Shown here one piece after another: positions 1 through 64,000 of a stretch of DNA of 64,000 nucleotides (position 1 is the first letter of the stretch; each line of letters opens with the position of its first letter). The notes under the pieces were generated by a model. The model was not told where the DNA came from, searched no databases, and saw only the letters and a list, made by a program, of their open reading frames with translations. The stretch is from Myxacorys californica WJT36-NPBG1 (GTDB lineage Bacteria > Cyanobacteriota > Cyanobacteriia > Leptolyngbyales > Leptolyngbyaceae), in the NCBI GenBank assembly GCA_019359315.1, contig JAHHHO010000029.1, forward strand, positions 1 through 64,000. The letters run 5' to 3'. The position numbers were made by a program, and so were the translations under genes.

Positions 1-66
1 GGTTTTGATGACCATTTGATGCTGACAGCAGCAGGATTATGGAACTTCTACCTGATTGCAGCATAG
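1..66 (+). CDS. C-terminal end of a gene cut by the window edge, transposase-like
   Basis: The frame starting at base 1 is open and ends at TAG (64-66). It encodes 21 residues beginning GFDDHLML and ending LWNFYLIAA. An ending of the type DHL...A-GLWNFYL is familiar from the C-termini of several DDE transposases, so this may be the last piece of an insertion sequence. That is recollection, and the fragment is too short to name a family. Whether it is intact cannot be seen. Confidence 0.4.
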   Translation, partial: GFDDHLMLTAAGLWNFYLIAA

Positions 67-128
67 GAAGAAGAACTTGAAAGGTCATGTTAGCTACCTT
101 TGTTTTTATTTCCCGACAACTCTAATAC

Positions 129-326
129 TTGGCCATTTCTTCCAGATTGGGAAGCCTTGAAAGAGAATCGCTGGTCGGATTGCTGTTAAGTCAGGCACCA
201 GATGAAGCCTCACCAAAACGATTACTAGCCCAAGTGGAAAATGTAGAATTGTTGGCAAATCGATTAGTCATTGAACTGAATTCCAGAGAAAGTAATGCAG
301 ACAGGAAGACAAAATCAAAGAGCTAA
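129..326 (+). CDS. Small hypothetical ORF, TTG start
   Basis: A 65-codon frame opens just after a TAA (123-125). Its only candidate start is TTG at 129; there is no ATG. The product is polar, helix-prone and contains GLLLSQAPDEASPKRLLAQ, with a Lys/Ser-rich tail. I do not recognise a family. It lies between a transposase-like tail and a bidirectional terminator, so it could be a real small gene or a remnant of the neighbouring element. No convincing ribosome binding site is visible. Confidence 0.28.
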   Translation: MAISSRLGSLERESLVGLLLSQAPDEASPKRLLAQVENVELLANRLVIELNSRESNADRKTKSKS

Positions 327-354
327 TGACAAACCTTGGTTAGACCACTTTGAT

Positions 355-389
355 TAGCTCACTGATTAGGGAGTAGCTCACTGATTAGG
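355..389. repeat. Tandem duplication, 16-bp unit
   Basis: TAGCTCACTGATTAGG occurs at 355-370 and again at 374-389, a 19-bp period. It lies just after the small ORF ending at 326 and before the terminator hairpin. Confidence 0.9.
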
Positions 390-405
390 CCACTTTCGTT
401 CAGGG

Positions 406-432
406 AAAAGGCATCCAACTTGGATGCCTTTT
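406..432. terminator. Bidirectional rho-independent terminator
   Basis: A perfect 11-bp stem, AAAAGGCATCC (406-416) and GGATGCCTTTT (422-432), encloses the loop AACTT. The A-run on one side and T-run on the other let it work on both strands. It sits between the + strand small ORF and the convergent GST gene. Confidence 0.85.
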
Positions 433-456
433 CTGTTGGGGTTTATGCATTGAGGT

Positions 457-1128
457 TTATGCAATCAACTCGTACGCACCACCGCGCTCCAACGCTCGCT
501 GGTAAGCCGGGCGAGCATGAACGCGATCGAGAAAATTCATCAGCTTCGGTCGGCTCACATCTAGATCTGCTCGCGCGGTAGCTGCCTCGATCGGGAAACT
601 CATCTGGATATCGGCGGCGGTAAATTCATTGCCAGCGAACCACATGCTTTTCCCAAGCTCCGCCTCCAGGTAGTCCAGATGCAGCGCAATCTGAGGTTCG
701 ATATACGAGCTTTTAGTACGCCTTGAAATTTCTTGAGCGATCGGACGCACAAAAAAGGGCAACGGACGCTTCTCGATTTGATCGAAGATCAGCTTCAATA
801 CCAGAGGAGGCATCGCCGAGCCTTCTGCGTAGTGCAGCCAGTAGGTGTACCGCAGCTGCTCTGGAGTACCGGGCATGGGAGCGAGCCTGCCTTCGCCATA
901 GCGATCGACCAAGTACTCGATAATGGCACCAGACTCAGCCAAGGTCAGATCGCCATCGGTGATGACGGGCGACTTGCCGAGGGGATGCACCTCGCGCAGC
1001 GACGCTGGCGCAAGCAGGGTTTCCGAGTCGCGATCGTAGCGCTTGACTTCATATGTTAGTCCAAGTTCTTCTAGCAACCAGAGTACGCGTTGGGAGCGAG
1101 AGTTATTCAGATGGTGGACGATGATCAT
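457..1128 (-). CDS. Glutathione S-transferase family protein
   Basis: This 223-residue protein has the two-domain GST layout: an N-terminal thioredoxin-like domain, then an all-helical domain. The N-terminus MIIVHHLNNSRSQRVLWLLE carries the serine-containing glutathione site. LTLAESGAIIEYL is the conserved ES glutathione contact. EFTAADIQMSFP is the C-terminal N-capping motif. It would conjugate glutathione to electrophiles or reduce peroxides; substrate is unknown. I chose the ATG at 1128. The frame is open to 1242, but that extension overlaps the divergent peptidase gene and does not resemble a GST start. It is terminated by the hairpin at 406-432. Confidence 0.93.
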   Translation of the reverse strand: MIIVHHLNNSRSQRVLWLLEELGLTYEVKRYDRDSETLLAPASLREVHPLGKSPVITDGDLTLAESGAIIEYLVDRYGEGRLAPMPGTPEQLRYTYWLHYAEGSAMPPLVLKLIFDQIEKRPLPFFVRPIAQEISRRTKSSYIEPQIALHLDYLEAELGKSMWFAGNEFTAADIQMSFPIEAATARADLDVSRPKLMNFLDRVHARPAYQRALERGGAYELIA

Positions 1129-1226
1129 CAGACCCTTACTCTTACAGTTATAAGTATGCCCTTGCACTGTAGCGGTTTTCTCCGAACATCTGCTTAGAGG
1201 GTTACGGTTTCTCGTATGATTAGAAA

Positions 1227-3200
1227 ATGAGATTCTTTTCAAGATTTTTAGCCGTAACGCTGGCTATCGTTCTCTTACCTGCAATCATGGTTATGGCTCA
1301 GTCCGATGCCATTCTCCCTGGAGAAAACCTCGTCGTTGAGGGAATTCCAGCCATTCCGTCGTCTCTGACGGAAACCGTCGAGCGCTACACCCAATTTCGG
1401 TTTGCGAGTCTATTGAGTTGGCATCCAACGCGACGAGAGATGCTGATTTCAACTCGTTTTGGCGATGTGCCACAAGTGCATCGGGTCAAGTTTCCGTTGG
1501 GCAGCCGTCAACAGATTACGTTTTTCCCGGAACCTGTGTATGGAGCCAGCTTTCAGCCGACCCAAGGAGATTATTTTGTCTTTAGCAAAGATGTAGGGGG
1601 TAATGAATTTAATCAAAACTACCGCTATGACGTAGCTTCGGGCAATGTGACGCTGCTCACAGACGGCAAATCTCGCAACAGTGGTGGCGTGTGGTCGAAT
1701 AAGGGCGATCGCATGGTCTATACCTCGACTCGGCGGAATGGAAAAGATGCAGATTTTTACGTGATCAATCCTCAGGTTGCAAAAGCTTCGGCTGCACCGA
1801 CCCCGGAGGATCGCTTGTTAGCTCAAGTTGAAAGTGGCGGGTGGGGAGCCGCCGACTGGTCGCCCGATGATCAGAAAATACTGGTTCAAGAGTATATTTC
1901 TGCGACAGAAAGCAACCTTTGGATTATTGATGCGGCTTCGGGCGAAAAGAAGCTGATTACTTCAAAAACTGGAAACAGCAAGGTCTCTTATGAAGCAGGA
2001 GCCTTTAGCAAAGACGGAAAAGGACTTTATGTGATTACCGATCGCGAGTCTGAATTCCTCCGATTAGCGTATGTTGATCTCGCAACGCAGAAGCATACCT
2101 ATCTAACCAGTCAGATTCCGTGGGATGTTGAGGAATTTGATCTTTCAGATGATGGAAAGTTACTTGCCTTTGTCACGAATGAAGATGGGGCGAGCGTGCT
2201 ACACTTGCTTGACACCGCGACAGGCAAGGAGAAAGCACTCCCCAAGCTGCCGATTGGGCAAGTGAGCGGCATCTTATGGCATCCAAACAATCAGGATTTA
2301 GGCTTCACGTTGGTAGCGGCGCGATCGACCGCCGATGTCTACTCGCTCAACGTGACCGATAACAAGATTGAACGCTGGACAGAGAGCGAAACCGGAGGAC
2401 TTAACACGGCAAACTTCTCAGAACCAGAACTTGTTCGCTGGAAAAGTTTTGATGGCAAAACGATTTCTGGGTTTCTCTATCGTCCGCCTGCCAAATTCAC
2501 AGGTAAGCGTCCTGTAATCATCAATATTCATGGCGGCCCAGAAAGTCAGTTTCGTCCGAGTTTCTTAGGGCGGCTCAACTACTATCTCAATGAGTTAGGG
2601 GTTGCGATCGTATTTCCTAACGTTCGAGGTTCTACGGGCTACGGCAAAACGTTTGTCGATCTCGACAATGGATTTCGGCGAGAAGATTCGGTGAAAGATA
2701 TCGGGGCGCTGCTCGATTGGATTGCGACTCAGCCAACGTTAGACAAAGACCGCATTCTGGTAACAGGCGGAAGTTACGGCGGATATATGTCATTAGCCGT
2801 CGCGACTAAGTATAGCGATCGCATTCGTGCTGCGATCGACATCGTAGGAATCTCGAATTTTGTCAGCTTTTTAGAGCGGACAGAAAGCTACCGTCGTGAC
2901 TTGCGGCGGGTGGAATATGGCGATGAACGCGACCCAAAAATGCGAGAGTTTTTGCAGAAGATCTCGCCGCTCAATAATGCCAGCCAAATCAAGAAGCCGT
3001 TATTTGTGGTACATGGGCAGAATGATCCGCGTGTACCACTAAATGAAGCTCAGCAAATTGTGAAAACCGTTCGGAATAATAAGGTTCCGGTTTGGTATCT
3101 CATGGCGAAAGATGAGGGACATGGATTTAGCAAGAAGAAAAATGTGGATTTTCAGTTCTATGCAACGGTGATGTACCTCCGAGAAACCTTGCTGAAGTAG
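1227..3200 (+). CDS. Secreted prolyl oligopeptidase-family (S9) serine peptidase
   Basis: A 657-residue protein. Residues 1-25 form a signal peptide with a hydrophobic core, so it probably acts in the periplasm. Residues about 50-390 are a beta-propeller of TolB/S9 type with WSPDD and FSKDGKG blades, which gates substrate entry. Residues about 410-657 are an alpha/beta hydrolase with the nucleophile motif GGSYGGYM (Ser516), the acid in HGQNDPR (Asp600) and the base in DEGHGF (His632). The complete triad predicts an active peptidase on short peptides. The gene is divergent from the GST gene. Confidence 0.93.
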   Translation: MRFFSRFLAVTLAIVLLPAIMVMAQSDAILPGENLVVEGIPAIPSSLTETVERYTQFRFASLLSWHPTRREMLISTRFGDVPQVHRVKFPLGSRQQITFFPEPVYGASFQPTQGDYFVFSKDVGGNEFNQNYRYDVASGNVTLLTDGKSRNSGGVWSNKGDRMVYTSTRRNGKDADFYVINPQVAKASAAPTPEDRLLAQVESGGWGAADWSPDDQKILVQEYISATESNLWIIDAASGEKKLITSKTGNSKVSYEAGAFSKDGKGLYVITDRESEFLRLAYVDLATQKHTYLTSQIPWDVEEFDLSDDGKLLAFVTNEDGASVLHLLDTATGKEKALPKLPIGQVSGILWHPNNQDLGFTLVAARSTADVYSLNVTDNKIERWTESETGGLNTANFSEPELVRWKSFDGKTISGFLYRPPAKFTGKRPVIINIHGGPESQFRPSFLGRLNYYLNELGVAIVFPNVRGSTGYGKTFVDLDNGFRREDSVKDIGALLDWIATQPTLDKDRILVTGGSYGGYMSLAVATKYSDRIRAAIDIVGISNFVSFLERTESYRRDLRRVEYGDERDPKMREFLQKISPLNNASQIKKPLFVVHGQNDPRVPLNEAQQIVKTVRNNKVPVWYLMAKDEGHGFSKKKNVDFQFYATVMYLRETLLK

Positions 3201-3267
3201 GGCAGACGAATGGCCTGTTGGAGCAATCCAGTAGAGCCATCCAGCCAACAGAGCCATCCAGACCCGT

Positions 3268-4689
3268 CTATTGTCTTAACTGCCGAATCTGACGGGTCTC
3301 TTCTAAGCTGCCTTCAAAATCTTCTTCACTTAACCGTCGTACATAGTTGACTTTAATTTCTTCTAGCAGATCTGTTGCAAGCGACTGCAGTTCCAGAATA
3401 GATTGCTCGCGCTGCAATTCGGTTGCAAAGGTTTGTCCGAAGTTCTTCACGAGTTTAGCGACTAGTTCTGCGCCGACTTTATCTTCTAATGCCATAACGA
3501 TCGCGCTGTACACACCTTGGGTGACCTCTGTAACTAGCCGCTCATTGATTTGACGCGGCACGTCACCCACGAGCGGAACGGCTTTGAGGGCTTGATAAGC
3601 GGGGGACTGACTCAGAATCATCTCGATATTGTGGCGCATTAGCGCTTCGATATCCGGCCTGATTTTGGGAAGGACGCTGTACACCGTTGTTTGTAACAAG
3701 TGAGTCGCTAAATCTTGTATCTCATCGCGCTGGTTCAGGTCGATGTAAGGACGTTTGGCAGATTCCACCAGCCAACGCGACACTTCTCCCCGCGCGATCG
3801 CGTCTTTCAGGCGATTGATCACTTGGATCACAACGACTTCTGCAATGTCTTCTGAAATATTGGCAACAAAGCCTTGGCTCGCTTGAACGCGAATCCGGGA
3901 GAAGTTAAGAAATCCAGCATGTTCTAGGCGTATTGCGACGGGAATCACGCGCAGAAACCGCCAAAACGGAAGCAGCAGAAAGATATCGTACCATCGCCAC
4001 AGCATGGCATCGAACCAACCCAAGCTTTTGAATCGGCGGCTGAGGTAAAACGTCCGCGCCAGAAACTCTAACCCAAATAGGGCGATAAATGGCGCATCGA
4101 TCAACCAAAACCAATCGGTAAACTCGCCATTCTCGCCAATGGTTCGATAATAGTTAGAGGCGATCAAGGGGCGGATGTTCTGATCAAAAAATTTCAGTTC
4201 CGAATCGACGCCTTTTTCCGCCAAATAACTTTGGCTCCAGAATATCGCGAAGGCTTGGCGGGACGATTCGTTACGCCGTTGCCCGAAGATGCGATCGCGC
4301 ATCCGATTTTTGATTTTCTCTAACGTTCCAGATTTATTTGCAACTGCAAACGGATTGCTTTGAATCAGTTCATCACTGCGATCGCGCAGTTCCTGCAAGC
4401 GAGTCTGCACTGCTGTAGATTGCAGTCCGCCTTGCTGAAGGTCTTGCTCTAGCCGATTCACCGTTTCTAAATAGGCTTCTGTGTCTCGATGGGGTTCAAT
4501 TCCTTTCACACGGTCATAGCGCTGCACCAAAAAAGGAAGATGGCGGAACCAGAAATCTCGCCACGGGATATAAGTACTATCAAGTACGACTAAGCCAAGA
4601 TTGGAAAGAGCCAGGATCGCCATTGCTCTTTCAAACCAAAGATTCTTACGGCGAGAAGGACTGATCGCGATGGGTCGAACACGAGCCAT
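3268..4689 (-). CDS. Hypothetical multi-pass membrane protein with an S4-like segment
   Basis: This 473-residue protein has one hydrophobic segment near the N-terminus (AMAILALSNLGLVVL), a long polar helical region, a second membrane block at about 205-275, and a helical C-terminal half. The block WFWLIDAPFIALFGLEFLART and RFLRVIPVAIRL resembles the S3-S4 part of voltage-gated channels, but I see no pore loop. I therefore call it only a membrane protein. The ATG at 4689 was preferred over a TTG five codons upstream. It is convergent with the S9 peptidase gene; AGAGCCATCCAG is repeated in the short spacer. Confidence 0.75.
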   Translation of the reverse strand: MARVRPIAISPSRRKNLWFERAMAILALSNLGLVVLDSTYIPWRDFWFRHLPFLVQRYDRVKGIEPHRDTEAYLETVNRLEQDLQQGGLQSTAVQTRLQELRDRSDELIQSNPFAVANKSGTLEKIKNRMRDRIFGQRRNESSRQAFAIFWSQSYLAEKGVDSELKFFDQNIRPLIASNYYRTIGENGEFTDWFWLIDAPFIALFGLEFLARTFYLSRRFKSLGWFDAMLWRWYDIFLLLPFWRFLRVIPVAIRLEHAGFLNFSRIRVQASQGFVANISEDIAEVVVIQVINRLKDAIARGEVSRWLVESAKRPYIDLNQRDEIQDLATHLLQTTVYSVLPKIRPDIEALMRHNIEMILSQSPAYQALKAVPLVGDVPRQINERLVTEVTQGVYSAIVMALEDKVGAELVAKLVKNFGQTFATELQREQSILELQSLATDLLEEIKVNYVRRLSEEDFEGSLEETRQIRQLRQ

Positions 4690-4806
4690 AGGAGCGGAGC
4701 ACAAAGAGAGTATAGGCTCTAGAGTACAAGGTACTCAGTATCATTTGTCAGATTATTAATCAGATTATTAAGTAGAGAGACAGAATGAATTGCATTCCTC
4801 ATGCAA

Positions 4807-4839
4807 AAATCTCCGATTTCTCGAAGAAATCGGAGATTT
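4807..4839 (-). terminator. Rho-independent terminator with perfect 15-bp stem
   Basis: Arms at 4807-4821 and 4825-4839 pair perfectly around the 3-base loop CGA. Read on the minus strand, the stem ends in a T-run, as expected downstream of the small exported protein gene at 4882-5112. It separates that gene from the membrane protein gene. Confidence 0.8.
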
Positions 4840-4870
4840 GGATATACCGTTTTTGGGTTCACGGACTTAT
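4831..4870. repeat. Dispersed about 40-bp repeat, copy 1
   Basis: This stretch, starting CGGAGATTTGGATATACCG, matches 60376-60418 over about 40 bases with a few substitutions and small indels, in the same orientation. Its first bases overlap the right arm of the terminator stem. Confidence 0.75.
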
Positions 4871-4881
4871 AAGTTGTCAGA

Positions 4882-5112
4882 TTACTGAACGTTTACTAAA
4901 AAAGCATTCTGTTTAGCATTTTTAGTCGCTTTTTGAGTATCAGATTCACATACTGAACCAGTCACAATGACCAGATTTCCCTTGTTCATGTAGCAGGTGT
5001 AATCGGAAAAGGACACCGCAGTTCTTGTAGAATTACGCTCTGCGCTAATCACTTGTGAGAAACTGCTCAATGCACCTGTTAGAAGAGAAGCTAAAACTAG
5101 CGTTTTCAACAT
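4882..5112 (-). CDS. Small exported hypothetical protein
   Basis: A 76-residue protein. It starts with a clear signal peptide (MLKTLVLASLLTGALSS, likely cut after VISA), followed by a short polar domain with two cysteines (YTCYMNK and GSVCESD) that could form one periplasmic disulfide. I do not recognise a family. I chose the ATG at 5112 because it puts the signal peptide at the N-terminus; a TTG at 5151 would add 13 residues. A strong terminator follows at 4807-4839. Confidence 0.65.
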   Translation of the reverse strand: MLKTLVLASLLTGALSSFSQVISAERNSTRTAVSFSDYTCYMNKGNLVIVTGSVCESDTQKATKNAKQNAFLVNVQ

Positions 5113-5685
5113 AGGGTTAGAGAGGAGGTGTACTTCTTCAGAGTTGACCAATCCTCATGAAGTAATGCCGGGGTAGCACCTCCAATTAATAAATTTTTGA
5201 TGAAGATTATTTAAGAATAGCCGCCTGTTGAATCACACTTTGCGCTCTAAAGAAAGTGCGCTCGCCTAACTGGATGAAGCTCATCTTGACGCGATCGCTC
5301 TAGGGCGGGCAAACCGGAAAATCTCTCATCCATAAGAGCCACTGGAGAAAAGTAGAGCGCCCTGAAGAAAACGGCTCTGAGTAGAGATAAATTTTTGTCT
5401 CTGTCAAAACTCTAAAGCTGTCCTCTGAAAAAAGGCAGTGTTTATACGTATTCTTCACGCTTTTTTCACAAGTAAGCTAATTTTTTCATGAGTAAGGCAA
5501 AAGAAATACGGAATTCATAAGCAGTTTATAAACATCGTAGGAGCATTATTTTCTACGCGATCGCAGACAGTAGGCTAAACCAGATGGACGGGTTCAATTC
5601 AACCCAGAAAATGCCACCTCTATTAGCAGCGCTTCATCAAGAGCCTTTATCCTAAAAGAGAAGGCACACACGATCGCGGATAACA
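5113..5685. other. 573-bp spacer with possible structured RNA
   Basis: No credible gene is present. AGGGCG (5302-5307) can pair with CGCCCT (5358-5363), and AGAGCC (5335-5340) with GGCTCT (5373-5378). These are interleaved, as in a pseudoknot. The trmFO start lies about 300 bp downstream. No riboswitch class was recognised. Confidence 0.4.
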
Positions 5686-7065
5686 ATGACAGATCTCCAA
5701 CCAATACAGGTGCTGGGCGGCGGATTAGCAGGCACAGAAGCCGCTTGGCAAATTGCTCAAGCAGGCGTTCCGGTGATTTTGCACGAAATGCGCCCTCTGA
5801 CCCAAAGCCCGGCTCATCACAGTGAGCACTTAGCGGAATTAGTGTGCAGTAACTCTTTTGGGGCGCAAGCTACTGATCGGTCTTCGGGTCTACTCCACGA
5901 AGAACTGCGGCGGTTGGGGTCGATCGTGATTAGCAAAGCCGACGAGCATCAGGTTCCAGCAGGGGGAGCACTGGCAGTCGATCGGGCAGTGTTTAGCCAA
6001 AATTTGACTGAAACCCTTTCTTGCCATCCGCTGATTGAATTGCGTCGAGGGGAAGTAACAGAGATTCCAACCGAAGGTATTGTGGTTCTCACTACAGGAC
6101 CGCTGACTACGCCTGCCCTAGCAGATGATCTTCAAAGATTTACGGGCATGGAATATATGAGTTTCTTTGATGCGGCAAGTCCAATTATCGTCGGGGAGTC
6201 GATTAATTTTGAGACGGCATTTTTAGCCTCTCGCTACGATCGCGGGGAAGCCGCTTATCTCAATTGTCCGCTCGACAAAGACCAGTACCTGCACTTCTGG
6301 CAGGAATTGTGCAAGGCAGAACAAGCCGAACTGAAGGACTTTGAGCGAGAAACCGCAAAGTTTTTTGAAGCGTGTTTGCCCATTGAGGAAATGGCGCGGC
6401 GGGGTGAAGATACGATGCGCTACGGCCCAATGAAGCCCGTTGGGCTGTTTGACGCTCGTAAAGGCGATTTTCGCGCTCCAGAAAACAAGATTCATCGTCC
6501 CTATGCTGTGGTGCAATTGCGGCAAGAAGATAAAGCGGGTCAACTTTGGAACATGGTTGGCTTCCAAACAAATTTGCGCTGGGGCGAACAAAAGCGGGTG
6601 TTCAAACTCATTCCTGGATTGGAGAACGCTGAGTTTGTCAGAATGGGTGTCATGCACCGCAACACATTTATCAATTCGCCAGAATTGCTATCGCCGACAC
6701 TACAGTTTAAGCAGCGGCCAACGCTATTTGCTGCCGGACAGATTAGTGGAACAGAAGGATATACCGCCGCTTCTGCCGGGGGTTGGTTAGCTGGGACGAA
6801 TGCGGCACGGTTGGCACTAGGGTTACCAACTGTGGAGCTTCCCGCAACGACCATGATGGGCGCATTGTTTGATTTCATCAGTTCTGCGGCTCCAAAAACC
6901 TTTCAACCCATGCCCCCGAACTTTGGAATTTTGCCCGCGTTACCGCAGAAGATTCGTAACAAGCAAGAACGGTATGGTCAGTATCGCGATCGCGCTTTTG
7001 CCGATCTCTCATCTTGGGCAGCGATGCATCGCATTTCCTACCATCAGATGGCATTGGTCGGGTAG
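5686..7065 (+). CDS. trmFO: Methylenetetrahydrofolate--tRNA-(uracil-5-)-methyltransferase TrmFO
   Basis: This 459-residue flavoprotein makes 5-methyluridine at position 54 of tRNA, using methylenetetrahydrofolate as carbon donor and FAD/NAD(P)H. The N-terminus has the dinucleotide-binding motif [47 protein letters not shown] and the C-terminal [21 protein letters not shown] are TrmFO hallmarks, and the length is normal for the family. It is monocistronic and convergent with the large histidine kinase gene. Confidence 0.96.
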
Positions 7066-7235
7066 CAAGGTGCTATTAAACGCCTTGTCGTGCCGATGCT
7101 AACATAGGGCGATCGCATAACTGCTCCAATGCGTAGGGCTTTCCCACGTTCTTTTGTTGCCGACAAAAACTTTGCCGACAGTAGCTGTTGCCCGCCTTCA
7201 ATCGAAATCAAATCCAATTTTTGGATGTTCGCACG

Positions 7236-10200
7236 TTAAGCCGTTTCGGTTCCAGTTCTCAGCATTTGAGATTGTCGAATTGGAATTTCAATCGCAAACT
7301 CTGTACCGTGATTGGGCTGAGAAGCACACTTCAAATCGCCATTATGACGTTCAGTAATAATCTGATAACTGATAGACAGCCCTAAACCGGTTCCTTTGCC
7401 CACTGGTTTAGTTGTGAAAAAGGGATCAAAAATGCGCGATCGCACTCGGTCAAGTAGGCCTATTCCATTGTCTTTAATCCGAATGCTAATTCGGTTAGTA
7501 TTTACAACCATGGTACGAATCTGAATCGTAGGAGTGATATTATTTCTTGCTGCGATCGATTCTTCTAAAGCATCGATTCCGTTGCTCAAAATATTCATAA
7601 TCACTTGGTTTAGCTGAGCTGGATAGCATTCCACAGATGGCAATTCGCCATACTGCTTAATAATTTGAATGGCAGGGCGAGCCGGCGTTGAATTTAAGCG
7701 ATGCTGCAAGATCAGCAAGGTGCTATCGATTCCATCGTGAATATTGACAAATTTGCATTGAGCCTCATCCAAACGCGAGAAACTGCGTAGCGAAAGGACA
7801 ATCTGGCAGATTCGTTCAGCTCCACTTTGCATTGAGCGGAGCAGCTTCAGTGAATCTTGTCGAACGAAATCTAGATCAAAATCATCAATGAGATCCTGAA
7901 TCTCAACGCTAGGATTAGGAACATGCTTTTGATACAGATCAATCAACTCCAGAACAGTTTGGAAATATTCATCAAGGTGACCAAGATTGCCAGAGATGAA
8001 GTTAACAGGATTGTTAATCTCATGGGCAATGCCTGCTACTAGTTGCCCTAAACTTGCCATCTTTTCTCCTTGAATCAGGCGAAGTTGCGAGTCTTGTAAT
8101 TCTGCTAACGCTTGAGTTAATGCAGTTGTTTGTTGTCTTGTTTGCTCCAGTAATTCTGCTTGCTGAAGTGCAATTCCAAGCTGAACACCAATTTGTGTTA
8201 ATAAATTCTTCTCATCGGTTGCCCAGTGGCGCGGCTCTGACATTTGATAGGCGACCAGCAATCCCCAAAGCGTTTCGCCCTGCAAAATCGGCACAAAAAT
8301 CTCGTGACGTGAGTATTGTCCCACTTGAGTGTTGGGCAGAAAAATGTCAGCTACCGAGATTTGAGGAGTAGTGGTCGGCGTCCAGCCATCGGCGATCGAA
8401 TCTGCGACAAATTCGCCGCTCCAGTCCTTATAAAATCGGTAGATGGCGACGCGATCGACCTCCAAAAACTGACGGACTTCTTGAGTTGTTGTTCGAAAGA
8501 TAAAGTCGAGGTCGAGCGACTGGCGAATTTTGTCAATTGTTTTGAATAGCGATCGTTGTCGTTCGACTGCTTTTTCAATCTGTTTGACATATTCGGCTTG
8601 CTGAAGCGCAACGCCAAGCTGCGAGCTAATTTGAGTCAGCAACTGAACCTCATCGCTCTGCCAACGTCGAGGCTCAGAGTTTTGAAAAGCGGCAAGCAAG
8701 CCCCACAAGTGCTGATCATGATAGATTCCCGCGATCGCATAGGCACGCGCTTGATAGGTCTTCAACACTTGGCGATAGCAATCGGAGAAGCCTGCTTGGT
8801 CAACATCGTGGCACACGCGAACCCGCTCACCTTTTGCAAATCGTCCTCCTTGAGTGTCTTGCAGATGGGAATCAACGATCGGCAGCGTGGCTAACTGCTG
8901 CAAGCTACAGTCGCTCACGTTGTCGCGCAAATGAGAAGATGAAGTTAGGGGATGCACTAGCGAATCCCATTCAGGAGCCATCGATTCTGCCACAAACCGT
9001 CCGCTCCAATCTGGGTTGAATCGGTAGATCACAACGCGATCTGCATTCAATAACTGCTGCACTTCGTAAACTGCCGTCTGAAAGATCGTCTCTAGATCGA
9101 GCGACTGCCGAATTCGATCAATGGATGCTGCGATCGCACGCTGCCGTTCGACCGCTTTTTCTTGAGCTGCCACTTGCGCTAACAGCGCCGATTGCATCTG
9201 AACTTGTTTGAAATACTCGGCGTGCTGAAGCGCAACGCCCGTTTGTGTGCCGATCTGCGCCAACCAATCAACTTCCAATTGCTGCCAATCGCGAGGAGAC
9301 GTATTTTGATAGGCCGCAACCAAGCCCCAGAGACGCTCCCCCACCAGAATCGGCGCAATTGCAAAGGCTTTTGCCTGAAATTGTTCCAACAGTTGTATGT
9401 GACAGTCTTTCAGTCCCGCTTGATAGATGTCTGCGATCGCACAGGTTTCGTTGTGACTATATCGACCCCCTCCAGTCTCCTGTAAAAATGTATCTGCTAC
9501 CATTGGCGAACTGTTGACCAGTGGCTTCCACCCGTCTAAGAGCGACTCTGCTACAAACAAACCACTCCAATCTGGCAAGAATTGATAGATCGCCACCCGC
9601 TCGACTTGCAACAGCTTCCGGGCTTCCTCAGTCGCAGTTTGAAAAATGGTGTCTGGATCGAGCGATCGCCGAATCACATCAATTGTTTTTGCCAGTGCTC
9701 GTTCGCATTCTGTGGCACTCGCAAGCTGGATAGCTTGGGCTTGCACTTGCGTTAAATACTCGGCCTGAGTAATGGCGGTTCCCAACTGTTGCGCGATCTG
9801 TCCGACAAACTCGACTTCTGAATCTTCCCAGTTTCGTGCTTGCTGACAGTCATGAATACATAACAATCCCCACAGCGTTTCCCCTTTCAGTAAGGGAGCT
9901 ACCACATTCGCCCGGACTTGAAACTGCTCTAGCATCTTGAGATAGCAGTCTTGGTATTGCCCTGCGTGAATGTCTGCGATCGCGTGAATGTGCCCTTGCT
10001 GATAAAGCGGTGCTAACTGTTCACCAAAGCAATGATCCTGTATCTTATGGTGCATTGCTGATCCCCACGGCGCAGCAACATCTTCAGATACAAATTCGCC
10101 CTCCCAATTTTGTTCTGGGTAGAGCCGAAACACAACAATGCGATCGACCTTCAGCCATTGTCGAACTTCCGTCACCGCTGTTTTGAGAATCGTGTCGAGA

Positions 10201-10319
10201 TCAAGTGATTCTCGGATTCGAGCAATCACGCCAGCTAGCGCTTTCTGCTGGTCTGTCTCAGCTTCGACGGTTGAAGAATGTGGGCTTGAGGTGCTGATTA
10301 GGTGAGTCATGTTGTGCAT
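7236..10319 (-). CDS. Histidine kinase with four tandem GAF domains, candidate cyanobacteriochrome
   Basis: A 1027-residue soluble sensor kinase. GAF1 spans about 28-190, GAF2 210-375, GAF3 398-580 and GAF4 594-728. A coiled linker, HisKA (AHEINNPVNF, His766) and an ATPase domain follow, with N-box Asn909/Asn913, DNGIG at 950 and GKGTGLGLS near 974. GAF1 has a D-x-C-F motif (Asp95-His-Cys97-Phe) and a second cysteine (Cys125) 28 residues on, as in DXCF cyanobacteriochromes. GAF2 keeps a Cys-His pair (Cys306) and GAF3 has Cys514-Tyr. GAF4 lacks the cysteine-bearing helix. There is no receiver domain and no adjacent response regulator, so its output partner is elsewhere. Light sensing is inferred from motifs only. 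Confidence 0.9.
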   Translation of the reverse strand: MHNMTHLISTSSPHSSTVEAETDQQKALAGVIARIRESLDLDTILKTAVTEVRQWLKVDRIVVFRLYPEQNWEGEFVSEDVAAPWGSAMHHKIQDHCFGEQLAPLYQQGHIHAIADIHAGQYQDCYLKMLEQFQVRANVVAPLLKGETLWGLLCIHDCQQARNWEDSEVEFVGQIAQQLGTAITQAEYLTQVQAQAIQLASATECERALAKTIDVIRRSLDPDTIFQTATEEARKLLQVERVAIYQFLPDWSGLFVAESLLDGWKPLVNSSPMVADTFLQETGGGRYSHNETCAIADIYQAGLKDCHIQLLEQFQAKAFAIAPILVGERLWGLVAAYQNTSPRDWQQLEVDWLAQIGTQTGVALQHAEYFKQVQMQSALLAQVAAQEKAVERQRAIAASIDRIRQSLDLETIFQTAVYEVQQLLNADRVVIYRFNPDWSGRFVAESMAPEWDSLVHPLTSSSHLRDNVSDCSLQQLATLPIVDSHLQDTQGGRFAKGERVRVCHDVDQAGFSDCYRQVLKTYQARAYAIAGIYHDQHLWGLLAAFQNSEPRRWQSDEVQLLTQISSQLGVALQQAEYVKQIEKAVERQRSLFKTIDKIRQSLDLDFIFRTTTQEVRQFLEVDRVAIYRFYKDWSGEFVADSIADGWTPTTTPQISVADIFLPNTQVGQYSRHEIFVPILQGETLWGLLVAYQMSEPRHWATDEKNLLTQIGVQLGIALQQAELLEQTRQQTTALTQALAELQDSQLRLIQGEKMASLGQLVAGIAHEINNPVNFISGNLGHLDEYFQTVLELIDLYQKHVPNPSVEIQDLIDDFDLDFVRQDSLKLLRSMQSGAERICQIVLSLRSFSRLDEAQCKFVNIHDGIDSTLLILQHRLNSTPARPAIQIIKQYGELPSVECYPAQLNQVIMNILSNGIDALEESIAARNNITPTIQIRTMVVNTNRISIRIKDNGIGLLDRVRSRIFDPFFTTKPVGKGTGLGLSISYQIITERHNGDLKCASQPNHGTEFAIEIPIRQSQMLRTGTETA

Positions 10320-10552
10320 GGCATGGAAAGCTATGTTATGAAGACCGCTCTAGTAGCAAAGAGACGCTACCTTAGCCCTACTCTCTGTGAGGAAAATCTT
10401 CACTCAAAATGCCCAACCATTTTTCAGCTCTAACCTGCCCTTGGACTGATTGACAAAGTAAATTCCTAGATGAACTTCTTGTGAACGCGCTTAGAAACTT
10501 AAGTTACAAATATAAGCATCAAATCCTACACGGCGGTATCAGCGATCGTTCG

Positions 10553-11230
10553 TTAAGGATTTCGTACAGCCCTGATCTCACTGACTTCTAAACGAAATTC
10601 TCCCGGATGGAATTTAGGGTTGAGTGCCCCGTCATATTCAAATTTGCTGAGCATGAGTTGCAGCGATCGCACTTGGCTCGAATTCACTGGCATTGCATTG
10701 GCCATTGTTTTCGCTCGAAACACAGGAATCAATTCTGAAAACGAAACTCGAACGTTGATCCACTCATGCGCCACGGTATCAAACGAGTAAGAGTATCCAA
10801 TACTGTCCCAACCGTCATCATCGCGCACCAAAAATTTGTAGCGATTGCCGTCGCCCTTGACCCGCAGTTCAATCCCGGTGTAACCGGAAAGATCGATGGC
10901 TGGATCAAAGTTACGAGTCCGTACTGAGGCAAACCCGCCCGAGTTATTGGTTGAGACATTGCCTGAAAATACCGCTTTGCCATTACTCCACTGGAACGAG
11001 CTATTGCTGACGCCACCCATAACGACATCATCCAGCGCACCCCATGTCTTAGAAATATCAGTTGCAGAATTGCTAAAGTCGAACAGAATCCGTTCGTTAC
11101 CTTGTCCTGTGAGGTCGGCTTGAGGATTAGGACGGGGTTGTATCATCTTTTGAATCCAACTGACAACAGGAATCGCTTCAAAATAGTCTAGCGTTTGAAT
11201 GAATCTACCGAGATCCCATTTCTGCGTCAT
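10553..11230 (-). CDS. CIA30-family protein
   Basis: A 225-residue protein. Most of it (about 45-222) is the CIA30 domain, a galactose-binding-like beta-sandwich named for a mitochondrial complex I assembly factor. Typical stretches are LFDFSNSATDISKTWGALDD followed by VVMGGVS, FSGNVSTNNSGGFASVRT and YKFLVRDDDGWDSIGY. Cyanobacterial members are conserved; a role in NDH-1 assembly is possible but unproven. The ATG at 11230 is the only sensible start and there is no signal peptide. The 233-bp spacer to the kinase gene holds no gene. Confidence 0.88.
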   Translation of the reverse strand: MTQKWDLGRFIQTLDYFEAIPVVSWIQKMIQPRPNPQADLTGQGNERILFDFSNSATDISKTWGALDDVVMGGVSNSSFQWSNGKAVFSGNVSTNNSGGFASVRTRNFDPAIDLSGYTGIELRVKGDGNRYKFLVRDDDGWDSIGYSYSFDTVAHEWINVRVSFSELIPVFRAKTMANAMPVNSSQVRSLQLMLSKFEYDGALNPKFHPGEFRLEVSEIRAVRNP

Positions 11231-11437
11231 GGCTGCGCTTTGGTAGAGAACATCCTCATTTTAGTAAAACGCTCAATTGGAAACCGGGTGAATGAAGTAC
11301 GGAAATACGAATCGAGTTTGATATGTTGTAAGCGTGGTATCGCTACTTGGTTCAACTACTTGGAACGGTTCAAGGCTTTAGGAAGATGGCGATCGCAGAT
11401 CCTTACTCTATTCTTGCTCTATGCCGTGGGAAGGAAC

Positions 11438-11469
11438 TTTATTTGACGACACCATTTATTTGACGACAC
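11438..11469. repeat. Tandem duplication abutting a start codon
   Basis: TTTATTTGACGACAC is present at 11438-11452 and 11455-11469, a 17-bp period. The second copy ends one base before the ATG of the hydrolase gene, so the duplication changes its 5' untranslated region. No Shine-Dalgarno sequence is evident in either copy. Confidence 0.9.
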
Positions 11470-11470
11470 T

Positions 11471-12364
11471 ATGTTGCAATTTCAGCCACCTGGATTTGGA
11501 CAAAAAACTATTCAGACATCGCTCGGTGCGATCGCATACTACACTCCGATCGATGCACCTTGGACACCGGATTCCGCCTCGTCTCCGATTGTCTTTCTCC
11601 ATAGCTTTGGTGGCGGAGCTTCTGCTTACGAATGGTCAAAAGTCTATCCCACATTTGCCAACACGCATCGCGTCATTGCGCCTGATCTGATTGGTTGGGG
11701 AAGCTCAGATCATCCAGCCCGAAATTATCGCGTGGACGATTATTTGATCGCGATCGCAGAAATCATTCAGCAGGTCTCCGAAGATCCGGTAACGTTAGTT
11801 GCTTCGTCGCTGACAGGGGCGATTGCTGTTCGTCTCGCCATAGAGCGCCCCCAATTAGTTCAGTCGCTCTTTCTTAGCTGTCCGTCCGGATTTGCGGATT
11901 TTGGACAAGATGCGGGACGCCGAATTCCGTTGCAAGTCATTGGGTTGCCGTTCCTTGATCGCGCGATCTATACGGTTGGCGCAACAACAGAGTTAGCCGT
12001 TCGGAACTTTTTGGAGCAATTTTTGTTTGCGAAGCGCAACCGCATCACCGATGAAATGGTTTCAGCCTATCTAGAATCTGCGCGTCAGCCCAATGCGGAA
12101 TATTCTGCCTTAGCGTTTTTGCGAGGCGATTTGTATTTTGATTTGTCAATGTACCTGTCTCAACTGACAATTCCGACCGCGATCGTGTGGGGCGAACAGG
12201 CGCAGTTTACGTCGGTCGATCTGGGTCGTCGTTTAGCTGCCCTAAATCCTCAAGCGGTTCAGAGCTTTCAGCCTATTCCTAATGCGGGCGTTTTATCTCA
12301 TCTAGAGCAGCCCGGTGTCATAGCAGGCTTGTTATTGCAATGGTTGCAATTTCACACCCGATGA
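11471..12364 (+). CDS. Alpha/beta hydrolase with atypical nucleophile elbow
   Basis: A 297-residue alpha/beta hydrolase. The oxyanion-hole region is FLHSFGGGASAYEW, and PDLIGWGSSDHP is typical of the family. The nucleophile elbow reads ASSLT (Ser113 central) where most members have GxSxG. A C-terminal histidine lies in SHLEQPG. At the usual acid position the sequence is WGEQAQFT, with Ala where Asp is common, so the acid may come from another loop or the enzyme may be altered. Substrate is unknown. The gene stands alone, preceded by a 17-bp-period duplication. Confidence 0.85.
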   Translation: MLQFQPPGFGQKTIQTSLGAIAYYTPIDAPWTPDSASSPIVFLHSFGGGASAYEWSKVYPTFANTHRVIAPDLIGWGSSDHPARNYRVDDYLIAIAEIIQQVSEDPVTLVASSLTGAIAVRLAIERPQLVQSLFLSCPSGFADFGQDAGRRIPLQVIGLPFLDRAIYTVGATTELAVRNFLEQFLFAKRNRITDEMVSAYLESARQPNAEYSALAFLRGDLYFDLSMYLSQLTIPTAIVWGEQAQFTSVDLGRRLAALNPQAVQSFQPIPNAGVLSHLEQPGVIAGLLLQWLQFHTR

Positions 12365-12809
12365 CTTGAGATGCCCTAGTTTAATACTATGTTTTGCTCC
12401 AACCTGTTCTTAGGAGGGAGCTTCTGGGATGCGATTGGGATGCGATCGCCAATATAGCGGTTCTTTAGCATTGAAAAAGCGTAGAGATACTGCCATTAGC
12501 TATCAAAATTATCAGCGTTTGATCGCGACACTAAGTCCTTTGACCTGGAAATAAAATAACTAGTTTGCTTCCAAGACTCGATTGGATAAAGGTTTTGTGC
12601 GATCGAACGTTAGGCTGTAACAAAACTTAATCGGCAGTTATTGAGAATTTATGTAGATTATTTGAAGTAAACTAATTGAGTCTGGCTCTCAATAGGTAAA
12701 ACACCTGTTCGATCCGAATCAACGTTATTGGATTCCCCAAAACGACAAATCGCCGTAGAGAGAACATGTCTGTCTCTACAGCGACCTGTAACCTAATTAA
12801 ACGGCTTCA
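12365..12809. other. 445-bp spacer
   Basis: Between the hydrolase and the convergent dps gene I find no gene. GTAGAGA (12755-12761) and TCTCTAC (12773-12779) form a hairpin just downstream of dps on the minus strand. It could serve as a weak terminator although it lacks a good T-run. Confidence 0.5.
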
Positions 12810-13346
12810 CTATCGACCAATGACTAAACTATCGGGCGCAAGGAAGTGGGTAATATGAAATGTACGGTCTTCGGTTGTCAGCAAAATCTTTTCATACAGA
12901 TAGCGAGTCGCGCGATCGCCCAACGATTCCGCTTGAGCCGCTCGCCGTCTGAGTTCGCCAATGATGGCTTGTTCTGCGCTGAGGTCATGCTCCAACATGA
13001 CTCGACAGGAATACACATCATCTGACTCAGGCGTGAAGCAGCATAGCTCAGACAGCTTGCTAAAGCTCACGGCGGGGATGCCACCTAACCCATTGAGCCG
13101 CTCACCAATCTCGTGAGCATACTCTTGAGCCTCCTCGTAGCTTTCATTAAAAAACTGATGCAGCGAATAGAACTCTGCTCCTTCGACAACAAGATGTTGC
13201 TTTTGGTACTGCAAGTACAACGCTTGAAAACTGGCGAATAGAATATTTAATCCTTCGCAAACTGGCTCAGTCGTTGAGCGCTCCAGCAAAACCGGATTGT
13301 CTACAATCTGTCCGAAAGGACGAACTAGCATCTGAGCATCAACCAT
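12810..13346 (-). CDS. dps: Dps-family ferritin-like DNA-protection protein
   Basis: A 178-residue four-helix-bundle protein. Dps forms dodecamers that oxidise Fe(II) with peroxide and store iron, protecting DNA. The ferroxidase signature is visible as [15 protein letters not shown] followed by [15 protein letters not shown], with His and Glu ligands at the subunit interface. The C-terminal helix region ends [16 protein letters not shown]. Length is usual for cyanobacterial Dps. The upstream region (13347-13500) contains short imperfect repeats (ATTCAGTAACT at 13444-13454 and 13459-13469, and CTTAA-containing units). I see no recognisable regulator site. It is monocistronic. Confidence 0.87.
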
Positions 13347-13600
13347 GGGGTTCTCCTGTGAATGTATTTCCTTAACGTGTTTCCTTAAGTGTTCTCTTAA
13401 CGTGTTCTCCGTTCAGCAGGACTCAGCAGAGGATAGACATAGCATTCAGTAACTCTGTATTCAGTAACTTTGTACCGCTACACGTCTTCATAAACGATTG
13501 AGCCATGTTTTCTATTAAAAAGCAAGCGAGAAAAGCGGCTTGCCAAGCCACAGTTGAGAGGAGTTTTTAATACTGAAATTGTAACAATTTCTACTTTGAG

Positions 13601-13975
13601 ATGACGATTGAGTTCCGAATGGTTGTGCTGCCCAATTTAGAGATGAAATGTCCTCACTGTTACTCTGAGCAAACTAGTAAAAATGGTCACCGTCGGGGAA
13701 AACAATCTTATCTTTGCAAACACTGCGGACGGCAGTTTGTCGAGTCTTATTCCTCTAGAGGTTACTCTGAAGATGCTAAACAGATCTGCTTGAAAATGTA
13801 TTGTGATGGGGCTGGGTTGAGAGCGATCGAGCGAGCGACGGGGATCAGCCATAACACGGTGAGCAACTGGGTTAAACAAGCAGGGTTAACTCTCCAAGAA
13901 CCGCCTGAGGGAGACGACTTAATTGAAAATTTAGGCTCTCGTTCTTCCAATTTTCAAATCAAGAGTAGAGTTTGA
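13601..13975 (+). pseudogene. IS1-family transposase, N-terminal remnant
   Basis: A 124-codon frame. Residues 15-45 are a zinc ribbon (MKCPHC...KHCGRQF) and residues 55-95 a helix-turn-helix with CDGAGLRAIERATGISHNTV. This is the InsA-like N-terminal part of IS1 transposases. The catalytic DDE half is absent: the frame ends in a tail that does not look like transposase (SSNFQIKSRV), and nothing follows before the next gene at 14134. It is therefore probably a truncated, inactive insertion sequence. No inverted repeats were identified. Confidence 0.7.
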
Positions 13976-14133
13976 AAAATAGCTTAAATCCTTTAGTTCA
14001 CACGGTTTGAAAAGCTGAACTAACGACACCTTCATACCTAAATTGATAGCAGAACATTCGTCATTACATCGTTTAGCAGCTTCATAAAAACCTGACCAAA
14101 TAATTTGAATACTATTGCAACTCTTTGTAATCT

Positions 14134-14385
14134 GTGAGTACCCCCGTGAATTTAGAAAATTCCCCTTACCTATCGAGCGCGATCGTCGAAATTCAGTGTG
14201 ACGATCGCTGGCAAGTTTACTTTCGCTTGCAAGAATTAGACGTGCAGTGCTGGTGCGCGGCTCATCAACCCTTAACCGTGCGCGTGGATAGCGCGATCGC
14301 CCTGATTCACGTCTGGAGCGTGGTGAAGCAAACCGAGGCGCGATCGCAGCTGATCGAATGGTTAGAGGCGTGTTGGTGCGATTAG
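14134..14385 (+). CDS. Asr1405/Asl0597-type conserved small protein
   Basis: An 83-residue protein with the core DRWQVYFRLQELDVQCWC, LTVRVDSAIALIHVWSVVKQ and a Trp/Cys-containing end, matching my recollection of a small protein family restricted to cyanobacteria (Asr1405/Asl0597). Function is unknown. It has conserved Trp and Cys residues but no transmembrane segment. The start is GTG at 14134; another GTG at 14146 is possible. It lies 81 bp upstream of tpiA on the same strand and could be cotranscribed. Confidence 0.75.
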   Translation: MSTPVNLENSPYLSSAIVEIQCDDRWQVYFRLQELDVQCWCAAHQPLTVRVDSAIALIHVWSVVKQTEARSQLIEWLEACWCD

Positions 14386-14466
14386 CGCAATTAGCACATT
14401 CAAAAATGTCCCCTAAAGCCGTAGACTGGAGGATGCTATTGAACGTGATTTTGGGCTGAGCGACCT

Positions 14467-15198
14467 GTGCGAAAAGTTATCATTGCTGGCAATTGGAAGA
14501 TGTTTAAAACTCAATCGGAGACAATTGAGTTTTTACAGGGTTTTTTGCCCCAACTAGACACCACTCCTGACGATCGAGACATTGTATTGTGCGCTCCGTT
14601 CACCGATTTGGGAACGTTGTCTAGAAATTTGCATGGTAGTCGCATTCAAATCGGCGCTCAGAACGTCCATTGGGCCGAATCGGGAGCGTTTACGGGCGAA
14701 ATTTCTACCGCCATGCTTGTTGAATTGAGCGTCCGCTATGTGATCATTGGGCACAGTGAGCGCCGACAGTTTTTTGGCGAAACTGACGAAACGGTAAACC
14801 AGCGTCTCAAGGCGGCGCAAAAAGCGGGTCTCATTCCTATCCTATGTGTGGGCGAAAGTAAGCAGCAGCGAGACGCCGGAGAAACGGAATCGGTGATCTT
14901 CCAGCAGTTAGAAAAAGGGTTAGTCGGCATCGATCAGCAGAATTTAGTGATTGCCTATGAACCCATTTGGGCGATCGGCACGGGGGACACTTGTGCATCA
15001 GACGAGGCAAATCGCGTGATTGGTCTGATTCGGAAGCAGTTGAGTAACCCAAACATCACGATTCAATATGGTGGCTCGGTTAAGCCTGACAACATTGATG
15101 AGATCATGATGCAACCAGAAATTGACGGAGCACTAGTCGGAGGCGCAAGCCTAAACCCGCAAGATTTTGCGAAGCTAGTCAATTATGGCAAGATTTAG
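14467..15198 (+). CDS. tpiA: Triosephosphate isomerase
   Basis: A 243-residue TIM barrel that interconverts dihydroxyacetone phosphate and glyceraldehyde 3-phosphate in glycolysis and the Calvin cycle. Catalytic residues are present: Asn9 and Lys11 in IAGNWKMF, His96 in [10 protein letters not shown], Glu165 in [13 protein letters not shown]. The phosphate-binding loops GGSVKPDN and GALVGGASL are at the C-terminus. It begins with GTG at 14467. It is convergent with the response regulator gene. Confidence 0.97.
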
Positions 15199-15295
15199 TT
15201 GAAGGTATGGCAGCGGATTTGGTAACAGATGCAGATGTAGCGATCGCCTCCGGCAACGGTTTGCACAGGACAACAGATAATAGCGAGACGCGTCC

Positions 15296-16045
15296 TTATC
15301 CGAATCGGTAGCCAAATCCTCGAACCGTAATAATGTACTGCGGGCTGCTGGGATCGATTTCTAGCTTTTCGCGCAGCCATCGAATGTGAACATCCACTGT
15401 TTTTGAATCGCCCAAATAACTGATTCCCCAGACTCGTTCTAGAAGTTCTTCGCGGGCAAAGACGCGGCGGGGAGTTCGCATAAACAGTTCGAGCAGCGAG
15501 AACTCTTTAGGAGAAAGACTAATTTCTTCACCGCGAACTGTGACTCGAAATTCTTGCAGATAGAGAACAACGTCTTGAAACTGAAGCACAGGAGAAGCTT
15601 GAGCGCTAGGTTGAGATTGGCGACGCAACAGCGCTCGACAACGGGCAACTAATTCTCGCAACCCAAATGGTTTTGTGAGATAGTCATCCGCCCCAACTTC
15701 CAGCCCTACCACGATATCAGTTTCGCTTCCTCTAGCACTCAAAATCAGAATCGGCATTGTGTTCCCCTCTTGCCGTATCAATCGGCACAGATCCAACCCC
15801 CCAATGTAAGGAATCATCAGATCCAGGATCAGCAAATCGATTGTGGGGATAGCAGATGCGATTTGCGATTCACTTTGCGAAGTCCTAGAGGAGCGCTGAA
15901 TTAGTTGAAGAGCCCGACGACCATCTTCGGCAGTCAGGACTTGATAGCCTTCTTGAGTGAGGGCAAGGGTAATGGATTCAAGAATCAAAGGTTCATCGTC
16001 AACGACTAAAATGCAAGCAAGATAGGGAGTTTCGGACGGTTGCAT
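15296..16045 (-). CDS. OmpR-family response regulator, SphR-like, next to pst genes
   Basis: A 249-residue two-domain regulator. Receiver domain at about 10-140: VVDDEP acidic pair, phospho-acceptor Asp75 in LLILDLMIP, and the KPFG lysine. A winged-helix DNA-binding domain follows at about 150-249 (SPKEFSLLELFMRTPRRVF ... VDVHIRWLREKLE ... TVRGFGYRFG). It is closely related along its length to the regulator at 48164-48931, which is paired with a SphS-like kinase. Here no kinase is adjacent, and the gene follows pstB on the same strand behind a PHO-box-like element at 16337-16366. Phosphate control is inferred from paralogy and location. Confidence 0.92.
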   Translation of the reverse strand: MQPSETPYLACILVVDDEPLILESITLALTQEGYQVLTAEDGRRALQLIQRSSRTSQSESQIASAIPTIDLLILDLMIPYIGGLDLCRLIRQEGNTMPILILSARGSETDIVVGLEVGADDYLTKPFGLRELVARCRALLRRQSQPSAQASPVLQFQDVVLYLQEFRVTVRGEEISLSPKEFSLLELFMRTPRRVFAREELLERVWGISYLGDSKTVDVHIRWLREKLEIDPSSPQYIITVRGFGYRFG

Positions 16046-16336
16046 ACAGGCGCTCGTAACAGCAATTCTCGCATCTCAGAACTTTAAATTCCAACATCAA
16101 CCGATGTGCTCTCTGTTGGCATAGAGAAACCTGTTAGAGCTTTCCTATCTTTTCTTCTAGCAGGAAGACAGTAGGATTTGAACGTTCAGGGATTGCTGAG
16201 TTGTCGTGCAATACTGCTTATGTATCCTACTGTTCTCAAGCCAGCTTCTTAGGAAATAGGCTTGTGTTAACAAAGGCTGCCAACGTGTTGCACGATGCGT
16301 GAACCACCTCTAGAATACGTGTCGCGCCGTTCACTC

Positions 16337-16366
16337 AGGTTAAGGTTATTTAAAAAATATATTAAG
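16337..16366 (-). promoter_or_regulatory. PHO-box-like triple repeat upstream of the orphan regulator
   Basis: Read on the minus strand, three 8-mers follow each other: CTTAATAT (16366-16359), TTTAAATA (16354-16347) and CTTAACCT (16344-16337), with spacers of 4 and 2 bases. CTTAACCT is the cyanobacterial PHO-box unit bound by SphR. The geometry equals that of the element upstream of pstS. It lies in the 329-bp gap between pstB and the regulator gene (16046-16374), where I see nothing else, and about 290 bp before the regulator start. Confidence 0.55.
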
Positions 16367-16374
16367 CCTTCGCT

Positions 16375-17193
16375 TCAACCAAATCGCCCTTCAATATAAT
16401 CGCGCGTCCGAGAATGGGTTGCAGACCCAAAAATTTTAGCGGTTGAGCCCAGTTCAATTAACCGCCCCACTTGGCTTTCGTCTGTGCTAAAAAAGGCAGT
16501 GTAGTCTGAGATGCGAGCCGCTTGCTGCATGTTGTGAGTGACAATGACGATCGTCAACTCCTGCTGTAAGGAGCGAATCAGTTCTTCAATTTTGAGGGTT
16601 GCGATCGGGTCGAGAGCAGAACACGGCTCGTCCATCAGCAAGACTCGTGGTTTTACCGCTAACGCCCGCGCGATGCACAATCGCTGCTGCTGCCCGCCCG
16701 ATAAACTTAATGCCGATTTCTTCAGGCTATCTTTGACCTCATTCCACAAGGCCGCATCGCTTAGCGCTGACTCAACCACATCATCTAAGACAGCGCGAGA
16801 TGGACGACTAAACACCCGCACACCGTAAGCCACATTATCGTAAATGCTAGTTGGAAATGGGTTGGGCTTTTGAAATACCATTCCGATTTGACGTCTTAAT
16901 TGATTGAGATTGACTCGCTGGCTGTAAATGTTTTGTCCAAAAAACTGAATCTCGCCCTTGACTCGCATGTTGCTTTCGAGTTCACCAATGCGGTTGAGTG
17001 CTTTGATAAAGGTTGATTTACCGCATCCAGACGGCCCGATAATTGCGGTCACTTGTCCTGGGTAAACGTCAAGTGAGACCTCTTCAAGAACTTGGCGATT
17101 TCCGTAGTAAACATCCACACTGCGAGCGCAAAGTGCTAGATCCGATTCGGGTGATGTGACGAGACTGGGGGTTGGAGAGTTGGGGGATGGCAT
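16375..17193 (-). CDS. pstB: Phosphate ABC transporter ATP-binding protein PstB
   Basis: A 272-residue ABC ATPase that powers the high-affinity phosphate importer PstSCAB at the inner face of the membrane. Walker A is GPSGCGKST (53-61), the signature is LSGGQQQR (164-171) and Walker B is VLLMDEP (184-190), followed by the switch His in VIVTHNM. VFQKPNPFPTSIYDNVAYG is characteristic of PstB. The first 18 residues are a Ser/Pro-rich extension. It is the last gene of the minus-strand cluster pstS-pstC-pstA-pstB. No phoU is seen in the window. Confidence 0.97.
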   Translation of the reverse strand: MPSPNSPTPSLVTSPESDLALCARSVDVYYGNRQVLEEVSLDVYPGQVTAIIGPSGCGKSTFIKALNRIGELESNMRVKGEIQFFGQNIYSQRVNLNQLRRQIGMVFQKPNPFPTSIYDNVAYGVRVFSRPSRAVLDDVVESALSDAALWNEVKDSLKKSALSLSGGQQQRLCIARALAVKPRVLLMDEPCSALDPIATLKIEELIRSLQQELTIVIVTHNMQQAARISDYTAFFSTDESQVGRLIELGSTAKIFGSATHSRTRDYIEGRFG

Positions 17194-17235
17194 GGGAGAG
17201 GGAAAATCAGGGATGAAGAATGAAGAGGCAGGTTA

Positions 17236-17258
17236 TGCGATTCGCGCAGAGCGCAACT
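17236..17258. repeat. Dispersed 23-bp repeat, copy 1
   Basis: The core GCGATTCGCGCARAGCGYAA occurs here in the pstA-pstB gap and at 53790-53812 right after pdhA. The 23-base copies differ at two positions. A weaker related stretch (TAGCGCGGAGCGCAACTCC) lies inside the TonB-like gene near 20931. Confidence 0.7.
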
Positions 17259-17273
17259 TCAGAAGAACCACAC

Positions 17274-17297
17274 ATGTCGTTAACATATGTCGTTAAC
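17274..17297. repeat. Tandem duplication at the pstA stop codon
   Basis: ATGTCGTTAAC is present at 17274-17284 and 17287-17297, a 13-bp period. The second copy includes the pstA stop codon. Confidence 0.85.
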
Positions 17298-18171
17298 GCT
17301 TGCGAGTGATCAATCGCGAGAGCAGATTGGTGAGTAGCACCATTCCGAGCAGCACAACCGACGCTGTCCACGCCAACTGAATTTGTTCGGGAAAGGGAGA
17401 GCCAGAGTAGTTGTAGATCATGACGGACAGCGACGGAGTTGGATTGAGAATATTTTCGATCCAGCTTTGACTAAAGAGGGCTGTGAATAGCAACGGCGCA
17501 GTTTCTCCAGAAACACGAGCAATGGCAAGTAAAACGCCAGTTGTAATACTGGGTAATGCTGATGCTAATACAACCTTGAATGTTGTTTGAATCGAGTTTG
17601 CACCCAGCGCAGCAGACGCAAAACGTTGCTGTTGAGGAACAAGCTTTAATGCTTCTTCGGTCGATAGCACTACGATCGGTAACATGATCACTGCCAGTGC
17701 AAATGCACCTGCTAACGCCGAGAATCCTTTGTAGTTAAATAGTGTGGCTAATACAATAACGGCATAGGCAAAAACGCCAACGACAATCGATGGAACCGCG
17801 CTAAGAATTGACATCACGAATCGAACAATCGTTGCTGTCGCGCTTGTTTTGCCAACTTCGGATAAGTAGATCGCCGTGAGAATTCCGAACGGAACGCTGA
17901 GCAAGGCTGCGATCGCGACCATTAAAACAGTGCCTTGAATCGCATTACCAAAGCCACTCGGCACTCCGGTTTCCCCAGCGGGTGCGGGTAGAGAGGTAAA
18001 TACCTCCCATTTCAGCCCTGGCAACCCCTGGCGGAAGATCTCAAACAAAATTGAGAGCAGCGCGAGTAGAGCGAGAGCCGTTGAGAGGGCTGCGATCGCG
18101 TTCATTCCGTAGCTAAACAGAGTGCGCCCAAGCGGAAGCGGTTTCGTCAGTTGTCGATCGAAAAGAGTCAT
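17293..18171 (-). CDS. pstA: Phosphate ABC transporter permease PstA
   Basis: A 292-residue inner-membrane permease with about six transmembrane helices; with PstC it forms the phosphate channel. The PstA family signature is seen in VPFGILTAIYLSEVGK, ILSAVPSIVVGVFAYAVI and the coupling-loop region EEALKLVPQQQRFASAALGA. The cytoplasmic loop with ALGAN contacts PstB. It starts 3 bp after the pstC stop, which implies translational coupling. Confidence 0.96.
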   Translation of the reverse strand: MTLFDRQLTKPLPLGRTLFSYGMNAIAALSTALALLALLSILFEIFRQGLPGLKWEVFTSLPAPAGETGVPSGFGNAIQGTVLMVAIAALLSVPFGILTAIYLSEVGKTSATATIVRFVMSILSAVPSIVVGVFAYAVIVLATLFNYKGFSALAGAFALAVIMLPIVVLSTEEALKLVPQQQRFASAALGANSIQTTFKVVLASALPSITTGVLLAIARVSGETAPLLFTALFSQSWIENILNPTPSLSVMIYNYSGSPFPEQIQLAWTASVVLLGMVLLTNLLSRLITRKR

Positions 18172-18173
18172 GG

Positions 18174-19139
18174 CTACTGATGTTTAAATCCAAATATTTT
18201 TACAATAAACATCGCTAAAACATTAACCGCTAATGTCAGCGCAAACAGAATTAATGATAAATACATTAATGCACCAATATGCAGTTCATCTAATGCTTCG
18301 GGAAACTGATTGGCGAGAATAGCAGGAATCGTATTTCCAGAATCGAGCAATGAGGCGCTGATCAGATCAGAGTTGCCGATCACCATCGTCACTGCCATTG
18401 TTTCCCCTAATGCTCGTCCCAATCCTAAAATGACGGCTCCGGCAATGCCAGACAAACTTGCTGGCAGCAGAACGGTGCAGATCATTTCCCAACGAGTCGC
18501 CCCAAGAGACATAGAAGCGGTGCGAAGATCAGACGGAAAGGACGCCATGACATCGCGGCTGATCGCGGCGATCGTTGGCAAAATCATAATGGCTAAAATG
18601 ACACCTGCCACGAGCATACTGGGCCCAAAGGTCTCGGTACTAAAGAGTGGAATCCAACCGAATTGATTGTGCAACCAAAGCTGAATTGGCTTGAGAATAG
18701 GAATCAACACAAAAATTCCCCAAAGTCCGACAATAACGCTGGGAATCGAGGCGATCAGTTCAACTAAAAATCCAAGCGGCGATCGCACCCAAGCGGGCAA
18801 GAGTTTTTCACTCGTGACAATGGCAACAAAAATTCCGATCGGAACGGCAAAGAGCAGCGCGATCGCAGACGATACAACCGTACCGTACAGATACGTCAGT
18901 GCCCCAAACTGGAGTTGATTGACATCCCAGTCTTGACTTGTCAAAAACGCTGCACCAAAGGTATTGATGGCGGGGAATGCTTGTTTGAAAATGACGCTTC
19001 CCATCCAAAATAGGAGTGCGATCGCGGCAAGTGCAATGATCTGGAGAAACCAGGCAAAACTGAGATCGAGCCAAGCTGTGTCTCCACCCACAATCGATTC
19101 TGATTTAAGAACTTCTGATTGAGCTTTGGAAGAATTCAT
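18174..19139 (-). CDS. pstC: Phosphate ABC transporter permease PstC
   Basis: A 321-residue permease with six predicted membrane helices after a polar N-terminus of about 27 residues. Family landmarks are AVPIGIFVAIVTSEKL, ELIASIPSVIVGLWGIFVLIP and RTASMSLGATRWEMICTVLLP (EAA-like coupling loop), then GRALGETMAVTMVIGNS. It is the partner of PstA. It follows pstS with a 239-bp gap that contains a terminator-like hairpin. Confidence 0.96.
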   Translation of the reverse strand: MNSSKAQSEVLKSESIVGGDTAWLDLSFAWFLQIIALAAIALLFWMGSVIFKQAFPAINTFGAAFLTSQDWDVNQLQFGALTYLYGTVVSSAIALLFAVPIGIFVAIVTSEKLLPAWVRSPLGFLVELIASIPSVIVGLWGIFVLIPILKPIQLWLHNQFGWIPLFSTETFGPSMLVAGVILAIMILPTIAAISRDVMASFPSDLRTASMSLGATRWEMICTVLLPASLSGIAGAVILGLGRALGETMAVTMVIGNSDLISASLLDSGNTIPAILANQFPEALDELHIGALMYLSLILFALTLAVNVLAMFIVKIFGFKHQ

Positions 19140-19160
19140 CAGGTGACGGGTCAGTAGAAA

Positions 19161-19193
19161 ACCAGAAAAGGGGCATCTGTACAGAAGTGCCCC
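19161..19193 (-). terminator. Terminator or attenuator hairpin between pstS and pstC
   Basis: GGGGCA (19170-19175) pairs with TGCCCC (19188-19193). The internal TCTGTACAGA is itself palindromic and extends the hairpin. On the minus strand the stem is followed by TTTTCTGGTTTTC. This would stop part of the transcription after pstS, raising binding protein over permease. Confidence 0.7.
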
Positions 19194-19378
19194 CTAGAGG
19201 GTGTGAAACCTAAACAACGTCAGAAAGGCGATTAGAAAAAGGGCTTACGCAGATCGCAATGGAGAGACAAGTAAAGGACTGTAACCCCAATCGTCCTCTA
19301 CCAATCTGCTTTAGAGCAATGCGCCCGAAACGCAGCTCTAAAGGAACGGCGACAGCCCTCACAGGTGTGATCAGACTT

Positions 19379-20422
19379 TTACTTCACTTCGCTCTGAACT
19401 TGCTGAAGCGCACGGTTTGCCGTGTCAGCAGGGATGCGGGTGAAGTCGAGAGAAGCGTTGACTTCTTGTCCTTCTGTTAGGACATACTGCACCCATTTTT
19501 TAACAGCGTCTGCCTTTTGGGGATCGTCATATTTCTTGTAAACCATCATCCAGGTCAAACCCGTGATGGGGTAGCCGTCGCTGGGGTCACCCTCAAACAC
19601 GCGAAAGTTGGCGGGAAAATTGATCACCGAAAGCGCTTTGTTCGTATTCTCAATCGATGGCGTGAGGTACTCGTTTTTCTTATTTTGCACCGCCGCGATC
19701 GCCAAATTGTTCTTCTTGGCGTAAGAATACTCAACATAGCCAACCGAGCCCGGTGTTTTCTGCACCAGAGCGGCAACTCCAGGATTTCCGCGACCTTTGA
19801 GCGGATTGGTTGTCCAGCGAGGAGCCGTTCCGACGCCCACGCGACCTTTGAAGTAAGGGCTAATGGAACTGAGATGATTGGTGAAGATAAACGTCGTGCC
19901 GCTCCCATCTGCTCGCACCACTGATTTGATTGGAGAGTCTGGAAGATTCACGCCAGGATTGTCTTGAGCAATCTTCGGATCGTTCCACTTAGTGATGCGC
20001 CCTGCAAAAATTTCAGGCAAGACTTGGCGAGAAAGCTTGAGATTAGCGACACCAGGGAGATTGTAAACTGGAGTGACCGCGCCGCCAGCCGTTGGTACAA
20101 GAATGACACCGCGCGAGACTTTATTCATCTCTTCATCGGTCATAGCAGCATCGCTACCGCCGAAATCGACAACCCCTGCGATCAGTTGGCGAATTCCGCC
20201 ACCGCTCCCGATCGCTTGATAATTCACCGTGATATCAGGATTCTTTTTCTTAAATTCGGCAATATACTTTTCATACAGCAACGCCGGAAATGTTGCTCCA
20301 GCTCCATTGACCGGGATAGCTTGAGCAATGGCAGTCAAGATGGGGCTGAGCGTGATCGCAGCCGTTACCGCAGAAGCAGTGATAGCGCGACGTACAACGG
20401 ATGCAGAGAGTGTCATTGTCAT
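19379..20422 (-). CDS. pstS: Phosphate-binding protein PstS
   Basis: This protein of about 347 residues has a signal peptide (hydrophobic run ASAVTAAITLSPILTAIAQA), so it is the periplasmic phosphate receptor of the Pst importer. The N-terminal NGAGATFPALLYEKYIAEF, GSGGGIRQLIAGVVDFGGSD and VRADGSGTTFIFTNHL segments contain the phosphate-binding Ser/Gly/Asp loops. I took the ATG at 20422; the codon just before it is TTG. A PHO-box-like element lies about 85-115 bp upstream, and a terminator-like hairpin follows the gene. Confidence 0.96.
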   Translation of the reverse strand: MTMTLSASVVRRAITASAVTAAITLSPILTAIAQAIPVNGAGATFPALLYEKYIAEFKKKNPDITVNYQAIGSGGGIRQLIAGVVDFGGSDAAMTDEEMNKVSRGVILVPTAGGAVTPVYNLPGVANLKLSRQVLPEIFAGRITKWNDPKIAQDNPGVNLPDSPIKSVVRADGSGTTFIFTNHLSSISPYFKGRVGVGTAPRWTTNPLKGRGNPGVAALVQKTPGSVGYVEYSYAKKNNLAIAAVQNKKNEYLTPSIENTNKALSVINFPANFRVFEGDPSDGYPITGLTWMMVYKKYDDPQKADAVKKWVQYVLTEGQEVNASLDFTRIPADTANRALQQVQSEVK

Positions 20423-20507
20423 CAAAAACCGATATACGGCAATTCAGGTAACAACGACAACAGTACAACTAGAGTAGTTAAGCGAAGACAAACAAATTAA
20501 TAACAAC

Positions 20508-20537
20508 TGATTAAATAGAGTTAAATCTTTGATTAAG
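20508..20537 (-). promoter_or_regulatory. PHO-box-like triple repeat upstream of pstS
   Basis: On the minus strand: CTTAATCA (20537-20530), TTTAACTC (20525-20518), TTTAATCA (20515-20508), with spacers of 4 and 2 bases. The cyanobacterial PHO box is three PyTTAAPyPy(T/A) repeats about 11 bp apart, bound by SphR. A fourth similar unit, CTTAACTA, lies at 20482-20475. Position upstream of pstS supports phosphate-starvation control. Confidence 0.72.
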
Positions 20538-20678
20538 AGAACTAAAACACCAACTAGAATCAATAATTCACTACAAATTATGACAAAAATGATTTGAAAT
20601 GAGATCTAACTGTAGGCACAAAGTGATTTAACATGGAGATCGGCCGCAGTAACAATAGAGCCAATCAATTAAACAATC

Positions 20679-20710
20679 ATTAAAGCAATCCAGCACATTA
20701 AAGCAATCCA
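20679..20710. repeat. Tandem duplication before the TonB-like gene
   Basis: ATTAAAGCAATCCA is found at 20679-20692 and 20697-20710, an 18-bp period, ending six bases before the ATG at 20716. Confidence 0.88.
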
Positions 20711-20715
20711 ACGCG

Positions 20716-21831
20716 ATGATGAAACCATCCTTACCTGCGATCCCCCCTTCTATTCAAGCATTGGTTAGACCGATGCTATTTGTGGCACTGGGACTTCATG
20801 CGTTGATTCTTTTTGTGCCGTTACCAAAAGAGCAGCAGAAGCCGCCAGAGAACAAAGAAACACCCGTTAAGATCACTCAGCTTCCGACAACAAAAGCGAA
20901 TTCTCAACCTAAATTGCCCAAGGCAACGATTAGCGCGGAGCGCAACTCCATAGGAACCGCAAAACCCAACAAGCCAACGCTGCCTAAAATTAATCGCATC
21001 AGCCCAAATTCAGTCGTTCAAAGGTCAGTAACTCAGCCGCAATCGCGCCAAGTAGAGGAATCTAATTCACCATCTAGAAGTCAGCCGCTCAATAAGACAA
21101 CTGAGACTGCCGCGACTTCGTTTGCTGATTTTCCTCAGTATCAACCTTCTACGCCCGATTGCTTTGAAAAAGGATTGGGCGAAAACTGCCGTGTGGCAAC
21201 CGCCGCTTTAACCACCGTTGAAAGCTTTTATCAATCGGCTCCCAAAGCCAAAGGATTTACAGTGACGCCCGCAGAAAATGGCGCGGGCACAAAAATATTC
21301 AGCGTCACTGCTAAAAGCGGTGAAACTCGCTATCTCAGTTTATTTAGCGATGAGCCAACTACCGTGATTTTGCTCTCTAGCGAGAAGATTACAGATTTGG
21401 CAAGTTTGAAGGGATCAGTTAGCCCTCCAGCCGACTATGTTGAACTGTTGGCAACGGTTTTACCGGAAGGCAATCGCTCAGACAATCCAGCAAATAATGC
21501 TAATCCAGATCAGTTTGGGCAACCGCAGATGTTTTATAACGTTGTGGATGAGGCGGAACTCCAGAAGGGAACGATTCCTGAGATGCGTCCGGGAATTGAC
21601 ACCTCGCCCAAACTTGCCCTCGGACAAGCTCCGGCAACCTTCTATAGCGCCACGCTAGAACCAGAGTTGAAAGGCATATTTGATGAAGTTGCGAAACAAG
21701 GGCAGTACGGCGGCGGCGACCTCTACCGCTTGAAAAAAGGAAGCACAACGATTTACCTCAATCTCATTCCGGTGAAAGGACAGGAAGGCACGATCGTAGT
21801 GACTTGGCTAAAAGATCCAACAAAAGGATAG
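20716..21831 (+). CDS. TonB-like membrane-anchored protein
   Basis: A 371-residue protein with a short cytoplasmic N-terminus, one transmembrane helix at about 17-36 (PMLFVALGLHALILFVPL), a Pro/Lys/Ser-rich periplasmic stretch at about 37-140, then a globular C-terminal region with a CFEKGLGENCRV disulfide candidate. The order TM, proline-rich spacer, globular end is that of TonB, although the C-terminal domain is not a recognisable TonB fold. exbD and exbB lie immediately beyond on the opposite strand, which supports a TonB-type energy transducer. It is divergent from pstS. Confidence 0.65.
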   Translation: MMKPSLPAIPPSIQALVRPMLFVALGLHALILFVPLPKEQQKPPENKETPVKITQLPTTKANSQPKLPKATISAERNSIGTAKPNKPTLPKINRISPNSVVQRSVTQPQSRQVEESNSPSRSQPLNKTTETAATSFADFPQYQPSTPDCFEKGLGENCRVATAALTTVESFYQSAPKAKGFTVTPAENGAGTKIFSVTAKSGETRYLSLFSDEPTTVILLSSEKITDLASLKGSVSPPADYVELLATVLPEGNRSDNPANNANPDQFGQPQMFYNVVDEAELQKGTIPEMRPGIDTSPKLALGQAPATFYSATLEPELKGIFDEVAKQGQYGGGDLYRLKKGSTTIYLNLIPVKGQEGTIVVTWLKDPTKG

Positions 21832-21908
21832 ACGTAAGAAAACCGCAGAAACCTCGGTATAGGTCTGTGCGGCAACAGGTGGTCAAACTAAATAAAAGGG
21901 GATGCGGT

Positions 21909-22316
21909 TTACTCGATCGCTAGCGAGATGCGATCGCCACCCACATCCCTCAGTACACCTAAGGTTTGGACGACCTTCTCATACGGAAGCGACTTATCCG
22001 CCTTTAAAATAATGTTACCCTTCGGGTTTTTCTGAAAATAGCCCACGACTTGCTGAGCAATCTGAGTATCGTTGGCTGTAGTGTTGCCGATCATGACTTG
22101 TCCTTGTCTAGTCATACCAATCACCAGCGGATCGGGCGGCGTTTCCTTACTTACTCCCTGTTCTGTACTCGGCAGCAATGCATCAACCGATTGGAAGTTG
22201 GTTAATGACATAGACACTACAATAAAAAATGTCAGAATCGTCATGATCACATCCATCATTGGAAGAAGATTCAATTCTGGCATTTGAGAGCCGCGACTTT
22301 GATGTTTAAACTTCAT
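21909..22316 (-). CDS. exbD: ExbD/TolR-family biopolymer transport protein
   Basis: A 135-residue protein: short cytoplasmic N-terminus, one transmembrane helix (LLPMMDVIMTILTFFIVVSM) with the proton-path aspartate Asp22, and a periplasmic domain. With ExbB it forms the proton-driven motor that energises TonB. The exbB stop is separated from this start by 2 bp, so the two are coupled. It is convergent with the TonB-like gene; the 77-bp gap contains CCGCA/TGCGG hairpin sequences. Confidence 0.92.
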   Translation of the reverse strand: MKFKHQSRGSQMPELNLLPMMDVIMTILTFFIVVSMSLTNFQSVDALLPSTEQGVSKETPPDPLVIGMTRQGQVMIGNTTANDTQIAQQVVGYFQKNPKGNIILKADKSLPYEKVVQTLGVLRDVGGDRISLAIE

Positions 22317-22318
22317 GG

Positions 22319-23002
22319 TTATCCTCGAAGGGCAACTTCAGGAGCAGAGGATCGTTCGATTTCGTCTAAAAGTGGCTCGTACCACACTTGCCGGTAAATC
22401 AGTTCTAGCTCACCGCCGACTCTTGAGAAATATTCAACTTGCTGAGCTTGCAGCGTCACAGAAATCCGAAAAACACACAGCGCTAAAATTGCCACGACCA
22501 TACCGACTGCGGTTGACATGAGAGATTCACCGATTCCCGCCGCCACTTTTGTCGTGTCTGTTGAGGTGCCCCCACCACCGATGTTGAGGTTATTAAATGT
22601 GAGGATAAGACCTGTCACCGTTCCCAGCAGTCCCAGAAGCGGCGCGAGGGCAACCACGGTTTCTAGTAACTTGTCGCCCTTTCGCATATTGGCAAATTCT
22701 TGGTCGCCTGCCGTTTCCATCGCAAGGCGAAAGGTTTCGGGCGTCGGCTGCTTGAGCTTGAGGGGCGCTAACAGAAATCGACCGAGTGGCATGGATTTCG
22801 ATCGTTCTGCGATCGCACGGGCATCAGTCAAACTATAGCGTGCTGCTTCCAAAATATCATGGGAAAGTTGTGCTTCGGTTCGCCACAACTGGAACCAAAA
22901 TACACTCCGATCTAGCGCACATGCAAGGGTCGCGATCGACAAACCTGCAAGAGGAATGACGACTGGGCCACCTTTACTTACAACTTCGTACAAATTGGAC
23001 AT
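22319..23002 (-). CDS. exbB: ExbB/TolQ/MotA-family proton channel protein
   Basis: A 227-residue protein with three transmembrane segments: one near the N-terminus (VVIPLAGLSIATLACALDRS) and two in the C-terminal MotA/TolQ/ExbB domain. The signature is LETVVALAPLLGLLGTVTGLI and GIGESLMSTAVGMVVAILAL. It would build the pentameric stator around ExbD. It is first in a two-gene minus-strand operon with exbD. Confidence 0.93.
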   Translation of the reverse strand: MSNLYEVVSKGGPVVIPLAGLSIATLACALDRSVFWFQLWRTEAQLSHDILEAARYSLTDARAIAERSKSMPLGRFLLAPLKLKQPTPETFRLAMETAGDQEFANMRKGDKLLETVVALAPLLGLLGTVTGLILTFNNLNIGGGGTSTDTTKVAAGIGESLMSTAVGMVVAILALCVFRISVTLQAQQVEYFSRVGGELELIYRQVWYEPLLDEIERSSAPEVALRG

Positions 23003-23355
23003 TAAGCTAGGAAAAATTTAAGTTAGCGATGAATGCAACAGCGAAAACGATGCTTCAGATGCAGCAATTGATGCACAACAAGTCCCTACTTAGAATAGCG
23101 GAAGAGAACCGTGTGATAGTTAAGCTTAGGTAAGAAAGGCAATAACTTTAAGTTAAAAAATGAATTTGAGCTTTCATCTAATGCTTCGTTAATTGTTAGT
23201 AGCCCAACAATTCTATAGTTAAGTTTTAGATGCGTCTGCTCTGCCTTATCGTGAATTCACCGACGTTCGTTTCTGTAAATACGATATTCTGTAAATACAG
23301 AAATTGGTAAGACGAAAATTCGCGAATTACCTTTGTTGATTCATGGAGATAGAAG
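23003..23355. other. 353-bp spacer with palindromes
   Basis: Divergent promoter region between exbB and the RHH protein gene. It contains the perfect palindrome GTGAATTCAC (23251-23260) and, shortly after it, TTCTGTAAATACAGAA, a 7-bp inverted repeat with a 2-base centre. Either could be an operator, for example for the neighbouring ribbon-helix-helix protein. That link is inference. Confidence 0.45.
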
Positions 23356-23829
23356 ATGGTAGGTAAAAAAAGTAAAGCTGGTACAAACTCTAAAGCAGTT
23401 TCACCCAATCCCTCTAAAACAATCGAGAACAATGGTGTAGCTGAAAGCCCCGTTCCGGAGACCTCCCCAGCAACAGTAGAACCAATTGAAGCCAAAGAAC
23501 TAACTACAGAACTAACTACAGAGAAGAAGTCTACTGAAGCCAAAAAAGCAACTAAACCAAATTCTGATCGTGCCGCGAAGAGTACAAACAACGGGCAGAC
23601 TGTAGAAACCGTTGAGCCACAAACTGATAAAAAGTCGGCGAAAAAGCAAGAACAGGCAGCTAAAAAAGCGGAAAAAGAGGATTCCTCTGAGAAGTCAGTG
23701 AAAATGAAGCGTCTCACGTTGGATATCTCTAAGCCGTTGCACAAAGCGATTAAGGCGAAGGCGGTTGAAGAAGGCGTGCCGATGGCAGATATGCTGCGAT
23801 CGCTGCTAAAAACCCATTACGGCCAGTGA
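23356..23829 (+). CDS. Lys/Glu/Ala-rich protein with C-terminal ribbon-helix-helix domain
   Basis: A 157-residue protein. Residues 1-115 are low-complexity and highly charged (repeated TTEL, EAKKA, KKAEKE), probably disordered or coiled. Residues about 116-157 read MKRLTLDISKPLHKAIKAKA then VPMADMLRSLLKTHY, the beta-helix-helix pattern of CopG/Arc-type DNA-binding proteins. It could be a repressor or a nucleoid or partition protein; I cannot choose. A good Shine-Dalgarno (GGAG) precedes the ATG. A palindrome-rich spacer lies upstream. Confidence 0.75.
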   Translation: MVGKKSKAGTNSKAVSPNPSKTIENNGVAESPVPETSPATVEPIEAKELTTELTTEKKSTEAKKATKPNSDRAAKSTNNGQTVETVEPQTDKKSAKKQEQAAKKAEKEDSSEKSVKMKRLTLDISKPLHKAIKAKAVEEGVPMADMLRSLLKTHYGQ

Positions 23830-23965
23830 TATCTCGCCCTAAATCTCCCCTGCTGATCTGCAATGCCTGATCCATTAGAAGCGCCTAAGCATAGCGCTCT
23901 GGTTCTTTTGCTGCAGGACAACGGTGAATGTCGAATCTTTTCCACTCAGTAACGTTAAAGTAAGC

Positions 23966-24003
23966 GCTATCTCTAAGGATGGATGCTATCTCTAAGGATG
24001 GAT
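23966..24003. repeat. Perfect 19-bp tandem duplication
   Basis: GCTATCTCTAAGGATGGAT occurs twice without a gap, at 23966-23984 and 23985-24003, in the spacer before the exosortase gene. Confidence 0.93.
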
Positions 24004-24112
24004 GTCTATCAACATAATAGTACTGAAAAGCTCTATCCGCAGAGCCTCGCGCTCAGCCCAACGAATTCAGTAATGTCATTCACCAGGCGGTAACTAGGTT
24101 GATTTAGCGATC

Positions 24113-24943
24113 GTGAAATTTTTTGATGCAAAGTTTCTACTGCTCGGAGTCGCCGTTGCGCTGACAACGCTTCACTTGACTCTAGTGTGGCGGAGTGAGC
24201 ATCCTGAATTATTAGAGCCAAGCGTGTTGTGTTGGTCGGCAGCTTGGTTCTTAACATGGCGGCAAGATTGGAGCAAGTTTAATAGCGGACGGACGGCAAC
24301 TAGCGTTGGCGTCCTTGCGATCGCGTGGATTTTGCTTCGGAGTGCATCCATTACAGGATACGACTCATTCTTGCGATTTGCCCCTGTTATTTCGGGCGTC
24401 AGCTTAGTGCTATTGGCGTCTGGGTTTGGGCAACTGCGACAGTACTGGCGCGAGTTGGTTATTCTTGGATTTATTGCCATTCCAACCACGAGTTTGATGG
24501 CAGCACTGGACATCTCCCGCCCAACCGCAGACTTTGCCAGCAATCTGTTATGGTACGCAGGCTATCCTGTCACCCAGCAAGGCGTTAATCTGATTATGCC
24601 AACCGGAACCGTAGAAGTCTATTCTGGATGTTCTGGCATTGGCCTAATCTTTCAACTGCTTACGCTGACGTTCATATTTGTGATGCTCTTTCCGTTGAGC
24701 CGTCTTCAGACATTGATGTTACCGATCATTGCTGTTATCGTTGGTTTCGTAATTAACGGGATTCGTGTTGCGTTGATGGCAATTTTATTTGCCCAATCAA
24801 AACGAGAGGCATTTGATTACTGGCATTTAGGCAATGGCTCACTCATCTTTTCACTGATCGCTGTTTCGTTACTCGGCGGAGTGTGCTACCACCTATTAGA
24901 GCAAGCAGAGCGCTCTGATGTGCAAGAAGGAGCCGAGCCGTGA
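24113..24943 (+). CDS. crtA: Cyanoexosortase A
   Basis: A 276-residue multi-pass membrane transpeptidase/protease of the exosortase family, which processes proteins with a PEP-CTERM sorting tail. The catalytic set is visible: Cys173 in EVYSGCSGIGL, Arg218 in FVINGIRVALM and His238 in DYWHLGNG, each beside a membrane helix. About eight hydrophobic segments are present. The start follows a short spacer with a 19-bp duplication; I use the start at 24113 (GTGAAATTT). The next gene, its system-associated partner, overlaps by 4 bp. The symbol follows the TIGRFAM-style name as I recall it. No PEP-CTERM substrate is seen in the window. Confidence 0.9.
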   Translation: MKFFDAKFLLLGVAVALTTLHLTLVWRSEHPELLEPSVLCWSAAWFLTWRQDWSKFNSGRTATSVGVLAIAWILLRSASITGYDSFLRFAPVISGVSLVLLASGFGQLRQYWRELVILGFIAIPTTSLMAALDISRPTADFASNLLWYAGYPVTQQGVNLIMPTGTVEVYSGCSGIGLIFQLLTLTFIFVMLFPLSRLQTLMLPIIAVIVGFVINGIRVALMAILFAQSKREAFDYWHLGNGSLIFSLIAVSLLGGVCYHLLEQAERSDVQEGAEP

Positions 24944-25620
24944 AGCAGTGGGAACAAGTCCGCAGTTACCTGTTAGCTGCTACGTTACTAGGGAGCCTGG
25001 GTGTTTTAGGAAAGCTCGTTCTCTTTCCTAAAAATCAGATGCCGGACATGCCAACATATACGTTTCCAACAACAGTGCCGCTGCAAAAGTGGCGGTTTGT
25101 GCAGAGCTATCCGATGACGCTTCAGAAGGAGACTGCACCTGCTCTCGTAACCAGCGTCGATGCTCAAACGGTAGCGGGTCAGCAGTATCGATACATCCAA
25201 AACGGAGCGCCATTAACGATCGAGATGCGCTACTTTGTGGACACTTACATTCACGTTCCGTCTATTCTAGAAGACTCAACGCTCGCCTCTCGTAAGCCGG
25301 ACTACAAAGTACTCAACTCAGCAACGGGAGAATATGCGCGATTTGAAGAATTTGGCAAAGTGCATCAGAGTGCTTGCGTGACGCAGTACGGTGGAACTTC
25401 GGTCAGCGATCGCCAGTTACGCCAACGCCAAAACACCCTGCCTGTGCTGTCAAAGCGCTTTTTCCCGTGGTTCTTGGGTCAAGCTTCATTGCGGGATTTG
25501 CGCTGCGTTTGGGTCAACATGGCGATCGAAACTCGGGCGTTGAATGCAAACTCGCAACTGCTAGATCAAACGTGGTCGGAGTGGGTGCAATGGTGGCAGA
25601 ACCATTATCCTGATTTGTGA
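24940..25620 (+). CDS. Cyanoexosortase A system-associated protein
   Basis: A 226-residue protein with one N-terminal membrane anchor (LLAATLLGSLGVLGKLVLFP) and an extracytoplasmic domain containing LPVLSKRFFPWFLGQASLRD and LRCVWVNMAIE. This matches the protein that usually follows cyanoexosortase A and resembles the EpsI-type partner of other exosortases. Its exact role in sorting is unknown. Start GTG at 24940 overlaps the exosortase stop (GTGA), so the two are translationally coupled. Confidence 0.85.
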   Translation: MKQWEQVRSYLLAATLLGSLGVLGKLVLFPKNQMPDMPTYTFPTTVPLQKWRFVQSYPMTLQKETAPALVTSVDAQTVAGQQYRYIQNGAPLTIEMRYFVDTYIHVPSILEDSTLASRKPDYKVLNSATGEYARFEEFGKVHQSACVTQYGGTSVSDRQLRQRQNTLPVLSKRFFPWFLGQASLRDLRCVWVNMAIETRALNANSQLLDQTWSEWVQWWQNHYPDL

Positions 25621-25704
25621 TGCGAGCCTCTGAGCGTCTCTCGCCGGAGCAAGAATGATGTCCGGCGTTAAGATTGGCGTTACAAAAGAACCATTGAATT
25701 GCAG

Positions 25705-26661
25705 TTATTCCAATCGCACCGTTAAAGTTCGAGTCTGGGTTTCGTGGGGTTGCAGTATCGCGGCGGTTCCCTTTTGACAAGCGGTTTCTAAGTCATAAGG
25801 CATGGTTGTACACGGCTCTAAAATCAATACATAGCGATCGCACCAACCGCCATAGCTTTGAAACACCCAAACGTAGGGAAAATCGGCTGTGTCGAATCGT
25901 AATTTCAGCGTTGATCTCAGCGGAGTTGTGCCGTTCTCCAATCGTGACTTAGAAATGCCACATTCGCCCACGGCTAATTCTGAACTGTAAAAGAATTCTT
26001 GAAGCTGCGACGATCGCGCTCGGGTGTGCTGCACATTCACTTCGTTTCCGGCTGCATCTAATGCTGTTGGAAACTGAGTTTTGCCGTCGCGTCCGATGAT
26101 GCGGCTAAAGTCGAGAACCACAGGTTCGATGAGGCAATTTGGCAGCAAAATTTCGTCACCGGGTTCAATCGCGATCGCGGCATGTTGCTTAAACAAAAAC
26201 GGAATCTCTTGATCTGACTGATTTTGAAAGCTGTAGGTGAGGGTGAACTCTGGCTCTGTTGGGTGGAGTTGAATCCTTTTTTTGACGTGTACCGGAACCG
26301 TGTGACACATCAACTCAAGATGCAGGTCAAAAGGCACATGCGATTTTACACCCCAAGCTTGCGACCAAAACTCGCCATGATCGACTAGTTGATATGCCCG
26401 AAATTCACCTTCCACATCGTTTGGAAAAATCTCGTCCCAGCCGCCAGTCCAATTCCCATCAAACGAGGCTCCAAGGGCTAGGGTTCTAGTTTGTGACTCG
26501 TCGTAATCGGGCGGATGCCAAAGCCAATTCTGCCCTGTTTTTTTATCGCGTAGTTGATCGATTCGCCCTCCTAAATCGGGACGCACGACCAGTTGAAGTG
26601 CAGAATTTTCTAAATTAATCGCCTCAGAATTCTGTTGAGTCGATCCCAAATCGTGTCGCAA
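25705..26661 (-). CDS. Aldose epimerase / galactose mutarotase-fold protein
   Basis: A 318-residue beta-sandwich protein of the mutarotase-like superfamily: VRPDLGGRIDQLRDKKTGQNW, FDGNWTGGWDEIFPND and YVWVFQSYGGWCDRYVLILEP fit sugar-binding members. The usual catalytic His and Glu cannot be assigned with certainty, so it may bind or epimerise an uncommon sugar. The start is TTG at 26661 with AGGA about nine bases upstream; no ATG fits. It lies next to a GT2 gene, and a shortened copy of it lies on that gene's other side (27972-28457). A role in polysaccharide metabolism is inferred. Confidence 0.8.
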   Translation of the reverse strand: MRHDLGSTQQNSEAINLENSALQLVVRPDLGGRIDQLRDKKTGQNWLWHPPDYDESQTRTLALGASFDGNWTGGWDEIFPNDVEGEFRAYQLVDHGEFWSQAWGVKSHVPFDLHLELMCHTVPVHVKKRIQLHPTEPEFTLTYSFQNQSDQEIPFLFKQHAAIAIEPGDEILLPNCLIEPVVLDFSRIIGRDGKTQFPTALDAAGNEVNVQHTRARSSQLQEFFYSSELAVGECGISKSRLENGTTPLRSTLKLRFDTADFPYVWVFQSYGGWCDRYVLILEPCTTMPYDLETACQKGTAAILQPHETQTRTLTVRLE

Positions 26662-26755
26662 TACTTGATCCTCACATACTCTAGTAAAAATTTTACTGCT
26701 GTCCGAACTGAAACTTTAGCCAGTTTCAGAGCCTTTGCTGTTTTCAGAAGATCTG

Positions 26756-27844
26756 TTACTTCTGAAGAAGCCTTTGCTGTAATGATGGATACCATACTCT
26801 TAACTGCTCAGTTCTCATTGTAAAAATTGGCAGTGAATATCTTAGAGCGGTTAAGAGTCCCCGAAACTGCGGTAAAGACCATCGACGACTGAGTGCATCT
26901 TTAAGCCACTCTGCAATTAATCGGCGGCTGATTAGTTGATAAAATCGCACTTGACTGCGGAGTAAGTGATCAGAATTTTTTCTAAGGAAAAGTGCCTGAT
27001 TTAAGCCAGAAATAGCAGAAACTTGGTAGCGCGAAAGCCGACCGCTGCCACTATTAAAATGGTGTGCTTTAGCATTGCCTGCCTCAACCAAAGCTCCATG
27101 TCGAGAGATTCGATAGCTAACATCCGCATCTTCAGCCATTGCATAGTACAGCAGCAGGGGTTCAAAGGGTTCAGCTAAAAGCACTCCACGTCGAAAGGTC
27201 ATGCGATATCCTGCCATGATATGGACTGGATGGGTATTCAATTGCTGAACAGCCATTGGAATTTCACGATCGGGATAGTCTTGATCGTAAGGAATCCAAA
27301 GCTGTTCCATGTCCATCAAAAGCAGATACTTCCAGAGCAGTCTCTGAAGCGCACCCAATCGCGAAAATTGTTGGGTTGACCAACCTACTTTTTTCTTAGT
27401 GTCACTAACTTCTACTTCTGAAGGTGGAACATCGATCGCCGCTGCCTGCACGCCCTTCACTCGTTCTTCGGGATCTGCCTCGTAGACGCGCATGATTTCT
27501 TCAGCACACATCGGATACATAAACGTATCATCATCAAACAAAAACAAAACATCCGCAGTGGCTAAGTCAATGCCTTGATTTCGTTGATGGGTTGAAGATC
27601 GAGTGTGGGCAGCGACATAAGTCCAGCGAATCTGGGGATGATGGGCTGCAATCTCAATCGAAATGCGATCGCGGGTTTCCTCCCACCGATCACTGGCATC
27701 AACAACGATAATTTCACTAGGTGGACGAGTTTGTTCCACTGCAAGTTTAAGACAGGTTGGGAGAACTTTCTCACGGTTGTAGGTTGCAACAACGAGTCCC
27801 CAAGTTAGCGATCCTTCGGAGCTTGGCAAAGCCAATCGCACCAT
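26756..27844 (-). CDS. Family 2 glycosyltransferase
   Basis: A 362-residue GT-A-fold enzyme. The nucleotide-sugar site is VVATYNREKVLPTCLKLA and EIIVVDAS; the metal-binding motif is LFLFDDDTFM. AMAEDADVSYRISRHG is an ED-type catalytic acid region, followed by a C-terminal helical part. It would transfer a sugar to an exopolysaccharide or glycolipid acceptor; donor and acceptor are unknown. It is flanked by the intact and the degraded mutarotase-fold genes on the same strand. Confidence 0.92.
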   Translation of the reverse strand: MVRLALPSSEGSLTWGLVVATYNREKVLPTCLKLAVEQTRPPSEIIVVDASDRWEETRDRISIEIAAHHPQIRWTYVAAHTRSSTHQRNQGIDLATADVLFLFDDDTFMYPMCAEEIMRVYEADPEERVKGVQAAAIDVPPSEVEVSDTKKKVGWSTQQFSRLGALQRLLWKYLLLMDMEQLWIPYDQDYPDREIPMAVQQLNTHPVHIMAGYRMTFRRGVLLAEPFEPLLLYYAMAEDADVSYRISRHGALVEAGNAKAHHFNSGSGRLSRYQVSAISGLNQALFLRKNSDHLLRSQVRFYQLISRRLIAEWLKDALSRRWSLPQFRGLLTALRYSLPIFTMRTEQLRVWYPSLQQRLLQK

Positions 27845-27971
27845 AGCAAAACCTCAAAAGTAAAATCTCAAATGACCAAACGAGTTGTACCAACTTCAGA
27901 AGCCAAGAAGAGGTAATAGGCTATTTCCACTCCATTAAAGTGAGCAGCGGACACAGACTAGGGGAATCAGA

Positions 27972-28457
27972 TCAGGGGGGAGGAACAACATCTCCAGCAG
28001 ATCGCACTTGAGTGTCTCCAACCTCGTGAAGGCTAATCACACCACCTTCATCAGAGCAAACGAGAAGTCCAATCCAGGTTCCCAATATCAGTGAATGCTG
28101 AATCCTGCCTTGGAATCGGGGTACTGGCTTCCCTAAAGCTTGAATCTCAATCTTGAAGTTTGGAACATGACTCAGAGCTTTGTCTGAGTCGAGAACCCTA
28201 GAGTCGATCGAATAATCTGGCAGCGAAATACCATCGCCAGGTTCGATTCCGATCTCGGCATAGTGTTTGAGCAAAACCGGAGTCTCTTCATCCGGTCGAT
28301 CCTGAAAACTAGATGTGAGCGTATCTAGCTCTGTTGTTTTGTCATACAGTTGAGGGATTCGCCCTGTTAAATTAGAGGGAACGACTAGCCAAAGTTTAGA
28401 ATTTTCTAAACTAATAGACTCAGAATTCTTTTGGGTGGATTCTAAATCTTGTCGCAC
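27972..28457 (-). pseudogene. Internally deleted copy of the mutarotase-fold gene
   Basis: A 161-codon frame whose first 42 residues match the protein encoded at 25705-26661 (MRQDLESTQKNSESISLENS against MRHDLGSTQQNSEAINLENS). It then jumps to a region matching residues about 139-180 of that protein (SSFQDRPDEETPVLLKHYAE), missing roughly 95 residues. The C-terminal half is short and diverged. DNA similarity continues slightly upstream of the start, so this is a gene duplicate that lost its core and is unlikely to be an active enzyme. It keeps a GTG start with GAGGG seven bases upstream. Confidence 0.75.
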
Positions 28458-28623
28458 TGCTTAACCCTCATACGCCGTGATAGGAATCCTACTGCGGCAT
28501 AGATAGGCTAACCTCTATCTGAAGATATGTGCCATAAGCCTAGATTTAACCCTCAAAGACGTTAAGTGACGGCTAGTATCAGCAGCACTTACCTGACTAA
28601 ACCCCACTGTAAATTAGAGGTCA

Positions 28624-30339
28624 TTAAACGTGCTGACTCACCCAATCTGCACTCTTCTGCAACCCGAGATCAGAACTGCAAACTTTAGCGAGTCTCATCG
28701 CCTCTACATCTTCTTTCCAAATTGGCAGGCTGACGGTGAACGTTGCGCCTTGCCCTTCACCTGCACTCGTCGCCTCGACCTGACCCCCATTAAGTTCCAC
28801 TAAATGGCGGACGATCGCAAGCCCTAACCCTAACCCGCCAAATTGGCGAGTCATACTGCTATCGACCTGGCGAAATTGATCAAAAATAATCGGCAAAAAC
28901 TCTGAGCTAATGCCAATGCCCGTATCCACAACTTGAATTTGAACATGTTCTGAGGTTCGAGGAACCAGAGACGGAGGGCGAATCGAATTTTGCAAATTGA
29001 GAGGCATAGAGTTGGGCTGACGCTTAAGACGAATTTCTACCTTCCCCGATTCAGGCGTAAACTTGATTGCGTTTGAGAGTAAATTGCCAATCACTTGCTG
29101 CAATCGCGCCGGATCGCCCCAAACTTGGCCCCCCGGCGTATCTAACACGGCGGTTAACTGGATCGATTTTGCCTCTGCTGATGGACGAACCGCTTGCAGA
29201 GCGTTACTAATAATTGCTTCTAAATTAACTAGCCCAAACTTGAGGTGAAGTTTTCCTTGAATAATTTTAGAGATATCTAAAATTTCCTCTACCATGCTGG
29301 CTTGGGCAGCGGCATTGCGCTCAATGGTTTCTAAGGCGCGATCGCGGGCTTCCGCATCAAAGGAACGCGATCGCAAGAGGCGCGACCAGCCCAGCACCGC
29401 ATTGAGAGGAGTCCGCAACTCGTGAGAGAGAATCGCTAGAAATTCATCTTTTAAGCGGTTAGAAGATTCTGCCTCCTGACGCGCGAGTTGCTCTTGCACC
29501 ACCTGAACCCGGGCGAGTTCAGCTTGCTTACGGGCGGTGACATCTTCTAGCGTTCCGACATAGCCGAGGAGTTGACCCTCCGCCGATAGCATAGGAGCCG
29601 AGCTAACGTGCACCCAGCCGATCGTGCCATACGCCAACTCAACCCGAAACTCATCGGAGTACTCGCCGCCATCATTTAGATGGGCTTGCCAGCTTGAAAT
29701 GGCGCGATCGCGATCGCTTGGATGAACAGACTGAAGCCAGGATGTATCAATGCGTTCTCCCATCGAGAGATAGCAAATCGCCTGACATCGCGGATTCGTA
29801 TAGGTGCACCGTCCATCGGGATCGGTGACGAAGATGCCGACGGGCGAGCAGGTACTCAACGAACGAAATCGTTCTTCGCTCTTCCGCAATTCGGTGTTGA
29901 CGGCAATCAGTTGGGCAGCTTGATGCTTTAATGCCTCGGATTTTTTGAACAGATCGACGAAAACAGAGACTTTAGAGAGAAGAACGGCAGCGTCAACTGG
30001 TTTTTGCAAATAATCGACCGCACCGCAGGCGTAGCCCTGAAACATTTTCTGGTCGTTATCGAGTGCCGTCAGGAAAATAATGGGTGTTTGACGCGATTTA
30101 GAACGGTGACGAATCAGTTCGGCAGTTTCAAACCCGTCGATCCCAGGCATCTGCACATCCATGAGAATGACAGCAAATTCTTGATGCAGGAGCGATCGCA
30201 GTACCTCTTCTCCCGATCTTGCTCGAACCAAAATCACATCTAAATGCTCTAAGATGGCTTCTAAAGCAAGAAGATTTTCTGGCTGATCGTCCACGAGCAA
30301 AATCTTAACTTTCGACTGCGACTCCATATGCGTTTTCAT
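28624..30339 (-). CDS. Response regulator-PAS-histidine kinase
   Basis: A 571-residue protein in the order receiver (10-130, phospho-acceptor Asp61 in VILMDVQMP), short coiled linker, PAS/PAC (about 152-272, ERFRSLSTCSPVGIFVTDPD), HisKA (His306 in LAILSHELRTPLNAVLGW) and HATPase (NLLSNAIKFTPESG, DTGIGISSEFLP, FGGLGLGLAIV). There is no membrane segment. The N-terminal receiver suggests it is an intermediate that takes phosphate from another kinase. No output regulator lies next to it. An ATG at codon 5 is an alternative start. Confidence 0.93.
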   Translation of the reverse strand: MKTHMESQSKVKILLVDDQPENLLALEAILEHLDVILVRARSGEEVLRSLLHQEFAVILMDVQMPGIDGFETAELIRHRSKSRQTPIIFLTALDNDQKMFQGYACGAVDYLQKPVDAAVLLSKVSVFVDLFKKSEALKHQAAQLIAVNTELRKSEERFRSLSTCSPVGIFVTDPDGRCTYTNPRCQAICYLSMGERIDTSWLQSVHPSDRDRAISSWQAHLNDGGEYSDEFRVELAYGTIGWVHVSSAPMLSAEGQLLGYVGTLEDVTARKQAELARVQVVQEQLARQEAESSNRLKDEFLAILSHELRTPLNAVLGWSRLLRSRSFDAEARDRALETIERNAAAQASMVEEILDISKIIQGKLHLKFGLVNLEAIISNALQAVRPSAEAKSIQLTAVLDTPGGQVWGDPARLQQVIGNLLSNAIKFTPESGKVEIRLKRQPNSMPLNLQNSIRPPSLVPRTSEHVQIQVVDTGIGISSEFLPIIFDQFRQVDSSMTRQFGGLGLGLAIVRHLVELNGGQVEATSAGEGQGATFTVSLPIWKEDVEAMRLAKVCSSDLGLQKSADWVSQHV

Positions 30340-30722
30340 CGAGAGAACAAAGTGTCCAGTGAGAACGGGGGAGCTAAACCCATGTTGCTCCTTATGCTTA
30401 ATTCAGCCCAGCAACGTGATTATGCCTAGCTGTCCATGTTAGTGCCTTGAGAGGGAGAATCGTCTCTAGCTGGAGTAGGAGATGTTGTTTTAATTGCTCC
30501 CACTAAATGAACTGGAACCATAGTATCCACAATTAAATTAATAGACTTTTTTTGTGATATTTCGTTGCTCTAATTCAACTAAGTGTTCTAAGTGTTTATC
30601 GGTAGCACAACCAATTAGAGATTTATCATAAATAATAATTAAACTGCTGGATTTGATATGAGCAATCCGTTATTAAGAATAAAAACTTAGTATTCGTAGT
30701 AGCTATCAAATTCATTTACAGA
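30340..30722. other. 383-bp A+T-rich divergent spacer
   Basis: It lies between the REC-PAS kinase and trm1. I see no gene, no convincing hairpin and no recognised operator. It becomes strongly A+T-rich toward trm1. Confidence 0.5.
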
Positions 30723-31943
30723 TTGATTCTAGTTTTGGTAACTGGAGTATTGCATCTTTACTTTTTTAGAACGAATGAGGAGGATTTTGAGATTAAACAT
30801 TACGAATCGCAGGTCAAGGATTACATCACTGAAGGCAAAGCAGAGATTCAGATTGGCAACTCGTTCTATCGATCGCAGAGCGCTATTTCAAGAGATTTAG
30901 GAGTCTTAGCGGCTGAGGTTTATCGTCAGAGACAGGCTCGTTTAAGAGTGCTAGATGTGATGTCAGGATGCGGTATCCGTGCCCTCCGCTATGCCCTGGA
31001 AAGTCAAGCCGACTGGGTATGGGCAAATGACGGCAATCCAGATGTAAGCGAGGTTTTGCAGCACAACTTAGCCCAATTGGCCTTGCCAAGCCCTACAGGA
31101 ACGCTGCCCTCGACGCGCTATCAGATCACCCATCAAGAGGCAAATCGTCTTTTACTCGGGTGCTACTACCGCCAAGATTTTTACGACTTGGTGGATTTAG
31201 ATTGCTTCGGTTCTCCGGCACCGTATTTGAGCGCAAGTCTAGGAGCAGTCGCGATTGGAGGATTACTCTATCTCACCAGCACCGATGGACGAACTGCAAC
31301 CGGACATGCTCCTCAAAACTGCTTATCTGATTATGGAGCGTATGTGCGCGTCCACCCAGCAGGACACGAACAGGGATTGAGGCTCCTGATTGGCCGCGTT
31401 CAACAACTCGCCGCGACCAATGGCTTTGGAGTAGAACCCATTTTTTCGTTTTTTAAGGGACAAATCTATCGAGTCATGGTGCGCTTGGTAGCGCGATCGT
31501 GCTTAACGCCCCAAAATTACGGCTACTTAGGATACTGCCATCACTGTGGCAACTACCGCGCGATCGCATGGCGAGAGTTAGGACGAGCGGTCTGTCCTCA
31601 CGATGCTCAACCAATGGTAGTCACAGGCCCGATTTGGCTGGGTCAACTGCACGATGCGGAGTATCTCCAAGCCTGCATTGCCCTTGCCGAAGCTTGGAAT
31701 TGGAAGTCGCAAGCTCGACTGCTGCGGCTAATGCAGACCGAAACAGACCTGCCGCCTTACTTCTATCTGTTAGGTGAAATTGGGCGGCGTGGTCAAATCG
31801 ATATTCCGAAACGAGCCTCGCTAACGCAAATTTTGCAAGACTGGGGTTATCGGGTCAGTTCGACTCATATTCATCCTGATGCGATTAAGACCGATGCAAA
31901 TTTGCAGACCTGCGTTCGAGCTGCAAAATCCATTAGTGCTTGA
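30723..31943 (+). CDS. trm1: tRNA (guanine-N2)-dimethyltransferase Trm1-like
   Basis: A class I SAM-dependent methyltransferase of the Trm1 family, which forms N2,N2-dimethylguanosine at position 26 of tRNA. Motifs: the N-terminal EGKAEIQIGNSFYRSQSA, SAM site LRVLDVMSGCGIRALRYA, catalytic LVDLDCFGSPAPY, and a zinc-type YCHHCGNYRA in the C-terminal domain. The start is uncertain. The open frame begins with TTG at 30723, and conserved sequence starts near codon 36. A strong GAGGAGG (30777-30783) lies 8 bases before an in-frame ATT at 30792, with no ATG available. Confidence 0.9.
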   Translation: MILVLVTGVLHLYFFRTNEEDFEIKHYESQVKDYITEGKAEIQIGNSFYRSQSAISRDLGVLAAEVYRQRQARLRVLDVMSGCGIRALRYALESQADWVWANDGNPDVSEVLQHNLAQLALPSPTGTLPSTRYQITHQEANRLLLGCYYRQDFYDLVDLDCFGSPAPYLSASLGAVAIGGLLYLTSTDGRTATGHAPQNCLSDYGAYVRVHPAGHEQGLRLLIGRVQQLAATNGFGVEPIFSFFKGQIYRVMVRLVARSCLTPQNYGYLGYCHHCGNYRAIAWRELGRAVCPHDAQPMVVTGPIWLGQLHDAEYLQACIALAEAWNWKSQARLLRLMQTETDLPPYFYLLGEIGRRGQIDIPKRASLTQILQDWGYRVSSTHIHPDAIKTDANLQTCVRAAKSISA

Positions 31944-32042
31944 AAGCTGGTACTTGAAAGCGAGCCAACGGATTTCGCGGAGCCAACCCAAGAGACTTTG
32001 CGGAGCTAACTCAAACGGAGCTTGGTGAAGCCGATCGCACGC

Positions 32043-33878
32043 TTACGAATTGGCTCGCATCAACCGTACCTTCGCAGACTCTAACTGAGGGCTAGGATCG
32101 ACCGTCACCCACGTTGAGCCATTTCGCTGGCGCGCTTCATAGTGAAGATGCGGGCCTGTTGAAACGCCAGTGCTACCCACTCGTCCGATCACCGCGCCCG
32201 GTTCTACCTTTTGCCCAGGGCTGACAAAAATCTCGGAAAGATGAGCATACATCGTGTCTTGCTTGCCGTTTTGGTGTTCCACTACGATCGCGAGTCCATA
32301 TCCGCCTAAACGATCGGCAATGGCAACTTTTCCTTGACGGGTCGCCAGAATCGGAGTGCCCTGCGCCGCGCCCAGATCGATGCCAGAATGAAATCGCTTG
32401 ACCCGCGTGATGGGGTGAGTGCGCCAACCGTAGCTCGATGTGACTGGAACAGGCGCAGGTAGAGGATACACGACTTCACCTGTGGGATCGCTGATCTGAC
32501 CAGACTTAGGAAGATTAGGGTTGTACGCTAGATTCGTCGAGGACGAATTGGTTGAGGACGGATTGACAACGGCATAATCACCATCACTCGACCCAACAAA
32601 CTTATCGAAGCGACTTGCTTGGGAGTTTGGCGGAGTCAATTGCGGCGTCTTCGGCTCGTTTCTAAACAGAGATTGCTTTGACTTCACAGGACTTTGAGGC
32701 AGATTTCTCGATTGAATGATGATCGGAACTCGGTCAACCTCTCGAACCGCCACTGGAATTTGAGTGATAACAGGAGCCTGAGCAACAGTCTGAACGACAC
32801 GAGGTTTAGCTTGGGGGGATTTAGCTTGAGGCAGTTTAGCTTGAGGGGGGTTGACGATGATTGGAGCTTTAGCAACCTGCGTTGGTTTAGAAAGCGGACT
32901 CCTGGCTTGCATCGAGCTAATCGTTTCTAACACCTGCGATCGCACCTCAGAAGCAATTTCCGGGTCTTGTAGAGTTTTTCTGGCTTGCTCAAATTTTTGT
33001 TGGGCAGCGAATTGGTAAGCACGAGCAATCAGGGCTTCTTGTCGCTTTGCTTGTTTCGCCGCCTTATCTTTCACTACAATCTCGGCTAACCGCTGTTCTA
33101 GCAGCTTTTGCTGCTGCACAACTGCCGGGTTCGCGAGCCGCTGAGCGGACTGCTCTTGCAGGTGTTTCGGTTGATCCAAATTCTTTTGATCGATTTGCTG
33201 ACCTAAATTTTGTTGACCTACATCAGGAGTAGCTGATGTGGCTCTCTCAGCAGTTGACTTGTTTAAGGGCTTCTCAATCGCAATCCGCTGTTTCACCTCA
33301 TTCTTAGACTGAATTTCAGTTGCAGATTGAGTTTTGAGGATCACCGGTTCGACGGAGACAGGTAATACGGTTTGAGTAGAAACAATAACGTCTTTTGTGG
33401 AGGATATTCTTTTGGGTGTAGATGAAGGAGTTGAGGCCTTAGTTGCTACTTTGGTCGAAACCATCCCTTTTGACGACGATACGGACTTCACCGTTTGAGA
33501 ACGGCTGAGCGAAGTAGCCTGTGCTTTAAGAACGGGTTTCGGGTCGGCGGCTTGAGAGGGATTTGGGGCTTTGGCAATGGGGTTCGGTGCAGCGGCTTGA
33601 GAATTGAGCAAAGTTCTAGAAGGCGTTGCAGAAATTGCGCGAGGGGCAGGCGTCGAGATGATGACTGGAGTTTGAATCGGAATAGGACTCACGGAGATTG
33701 ATGGAACTGAGATCGATTCCGGAATCGCGATCGCAGGCGTTGGATCTACCTTCGGGTTTGCCTGAGGAAGCGGCGCTTTCTGCTGAGTAACGGCGATCTC
33801 TTCTACAGATTTGTCGTTGGCGAGTTGGGCATCTTGAACAGATTGCAATGCCAAGATTGAGGGAACTAGCTCTAACAT
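32043..33878 (-). CDS. M23-family peptidoglycan peptidase with long low-complexity N-terminus
   Basis: A 611-residue protein. About 460 residues are rich in Pro, Gln, Ala, Ser and Lys (PQAKLPQAKSPQAKP), with a coiled stretch in the middle. The C-terminal 120 residues are a LytM/M23 domain: SSYGWRTHPITRVKRFHSG and IDLGAAQGTPI give the zinc His and Asp, and STGPHLHYE gives the HxH motif. An intact metal site predicts cleavage of peptide cross-links in the cell wall. No clear signal peptide is visible from this start, so export is uncertain. Confidence 0.9.
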   Translation of the reverse strand: MLELVPSILALQSVQDAQLANDKSVEEIAVTQQKAPLPQANPKVDPTPAIAIPESISVPSISVSPIPIQTPVIISTPAPRAISATPSRTLLNSQAAAPNPIAKAPNPSQAADPKPVLKAQATSLSRSQTVKSVSSSKGMVSTKVATKASTPSSTPKRISSTKDVIVSTQTVLPVSVEPVILKTQSATEIQSKNEVKQRIAIEKPLNKSTAERATSATPDVGQQNLGQQIDQKNLDQPKHLQEQSAQRLANPAVVQQQKLLEQRLAEIVVKDKAAKQAKRQEALIARAYQFAAQQKFEQARKTLQDPEIASEVRSQVLETISSMQARSPLSKPTQVAKAPIIVNPPQAKLPQAKSPQAKPRVVQTVAQAPVITQIPVAVREVDRVPIIIQSRNLPQSPVKSKQSLFRNEPKTPQLTPPNSQASRFDKFVGSSDGDYAVVNPSSTNSSSTNLAYNPNLPKSGQISDPTGEVVYPLPAPVPVTSSYGWRTHPITRVKRFHSGIDLGAAQGTPILATRQGKVAIADRLGGYGLAIVVEHQNGKQDTMYAHLSEIFVSPGQKVEPGAVIGRVGSTGVSTGPHLHYEARQRNGSTWVTVDPSPQLESAKVRLMRANS

Positions 33879-34281
33879 CGTACTCCTAGCGAGGGAGGGA
33901 CATCCAGCTAGTACACTTCTCTACGTAGATTTCAGGATGAAATAATCTGTCTATATAAAGAGATCTCATTTCTTCATAGAAACTTTATGCAGAAAAGAGG
34001 GTTGCCTCAGAACTAACACAGATATCCAATTGCCAGCCGACGTTGTAACGGATGTAGCGGATGTAGGATTTACATACTCGCCCCCTTAATCCTTCAAGTT
34101 TGAGGGAGCTAGAAAGGGGACTCTCCCAATTGGCGGATTGGAGGCAACGCCGATTGTGTAAGTTTCGGGATTAATCCTTCTACCGTTCTTCTACTACATC
34201 AAGTCAAATCGCGCGATCGCAACCTAGATAGATCTGTCATAGATCAGCCGTTTCAGCTACATCCGCTACCAATCAATCCTC
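33879..34281. other. 403-bp spacer
   Basis: It lies between the M23 gene start and the end of the M20 amidohydrolase gene. CGGATGTAG-like words recur near 34053-34065, and a related inverted word occurs near 34262. I see no gene and no clear terminator. Confidence 0.45.
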
Positions 34282-35490
34282 TTACTGACAAAACTGCTCG
34301 ACGCAGCGCACAAACATCTCAACTCCCATGCCCAGCGCCGTCTCATCGAAGTCGAACCGGGGATGGTGATGAGGAAAGTCGAGTCCTTTTTGAGCGTTGG
34401 CAGACCCCAAAAAGAAATAGCAGCCTGGGATTTCTTGCAAGAAAAATGACATGTCTTCACCGCCCATGGTTTGACAATTGGGAACAACACCGAGCGGTGA
34501 CTCAATCACAGTTTCTGCGACCGACCGAACCAGATCCGCGATCGCGCCGTCATTGATCACAGGCGGATAGAGCGACTGATAGCTCAAGTCATAGTTTGCG
34601 CCGTGGCTTTGACAAATTCCAGCAATAAGTTGCTCGATGCGTCGCTCAAAATACCCCGCATAGTTTGAGTTGAAATAGCGCACCGTTCCACTCAAATGAG
34701 CCGTATCTGCAATCACATTGAGAGCGGTTCCAGCGTGAAATTTGCCGACCGTCACAACCGCTGACTCAATCGGGTCAATATTCCGCGCCACGATCGTTTG
34801 CAGCGCATTCACGACTTGAGATGCCACCACAATTGAATCGATCGTCTGTTGAGGAATCGCGCCATGTCCGCCTTTACCCAAGATAGTACAGTGAAAGGTT
34901 TCTACGGCTGCCATTAGTGCCCCTGCCCTCACCCCTACTGTGCCCAGAGGTAAGTTATTCCACAGGTGGAGTCCTACGATCGCGTCTACATCAGGATTCT
35001 TTAAGACGCCAGCCTCAATCATCGGTTTCGCTCCACCCGGACCTTCTTCCGCAGGCTGAAAGATGATTTTGACCGTCCCTGCAAAATCGCGATGATGGGC
35101 GAGATAGTAAGCTGTGCCGAGCGCGATCGTCACATGTCCATCGTGTCCGCAAGCGTGCATTTTGCCGTCGTGCTGAGACTTGTAGGGCACATCATTTTCT
35201 TCCTGAACCGGCAAAGCGTCCATGTCGGCTCGAATCGCCAGCACTCGACCAGGACGATTGCCCTCAAGGGTTGCGACAATTCCCGTCTGGGCAATTTCAG
35301 TTTGGTGAGGGATACCCCAGTCTTGAAGTTTTTGGGCGATAAAGTCGGCAGTTAGTTTTTCTGTAAAACCAAGTTCTGGACGCTGGTGGAGGGTTCTACG
35401 CCACGTCACCAACTGGGGCTGGAGCGATCGGATCTCTAAGCGAATGCGTGATAAATGAGCCGAAACGGAACTCAGACTGGTAGAAGACAT
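34282..35490 (-). CDS. M20D-family amidohydrolase
   Basis: A 402-residue metallo-amidohydrolase of the IAA-amino acid / hippurate hydrolase type, which removes the acyl group from N-acyl amino acids. Metal ligands are seen in MHACGHDGH and in FQPAEEGPGG (catalytic Glu pair). The C-terminal ligand is a His in FPHHHPRFDFDE, and a dimerisation lid domain lies at about 190-300 (CTILGKGGHGAIPQQ). There is no signal peptide. The natural substrate cannot be told. It is a single gene with no obvious operon partner. Confidence 0.92.
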   Translation of the reverse strand: MSSTSLSSVSAHLSRIRLEIRSLQPQLVTWRRTLHQRPELGFTEKLTADFIAQKLQDWGIPHQTEIAQTGIVATLEGNRPGRVLAIRADMDALPVQEENDVPYKSQHDGKMHACGHDGHVTIALGTAYYLAHHRDFAGTVKIIFQPAEEGPGGAKPMIEAGVLKNPDVDAIVGLHLWNNLPLGTVGVRAGALMAAVETFHCTILGKGGHGAIPQQTIDSIVVASQVVNALQTIVARNIDPIESAVVTVGKFHAGTALNVIADTAHLSGTVRYFNSNYAGYFERRIEQLIAGICQSHGANYDLSYQSLYPPVINDGAIADLVRSVAETVIESPLGVVPNCQTMGGEDMSFFLQEIPGCYFFLGSANAQKGLDFPHHHPRFDFDETALGMGVEMFVRCVEQFCQ

Positions 35491-36228
35491 ACAACTGACC
35501 TTATTTTTAGATGACGACAGAGAAGCATAGAGAAAATTTTATCCACCTGGTTACAGCTCTTGATTCATGAACAATCAAGGGAGCAAACCCTTAGCATTTA
35601 CATCCTCTACCTTCAGATTAAACAACTTCAGATTAAACGCTGTGGTAAATGGTCTTCTGTCAGTTCTGCATGCGACGTTTAATGGCACCTGACTTGAAGC
35701 ATACAGAATTTCTATAGCTATAATTTTCGTCGAAAATTCCTTATACGATCGCAAAGCTGAACAATTTGGAAGATTTGCATTACTGTTAGGGCAAGACAAT
35801 TAGGTCAAGGCAAATGATTTAGTCAAGACAAATGATTTAGTCAAGACAAACAGCTAATAGGGAGGACAGGAATGTTTACTCAGATCAAGATAGAACGATA
35901 TATAGCTATATATAATCAAGCTAAGTCAATTGCAGGGTGTTTCCTCAAATTAGGCTCGGCGGCAAATCAGCCTGCGTTCTAGATTCAAAGCATTCTAGAT
36001 TCAAGGGTGAAAATTATCGACATAATTATCTTGGAAAAACCGCTCTGATTCAAAAATCTGCGCGATTGGCTCCAAGAGATTTGCATTGCAAAGTCAGTTG
36101 AATTCTCTAGTACTTAGATCAGACTGCATCTTTACCAATTGGGCATTTTGACGCTTCGGAGTATCTATCATCGTCAGTATCTACTACCGTCTTTTAGCAA
36201 CAGGGTTAGCTCTGCAACGATCGACATC
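35491..36228. other. 738-bp spacer before the XRE gene
   Basis: No gene is convincing here; open frames are short and unlike proteins. Two features stand out: the perfect 18-bp tandem duplication at 35811-35846 and the 16-bp palindrome ATATATAGCTATATAT at 35898-35913. A promoter for the downstream regulator is likely but I cannot place it. Confidence 0.5.
35811..35846. repeat. Perfect 18-bp tandem duplication
   Basis: CAAATGATTTAGTCAAGA is repeated head to tail at 35811-35828 and 35829-35846. A degenerate third copy (GCAAGACAATTAGGTCAAGG) precedes it. Confidence 0.93.
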
Positions 36229-36486
36229 ATGGGAAAAGCAGGAAAGGCACTTAAACAAGTACTGTCTAGCCACGGCATTAGCCAAAACCGCTTGGCAGTG
36301 ACCATGGGAATCAACCGTTCTACCGTTCACCAGTGGGTGAATGAGATCAGTGACCCTCTAGCTGAAGCTGTCACTGAAGTTATCAAAGCATTGCGGGAAC
36401 TCGATGGCACTGCCGCCGAGCAGTTTGTAGACCTTTATCTGGAACGGCACGTTCAGGAAGGAGATCGAGACCAGGAAAATTTGTAA
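36229..36486 (+). CDS. XRE-family helix-turn-helix regulator
   Basis: An 85-residue protein that is almost entirely a Cro/C1-type DNA-binding domain: LKQVLSSHGISQNRLAVTMG then INRSTVHQWVNEISDP, with a helical end (ELDGTAAEQFVDLYLERH). The frame is open from 36139, but the ATG at 36229 begins the conserved domain and is preferred. Its target is unknown; the palindrome at 35898-35913 is a candidate operator. It is a single gene upstream of glgP, with a 267-bp gap. Confidence 0.85.
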   Translation: MGKAGKALKQVLSSHGISQNRLAVTMGINRSTVHQWVNEISDPLAEAVTEVIKALRELDGTAAEQFVDLYLERHVQEGDRDQENL

Positions 36487-36753
36487 TTCGTAATCAATCG
36501 AGTTGAAAATCTTCAAAGTGTTTGAAGAATCGATAGACTTTTTCTGTCGATCAACAGGTTACGATGCAAACACAAATGCTTTTGATCGAAAACGTGTAGT
36601 TCAGAACACCCCGTAAAGTAAGGCACGGACTGGGATCAAGGTAATTACCCCCTAATATTGGCGGGTTTAAATTTCGTGGAAGTAGGTCAAGCCAATGTTT
36701 ATTCACACTTCTACGATTTAAGCTCCGCTTTGCAAACGCTCAGAGATTAATCT

Positions 36754-38982
36754 ATGACTTATACTATGACTGCCGCTCCTGCTGACAGATTGAGTGCCAA
36801 ATTACCATCGTCACTCAAACGGTTAGCAGACATTGCGTTCAACTACTGGTGGTGTTGGACACCAGATATGATCTCGCTGTTTCAGACGATTAGCCCTGAG
36901 GAGTGGGAGCGCTGTGGACACAATCCGGTCGCTTTACTAGAAACCGTGAGCTATGAGCGTCTGGCGCAACTGACCTGTGATCCCCAATACATGACGCGGT
37001 TAGAAGGACTGGCAGATCAGTTCGATCGCTACATGAAGGCGGATAGCACGTGGTCGAGCCGCGTTGCCCCACAAATTACAGCTGAGAAGCCAATCGCTTA
37101 TTTTTGCGCTGAATTTGGCATTCACGAATCGCTGCCGATCTACTCGGGCGGTTTGGGCATTCTGGCTGGGGATCATCTCAAATCTGCTTCGGATTTGGGC
37201 GTACCGCTGATTGGTGTCGGATTGCTCTACCGTCAAGGTTATTTTCATCAGCGCCTCAATGGCAGCGGCTGGCAAGAAGACTATTACACCAACAATCCGT
37301 TTGAGCAGATGCCGCTTGAACTGCTCAAAGATGAGGGCGGAGTGCAGCCCCTCAAATTTGAGATTCAGGTTCGCCACCGGACGGTCAAGATTCAGATCTG
37401 GAAAGCGCAGGTTGGACGGGTCAGCCTTTATCTACTCGATAGCGATCGCGAGGATAATGATCCCATCGATCGCTGGCTCACCGGGCACCTGTACGGCGGC
37501 AACCAAGAAACGCGCATTGCCCAAGAAATCGTGTTGGGTATTGGCGGCGTGCGGGCGCTACAAACCTTAGGCATCGAGCCATCGGTGCATCACTTAAACG
37601 AAGGTCACGCGGCATTCTGCTTATTAGAAGTGTGTCGGTTAGAAATTCAGAAAACAGGCAAATCGTTCTACGACATCGAAAAATCGGTGCGCGATCGCTG
37701 CGTCTTCACCACACACACGCCCGTCCCAGCAGGACACGATGTGTTCTCCGCCGACCTGATGGATTCGTTCTTCGCCAATTACTGGGATCAGCTCCGGTTG
37801 TCTCGTGAGCAGTTCTTAGCGTTGGGTGCTCGTCGATTGGGCGATCCTTGGGAACCGTTTGGCATGACCGTTCTGGCGTTGCGGCTGTGTCGCTCTGCGA
37901 ATGGCGTCAGCGAACTGCACGGCAAGGTTTCACGCAAAATGTGGACGGTGATGTATCCCGAAAAATCAGAGGATGCCGTTCCGATTGGCTACATCACGAA
38001 TGGCGTTCATGCGGCAACGTGGGCAGCTCCCCTGATGCAAGACTTGTACAACAGATACCTGGGTGAGGATTGGACAACTCAACTTGTCGATCCCCAAACT
38101 TGGGCAAAAGTTGATCAGATTCCCAATGAAGAATTGTGGGAGCGCCATCAAATCCTCAAGGAGCGGCTGATCGCCCATACGCGATACAAGGTGCGTCAAT
38201 CACGGCAGCAGCGCGGCGAACATGGCGTTTCGATTGAGGCGACCAACCGACTCCTCGATCCAACCATTCTGACGATCGGCTTTGCCCGTCGCTTTAGCCC
38301 ATACAAACGGGGTGATTTGCTGCTGCGGGATGCAGAACGAGCGCTGAGGATTTTTAGCAATAAAGAACGTCCGGTGCAAATTATCTTCTCTGGTAAGGCA
38401 CACCCTAGAGACGAAGAAGGCAAGCGGATTATTCAACGGATTATCGAATGGTGTCGCAATCATGGCAATGTCAACGATCGCGTGGCATTTATCGAAGATT
38501 ACGACATGCATACGGCGCGGAAGTTAGTGCAAGGCGTTGATGTGTGGCTGAATAATCCCCGTCGTCCGCTCGAAGCGTCTGGAACCAGCGGTCAGAAGGT
38601 CTGCTTTAACGGCGGTCTGAATTGCAGTGTGCTAGACGGCTGGTGGTGTGAAGGCTACCAGGAAGATGCGAACGGCAAAGGCACGAATGGTTGGGCGATT
38701 GGTGAAGACGCCAACACCAGCGACCAAGCCCTGCAAGACCGGATTGATTCCGAGTCGCTGTATCAGCTGTTAGAAGAGGAAATTGTGCCGCTTTACTACG
38801 ATCGCGATGAGAAGGGCATCCCTCACGGCTGGATTGCGATGATGAAAGGCTCGCTGAAAACGAACTGTCCTGCCTTCAGTACACATCGGATGATCGCGGA
38901 TTATGTTGCGCAAGTCTATGCTCCCGGAACAAAAGCGTTTGAAATAACGCTGGCAAAAGTTCCACAGCAGAGCAGCTTCTAA
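36754..38982 (+). CDS. glgP: Alpha-glucan (glycogen) phosphorylase
   Basis: A 742-residue GT35 enzyme that releases glucose 1-phosphate from glycogen. The N-terminal DUF3417-type region (LADIAFNYWWCWTPDMISLF) leads to AYFCAEFGIHESLPIYSGGL, VHHLNEGHAAFCLLE, and the pyridoxal-phosphate segment RPLEASGTSGQKVCFNGGLN, with the lysine present, then LDGWWCEGY. It is of the shorter bacterial/archaeal phosphorylase type rather than the longer classical MalP type. An ATG four codons downstream is an alternative start. A 9-bp inverted repeat (38994-39002 with 39052-39060) follows the gene. Confidence 0.94.
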   Translation: MTYTMTAAPADRLSAKLPSSLKRLADIAFNYWWCWTPDMISLFQTISPEEWERCGHNPVALLETVSYERLAQLTCDPQYMTRLEGLADQFDRYMKADSTWSSRVAPQITAEKPIAYFCAEFGIHESLPIYSGGLGILAGDHLKSASDLGVPLIGVGLLYRQGYFHQRLNGSGWQEDYYTNNPFEQMPLELLKDEGGVQPLKFEIQVRHRTVKIQIWKAQVGRVSLYLLDSDREDNDPIDRWLTGHLYGGNQETRIAQEIVLGIGGVRALQTLGIEPSVHHLNEGHAAFCLLEVCRLEIQKTGKSFYDIEKSVRDRCVFTTHTPVPAGHDVFSADLMDSFFANYWDQLRLSREQFLALGARRLGDPWEPFGMTVLALRLCRSANGVSELHGKVSRKMWTVMYPEKSEDAVPIGYITNGVHAATWAAPLMQDLYNRYLGEDWTTQLVDPQTWAKVDQIPNEELWERHQILKERLIAHTRYKVRQSRQQRGEHGVSIEATNRLLDPTILTIGFARRFSPYKRGDLLLRDAERALRIFSNKERPVQIIFSGKAHPRDEEGKRIIQRIIEWCRNHGNVNDRVAFIEDYDMHTARKLVQGVDVWLNNPRRPLEASGTSGQKVCFNGGLNCSVLDGWWCEGYQEDANGKGTNGWAIGEDANTSDQALQDRIDSESLYQLLEEEIVPLYYDRDEKGIPHGWIAMMKGSLKTNCPAFSTHRMIADYVAQVYAPGTKAFEITLAKVPQQSSF

Positions 38983-39071
38983 TTTATCGTCGTAACTCGG
39001 TTACTCTCTGTTCGATCCCTCTGTTTGATAATGAGAGTTCGATAATGAGAAAACCGAGTTATGAATGATCT

Positions 39072-39557
39072 ATGAGAAATCCTCCTCAGCCCATTCCTGA
39101 TGCTTTTAGAGGCGATAGCTGGCGATTTGCGTCCCTCCCAGCAGGTGATATCGTTGATGCCTTCCGTGATCGCCTCATTCCGTTTTTAAACCTACCCCAC
39201 GACTTACAACCTCTGAACCTTGGGTTGGCCTCAACGCTGCCCATTCCAGGAGTTGTGTTTGATGGGGGGCGGAGATCGCGGCAACTCGCTCAATGGCTAC
39301 AAGACTCCCAACCTGTTTCTCTCAATTACATTGCAGGTGCGCCCGACGGACTCATTCTAGAAGCCGGAGAGCGCGATCGCTGGATTCTCAACACGTTTGA
39401 TGACCCAGAGGTACGATCGGCGGCGGAGCAGTATGAACAGCGTAAACACGCGAGTGGAGGGCTGCATTTTCTGCTCGTTCAGCCAGATGATTCTGGGATG
39501 ACGTACACCGGAGTTTGGTTATTACAGCGTCAGGACTCAGACACCGTAAAGCATTAA
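39072..39557 (+). CDS. Tab2/Atab2-like protein, C-terminal half only
   Basis: A 161-residue protein matching the C-terminal half of Tab2/Atab2 family proteins (DUF1092), which in plants and algae bind RNA to help photosystem I synthesis. Hallmarks are LPIPGVVFDGGRRSRQLAQW, GAPDGLILEAGERDRWILNT, then LHFLLVQPDDSGMTYTG. Family members that I know are roughly 270-300 residues; the N-terminal half is missing here. The 89-bp gap after glgP is too short to hold it in another frame. It starts with ATG at 39072. Function of the half-protein is uncertain. Confidence 0.72.
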   Translation: MRNPPQPIPDAFRGDSWRFASLPAGDIVDAFRDRLIPFLNLPHDLQPLNLGLASTLPIPGVVFDGGRRSRQLAQWLQDSQPVSLNYIAGAPDGLILEAGERDRWILNTFDDPEVRSAAEQYEQRKHASGGLHFLLVQPDDSGMTYTGVWLLQRQDSDTVKH

Positions 39558-39588
39558 AATAAATCCTGGTTTCCTCCTCTAGAAATTT

Positions 39589-40461
39589 ATGTCACAAGCA
39601 AAAATCGGCATCATTGGCGGTAGCGGTCTCTACACAATGGATGCCTTGAAAGACGTAGAGGAACTGCGTGTTAAAACACCGTTTGGTGATCCGTCGGATG
39701 CTCTGATTTTAGGGACATTGGACGAAACGCGAGTTGCATTTCTAGCGCGACATGGACGAAATCACCATTTGTTGCCGTCTGAGCTTCCGTTTCGGGCAAA
39801 CATCTATGCGATGAAGAGTTTGGGCGTCCAATACTTGATTTCAGCGTCGGCAGTGGGATCGCTAAAAGAAGAAGCGAAGCCGCTTGACATGGTACTCCCC
39901 GATCAGTTTATCGATCGCACCAAAAACCGCATCTCTACGTTCTTTGGAGAGGGAGTTGTGGCGCACGTCGCCTTTGGCGATCCGGTCTGTCTCAATCTAG
40001 CGAACGTGCTGGGGGACGCGATCGCAAGTCTCAATCTAACCGATGTGACGCTGCATCGCGGTGGAGCGTACGTCTGTATGGAAGGTCCCGCCTTCTCGAC
40101 CAAAGCAGAATCAAATTTGCATCGGAGTTGGGGCGCGACGGTGATCGGCATGACCAATTTACCCGAAGCCAAACTGGCTCGTGAAGCTGAAATTGCCTAC
40201 GCAACACTAGCGTTAGTCACAGATTACGACTGTTGGCATCCCGATCACGATAGTGTCACGGTTGAGATGGTGATTGGCAATCTTCAGCGCAATGCGACCA
40301 ATGCTCAAAAAGTGATTCAAGAGACGGTGCGACGGTTGACCCAGAATCCGCCTCCGTCCGAGGCGCACTCGGCGTTGAAGTATGCGATCCTCACGCGGTT
40401 GGATAAAATTCCTGACGCCGCTAAAGAAAAGCTGAACTTACTACTAGAAAAGTATCTTTAA
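39589..40461 (+). CDS. mtnP: S-methyl-5'-thioadenosine phosphorylase
   Basis: A 290-residue PNP-family enzyme that splits 5'-methylthioadenosine into adenine and methylthioribose 1-phosphate in methionine salvage. The N-terminus [15 protein letters not shown] holds the phosphate-binding loop. [35 protein letters not shown] and [17 protein letters not shown] are the MtnP-type substrate loops, with the adenine contact in TDYDCWH. It lies 10 bp upstream of the cupin gene, so cotranscription is likely. Confidence 0.95.
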
Positions 40462-40471
40462 TCGATGACCT

Positions 40472-40954
40472 GTGGAATTACCGATTAAACGCCTCACCCA
40501 AGACCTGCTTGCTACGATCGCATCTCAGTCTCGCATGAGTTCTCGTCAGCGCCAAAACTACAACTTTCACGAATTAGACGAGCGGGTTCAGCGTTTTCTC
40601 AACGTTCTACAACCCGGAACTTATGTGCGTCCTCACCGCCATCGACGTGTACCCGATGTGAATGGCTTCGAGTTTTTTTTGGTGCTACAAGGGGCGATCG
40701 CGCTGCTGATTCTAAACGAACAAGGTGAGGTGCTGCAAACGGAGCGAATTACAGCCAATGGCGAAACTCGCGGCATTGAGTTAGCCGAAGGAATCTATCA
40801 CACGCTAATTGCGTTAGAACCCGATACGGTGATGCTAGAGATTAAAGAAGGGCCTTACGATCGCGCCTCCGATAAAGAATTCTTGGAGCAATTTCCAACG
40901 GAAGGCACAGTTGAAGCGCAACACTGGGTGAAAACGTGGGAGACTTTCGCCTAA
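40472..40954 (+). CDS. WbuC-family cupin protein
   Basis: A 160-residue cupin. The barrel motifs GTYVRPHRHRRVPDVNGFEF with FLVLQG (metal-binding His and Glu) and the later GIYHTLIALEPDT match the WbuC-type family found in sugar and O-antigen gene clusters. A metal-dependent sugar or small-molecule role is possible, but substrate is unknown. It starts with GTG at 40472, 10 bp after mtnP. Its 3' end overlaps the convergent methyltransferase gene by 4 bp. Confidence 0.85.
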   Translation: MELPIKRLTQDLLATIASQSRMSSRQRQNYNFHELDERVQRFLNVLQPGTYVRPHRHRRVPDVNGFEFFLVLQGAIALLILNEQGEVLQTERITANGETRGIELAEGIYHTLIALEPDTVMLEIKEGPYDRASDKEFLEQFPTEGTVEAQHWVKTWETFA

Positions 40955-41676
40955 GCAGCGCTTTTTTGGAAGATCATCACGTGTTGTTGAGGCAAACTAT
41001 TGATCGTTTCTAGGTGAGTTAGTCCCAGCGATCGCAGTTCTTTCTTCGCCTGTTTCTGGGTCATTTTGTGCAACGGTTTGATCATCACAAATGGATTTTC
41101 GCCACGATATTCGACCAGTACAATCCGTCCGCTGGGTTTGACCGATTGCGCGATCGCGCTCATCATTTCTCGTGGATACTCCAACTCATGATAGACATCC
41201 ACCATCAATGCCACGTCAACGCTATTTTCTGGCAGATTCGGACTGGTCAGACTGCTTAAGATCGGTTCAACATTGGAAATCTGTTTCTCTGCTTTGAGCG
41301 CATTCAGAATCTCAATCATTTCGGGCTGAACATCCACGGCGTAGACTTTACCTTGAGGCAGGGCGGATGCAATTCGGAAGCTAAAGTACCCGGTTCCAGC
41401 ACCAATATCGGCGACAACATCGCTCGGCTTCAGACTCAAGGCGGCGATCACTTTTTGCGGTTGTTCTTCAGCATCTCGCCCCGATCGCTCTAACCATCCC
41501 GCTCCTTCATAACCCATCACATGAGCGATCTCGCGCCCCATATAAATCTTGCCGATTCCATCTGGATTGTGTCGGGTACGTTGTTCATAAACTGGAGCAT
41601 CAGCATAAACAACACTCGGAAGCCCCAACCAACACAACCCTATAATCAGCACCAATAAAAGGTTCCGCACCATCAC
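40951..41676 (-). CDS. Exported class I SAM-dependent methyltransferase
   Basis: A 241-residue protein. Residues 1-25 are a typical signal peptide (LLLVLIIGLCWLGLPSVVYA), followed by a Rossmann methyltransferase domain: DVVADIGAGTGYFSFRIAS (motif I, SAM site), VYAVDVQPEM (acidic loop) and VDVALMVDVYHELEYPREMM (motif IV region). A SAM-dependent enzyme outside the cytoplasm is unusual because SAM is cytoplasmic. A membrane-tethered, cytoplasm-facing orientation or an intact-signal anchor is possible. The alternative ATG at codon 2 changes nothing. Substrate is unknown. Confidence 0.85.
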   Translation of the reverse strand: MMVRNLLLVLIIGLCWLGLPSVVYADAPVYEQRTRHNPDGIGKIYMGREIAHVMGYEGAGWLERSGRDAEEQPQKVIAALSLKPSDVVADIGAGTGYFSFRIASALPQGKVYAVDVQPEMIEILNALKAEKQISNVEPILSSLTSPNLPENSVDVALMVDVYHELEYPREMMSAIAQSVKPSGRIVLVEYRGENPFVMIKPLHKMTQKQAKKELRSLGLTHLETINSLPQQHVMIFQKSAA

Positions 41677-41776
41677 AGTTCTCTAACCACAACGCCTTTA
41701 CTTTACAAGACAGACTCACGAGAACCTTCACGCTATCGAATTACTTGCTTCTGGCCGCGTCGCCTCTCGTACTTCG

Positions 41777-41910
41777 TTGCAACCTGTGTGAACTAACTGC
41801 GATCGCTTGTACATCAAGCTGCAACTGGTGTGATCGTAGTTCGCACGCTTGTACATCAAGCTGCATCTGATGTGAACTAACTACGAGCATTTGTATATCA
41901 AAGTACAACC
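41777..41910. repeat. Imperfect 42-bp tandem repeat, about three copies
   Basis: CGCTTGTACATCAAGCTGCA at 41804-41823 and 41846-41865, and GCATTTGTATATCAAAGTAC at 41887-41906, mark consecutive units about 42 bp apart, with related flanks from about 41777. The minus strand carries an 85-codon frame (41741-41998) in which the repeat would encode a 14-residue unit, but it does not look like a real protein. It occupies most of the 445-bp spacer 41677-42121. Confidence 0.8.
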
Positions 41911-42121
41911 GAGCAATCCTAACTACTATTCCGGCCGCGCGGATGAACTGATTTTGTCTCAGAAGAAATTCAGAAGAATTGTGCGATCGCAACTCCACTA
42001 GCGCTTCGCTCTGCCAAGCTCAAGGAATCGCTCATTAGACTCTCTGCAAGAGTTTTTCCCTCTCCTAGATTGCTTGTAGACTGTTTATCGAATTGCATTC
42101 AATCAGGAGTTCTTGTAATCC

Positions 42122-43018
42122 ATGCCTGTTCCTCACCAGGTCAGATCCATTTTCTCGTTCTTCAAATCGTCGGTTGTTCTCAACGTTGTGATTGCAGGAT
42201 GCGTTGCGATCGCGCTTGTCGTATTTGCAACTCCTTCACGAGCAATGCAGGCGCAAGTTAGTCCCAGTAGTCCTCAGCTAGGAGATACGATTTCGGTCAT
42301 TGTGCAAGCTCAAGGCGCGGCTCCGACAGTCACAATGGGCGCAAAAACCTATCCAACGTTTGATATTGGCAACAATCGGTATCGTGCCCTCTTGCCAACT
42401 ACCCCGTTAGATCGTCCGGGAACCCTTGCTCTTAAAGTGAATGCAGGTAGCGGCGTTCAAACGCTAAACGTGAAGCTACGGAATCGCTCATTTCCAACTC
42501 AGCGAATTTGGCTTCCCCCCGGCAAAGATGGAGATGGCACAGACTTAGAGTTCGATCGCGTCGATGCCTTCAAAGCGATCGTCAGTCCGCAGAAGTTTTG
42601 GAACGGCAAGTTTGCCCGTCCTAACGTTGGGGAAGTAACGACTGGATATGGCTTGCGGCGCTACTACAATGGTGTTTTTGCCAAAGATTATTACCATCGA
42701 GGCGTGGATTATGCGGGCAACTATGGCTCTGCGATCGTTGCCCCAGCGGCAGGACGGGTGATGTTGATCGGTCGAGAATCGGAAGGTTTCAAAATTCACG
42801 GGAACTGCGTTGGAATCGATCATGGGCAAGGAGTTGAAAGCATATTCCTGCACATGAGCAAAATCAACGTTAAAGAAGGGGATCTCGTTCGAGCCGGACA
42901 AACGATTGGTGCCTTGGGTGGCACTGGCGCAGCGACAGGGCCTCACCTCCACTGGGGATTGTACGTTCAGGGTCAATCCATCGATCCCTCACCGTGGAGA
43001 ACTCAAAGCGTGGAATAA
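42122..43018 (+). CDS. M23-family peptidase, membrane-anchored or secreted
   Basis: A 298-residue protein. A hydrophobic segment at about 16-40 (VVLNVVIAGCVAIALVVFA, then ATPSRA) acts as signal or anchor. An Ig-like beta region spans about 45-130. The C-terminal M23 domain has YYHRGVDYAGNYG (zinc His/Asp) and TGPHLHWGLYV (HxH). The metal site is complete, so it is probably an active cell-wall endopeptidase. The motif TTGYGLRRYYNGVFAKDY is typical of this cyanobacterial subgroup. It is a single gene after the 42-bp repeat region. Confidence 0.92.
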   Translation: MPVPHQVRSIFSFFKSSVVLNVVIAGCVAIALVVFATPSRAMQAQVSPSSPQLGDTISVIVQAQGAAPTVTMGAKTYPTFDIGNNRYRALLPTTPLDRPGTLALKVNAGSGVQTLNVKLRNRSFPTQRIWLPPGKDGDGTDLEFDRVDAFKAIVSPQKFWNGKFARPNVGEVTTGYGLRRYYNGVFAKDYYHRGVDYAGNYGSAIVAPAAGRVMLIGRESEGFKIHGNCVGIDHGQGVESIFLHMSKINVKEGDLVRAGQTIGALGGTGAATGPHLHWGLYVQGQSIDPSPWRTQSVE

Positions 43019-43416
43019 GCTACTGCTCAGTACTGGGGAGCGGTTTCGCCTGTAACCGCTTCACATCCCCTAGAAAATGCCCGAGAAAAATACTGGCAGC
43101 GGATGCACGATAGTCAATGAAGCGGACGGACAACAGATCCATCTGTTTATGTCTTCTTCATCCGTTCTATACATCCGCTGTCAACCCAAATTTACCGCTC
43201 TTCAGAAATTTTCAGTACGAATGAATCATTCCTGAATATTTATATCTTTAGATGATCCCTGCCCTCCTACCTTAGAAAGATTGTCATATCTCCAGTCCCC
43301 ATTAAAGTTTCAATAGGTGAAAAACCGGTTTAGGAGATTCATCGAATGTTGCTCGTAGTTTGCAGCTTGAGTGTGAACTGTGAGTCTTAAGTTATCTTTA
43401 CTGGGAATTTATTTTT
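43019..43416. other. 398-bp spacer
   Basis: No gene is seen between the M23 peptidase and the rhodanese-like gene. There is no strong hairpin after the peptidase stop. AGCGGATG-type words recur near 43095 and 43121 without clear structure. Confidence 0.45.
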
Positions 43417-43914
43417 ATGGAAAATCCACAAGATCTGATCCAAAAAGCTAAGGACGCGCTGCCTAACCTCACTCCGACGCCTCCCGATCTTAAAAAAGAA
43501 TCTTCAGTACATGATTTAAAGTCCCGCTTAGAGTGGGGTGAGCCCGCACTCACGATTTTAGATGTTCGTCCTCGCGACGCTTACAATGACAGCCATATTT
43601 TGGGCGCGATGGAATTTCCAATGGACGAACTTGTGGACTTGGCAAAGAATAACTTTGAGGCCGAGCGTGATCTTTATGTGTACGGCGCAAATGACGCAGA
43701 GACGTCTGAAGCAGCCGCTCAATTGCGTCAGGCGGGCTTCAACAGTGTGGCAGAACTTAAAGGCGGACTACAAGCATGGAAAGAGATCGCAGGGCCAACC
43801 GAAGGCATTTCCGACTCCCGAACTGATGCTCCTCCCCAGTCTTACAACGTTGCAGAAAACGTTGCCTTCCACGCTAAAACTCAAGAGGCTGACTTTAAAG
43901 GCGTGAAGGAGTAA
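43417..43914 (+). CDS. Rhodanese-like domain protein lacking the catalytic cysteine
   Basis: A 165-residue protein. Residues about 30-127 form a rhodanese fold: LTILDVRPRDAYNDSHILGA, MDELVDLAK and AELKGGLQAWKEIAGP. At the active-site loop the sequence is LYVYGANDAET, so Gly90 stands where the sulfur-carrying Cys is expected. It therefore cannot act as a sulfurtransferase by the usual mechanism; a binding or regulatory role is likely. N- and C-terminal extensions are polar. Its last codons are duplicated just after the stop, and a strong terminator follows. Confidence 0.85.
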   Translation: MENPQDLIQKAKDALPNLTPTPPDLKKESSVHDLKSRLEWGEPALTILDVRPRDAYNDSHILGAMEFPMDELVDLAKNNFEAERDLYVYGANDAETSEAAAQLRQAGFNSVAELKGGLQAWKEIAGPTEGISDSRTDAPPQSYNVAENVAFHAKTQEADFKGVKE

Positions 43915-43930
43915 AGGCGTGAAGGAGTAA
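43900..43930. repeat. Tandem duplication spanning the rhodanese stop codon
   Basis: GGCGTGAAGGAGTAA appears at 43900-43914 and 43916-43930, a 16-bp period. The first copy encodes the last four residues and the stop of the rhodanese-like protein. The second lies after the stop. Confidence 0.92.
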
Positions 43931-43995
43931 TGCCAACGAATTGGTGTTGAAGCGATCGTCCAACTTGTATAGATTGTGAACGAGAAGAATTCAAT

Positions 43996-44033
43996 AAAGC
44001 TTGGCAGTTCTAAAGCGGACTGCCAAGCTTTTT
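43996..44033 (+). terminator. Rho-independent terminator
   Basis: AAAGCTTGGCAGT (43996-44008) pairs perfectly with ACTGCCAAGCTTT (44019-44031), and a T-run follows. It ends the rhodanese transcript before the SRAP gene. Confidence 0.9.
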
Positions 44034-44084
44034 ATCAGATTTTAGGGTTGCAAATTACCTAAATTACTCATTACGCGAATCAAT

Positions 44085-44753
44085 ATGTGCGGTCGATTTT
44101 CTCTAGCCCAGTCTGCTGAAAGTATTGCAGAAACCTTTCAACTTAGTGCAGTTCCAGAGTGGCAGCCTCGCTACAACATTGCCCCGACGCAAACGATCCC
44201 CGCGATCGTTCAAACCCTAGAACAGCAGGACCGGACGTTCAAAACATTGCGCTGGGGCTTGATCCCGTCTTGGGCCAAAGACGAATCTATCGGGTCAAAA
44301 CTAATCAACGCCCGAGCGGAAACGATCGCTGAGAAACCTGCCTTTCGCGATGCCTTTCGGCGGCGACGCTGCCTAATCTTAGCGGATGGTTTCTACGAGT
44401 GGAAAACGCAATCAGGTCAGAAGCAGCCGTTTTATTTTCAATTAGAAAGCCATAGACCATTTGCTTTTGCTGGATTGTGCGAGCAGCGAGGTGCGGCAGG
44501 CGGCGCGCTGCTCGAAACCTGCACGATCATTACAACCGATGCCAATCAAAGCTCAGCAACAATCCATCATCGAATGCCCGTGATTCTCGATCCAGATGAG
44601 TACGATCGCTGGCTCGATCCCCGCGTGACGCAAACCGATGAGTTACGATCGTTGCTCGATCCATACTCAGGCAACCTGAAGATTTATCCGGTCGATCGCG
44701 CTGTCAATAGCCCTACTCACGATGCTCCAGACTGCATTCAACAGGTCGCCTAA
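44085..44753 (+). CDS. SOS response-associated peptidase (SRAP, YedK/HMCES family)
   Basis: A 222-residue SRAP protein. These proteins form a covalent thiazolidine link with abasic sites in single-stranded DNA and protect them. The catalytic Cys2 is in the N-terminal MCGRFSL, the active-site Asn in YNIAPTQ, Glu in LADGFYEWK and His in IHHRMPVIL, all intact. A typical WGLIPSWAK stretch is present. The ATG at 44085 must be the start because the mature protein needs Cys2. It is convergent with rodZ, only 20 bp apart. Confidence 0.95.
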   Translation: MCGRFSLAQSAESIAETFQLSAVPEWQPRYNIAPTQTIPAIVQTLEQQDRTFKTLRWGLIPSWAKDESIGSKLINARAETIAEKPAFRDAFRRRRCLILADGFYEWKTQSGQKQPFYFQLESHRPFAFAGLCEQRGAAGGALLETCTIITTDANQSSATIHHRMPVILDPDEYDRWLDPRVTQTDELRSLLDPYSGNLKIYPVDRAVNSPTHDAPDCIQQVA

Positions 44754-44773
44754 AACCGCCTCGCGTACAAACC

Positions 44774-45622
44774 CTAAGGCGAGGATGGTGCGATCGCTGG
44801 CTCTACATAGGGCACATTGCCAGGCAAATTGGCAAACTGGGCATCTGGCGGAAATGCCTTTTCTGCGATTGCGCCGGACTGCCCCATAACATTTGCCTGC
44901 CCGTCGTTAAACGCAACCAAAACTCCACCGGCGTTTCCAGCTCGGATGACGAGTTGTTTATCTGCCGTCCACGTTTTCTGGCTCCCCTCCAAGAGGACAC
45001 CTTCAAACTCGGTTTTGCCGTCAGCCACGACTCGCACCCACGATTGCTCCGTCAAGGTGACACCCAAACGCACTGACTTTTGAGCGCCTTTCGGCTGATT
45101 CTTCGTACCCGCCTTACTAACACTTAATTGTGCCGGGCTGACCGGGCCCAACGTGACCGATGGAATCGGTCGAAGCGTTTGCAGATCTGCCGTTGCGACT
45201 GGAGATTGAGCAGAGCGATTCACCAAGAGCGACAGCCCATTTACGGCAGCAACAATCAACACCATGTAGAGCAAATATAAGTGCATCGGGCGCAGTTGCG
45301 CTCCCGGCAGGCTCCGCCATGATCGTGTAGAACGAAAGGCGGGTAATCCTGAAATCGTCGGAAACTCGCTGGCGAACTGAACACCATTTAGCCCGAGCGC
45401 ATTGGCGTACTGACGCAAGAAGCTATGAATATAAACCGCTTCTGGCAGTTCCTCTAGCTTGCCTTGCTCGATCGCGCGTAACAGTCGGGGCTGAATTCGA
45501 GTTTTGCCAGCAATCTCTTCCAAAGGAATGTCTTTCTGCTGGCGCAGATCGCGAAGACGCATTCCTAGCTCGGTCAGCCGTTCGGACTGCTCCCGATTGT
45601 GCTGGGAAATTTGCCTCTTCAT
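44774..45622 (-). CDS. rodZ: RodZ-like cytoskeletal/helix-turn-helix membrane protein
   Basis: A 282-residue protein with a cytoplasmic helix-turn-helix at about 17-85 ([20 protein letters not shown] and [20 protein letters not shown]), a basic stretch, one transmembrane helix at about 113-132 ([20 protein letters not shown]) and a periplasmic DUF4115-type beta domain ([15 protein letters not shown]). This is RodZ architecture, linking MreB to the wall machinery. It overlaps the preceding pseudouridine synthase gene by 4 bp and is cotranscribed with it. Confidence 0.88.
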
Positions 45623-46419
45623 ACGCTACGCTCCTTCACCTGTGCTGACAACATGACGACTTGTGGACCACTATGAGATTTTAAGGGGGACTTTAAAGAA
45701 GAAATTTCAGAGGGTTTCAAAAAACGGTACGTTCCGGGAGCAAGAAAAGTGTCACCCTGCCGCAAACTGATAGAGCCGATCGCACTTCGATGCAGGCGTC
45801 GAACGGGATGCCCTAGCTGCTCTGCAATCCGGCGAATTTGTCGGTTCCTGCCTTCTCGAAGCACAACGTGCAGCAGGGTTTGAGACTCTGAACGACGAAT
45901 CACCTTGACTGTAGCAGGCAATGTCTGCCGGGTGTCTAACATAACTCCCTCTCGCCATTGCCGCAAGACCAACTCTGAGGGAAACCCTTCTACCCAAACT
46001 TCGTAGGTTTTAGCAACGTGATGGCGAGGATGGGTCAAATAGTTCGTCAGTTCGCCATCGTTTGTTAGGAGCAAGGCTCCGGTCGATTCTACATCTAAAC
46101 GACCGACTGGATGAAGACCCTGGTGATACCGAAGTTCGGGAGGCAGCAAATCTAATACGGTGGGGCGATTTTGCGGATCAGTGCAGGTCGATACTACGCC
46201 AACCGGCTTGTTGAGCAGCAGATACAGTCGAGCCGGACGCGCCTCAACCTGTACCCGCTTGCCATCCACTTCAACGAGATCGTGAGTCGGATCGGCTTTT
46301 TGTCCAAGCTCTGCGATCGCACCATTCAGCCGGACTCGCCCCGCCACAATCATCTCTTCCGCTTGTCGGCGGGAGGCGATACCCCATTGGGAAAGAAGCT
46401 TTTGCACCCGTTCTTGCAT
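45619..46419 (-). CDS. Ribosomal large/small subunit pseudouridine synthase, RsuA/RluB type
   Basis: This protein of about 266 residues has an N-terminal S4 RNA-binding domain ([20 protein letters not shown] ... RVRLNG) and the pseudouridine synthase domain. The catalytic Asp is in [20 protein letters not shown], with [12 protein letters not shown] and the LRVGD-equivalent SLRQGD further on. RsuA, RluB, RluE and RluF types cannot be separated safely here. I chose the ATG at 46419; the open frame extends 15 codons upstream, but S4 domains start here. It is first in a coupled pair with rodZ. Confidence 0.93.
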
Positions 46420-46680
46420 ACAAACTCGATGGCGGAACCTGTGAAACTGCTGGATCTCTATCAATCACTTACATACATTCAAATTACGGAAGTAGCACCT
46501 GTATAAATACTAATATGTATAAATATTACACGATGATGGATTCCGTTAAATAGCGTAAACTGCCCGCGTAGATGCGCTAAAAGTTCACGGATTGCAGGGG
46601 GGGCGTGCTGTCTAGCGTACAGGGAGATGCTTCGGTGGAGCAACAAAAACTAGTTTGATTTCAAATTCAAATCTTCTATG

Positions 46681-47988
46681 TCAGTTTAATAACGAAGAAT
46701 AACTTAAAGGAAGAACAATTTGCAGCCAAGCCCCTCCCGTCTCAGGGTGGTTTCTAGCGTAAACAGTGCCGTGGTGGGCTTCAACGATCTGCCGAACGAT
46801 CGCCAGTCCCAACCCACTACCACTACTCGGCTGGAGCGAAGTCGCGGTAGAATCACGCGATCGATCCAGCCGCGATCGGGAGGGATCAGCCCGATAGAAG
46901 CGATCAAACACGTGAGACAACGCTTGCCTAGGAAACCCTTGTCCGTGATCGATGACATCAATTTTCAACCACACGTTCTCGCCGGTGTCGTCCTTTTGAA
47001 GATGAACGTGAATCGGCTGCTGATTCGGACTGTACTTGATGCCGTTATCAAAAAGGTTGAGAAACACACGGTGCAGTCGCGCCTCGTCGGCGGTCACGAT
47101 AGCTGACTCTAGACCTGTATGCTCTAAGTGTAGTTGTTTTTCAGTCGCTAAAGGTTCAAGGCTACTCCATGCCGCATAGATCAGTGAGGTTACATTTACT
47201 TTTTTCAGGCGAAGTTGCTGAGTTGGATTCATCTCTAGCTGACCTAGATCCAACAACTCTTGCACGAGCATGCTGAGCCGGACTGTTTCATTTAGCAGCC
47301 GATCAACCCAATCGCGTAGGGGTAGCTCTAGCCGAGATTGCAGCGTTTCTGCCACTAAACGAATGGAGGTCAGCGGCGTTTTCAGTTCGTGAGCGACATC
47401 TGATGCCCAGCGATCGCGCTGTTGAGTCAACGTAAAGGCTTCTTGTCGGTTTTCTAAAAACACACCAACCGCCCCATCAGACAGAGGAATTGCTGATCCT
47501 CGAATCGGGGTTGTTCGAGGATCAGTCACATTTTCGGTATCGACGGCTGCTGGGTAGAATAGCCACTCGCGCTGCCGGGGTTGCTGGGAATTCCGAGTTT
47601 TTTCGATCAGCGAATCGAGTTCGTACGATCGCACCAATTCCAGCAGCAGTCGTGGAGAATGTTGAACTCCAAACTGAATGCCCAGCAGCTGACACGCTTG
47701 AGGATTGCACCAAATCAGTTGATTTTCTTCATCGACTTGAATGTAGCCAATCGGTGCCGCGTTGACAATTTGTTTCCACGTTTCGATCACGTGCTCTAGA
47801 TCGTGATTGATCTCCTGGTGATGCGCGATCGCAAGGGTCAGTTGTGAGGTCAGCGAAATTCCTACCCCTGCCTGATCCGTACTGAGAGCATGAGTTAGCT
47901 GCTTTAGCCGAGAACTCAACCGCATTCGATAGATCAGCAATGCAGCACCACCGATCGCCAGTCCAAGCAGAAACCACAAAAAGCTCAC
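46681..47988 (-). CDS. sphS: Phosphate-sensing histidine kinase, SphS-like
   Basis: A 435-residue kinase: an N-terminal hydrophobic segment (WFLLGLAIGGAALLIY) anchoring it to the membrane without a large periplasmic domain, a PAS-like region (70-185, IVNAAPIGYIQVDEENQLIW), HisKA with His200 in SDVAHELKTPLTSIRL, and HATPase (NLFDNGIKYSP, DHGQGFP, SGSGLGLAIV). This is the layout of SphS/PhoR-type cyanobacterial phosphate sensors. It follows its response regulator on the same strand with a 175-bp gap. The SphS name rests on architecture and on the paired regulator. Confidence 0.87.
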   Translation of the reverse strand: MSFLWFLLGLAIGGAALLIYRMRLSSRLKQLTHALSTDQAGVGISLTSQLTLAIAHHQEINHDLEHVIETWKQIVNAAPIGYIQVDEENQLIWCNPQACQLLGIQFGVQHSPRLLLELVRSYELDSLIEKTRNSQQPRQREWLFYPAAVDTENVTDPRTTPIRGSAIPLSDGAVGVFLENRQEAFTLTQQRDRWASDVAHELKTPLTSIRLVAETLQSRLELPLRDWVDRLLNETVRLSMLVQELLDLGQLEMNPTQQLRLKKVNVTSLIYAAWSSLEPLATEKQLHLEHTGLESAIVTADEARLHRVFLNLFDNGIKYSPNQQPIHVHLQKDDTGENVWLKIDVIDHGQGFPRQALSHVFDRFYRADPSRSRLDRSRDSTATSLQPSSGSGLGLAIVRQIVEAHHGTVYARNHPETGGAWLQIVLPLSYSSLLN

Positions 47989-48163
47989 AACATGATTCTA
48001 GAGAAAAAGGGGCGCGTCGCCAGTGCATCCAAACTAGCTTGCACTAGCCATAGTAGTGATTACAGCCACCATTTACAACCCTAGCGGATTATTCTGACCC
48101 TGGGGAGCGGCAGAGTATAAAGCGCTAGAAAACTGTAAATCATCTGAATCAGTGACCAAGAAC

Positions 48164-48931
48164 TTAGCCAAATCGGTAGCCGAACCCCCGGACCGTGACT
48201 AAATATTCAGGATTACTCGGATCGCGCTCTAGTTTTTCTCGTAGCCAACGGATATGAACGTCAACGGTTTTACTTTCTCCAATAAAGTCAGGTCCCCAAA
48301 TTCGTTCTAGAAGCTGATCTCGTGACCAAACCCGTTTGGGATGCGTCATGAACAGTTCCAGCAGCTTAAATTCTTTTGGAGAGAAGCTGACGAGATCGCC
48401 CCGGACAGTGACACGGCATTCTTCAGGATAGAGCGTGATGCCTTGATACTGTAGAGTCAAGGACTTGGGTGCAGTCTGAAACTGCTGATGCCGACGCAGC
48501 AAGGCCCGACAGCGAGCAACGAGTTCTCGCATTCCAAAGGGCTTCGTGAGATAGTCATCTGCCCCGACTTCTAAGCCTACAACGCGATCGGTTTCGCTAC
48601 CTTTGGCACTCAGAATCAAAATCGGAATGCTATTTCCTTCGCGCCGCATCAGGCGACAGAGATCCAAGCCATTTACATACGGCAACATCAAGTCGAGAAT
48701 GATGAGATCAATGACAACTCTGGGAGCAGCGCTAGACGGCTTTCCTAGCGAGGCTTGCAGCAAATCTAATGCTTGGCGACCATTGGATGCAGCGGTTACA
48801 TCGTACCCTTCTTCTGTCAGCGCGAGGGCAATGGTTTCTCGAATCAAATCTTCGTCTTCGACCACTAAAATGTGTCCAAGGGTGGACTTAAACTGAGCGG
48901 TCGTCGCTTCTGCAATCAAGGTGGGTGGCAT
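48164..48931 (-). CDS. sphR: Response regulator SphR-like
   Basis: A 255-residue OmpR-family regulator. Receiver at about 20-145, phospho-acceptor Asp80 in LIILDLMLPY and KPFG lysine; winged helix at about 160-255 (SPKEFKLLELFMTHPKRVW, VDVHIRWLREKLE, TVRGFGYRFG). It lies directly upstream of the SphS-like kinase gene. It is a close paralogue of the orphan regulator beside the pst genes (15296-16045), so the genome carries at least two SphR-like proteins. Start ATG at 48931. I see no PHO box in the 129 bp upstream. Confidence 0.88.
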   Translation of the reverse strand: MPPTLIAEATTAQFKSTLGHILVVEDEDLIRETIALALTEEGYDVTAASNGRQALDLLQASLGKPSSAAPRVVIDLIILDLMLPYVNGLDLCRLMRREGNSIPILILSAKGSETDRVVGLEVGADDYLTKPFGMRELVARCRALLRRHQQFQTAPKSLTLQYQGITLYPEECRVTVRGDLVSFSPKEFKLLELFMTHPKRVWSRDQLLERIWGPDFIGESKTVDVHIRWLREKLERDPSNPEYLVTVRGFGYRFG

Positions 48932-49060
48932 AACTAACGCTTCAAGACAACTGTGCAGATACCGAAATAGCTGTGTCGGGCCGATTCTACCATTGTTTAG
49001 AATTTGAGTGCGAATCGATACATTCTCTTTTAATACAGTGCTATTTAGATGAGGATTGGG

Positions 49061-50017
49061 TTAGAAAATTAGCAGCCACAGTGGAATAGTCAGCAACATG
49101 CTAACCGTACTGAGGGCAATACAACTCGCTGCAAGGTCACGATCGAGATTGTATTCTTCTGCCAAGATTAAGCTTGCAAAAGCACTGGGCGTCCCTGCCA
49201 TTAAGATTAACGAAAGTCTAGTATCTCCTGACAGTCCTAGGAGCGTTGTGCCAATGCCGACCAAGGCAGGTAGAACCAACACTTTGAGAAAGACAGGAAT
49301 GGCAGCAACTTTTAAGCTATTCAACCCTTGGAGTTGACCCAGACGCATTCCCATCAAAACAAATGAAGTGGGAATTACAAACAGCAACGCCGAGTCTGCG
49401 ATCGCGCTCCCCCACGGCGCGAACTCGACCGATTGCGTCAAATAACCCGCTGCAAATGCCCATAGCGTCGGCACCGTCACCATGTCCCGTAGCAGCATCC
49501 ACCAATGATTTGGCTGCTCAGATCTCCCATAGTAACTAGCCAGCAAAACTCCAACACCATAGGTTCCCACCAGGTTTTGCGTGACGCTAAACAGCACCGC
49601 CCAACTCATATCTCCTGCTTGTAGCAAAGTTGGAATAATGCCTAGCCCTATAAACCCAGTATTACCCAGCATAGAGGCAATCACAAAGGTTCCTTGGTGA
49701 GGGCTATCTAGGGGCGGGATGGGAGGCATCCACACGTTTGATCTGCTCTGTTTTAGAGCAATCAAGCCTCGTAGAGTAAGCCAGGCTAAAACAATGCCCA
49801 CGCCGAGGGTTGCGATCGTCACCACCGGAGCCAAACTGAGGGTTGGATCAAAATGCGTATGCCGCGCCAACCCAAAAAGCTGCCAGGGCACACCGACCCA
49901 ATAGAGACTCCGACCCAGCAAGCGAGGAAACGTTTGAGGCAAAAACCGAAGCGCGATCGCTCCCAATCCTGTCCACAGGATCAAAGGAGTATAAGCATGC
50001 AAAAGAACTTCAATCAT
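49061..50017 (-). CDS. AEC-family transporter
   Basis: A 318-residue integral membrane protein of the auxin efflux carrier family with about ten hydrophobic segments. Typical features are two repeated five-helix halves and the broken helices around FVIASMLGNTGFIGLGI and ILMAGTPSAFASLILAEEYN. Bacterial members export or import organic acids or other small anions; substrate is unknown. I chose the ATG at 50017 over a TTG nine codons upstream. It lies between ftn2 and sphR on the same strand but with separate spacers. Confidence 0.9.
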   Translation of the reverse strand: MIEVLLHAYTPLILWTGLGAIALRFLPQTFPRLLGRSLYWVGVPWQLFGLARHTHFDPTLSLAPVVTIATLGVGIVLAWLTLRGLIALKQSRSNVWMPPIPPLDSPHQGTFVIASMLGNTGFIGLGIIPTLLQAGDMSWAVLFSVTQNLVGTYGVGVLLASYYGRSEQPNHWWMLLRDMVTVPTLWAFAAGYLTQSVEFAPWGSAIADSALLFVIPTSFVLMGMRLGQLQGLNSLKVAAIPVFLKVLVLPALVGIGTTLLGLSGDTRLSLILMAGTPSAFASLILAEEYNLDRDLAASCIALSTVSMLLTIPLWLLIF

Positions 50018-50119
50018 GCCCACTGCACCGGGCGACACTGTCAAATAATCTTAGCGAAATCAAGCCCTCCTGTCTCAAAGCATTGTGCAGATGGGGAGCG
50101 CAGCACGTTCTCTCAATCG

Positions 50120-52315
50120 CTATTCCCAGTCTTTGATCCGCCACTGATTATCTTGACGCACCATCGTGTATTGCACTTGCATGTCGCGATCGGTCTGTGT
50201 GTCAGATGGTTGCGAGCCTTGGAAGTACTTTCTGATTTCGGTGACCGTTGCGCTCACGATCGCTTGGTTCGGATCGGTTTGGCTCACATCTACGCTATCG
50301 ATTTTGAGCGAGTGTTCATACTGAATGGCTAAGTTATCTCGTTTCGCCTCTTCCGAGTTACGCTGCCACTCGGTTAGCTTCGGCTCAGCTAAAATTTGAG
50401 CTAGCTTTTCAGGGGAGTGCGTTTGTCCCATTGCCGCTTGCTTAGCGCTATACCAAGCATCAAGAACAGCTTGCGCGGTTGCTTGGTTCATCTCCCCCGA
50501 AATTGAGGCCGCTTCAGATGCCTCCGGCAAGGGAACAACTGGCTGATCGAGTTGTACTAACAGTGGCTCACTTGCAGGACTCGTGCTACTCCCGATTAGC
50601 GATCGGACAGATTTAATCAAAATAAATCCCAGCAAGCCTGCCGCCGCCACTCCTAGCAGCAAAATTGGCAGACGGTTCCTTCCCGTCGAGCCCTCGCCTC
50701 GACGGGAAGGAACCGCGTCTGCTTGAACGCCACTACGATTGGCTTTACCAGACTCCGAAGCATCTCCTCCCGGCGATCGTCGAACCGAGGGATTGCGCCC
50801 GACTGGAGATTTTACTTCTTGCAAACTGCCTTCTGACGACCGATTGGCAAAGCGCTCAGCAGGCGACAAGGTAACTACAGTAGACCCTGCAGCCGAGGTT
50901 AGGGTTGCCGTTGCCGCCCGAGAACCGAATTGCTCAACCGACACGGCCCCAGTTGAGCGGCCATTACGAGTCGCAATTTTAGAGTCCTGAGTGGCTTCCT
51001 CCTGGCGACGGTTCCAACTCTGAGTGAGCGACCAGTCGTGTCGGCTTTCTGCTTCAGTGGGCAGTTCTTCAAGATAGGCTTGCACCTGCTCGTCTGAAAA
51101 GTAGCTTTTCAGCAAGGCTTGCTGCTTGGCGAGGTCACGAAAGTGCGGAAAAACTTCATCTTGCAGCCACCGTTCTGCATACAAACACAGTCCGGGCAGC
51201 AGGTCAGGAGAGCCTTGAGAATTTTCACGAATAAACGCAATTTGCTCGTATTCTTGACTGAGTTCTAAAACTCGACTCGCTTCTTCAGTTTGTCCTAATA
51301 GCAAGGCGCAAACCGCTTGCTCTAAGTGGACATCTTGACGGCTTCCTAATCGCGCTAGCATTGCCTTCGCTCGGCGGATCAGGGCGGGCTGCTGCTGGGC
51401 AAATCCGCGACCAAGGAGGGCATAGACTGCCAGATAAGTTGCTACAGCAGAGGGGCGACGGGATTCTTCTTCAAACAGAGTCTGCTGTTCTTCCGCCGTC
51501 AAGTAGCCTCGTAGCTGTTGAATAAACCGCAGAAAATCATCAATGCTTAAACCGGACTGGTCGTTTCCGGCGCCGTCGATGCCGCCCCGTTCGTGTAGCA
51601 TGTCCTTCAGCAGCCGGATGCCTTGCTGCCGATCGTTGTTGTGTTCAATCGGCAGGGCTAACAGTTCCAAAATGCGATAGGGGCGCAGCTTATATAAATC
51701 CGAGCCAATCTCATGACGAACGCTGGCAAATAACCCTTCCCGTAAGAGTAACTCTTGCCCTGTTTCTAGCGCTTCTGCGGCATTTTCGTACTGCCCTTGA
51801 TGCCATTGTTCGCGGCCCAATTCTAGGCAGGACAACGCAACTGTTAGCACAATATCGGGTAGCACTAGTTTTGGATCGCCAAAGCGCCCATCGCGCAGAT
51901 TGGTTGTGCCACTACTGAGATAAGGACGCCCCAATCGCAGAACCAATTCGTACTCGCCGAGTTCTTGCAGCACAAGGAGCGCCCCGATTAACTGGCGATC
52001 GTCAATTTCGATCGTCGGAGTATTAACGTCTAAGGCATCGTCCGCCAGCCCTTCCGGTGGGTTGGACTCAAGCTCATAAGTTGACGCGAGAAAACTCTCA
52101 TCATAGTCCTGTCGCTGCTCAGGATTAGACAAAACAGCATATGCCTGATCTAGCAGACTTTTGCGAGTAGCAATTGCCGCTTCAGAGTACTCTCGTCGCG
52201 GAAGTTGGAGAGTGCGATCGCGATGAGCCTGCCGCAACTGCTCAGACGTTGCCTGATTTGGCAGACCCAGAATCCGATAATAATCGAGCGGTATACGCAC
52301 GGTTAACTTCCCCAA
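50120..52315 (-). CDS. ftn2: Cell division protein Ftn2/ZipN (ARC6 homologue)
   Basis: A 731-residue protein: J-like domain at the N-terminus (LDYYRILGLPNQATSEQLRQ, RREYSEAAIATRKSLLDQAY), a long helical TPR-like region (about 95-430), a variable Ser/Arg/Gly-rich linker, one transmembrane helix near 550-572 (LPILLLGVAAAGLLGFILIK) and a C-terminal IMS domain (about 615-731). This is the architecture of cyanobacterial Ftn2/ZipN and plastid ARC6, which tether and stabilise the FtsZ ring. The linker before the membrane helix contains a long DNA inverted repeat (50668-50722). Confidence 0.94.
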   Translation of the reverse strand: MGKLTVRIPLDYYRILGLPNQATSEQLRQAHRDRTLQLPRREYSEAAIATRKSLLDQAYAVLSNPEQRQDYDESFLASTYELESNPPEGLADDALDVNTPTIEIDDRQLIGALLVLQELGEYELVLRLGRPYLSSGTTNLRDGRFGDPKLVLPDIVLTVALSCLELGREQWHQGQYENAAEALETGQELLLREGLFASVRHEIGSDLYKLRPYRILELLALPIEHNNDRQQGIRLLKDMLHERGGIDGAGNDQSGLSIDDFLRFIQQLRGYLTAEEQQTLFEEESRRPSAVATYLAVYALLGRGFAQQQPALIRRAKAMLARLGSRQDVHLEQAVCALLLGQTEEASRVLELSQEYEQIAFIRENSQGSPDLLPGLCLYAERWLQDEVFPHFRDLAKQQALLKSYFSDEQVQAYLEELPTEAESRHDWSLTQSWNRRQEEATQDSKIATRNGRSTGAVSVEQFGSRAATATLTSAAGSTVVTLSPAERFANRSSEGSLQEVKSPVGRNPSVRRSPGGDASESGKANRSGVQADAVPSRRGEGSTGRNRLPILLLGVAAAGLLGFILIKSVRSLIGSSTSPASEPLLVQLDQPVVPLPEASEAASISGEMNQATAQAVLDAWYSAKQAAMGQTHSPEKLAQILAEPKLTEWQRNSEEAKRDNLAIQYEHSLKIDSVDVSQTDPNQAIVSATVTEIRKYFQGSQPSDTQTDRDMQVQYTMVRQDNQWRIKDWE
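50668..50722. repeat. Long inverted repeat inside ftn2
   Basis: The left arm (50668-50690, ending GTTCCTTCCCGTCGAG) pairs with the right arm (50698-50722, beginning CTCGACGGGAAGGAAC) over 23 bp with only a 2-base bulge, around a 7-base loop. It encodes the linker just before the membrane helix of Ftn2. Confidence 0.93.
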
Positions 52316-52480
52316 CAGTCAAAAGTGATTAGCGGACGTGACGAGCGAATGAGAGCCATCATACCCCGTCTCAGCAGAAACGGTATTTTACCCTAAATAA
52401 AGCGTAGTCATCTGTTCATCAGTCTTAAGGATAGATAGAATGTTCAGGCAATATCAGATGATAGCGGTCTCACTCTAAAG

Positions 52481-52684
52481 TTGTCTAACATGCAGAGTGT
52501 TCGAGGAACGAGTGTTCTAGAAACCAAAATTGTTCTAAAAACCAATATTAATAGAGAGCAGATCTTAACCTTAATAGAAGATGAAGCTTTAGGCATTTGT
52601 CTGCGGTTACCGCTATCATCCTCCGCCGACTGTTTGATCTTTGACCCACCAGAAAGGTATTTTAGATTAAATTATGAGTGCTGA
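52481..52684 (+). CDS. Small hypothetical ORF upstream of pdhA
   Basis: A 67-codon frame with TTG at 52481 or ATG at 52490. The predicted peptide (SVRGTSVLETKIVL ... IFDPPERYFRLNYE) resembles nothing I know. It contains two similar DNA stretches (GTTCTAGAAACCAAAATTG and GTTCTAAAAACCAATATT). It lies in the 436-bp gap between ftn2 and pdhA and may be spurious; I see nothing else in that gap. Confidence 0.25.
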   Translation: MSNMQSVRGTSVLETKIVLKTNINREQILTLIEDEALGICLRLPLSSSADCLIFDPPERYFRLNYEC

Positions 52685-52751
52685 CGCTTTTTGTCGTTAG
52701 CCCTGTTACATTCTGTCCCTAATTGGGTATTGCAGCGAGGTTGTTACTTTT

Positions 52752-53783
52752 ATGGTTCAGGAAAGAGCGTTTCCCACATTTCAAACTGCCCCTGCCCAAG
52801 TGACGCGGGAAGAGGGGCTAATGCTCTACGAGGACATGGTACTGGGGCGCTCTTTTGAAGACAAGTGCGCCGAAATGTACTATCGGGGCAAAATGTTCGG
52901 GTTTGTTCACCTATACAACGGTCAAGAGGCAGTCTCGTCAGGCGTCATTAGAGCGATGCGTCAGGGAGACGATTACGTATGCAGTACTTACCGAGATCAC
53001 GTCCATGCGCTTAGCTGCGGCGTGCCTGCGCGAGAAGTGATGGCAGAACTGTTTGGTAAAGCGACCGGGTGTAGCAAAGGCCGGGGTGGATCGATGCACC
53101 TGTTCTCTGAGAAGCACCGCTTGCTAGGAGGATTTGCTTTTATTGCAGAAGGCATTCCAGTCGCGACTGGAGCCGCATTTCAAACGAAGTATCGCCGGGA
53201 AGCGATGGGTGATACGAGTGCAGATCAGGTCACGGCGGCTTTCTTTGGCGACGGCACCACCAACAACGGTCAGTTCTTTGAGTGTCTTAACATGGCGGCC
53301 CTCTGGAAGTTGCCTATTCTATTTGTGGTCGAAAATAACAAGTGGGCGATTGGGATGGCGCACGATCGCGCGACCTCGCAACCCGAAATCTACAAGAAAG
53401 CCAGCGTATTTGGGATGCCGGGATACGAAGTCGATGGGATGGATGTTTTGGCAGTGCGCGGTATTGCTGAAGAAGCCGTAGCGCGTGCCCGTGCGGGTGA
53501 AGGTCCAACGCTGATCGAGTGTTTGACCTATCGCTTCCGGGGCCACTCGTTAGCTGACCCAGATGAACTGCGATCAAAGGCTGAGAAAGAGGCATGGTTG
53601 GCTCGCGATCCAATCAAAAAGTTTTCTGCCTACCTGATTGAGCAAAACTTGGCGGATCAGCAGGAACTCAAAGATATCGATAAAAAGATTCAAACTGTGG
53701 TGGAAGATGCGGTTCAATTCGCGATCGACAGTCCTGAGCCTGATCCGAGTGAGCTTTACAAGTACATCTTTGCGGAAGATTAA
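52752..53783 (+). CDS. pdhA: Pyruvate dehydrogenase E1 component, alpha subunit
   Basis: A 343-residue thiamine diphosphate-dependent subunit of the pyruvate dehydrogenase complex, which decarboxylates pyruvate and passes acetyl groups to E2. Present are the N-terminal [20 protein letters not shown], the TPP motif [19 protein letters not shown] ending in ENN, and the phosphorylation-loop-like [16 protein letters not shown]. Length is normal for the plastid/cyanobacterial type. It is monocistronic; pdhB is not adjacent. A terminator follows at 53942-53970. Confidence 0.97.
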
Positions 53784-53789
53784 AGTAGG

Positions 53790-53812
53790 TGCGATTCGCG
53801 CAAAGCGTAACT
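53790..53812. repeat. Dispersed 23-bp repeat, copy 2
   Basis: Second copy of the element at 17236-17258, seven bases after the pdhA stop; core GCGATTCGCGCARAGCGYAA. Confidence 0.7.
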
Positions 53813-53941
53813 CTGTCCTAATCGGGTTAGGTTCTTCTCCAGCGTCCTCCTTGACGCGAAGTTCTAGAAATTCTGCCTAAACTTTCCTGATCGCGACCTG
53901 AAATTTGGGAATAGTGGATTGGTAGATGCACCCTGATGAAT

Positions 53942-53970
53942 CCCCTGGCACTCGTGCTGGGGGTTTTATT
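53942..53970 (+). terminator. Rho-independent terminator after pdhA
   Basis: CCCC...GCAC pairs with GTGC...GGGG (53942-53963) around a 2-base loop with a small internal mismatch, followed by TTTTATT. It separates pdhA from the convergent topoisomerase gene, whose stop is at 53974. Confidence 0.8.
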
Positions 53971-53973
53971 GCT

Positions 53974-55065
53974 TTATGGGACTTCACCCAGTAGCGCCAC
54001 AACGATTAGCTCTTCAACTCTGAGGGCGTGACCGTCTTCCACTACGAGCGTGGAATGCTTCTCGGTCACAACATGCAGCGATTCATCCAAATAAGCTTCT
54101 AGAATAGCTGGATGCACATAATACTTCCGACAAGTTGCGGGTCGATTGCCTAAGTGAGCTGCAACGGCTTTGATCGCTTGCGTAATATTTTTTTTGGCGG
54201 CGGTCTGCGAGGTAAAACGACCCATTTCTGAGAGATGAGTCGCAGCGAGAACAGTTCCGGCCCAAGTCCGAAAATCTTTAGCGGTGAAATCGTCTCCAGC
54301 AATTTCTTTGAGATAGTCGTTCACATCCGTTGACGTGACATCTTGAACATTGCCATTTTCGTCAAGATACTGAAATAATTCTTGTCCAGGCAGATCTTGA
54401 CAGCGTTTTACAATTTTTGCGAGACGTTTGTCTTTGACTTCAATTTCATGATCGACGCCGCTTTTTCCTCGAAAGGTAAATTGGATTTTTGAGCCAGAGA
54501 TATCAGCGTGTTCGTCTTGGAGCGTTGTCAGGCCGTAAGAGTCATTGGTTTTCGCATATTCGTCGTTGCCAACTCGAATGCGCGTCAACTCCATCAATTT
54601 TAGAACTGCCGCTAATACCTTTTGCTTGGGCAATCCTGGTCGCGCTAAGTCCTTCTCTAGCTGGCGTCGAATGTTGGGCAGCGCTTCGCTAAATGCCATC
54701 ATTCGGCTGAATTTGGACTGGTCACGCACCGTACGCCACAGGGGATGATATCGGTATTGCTTGCGCCCTTTGGCATCGCGTCCGGTTGCTTGAAGATGCC
54801 CATTTTCTAGCGGACAAATCCACACTTTTTTATAGGCAGGTGGAATAGCTAAGGAGTTGATGCGATCGATCGTCTTCTGGTCTCGAATGCGATCACCGTT
54901 CACATCAAAATAGATAAACTTCTTCCCTGACTTCTGCCGTCGAATCCCTGGCATGTCGTCCGTTACATACTTCAGTCCAACTGCTTCAGCAGATTCAATG
55001 GGGCTTGCAGACGCTTCTACATCAATTGAGTCTAGGTCAATCAAACGTTCGCTCTGGAGTTGCAT
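53974..55065 (-). CDS. DNA topoisomerase IB, poxvirus-like bacterial type
   Basis: A 363-residue type IB topoisomerase that relaxes supercoils through a 3'-phosphotyrosine. The N-terminal domain is seen in GIRRQKSGKKFIYFDVNG. The catalytic domain has LELTRIRVGNDEYAKTN-like sequence at 160-176, FRGKSGVDHEI, FRTWAGTVLAA and the tyrosine motif CRKYYVHP (Tyr316). The Arg, Lys, Arg and His residues expected of the family are present. Bacterial members are sporadic and often appear transferred, but base composition here does not stand out by eye. Monocistronic. Confidence 0.93.
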   Translation of the reverse strand: MQLQSERLIDLDSIDVEASASPIESAEAVGLKYVTDDMPGIRRQKSGKKFIYFDVNGDRIRDQKTIDRINSLAIPPAYKKVWICPLENGHLQATGRDAKGRKQYRYHPLWRTVRDQSKFSRMMAFSEALPNIRRQLEKDLARPGLPKQKVLAAVLKLMELTRIRVGNDEYAKTNDSYGLTTLQDEHADISGSKIQFTFRGKSGVDHEIEVKDKRLAKIVKRCQDLPGQELFQYLDENGNVQDVTSTDVNDYLKEIAGDDFTAKDFRTWAGTVLAATHLSEMGRFTSQTAAKKNITQAIKAVAAHLGNRPATCRKYYVHPAILEAYLDESLHVVTEKHSTLVVEDGHALRVEELIVVALLGEVP

Positions 55066-55266
55066 AGTTTGCTAATTGTGAGCTTAGGCTCCTATATTCG
55101 GTAGCGTAACGGATAGCAACTGTTGCGGACTCTACAGCAAAGCAGAAGTTGATTCACAAGTGGGGTCTGCCTTTTGAGTGACTTAAACTACACTAGTCAA
55201 ATCCTACGGCGAGAAGCTAGGCATGCAGGGTGGTTATGCCTTTGAGGCAGCATCAATCTAGTCAGC

Positions 55267-55301
55267 AAAAAAATAGCGGATGAATGCTCTGCTTCACCCG
55301 C
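55267..55301 (-). terminator. Rho-independent terminator of the GT4 gene
   Basis: GCGGATGAA (55276-55284) and TTCACCCGC (55293-55301) pair with one mismatch. On the minus strand a run of seven T follows (55273-55267), 58 bases after the GT4 stop. The rest of the 293-bp spacer 55066-55358 holds nothing I recognise. Confidence 0.82.
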
Positions 55302-55358
55302 ATACTGCTGATTCCAAGCCAGTCCTAATCTTTCGATGAAAGAATGGTTAGAGTTTCA

Positions 55359-56648
55359 TCAGGCACTCACGGCAGAATCGCTAGACTCTTTCGCCGCGAC
55401 TTCTGATTGACTTGACTCTTTCAACACACGCTTGTAGAGCTTGCTCAACTGAGATGCTACACCATCCCAACTAAAGATCGTCTCAACTCGCTCTCGTCCA
55501 GCTTCTCCCAACTGGTCGCGCCATTCAGGACTAGACAGAATCCGAGAGATCGCGTCTGCAAAGACAGCATCATCTTTAGGAGGTGCAAGCAGCCCTGTGA
55601 CTTCTGGAATCACAGTGAATTGCAATCCGCCCACCGCGCTAGCGACGACAGGCGTCCGGCTTGCCATTGCCTCGATTGCGACTAATCCAAACGGTTCGTA
55701 GTGGCTGGGCACAACGCAGACATCTGCGGCGGCGTAGTAGAGGTGGAGATTATCTAGCCCTAAGCGCCCAGGAAAAGTAGTGACATCTTGCAAACCAAGG
55801 TCAGCAACAATGCTCTCAATGCGATCGCGCTCTCTGCCATCGCTGTGACCCGGACGACTACCACCACCGATGACCAGCTTAAAGTTATCTTGCCGTTCTA
55901 AACGTCCCACAGCACGAACAATCGTTTCAATGCCTTTGCGCGGATCAAACCGTCCAACGTAGAACACAATTTTGGCGTCTTGATCAAGACCCAACTGCTG
56001 ACGAGCTTCTGCACGGGAAACACAACCAAAGCGGCGGATATCGGTTCCGCAAGGAATAATATCAACCTCACCTTTCGTTGAGACAAGCGATCGCATGTGG
56101 TCTTCTTCCTGCGGACTCGTTGCGACAATCCGTTCTGCCGTCTCTAAGCAAGTTTTCTCGGTTGCTAAACGTGTTTTGGCAATCAGTGGAATCGTTGAAA
56201 CAGCTTGATACTTAACTGCACCGAGCGAATGATAGGTGTGAATCTGCTTCGCGCCCTGGAGTTTCTTTAACTGAAGCCCTACCCAAGAAGACAACCAATA
56301 ATTCGTGTGAACGATCTCGTACTGTGCTCCTAAATCGCTCTGAAACTGTTGAAACGCTTGCACAAACTCTGGCAAATACTCGAATAGTTCGTCTCTAGGA
56401 ATAAATTTTTGAGGTCCAGCGGTGAGTCGAATCGTGCGGCAATCGGGTGTGTGTTGCACAATCCCAGCTTGATCAGGAGTAGAACGCCGGGTAAACATAT
56501 CAACCTGCCATCCCTGGCGCGATAGCGCTTCACCGACTTGGCGCACGTATACATTCTGTCCGCCTGCTTCTTCTTTACCAATTTCAATTGCCGGATCACC
56601 GTGAACCGAGATCAACGCAAGCCGCTTTTTATGACTTGAAATAAACAT
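55359..56648 (-). CDS. GT4-family glycosyltransferase, sucrose-synthesis-like
   Basis: A 429-residue GT-B enzyme. The N-terminal SVHGDPAIEIGKEEAGGQNV and VRQVGEAL, with GGQNVYV, are typical of the sucrose-phosphate synthase / MshA-like branch. The C-terminal half has VFYVGRFDPRKGIETIVRA and the donor-site PSHYEPFGLVAIEAMA (EX7E motif). It retains a UDP/ADP-sugar site, but the acceptor is unknown. It lacks the phosphatase domain of full sucrose-phosphate synthases. Single gene with its own terminator. Confidence 0.92.
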   Translation of the reverse strand: MFISSHKKRLALISVHGDPAIEIGKEEAGGQNVYVRQVGEALSRQGWQVDMFTRRSTPDQAGIVQHTPDCRTIRLTAGPQKFIPRDELFEYLPEFVQAFQQFQSDLGAQYEIVHTNYWLSSWVGLQLKKLQGAKQIHTYHSLGAVKYQAVSTIPLIAKTRLATEKTCLETAERIVATSPQEEDHMRSLVSTKGEVDIIPCGTDIRRFGCVSRAEARQQLGLDQDAKIVFYVGRFDPRKGIETIVRAVGRLERQDNFKLVIGGGSRPGHSDGRERDRIESIVADLGLQDVTTFPGRLGLDNLHLYYAAADVCVVPSHYEPFGLVAIEAMASRTPVVASAVGGLQFTVIPEVTGLLAPPKDDAVFADAISRILSSPEWRDQLGEAGRERVETIFSWDGVASQLSKLYKRVLKESSQSEVAAKESSDSAVSA

Positions 56649-57304
56649 AGATCAATTCACCAAAACACACTAAAAGGGATCACTAATAAAATGGGGACGA
56701 ATGTACCGCAGAAACTCTGGTTCAATCCGGTATATTCTATTGATTTAAACAATACAAATAAGAGTATTTCTCTTCATCAGTCATGGGAAATAAATCGATA
56801 TAGAAGGACACCGATTCTTCTATCAGTTAAGTTGAGCTTACCTATGTCATAAGGTGGATGGCTTTTCATAGGGAGTTGAGCATTCACAGTGCAAGACATT
56901 GTGATTCTAGTTGAGGATCTAAAACAGCTAGTGTCCGTTTCTACGCCTTAGAATTCTAATAACTGCGCAATATAGAATGTTCTGTTTATGATATTTAGCG
57001 TGCAGAGCAATATGCCTTTATCCTTACAGTAACACGTTGCTAATACTTGAGTAGATTGTAGAATTTGAGAGCATCAAGACCAATCTAAGTAGAAGTTTAG
57101 AAGTAACAAAACAACGCAAAAACTGTCATTTTAGAGACAGTTTTCTTCGCTTATCCCAGGTTCTATCCCTCTATAGAAGAAGGCAATTCAGAGCCAACTA
57201 ACAATTAATCGCATCTGAAACCAAAAAATTAGGAGACAGATTTGGCACCTATCTCCTGCTGAAACGTTAGCAAGGTCTAAACTAAGTATTACATTCTAAA
57301 TCGG
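56649..57304. other. 656-bp spacer between sds and the GT4 gene
   Basis: No gene is convincing. The only clear element is the terminator at 57119-57144. The part near 56650-56800 is A+T-rich and probably carries the GT4 promoter. Confidence 0.45.
57119..57144 (-). terminator. Rho-independent terminator downstream of sds
   Basis: AAAACTGTC (57119-57127) pairs perfectly with GACAGTTTT (57136-57144) around ATTTTAGA. Both flanks are A/T-rich, so it could work on either strand. It lies 160 bp beyond the sds stop. Confidence 0.7.
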
Positions 57305-58282
57305 CTAATACAACCGACTCAATACATAATCAGTTAATTTGATTAAGGCTTGGCGAGACTGGGATGGAGGCAGATCAGAAAGACAATCTGTTGCCAGTTT
57401 TGCGTGGTGCGCAGCGAGTTCCCGCGATCGCTCAATTCCATGACTACCGTGGACTAGCGATAATGCTTGATCCAAATCACCATCTTGAGCAAATTCTCGT
57501 TCGATCAATGCTTCCAAATACGGCTTTTCTTTTAATGCGTATAATACCGGAGCCGTTAAATTGCCGCTTTTTAAATCCGAGCCAGCGGGTTTACCTAATC
57601 CTTCTGTAGATGCCGTGAAATCTAAAATGTCATCAACGATCTGAAATGCTAAGCCTAAATGACGACCGTAATTGTAAAGCTTTTGCGCTTGAGCATCTGA
57701 AACATCACTCAAAATGCCTGCAGCTTTGGAACTATTAGCAATTAATGATGCTGTTTTGTAGTAACTCTTTTCAAGATAAGCATCAATTGTAAGTTCGGTT
57801 GCAAATCGGTTTAAGCCTTGCTGAATCTCACCTTCTGCCAAGTTCATAATGACTTCCGACAGCAGCTTGACAACTTCTAAATTATCTAGATTTGCAAGAT
57901 ACCAAGAAGATTGAGCAAACAAAAAATCGCCCGCCAAGACAGCAACTCGATTGCCAAAACTAGTATGCACCGTGGGGATGCCGCGCCGAATTTCCGACTC
58001 ATCTACTACATCGTCATGTACCAGACTTGCGGTATGAATCATCTCAGTGATTTCTGCTAACCGTCGATGGCGGGGAGTGATGTCCTGATTGGGCATCGTC
58101 GCCCGTGCCACTAGCAGCACGATCGCGGGTCGGACTCGTTTTCCCTTTGCGCCAAAGAGATGCTCTGCAGCAGCGTAGAGCATTGCGTGACGGGCACCAA
58201 TTAGATTTTTAAGGTTCTCCGTCAATTGGGAAAGATCTGCCTCGACTGGAGAAAATAAAGATGTTGCTGAAGTCATGGACAT
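57305..58282 (-). CDS. sds: Long-chain polyprenyl (solanesyl-type) diphosphate synthase
   Basis: A 325-residue trans-prenyltransferase that extends an allylic diphosphate with isopentenyl diphosphate to make the C45 side chain of plastoquinone. The first aspartate-rich motif is DDVVD (90-94) and the second DDILD (217-221). AKGKRVRPAIVLL is the substrate-binding N-terminal motif. The residues before the first Asp motif are Ser-Leu-Val-His, consistent with a long-chain product, but chain length is not proven. It lies in the same region as dxr, the entry enzyme of the MEP pathway. Confidence 0.93.
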   Translation of the reverse strand: MSMTSATSLFSPVEADLSQLTENLKNLIGARHAMLYAAAEHLFGAKGKRVRPAIVLLVARATMPNQDITPRHRRLAEITEMIHTASLVHDDVVDESEIRRGIPTVHTSFGNRVAVLAGDFLFAQSSWYLANLDNLEVVKLLSEVIMNLAEGEIQQGLNRFATELTIDAYLEKSYYKTASLIANSSKAAGILSDVSDAQAQKLYNYGRHLGLAFQIVDDILDFTASTEGLGKPAGSDLKSGNLTAPVLYALKEKPYLEALIEREFAQDGDLDQALSLVHGSHGIERSRELAAHHAKLATDCLSDLPPSQSRQALIKLTDYVLSRLY

Positions 58283-58531
58283 GCCGACTCAGGGGCGATA
58301 GTTAAGTTATTTTAAGGCTTATGACTTTATTCTAAGGTACTAGACTGCTAGATCAAAGGAAATGCTGGAAATTAGTTTGGAAAGGCGCAAAAAATGAGCA
58401 GCATGGCTGCCTCAGTCAGGCTGACAATTTCTCACAAAGTTGAGGTGGGGCGAAGATTTTTAGAATACTGATACTAAAATAGCCCTGAAGCGCAAAAGCT
58501 CAAGGGCATTAATAAGCTTGGTATACGACGC

Positions 58532-58577
58532 TTTGATCTCTAGAGCAGAGGCTCACATCCCTACTCTAGAGATCAAA
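58532..58577. repeat. Perfect 14-bp inverted repeat
   Basis: TTTGATCTCTAGAG (58532-58545) and CTCTAGAGATCAAA (58564-58577) are exact inverse complements around an 18-base loop. No T-run follows on either strand, so it is not a typical terminator. Confidence 0.9.
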
Positions 58578-58622
58578 CCATAACCTTCATCTTCAGTTGT
58601 TCGTATGATGCGACCGAATGAG

Positions 58623-58832
58623 TTATGGATTCTTATCCTTCAAATCTTGACGCCAGCAATGCTCCAGCAGACGGCGTTCTGAGAGCCTCCAGCAGTGCTC
58701 TAATTGGCGGATCTTGTGACAGTGAGTAAACTCACGGGGATTAAGGATGAAGGGTTGATTGGCGTCAAACAAGGGTTGGTTTAAATATGCCCAGAACGGA
58801 AATCTGTCGAAGTTGTGGAATTGAGGATTCAT
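58623..58832 (-). CDS. Small hypothetical ORF, 69 codons
   Basis: It starts with ATG and encodes a peptide rich in aromatic residues (NFDRFPFWAYLNQPLFDANQ) with a short internal repeat (LEHCWRLSERR, LLEHCWRQD). I do not recognise it and no ribosome binding site is evident. Two hairpins downstream on the same strand (58577-58532 and 58507-58482) would fit a short transcript, which is the main argument for keeping it. Confidence 0.3.
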   Translation of the reverse strand: MNPQFHNFDRFPFWAYLNQPLFDANQPFILNPREFTHCHKIRQLEHCWRLSERRLLEHCWRQDLKDKNP

Positions 58833-59075
58833 GCCGTGTGTGTGAGTGAACTGCGAATCAAATAGGATTCTAACCGTAAGTCACCTATCCGGAGAATGAT
58901 CTTTACAATCACTAATTCGCAAAGTATGGCACTGAATTAATTGCTTTTGAAAAGGGAAACCTTAATTTTGTTAGCGTTTCATCGCTTCTCTAAGAAAAAT
59001 TAAATCTCATTAATTCTCCTTTAAATAACAAAATCAAAGCCTGGAAAACTGTCTTTAACTACGAACTACTTGTAA

Positions 59076-60260
59076 CTATAAATTTACTAATGTTTTTGCC
59101 TTTTCATGCAGAGCGATCGCTTCTTGTCGCGCCCATTGATCTGCAACCAATATATCTTCTAGGGTTGGATTGAGCTTATTTTGAGATTGATAGCGATCGC
59201 AGACTTGTTCAATTAATTTCGGAATATCCAAGAAGCGAATTTTCTCTTCTAAAAATAGAGCAACGACTTGTTCATTTGCCGCGTTCAAAATGGCGGGCAT
59301 ACATCCGCCAGCACGACCAGCAGCGTAGGCAAGTTGCATACAGGGGTACTTTGCATGATCGGGTTCGCGGAAGGTCAGGTTTCCAGCTTTGACCAAATCT
59401 AAGCGCTCCCAATCGGTATGAATCCGGTCTGGGTAGGACAAGGCATAGAGTAACGGAAGCCGCATATCTGCCCAACCAAGCTGCGCTAATACAGAGGTGT
59501 CTTGCAACTCGATAAGCGAATGAATGATGCTTTGTGGATGAATCACGATTTCAATATCGTCATACTCCATACCAAACAGATAGTGGGCCTCGATTACTTC
59601 TAATCCTTTGTTCATCAAGGTGGCAGAGTCGATGGTAATTTTGCGACCCATCGACCAGTTTGGATGCTTCAATGCGTCCGCTACTGTCACCTCTGCTAGC
59701 TTCTCGACGGGTAAATCTCGAAAGGCACCGCCCGATGCTGTGAGGAGAATCTTACGCAATCCTCCTTGAGGAACGCCTTGTAAGCATTGAAAAATTGCAG
59801 AATGCTCGGAATCGGCAGGCAATAACTTGACGCCGTGTTGCTGAATGAGCGGCAAAACAACTGGGCCTCCAGCAATTAAGGTTTCTTTATTGGCGAGAGC
59901 AATATCTTTTTTGGCTTCGATCGCGGCGATCGTTGGCAGCAATCCAGCACATCCGACAATTCCGGTAACCACGACTTCCGCATCACCGTATCGGGCTACT
60001 TCAACAATTCCCGCGTCTCCAGATAATAAGATAGGTTGCGGATTCAGGTCTGCGATCGCGGCTCTCAGGTCTTGCTCTTTACTTTCGTCACAAATAGCAA
60101 CAATTTGTGGGCGAAATTGACGGATCTGTTGGGCAAAGAGTTCAACGTTTCGCCCGGCGGCCATGCCAACAATCCGAAACTGCTCTGGGTACTGAGCCAC
60201 AATATCCAGGGTTTGGGTTCCAATTGAGCCAGTTGAGCCAAGAAGGGAAAGTGCTTTCAC
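59076..60260 (-). CDS. dxr: 1-deoxy-D-xylulose 5-phosphate reductoisomerase
   Basis: A 394-residue enzyme that converts 1-deoxy-D-xylulose 5-phosphate to 2-C-methyl-D-erythritol 4-phosphate with NADPH, the first committed step of the MEP pathway. NADPH site: [18 protein letters not shown]. Metal and substrate site: [17 protein letters not shown] and [11 protein letters not shown], with the flexible-loop His/Trp in LKHPNWSMG and [15 protein letters not shown]. The start is GTG at 60260 (VKALSLLGS). The open frame reaches 60311 but those residues are not conserved. Confidence 0.97.
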
Positions 60261-60375
60261 GGTTCGGTTGTGGTGACACGCCAACCGTATCTTACGGGGT
60301 AGAGGGGACAAGGGGATAGAGGGAGAGAAAGAGCGTTACTTAGGCAGGACATCGTTCGCCCAGCTAACTAGTTTT

Positions 60376-60418
60376 CGGAGAAGTCTGGATATATCGTTTT
60401 TGGGGTTCACGGGCTTAT
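60376..60418. repeat. Dispersed about 40-bp repeat, copy 2
   Basis: Starts CGGAGAAGTCTGGATATATC and aligns to 4831-4870 in the same orientation, with small indels and a few substitutions. It lies in the spacer downstream of the frameshifted gene. Confidence 0.75.
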
Positions 60419-60433
60419 CTAAAACAATATAAG

Positions 60434-60458
60434 TTCACCTAATGTCGAACTAGGTGAA
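60434..60458 (-). terminator. Probable terminator of the 60540-60933 gene
   Basis: TTCACCTA (60434-60441) pairs with TAGGTGAA (60451-60458). On the minus strand TTATATTGTTTT follows. It lies about 80 bp after the stop of the frameshifted gene. Confidence 0.6.
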
Positions 60459-60539
60459 TTTACATCCTTTCACGATCAAAAATTCTTTTGACTCCGCTTT
60501 GCAAAATATTGAAGGAATTCGGAAGCGAGGCGCGATCGC

Positions 60540-60933
60540 TTAGGCTAAAACTATTTCGCTAGGTTGACCTTCGGTTGCACTTTTGATGCGAGTTCTCATG
60601 CTTTTACGAACGCGATCGCTCGTGCGGACTCCGCCGGCCAATTCATATTCATGGCTATCTCGACCGTATTCAAACGCAACGCCCAACAGCATTTTATCGA
60701 CTAAGGTATTTAACTGCTTTTCGAGATCGTCGAGTTCATTCTGGGTGGCATCAATTACGGCAAGCGCATCATTGTAGGCGTTCAATCGAGTGCGGACTTT
60801 ATCAATTAGCTGAGTCAACTGCGGGATGTTACGATCGTTGCCAAAATCGATTGTGGGATTAATTGCTTTCAGTCCGGCGATACGGATCTCAGCTTTTTTT
60901 GAGTGCAGAAGAAGTACGCTTTTTTCTAGCCAT
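60540..60933 (-). CDS. Conserved-looking helical protein with a frameshift in a poly-A run
   Basis: The main frame encodes KKAEIRIAGLKAINPTIDFG, a helical middle (LIDKVRTRLNAYNDALAVID) and a C-terminus with GVAFEYGRDSHEYELAGGVR. I do not know its function. In the annotated frame the only start is TTG at 60947, giving an odd hydrophobic leader. One frame over, an ATG at 60933 encodes MARKKRTSSALKK, which joins naturally to AEIRIAGL if one A is removed from the seven-A run (60894-60900 on the + strand as T). As the sequence stands that frame stops at TGA. So this is a frameshifted gene, a sequencing error or a recoded gene. Confidence 0.6.
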
Positions 60934-61035
60934 AGTAGAGACTTCAAGATAACAGGACACTTCTAAATTAGCTGGCACATTGTGATAATCGGAGGCGCAA
61001 ATCTCGCAGATTTTTTGTATTGTTTGAATAAAGAT

Positions 61036-61152
61036 ATGTGGACTGAATCAGTAGTTGTACTGGAAAAATTACAAAAGCTCAAACATGAAGAACAAAAACT
61101 CGAACATGAAGAACAAAAACTCGAACATGAAGAACAAAAGTTTGAGCATTAA
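61036..61152 (+). CDS. Short coiled-coil ORF interrupted by repeat stop codons
   Basis: ATG at 61036 opens a 38-codon frame. After MWTESVVVLEKLQKLK it runs in heptads of the type HEEQKLE, then stops at TAA (61150-61152) inside the 21-bp repeat. Two more repeat units carry the same TAA. Without the three stop-bearing units the frame would continue to TAA at 61237-61239. This looks like a coiled-coil protein broken by, or regulated through, its own repeat. No clear ribosome binding site. Confidence 0.35.
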   Translation: MWTESVVVLEKLQKLKHEEQKLEHEEQKLEHEEQKFEH

Positions 61153-61224
61153 GAACAAAAGTTTGAGCATTAAGAACAAAAGTTTGAGCATTAAGAACAA
61201 AAACTCGAACATGAAGAACAAACG
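61078..61224 (+). repeat. 21-bp tandem repeat, seven units
   Basis: Seven exact-length units run from 61078 to 61224. Units 1-3 and 7 are of the type CTCGAACATGAAGAACAAAA. Units 4-6 are TTTGAGCATTAAGAACAAAA. The unit encodes a heptad (LEHEEQK) in one frame; in units 4-6 GAA is replaced by TAA. The rest of the 696-bp spacer (60948-61643) shows nothing else. Confidence 0.95.
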
Positions 61225-61643
61225 TTAGTCCATCGATAACATAAATGGAAGCTTTAGTTCTTACCGAATAAACATAGGTTATTAAAGTACGTTGCTCTGT
61301 TCTTGGTGCGGTTCCTTTGGAGTTGTGCCTTGGCGCTAATCGCATTAAGAACAAAACCCTGTCGATCAAGAACTGAGCTTTCTACTGCGATCGTTAATCT
61401 GGTAGCTCTGTATCGCCGCTAGGGGAAATAGAACTATCTTTGTTTCCTTCTGGCATTAGCGCTGCTGCGATCGAGGATCTGCTTGAATCGCTAGTGTAGG
61501 TTTGAGGCGATCCTTTCAAAGGTGGCACAGCAGAATCGCAAATCAAGCTCAACCAAACTCTTTTGTGTAAAATACGATCCTGAAGGAAGCTTGCTTTGCA
61601 GTTGAGTGGCTTTACCGGACTGAAGCACTAGCGATGGGGGGAA

Positions 61644-61919
61644 GTGACGAAAGTGAGTCAGCGAGACAAGCTACTGGTCAAAATCTTGCTGGGCAACTCC
61701 GATGCCAACATTCCTTTTGAGCAACTCTGTCAACTGTTGTGCAATCTTGGTTTTGAGGAACGCATACGAGGCAGCCACCACATCTTTTCTAAAGAAGGGG
61801 TTGAGGAAATCTTGAACCTCCAGCCTAAGCAAGGAAAAGCCAAGGCGTATCAAGTTAAACAAGTCCGCACTATGATTTTGAACTATCAACTTGGAGGTCA
61901 AGATGAAGATTCGGTATGA
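61644..61919 (+). CDS. hicA: HicA-family toxin (mRNA interferase)
   Basis: A 91-residue double-stranded-RNA-binding-like protein. HicA toxins bind and cleave mRNA. FEQLCQLLCNLGFEE and GSHHIFSKEG contain the conserved catalytic His (45/46), followed by KAYQVKQVRTMI. Start GTG at 61644; a second GTG at 61653 has a better distance from the GGGGG stretch and may be used. The last 17 bp overlap hicB, consistent with a toxin-antitoxin operon. It sits in a repeat- and IS-rich accessory region. Confidence 0.9.
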   Translation: MTKVSQRDKLLVKILLGNSDANIPFEQLCQLLCNLGFEERIRGSHHIFSKEGVEEILNLQPKQGKAKAYQVKQVRTMILNYQLGGQDEDSV

Positions 61920-62115
61920 ACTCATCATTTACTGGAGCGATGTGGATCAAGCGTTTATTGTCGAGGTTCCAGAACTGCCGGGTTGTATGGCAGATGGCGA
62001 AACATATCAAGCCGCCGTGCAAAATGCGGAAGTTGTGATTGGAGAATGGATTGAAACGGCACAAGCGTTAGGGCGACCGATCCCAGAACCCAAAGGTCGA
62101 TTACTATTTGCGTAG
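61903..62115 (+). CDS. hicB: HicB-family antitoxin, minimal form
   Basis: A 70-residue partial RNase H-fold antitoxin: IYWSDVDQAFIVEVPELPGC and MADGETYQAAVQNAEVVIGE are diagnostic. It lacks the C-terminal helix-turn-helix or ribbon-helix-helix domain of longer HicB proteins, so autoregulation by this protein alone is doubtful. I chose the ATG at 61903, with GGAGG six bases upstream, inside the hicA coding end. It neutralises HicA by direct binding, according to family knowledge. Confidence 0.9.
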   Translation: MKIRYELIIYWSDVDQAFIVEVPELPGCMADGETYQAAVQNAEVVIGEWIETAQALGRPIPEPKGRLLFA

Positions 62116-62569
62116 GTTGTTAGTTTAGAATAGTTGAAACTGATTGACTTGCTGATAGAGATGTGTGAGCGTGATCAAGCTCAATTAGATACTTCTATGT
62201 AGAAGAGCAGTTCGGTTCTAGAAAAAGCTACTTCACAATCGGATAGCTTTGCTACACGAGGCTTGAAAATAAAGACTTGATGAAGAGTTAACCTGATTTC
62301 CCTTGTCTAAATATATAATTCTGAATTACGGTTTGTACGAAATCAAATCTGCTCATGTTAACAGACTATCTTCTGTAATAAGGTTACATTTCAGAGCGTT
62401 AGATGGGTTTGAACGGGTCAGAGCAGTCTAGATAATTAGTTAGACCACACATTCTTCTGCATGGACACGGTTGCAGTTTCATCCGTATCGTCTGAAATGA
62501 TTTCTTGCTAGCTGAGATACGCTCGATGAAGCTTGACCATCACAAGATCACTCAAACGAGAAGAAGCCG
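62116..62569. other. 454-bp spacer
   Basis: Between hicB and the lectin gene. No gene, strong hairpin or repeat is evident. The central part (62290-62400) is A+T-rich. Confidence 0.45.
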
Positions 62570-63385
62570 ATGGATGGAACCACTCCTAAGGAAACACAGC
62601 TTGATCTAAAGGAAAGTAAAGCAAAGACTGACGCAGAATCCGGCAAAGAACGTAGGTGGCTATCGTCCCCATTAATTCTTACACTTGCAGGATTGCTTGG
62701 TACTGGGTTTGGAGCCGCTCTTCAAGGATACTCAAGCTTTCAACTGGAGAGACAAAAGTTCGAGTTTAATCTAGTTCAAAAAGCATTAGAAACTAAAGAT
62801 AGAAGTGAGGCTGCAAAACAATTAGTTTTTCTAATTGACTCTGGTGTTATTCGGAGTTTGGATACTGAGAGAATACGAGAAATAGTAGAAAACAATCAAT
62901 TGCCCACTTCGCTCAACGCTTCTGCGAAGAGGAAGGCTGTGCTTAAACCTTCTTCAAAAGGTACATACCAACTTGTGAGTGCAGGTGGTCTTTGTTTAGA
63001 TGCAAAGGATTACGGCTATGACAAGGAAGGAGGCAGTTTGCAAGTTTGGTCTTGTAGTAGTCAACCGCCTCTACCGCCTCAGTGGTGGAAATTTCAGCTT
63101 CAGCAAGGTCTTCAGCAAGGTCGCATTCTGAGTGCAGGGAATCTTTGTTTAGATGCAAAGGATTATGGGGAAAAACGCCTGGGTAATCCTTTACATCTGT
63201 GGAAGTGCAACACACAAGCTGCTCAAAAATGGACATATTTGCACGGAAAAATTTTAAGTGCAGGTAATCTTTGTTTAGCCATAAAAAATAATGGAGAAAG
63301 CCAGGATGGCTCTCCGCTACATTTAGAGCAATGCAAAGGAAGCCCTACACAGACATGGAGTTTAAGACAAGTTGAAGTTGAATAG
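62570..63385 (+). CDS. Membrane-anchored ricin-type beta-trefoil lectin protein
   Basis: A 271-residue protein in three parts. Residues 1-30 are charged and cytoplasmic. A transmembrane helix (31-53, LSSPLILTLAGLLGTGFGAA) is followed by a helical module QLERQKFEFNLVQKALETKD then AAKQLVFLIDSGVIRS, which I recall as a linker in many cyanobacterial multidomain proteins fused to varied effector domains. Residues about 130-271 are a single ricin B beta-trefoil: three repeats, each with a CLDA/CLAI core, and QxW-type motifs (QWWKF, QKWTY, QTWSL). It probably binds a carbohydrate. No enzymatic domain is present. Confidence 0.85.
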   Translation: MDGTTPKETQLDLKESKAKTDAESGKERRWLSSPLILTLAGLLGTGFGAALQGYSSFQLERQKFEFNLVQKALETKDRSEAAKQLVFLIDSGVIRSLDTERIREIVENNQLPTSLNASAKRKAVLKPSSKGTYQLVSAGGLCLDAKDYGYDKEGGSLQVWSCSSQPPLPPQWWKFQLQQGLQQGRILSAGNLCLDAKDYGEKRLGNPLHLWKCNTQAAQKWTYLHGKILSAGNLCLAIKNNGESQDGSPLHLEQCKGSPTQTWSLRQVEVE

Positions 63386-63581
63386 ATGCGCGGTCTATCA
63401 AGACGCCACAATATGTGAAAGATAAACACTAAGTACAAACGCTCACAGCCCCTTTAAACATTATGTGTCGCGTTTTTAGGCGGCTTATATCAGGTTTTCA
63501 CAAAACCTCATGTTAGAGCGATAAGTGTAAGTATCACACTTCTAGAGCTTAAAAAGCGATCGCACTCTAAGTTAGTGATAA

Positions 63582-63599
63582 GACCTCTTGCAAAAGTCA
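63582..63599. repeat. Probable terminal inverted repeat of the right-edge insertion sequence
   Basis: GACCTCTTGCAAAAGTCA lies just outside the transposase stop. Ends containing CTCTTGCAAAAGT are familiar from IS5-family elements of cyanobacteria. The matching left end would lie beyond the window. Confidence 0.6.
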
Positions 63600-64000
63600 A
63601 CTCTTTGACTTGAGTTCGTAGTTATAGATGCCAGCAATCAGGTTGAATCGTAAGCCAAATCTGCGTCTGCGATTGCGGTAACGTTCCCCAAGAATCCGAA
63701 AAATCTTCAGGCTGCGATTGACATGCTCAACAACAATCCGCTGAGTTGCGAGGGTTCGATTCGCCTGCCGTTGAGCCTGAGATAAGTGAGCGCCTTTTGG
63801 CTTCTTCGTAGGGGTCTGACTATTGGGATGGAGTTGCGCAACTCCCTGATACCCCTTGTCACCTAAAAGCTGGATCGTGGCGACGAACCGAACTTGGCTC
63901 ATCTTAAACAGACGAAAGTCATGAACTCTGCCTTTGCCGTGAGCCGTGCATACAATTGCCCCGGTGCCTTGGTTGACCACCAACTGCGACTTCAAGGGAT
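63597..64000 (-). CDS. IS5-family transposase, cut by the window edge
   Basis: At least 132 residues of the C-terminal part of a DDE transposase are visible. Seen are VVNQGTGAIVCTAHGKGRVH followed by DFRLFK, the second-Asp region QLLGDKGYQGVAQLHP and the final Glu region IVVEHVNRSLKIFRILGERY with RNRRRRFGLRFNLIAGIYNY. These match IS5/IS1031-type elements. The N-terminal part and the left end lie outside. The stop and the probable right inverted repeat are intact, so the element may be complete. Confidence 0.85.
   Translation of the reverse strand, partial: PLKSQLVVNQGTGAIVCTAHGKGRVHDFRLFKMSQVRFVATIQLLGDKGYQGVAQLHPNSQTPTKKPKGAHLSQAQRQANRTLATQRIVVEHVNRSLKIFRILGERYRNRRRRFGLRFNLIAGIYNYELKSKS

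Follow-up and report, generated by a model that had tools for sequence, protein, structure and literature searches.

Myxacorys californica encodes a predicted multi-colour cyanobacteriochrome histidine kinase with DXCF, XRG-clade and insert-Cys type GAF domains

A single gene of Myxacorys californica WJT36-NPBG1 most likely encodes a multi-sensor histidine kinase for UV/blue and long-wavelength light, and we consider it highly probable that a multi-colour cyanobacteriochrome (CBCR) histidine kinase is the best explanation of the protein as a whole. The gene lies at 7236..10319 on the minus strand of the window, by which we mean the entire stretch analysed (the first 64,000 nucleotides of contig JAHHHO010000029.1), and from its ATG specifies 1027 amino acids, in which a Pfam scan found four GAF stretches and a HATPase_c domain (2e-21) together with a weak HisKA match marginally under the Pfam cut-off (25.6 vs 26.9 bits). 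All of its parts are read from the minus strand: GAF1 (aa 26–192; 9744..10244), of the DXCF type; GAF2 (aa 207–373; 9201..9701), of the XRG clade; GAF3 (aa 394–581; 8577..9140), of the insert-Cys type; GAF4 (aa 590–735; 8115..8552), a shortened GAF; and the kinase part (aa 736–1027; 7239..8114). A known photoreceptor family gains a well-preserved, ordinary member, with nothing new in kind, and the set of colours that the kinase would perceive appears richer than the initial annotation described. Its bilin attachment, colours, signal relay, kinase control and partner are features that we infer.

The assignment of GAF1 as a DXCF cyanobacteriochrome domain, and hence as a putative bilin-binding domain, is well supported by alignment, by predicted fold, by conservation and by a tree blind to the motifs themselves. 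The residues on which the initial annotation had based this reading, Asp95-His96-Cys97-Phe98 (10026..10037, minus strand) and a Cys125 located 28 residues past Cys97, are all present in the translation. The first four align to the DPCF of TePixJ and include the second, C10-linking cysteine, and Cys125-Tyr126 (9942..9947, minus strand), on the bilin helix, holds the canonical bilin cysteine with Tyr in place of the usual His, a Cys-Tyr pair also found in 10 of 34 DXCF relatives. When aligned to TePixJ residues taken from the PDB sequence match, Cys97, Cys125, Asp95 and Asn138 fall, gap-free, in the columns of Cys494, Cys522, Asp492 and Asn535, which bears out the claim that the two cysteines are spaced as in TePixJ. 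The spacing is 28 in every one of the 34 homologous DXCF domains compared, which were chosen by motif (D-x-C plus the canonical cysteine), and of the 50 positions that show at least 85% conservation among them GAF1 retains 46. After shuffling of the GAF1 residues, D-x-C-[FILY] with a cysteine at +28 arose in 127 of 200,000 trials; as evidence for the motif pair, this test is outweighed by alignment and conservation. The best PDB sequence matches of GAF1 are cyanobacteriochromes, and the top Foldseek matches of its AlphaFold model (mean pLDDT 84.9, built from 15 sequences) are CBCR and phytochrome GAF domains, with TM of about 0.8–0.9 against CBCR crystal structures including that of TePixJ. 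In a tree of 90 GAF domains, from which the Asp-motif, loop and canonical-cysteine columns were excluded, GAF1 falls inside a 37-row clade (support 99/96) with the D-x-C motif in 35 rows; the same tree, a check that the initial annotation had proposed, places GAF2 in the XRG clade and GAF3 in an insert-Cys clade.

Phycocyanobilin is likely made in the host, since the genome encodes a haem oxygenase (6e-89) and one Fe_bilin_red gene, an Fe-dependent bilin reductase (8e-75). Alternatively, the GAF1 cysteines might be relics in a kinase that has lost bilin binding and senses something else, a reading suggested by the loss of one cysteine in one GAF of several homologues and by the missing bilin helix of GAF4. 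However, GAF1 keeps both cysteines, Asp95 and nearly all of the conserved DXCF positions, the open reading frame is intact, and the genes for bilin synthesis are present in the genome; we regard this alternative as very improbable.

The description of GAF1 as TePixJ-type holds for motif and spacing but fails in the tree, where the 37-row clade excludes TePixJ, as does the 70-row set (100/96) uniting that clade with XRG; we reject it on tree position and pocket residues. GAF1 and the TePixJ GAF (PDB 3VV4, 4FOF, 4GLQ) share both cysteines, the Asp, the 28-residue spacing, the Asn at 138 (535 in TePixJ) and the GAF fold, but His523 and Gln526 of TePixJ correspond to Tyr126 and Met129 in GAF1, and by alignment Phe76 (10092..10094, minus strand), the beta-2 Phe equivalent, and Phe133 (9921..9923, minus strand), the helix alpha-4 Phe equivalent, stand where TePixJ has Val and Leu. 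The outputs also differ, a histidine kinase in the Myxacorys protein and a chemoreceptor in TePixJ. The GAF1 clade is instead of a "DHCF" type and adjoins the red/green (XRG) lineage, in agreement with the published view that XRG domains derive from DXCF lineages (PMC11284453).

Because Phe76 and Phe133 are present, a blue/teal photocycle is favoured for GAF1 over a violet/green or blue/green one, as a prediction from sequence. In red/green as well as teal-DXCF domains, the beta-2 Phe has been tied to photoproducts that are twisted (trapped-twist) and blue-shifted (PMC5578081), and the violet/blue-green sensing first proposed for the kinase is less apt for GAF1, these two residues, associated with teal photoproducts, being absent from TePixJ. 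NpR1597g1 of Nostoc punctiforme has been classed as Teal-DXCF (PMC5240096); compared through presumed NpR1597 orthologues in Nostoc (L142, L143 and L146, discussed below), it resembles GAF1 in its DHCF motif, N-terminal position and histidine kinase output, and the g1 domains of these orthologues are 62% identical to GAF1, although in the Myxacorys protein an extra XRG GAF follows. A TePixJ/Tlr0924-like blue/green sensor, with a green rather than a teal photoproduct, is a less likely reading that nonetheless carries some weight: the motif and its spacing are the same as in TePixJ, and phycoviolobilin formation and a blue/green cycle are typical of DXCF domains (PMC11284453). Against it are the position of TePixJ in the tree and its Val and Leu at the two Phe sites, the beta-2 Phe being tied to teal photoproducts (PMC5578081), with the caveat that sequence cannot settle colours. 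Somewhat less likely again is a GAF1 that has both cysteines but forms no phycoviolobilin or no reversible C10 linkage, as in a red/blue or violet/orange cycle. Tyr126 and Met129 do set its pocket apart from that of TePixJ, and DXCF members with teal, green or orange photoproducts are known (PMC5578081), yet the 46 of 50 strongly conserved DXCF positions that GAF1 retains speak against such a departure. In the favoured blue/teal cycle, GAF1 would most likely bind phycocyanobilin through Cys125 and isomerise at least part of it to phycoviolobilin; in the dark, Cys97 would add to C10 to give a violet/blue-absorbing form, and light would isomerise the 15,16 bond and break the Cys97 bond to give a teal-to-green form, more probably teal. 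Two further cysteines of GAF1, Cys154 and Cys158 (LLCIHDC; 9846–9860, minus strand), are near-invariant among related DXCF domains; Cys154 is characteristic of the group to which GAF1 belongs, and TePixJ has Ile there.

GAF3, judged by its residues and its place in the tree, belongs to the insert-Cys subfamily and would be a second type of two-cysteine sensor. The initial annotation had correctly read its canonical pair, Cys514-Tyr515 (Cys514 at 8778..8780, minus strand), but missed Cys471 (8907..8909, minus strand), which lies 12 residues before Asp483 in an elongated loop preceding the Asp motif (NVSDCSLQQLA; homologous loops read NISECSLK, NVSECSAK and NISECSLQ). In the tree computed without the loop columns, GAF3 groups with five domains (99/95) and then with nine (98/88), all with a loop cysteine, so that all ten members of the clade carry one in the insertion; NISECSLK, NISECSLQ and NVSDCSLV are examples of the loop text they share. 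Given this shared loop cysteine, we reject the reading of GAF3 as a plain Cys-Tyr domain. In published insert-Cys domains the second cysteine likewise occupies a loop, 26 residues before the Asp in Mbr3854g4 (C713-D739) and 14 in Mbl3738g2 (C569-D583) (PMC5240096). GAF3 shares with these two, and with NpR1597g2 and NpF2164g3, an insertion cysteine before the Asp motif, D-x-x-L, the canonical cysteine and a relationship to XRG, but has CSLQ for CXXK/R and DSHL for DTYL. The CXXR/K motif at the insert cysteine has been described as poorly conserved (PMC5240096), and one clade relative (L035) also has CSLQ. This deviation could be taken to mean that Cys471 is a chance loop cysteine and GAF3 a plain single-cysteine sensor of the red/green type; we find that improbable, given that Cys471 occupies the same loop as the cysteines of the other nine domains, that an NxSxC loop motif is common to most of the clade, and that the clade is recovered without the loop columns.

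The best Nostoc match of GAF3 shows 59% identity in the search and 58% against the full-length protein, where it is GAF2. Numbered from the frame's first start codon, its loop cysteine is residue 298 in two genomes; in a third it is 299. The loop cysteine of NpR1597g2 is C298 (PMC5240096), and this domain is a near-UV/blue sensor that retains both bonds (PMC5240096; PMC5578081). Residue numbering and architecture alone lead us to regard these Nostoc proteins as presumed orthologues of NpR1597, and it was through such presumed orthologues that the named insert-Cys and teal-DXCF sequences were compared with GAF3 and GAF1; their last GAF lacks a canonical cysteine, which is at odds with NpR1597g4, reported to photoconvert (PMC6121604). 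As an insert-Cys sensor, GAF3 would most likely rely on Cys514 and Cys471 to detect light in the near-UV or violet. In the Myxacorys genome, a different contig encodes a second protein (L024, a 1430-aa open frame) with tandem insert-Cys GAF domains.

GAF2 has the canonical Cys306-His307 exactly where the initial annotation had put it, and was placed in the XRG clade with support of 100/96 in the tree computed without the motif columns. It shares this clade, Asp276, Cys306-His307 and the motif Leu with the XRG cyanobacteriochromes AnPixJg2 and NpR6012g4, but has Val274 for the gate Trp, so that the XRG motif WXDXXL reads VADTFL; close GAF2 relatives mostly carry Ile at the Trp position. Cys306 is the probable attachment site for phycocyanobilin in GAF2, which would absorb at a longer wavelength.

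The remaining GAF, overlooked as a shortened domain in the initial annotation, lacks the stretch that holds the bilin-binding helix and contains no cysteine at all. The same deletion is found in some 40 homologues, in the last or penultimate GAF, and those in the aligned set are 53–64% identical to the Myxacorys sequence; a clear match (E below 1e-50) was found in only 8 of 145 Cyanobacteriia genomes. Its AlphaFold model is poor (mean pLDDT 62.9), with Foldseek TM of about 0.34 and 12–16 Å rmsd. GAF4 would bind no bilin; by way of helical linkers it would signal to the kinase which state each of the three sensors is in. The kinase would then autophosphorylate His766 and pass the phosphate to a response regulator. 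More tentatively, the short GAF may be an undescribed transducer module, a dedicated, helix-less combiner through which one kinase integrates the chemically distinct two-cysteine photocycles of DXCF and insert-Cys domains with the signal of a Trp-less XRG sensor, a possibility that we consider less likely than not. The kinase part itself has complete H, N, G1, F and G2 boxes (His766 in AHEINNP, NILSNGIDAL, DNGIG, FDPFFTTK and GKGTGLGL). A scan of ten neighbouring ORFs found no response regulator adjacent to the kinase gene; the nearest one, of the OmpR type (15299–16045, minus strand), is about 5 kb away and shows no sign of partnership.

Sequence relatives differ in which sensor GAFs precede this output. 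Most Nostoc relatives are arranged as DXCF-XRG-DXCF-short-kinase; these proteins (L061–L076 among others) match the Myxacorys kinase in length and layout, with 51–55% identity and a short GAF4 before the kinase, but their GAF3 is a DXCF domain whereas that of Myxacorys is of the insert-Cys type. Two others (L148 and L149) read DXCF-insertCys-short-kinase, and the presumed NpR1597 orthologues read DXCF-insertCys-short-noCys-kinase. The Myxacorys order, DXCF-XRG-insertCys-short-kinase, is unique within the relatives sampled. To judge from these domain orders, GAF modules seem to have been swapped around an unchanging core of short GAF and kinase. One intact kinase may read UV/blue, teal and longer-wavelength channels, which would make it useful for studying how photostates are combined, and the common short GAF before the kinase offers a testable site of signal integration. 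In Mastigocoleus testarum BC008, two contigs (L088 and L093) carry copies of the kinase region with equal match scores, each beside a second related kinase; the region may have been duplicated, or the second copy may be an artefact of assembly.
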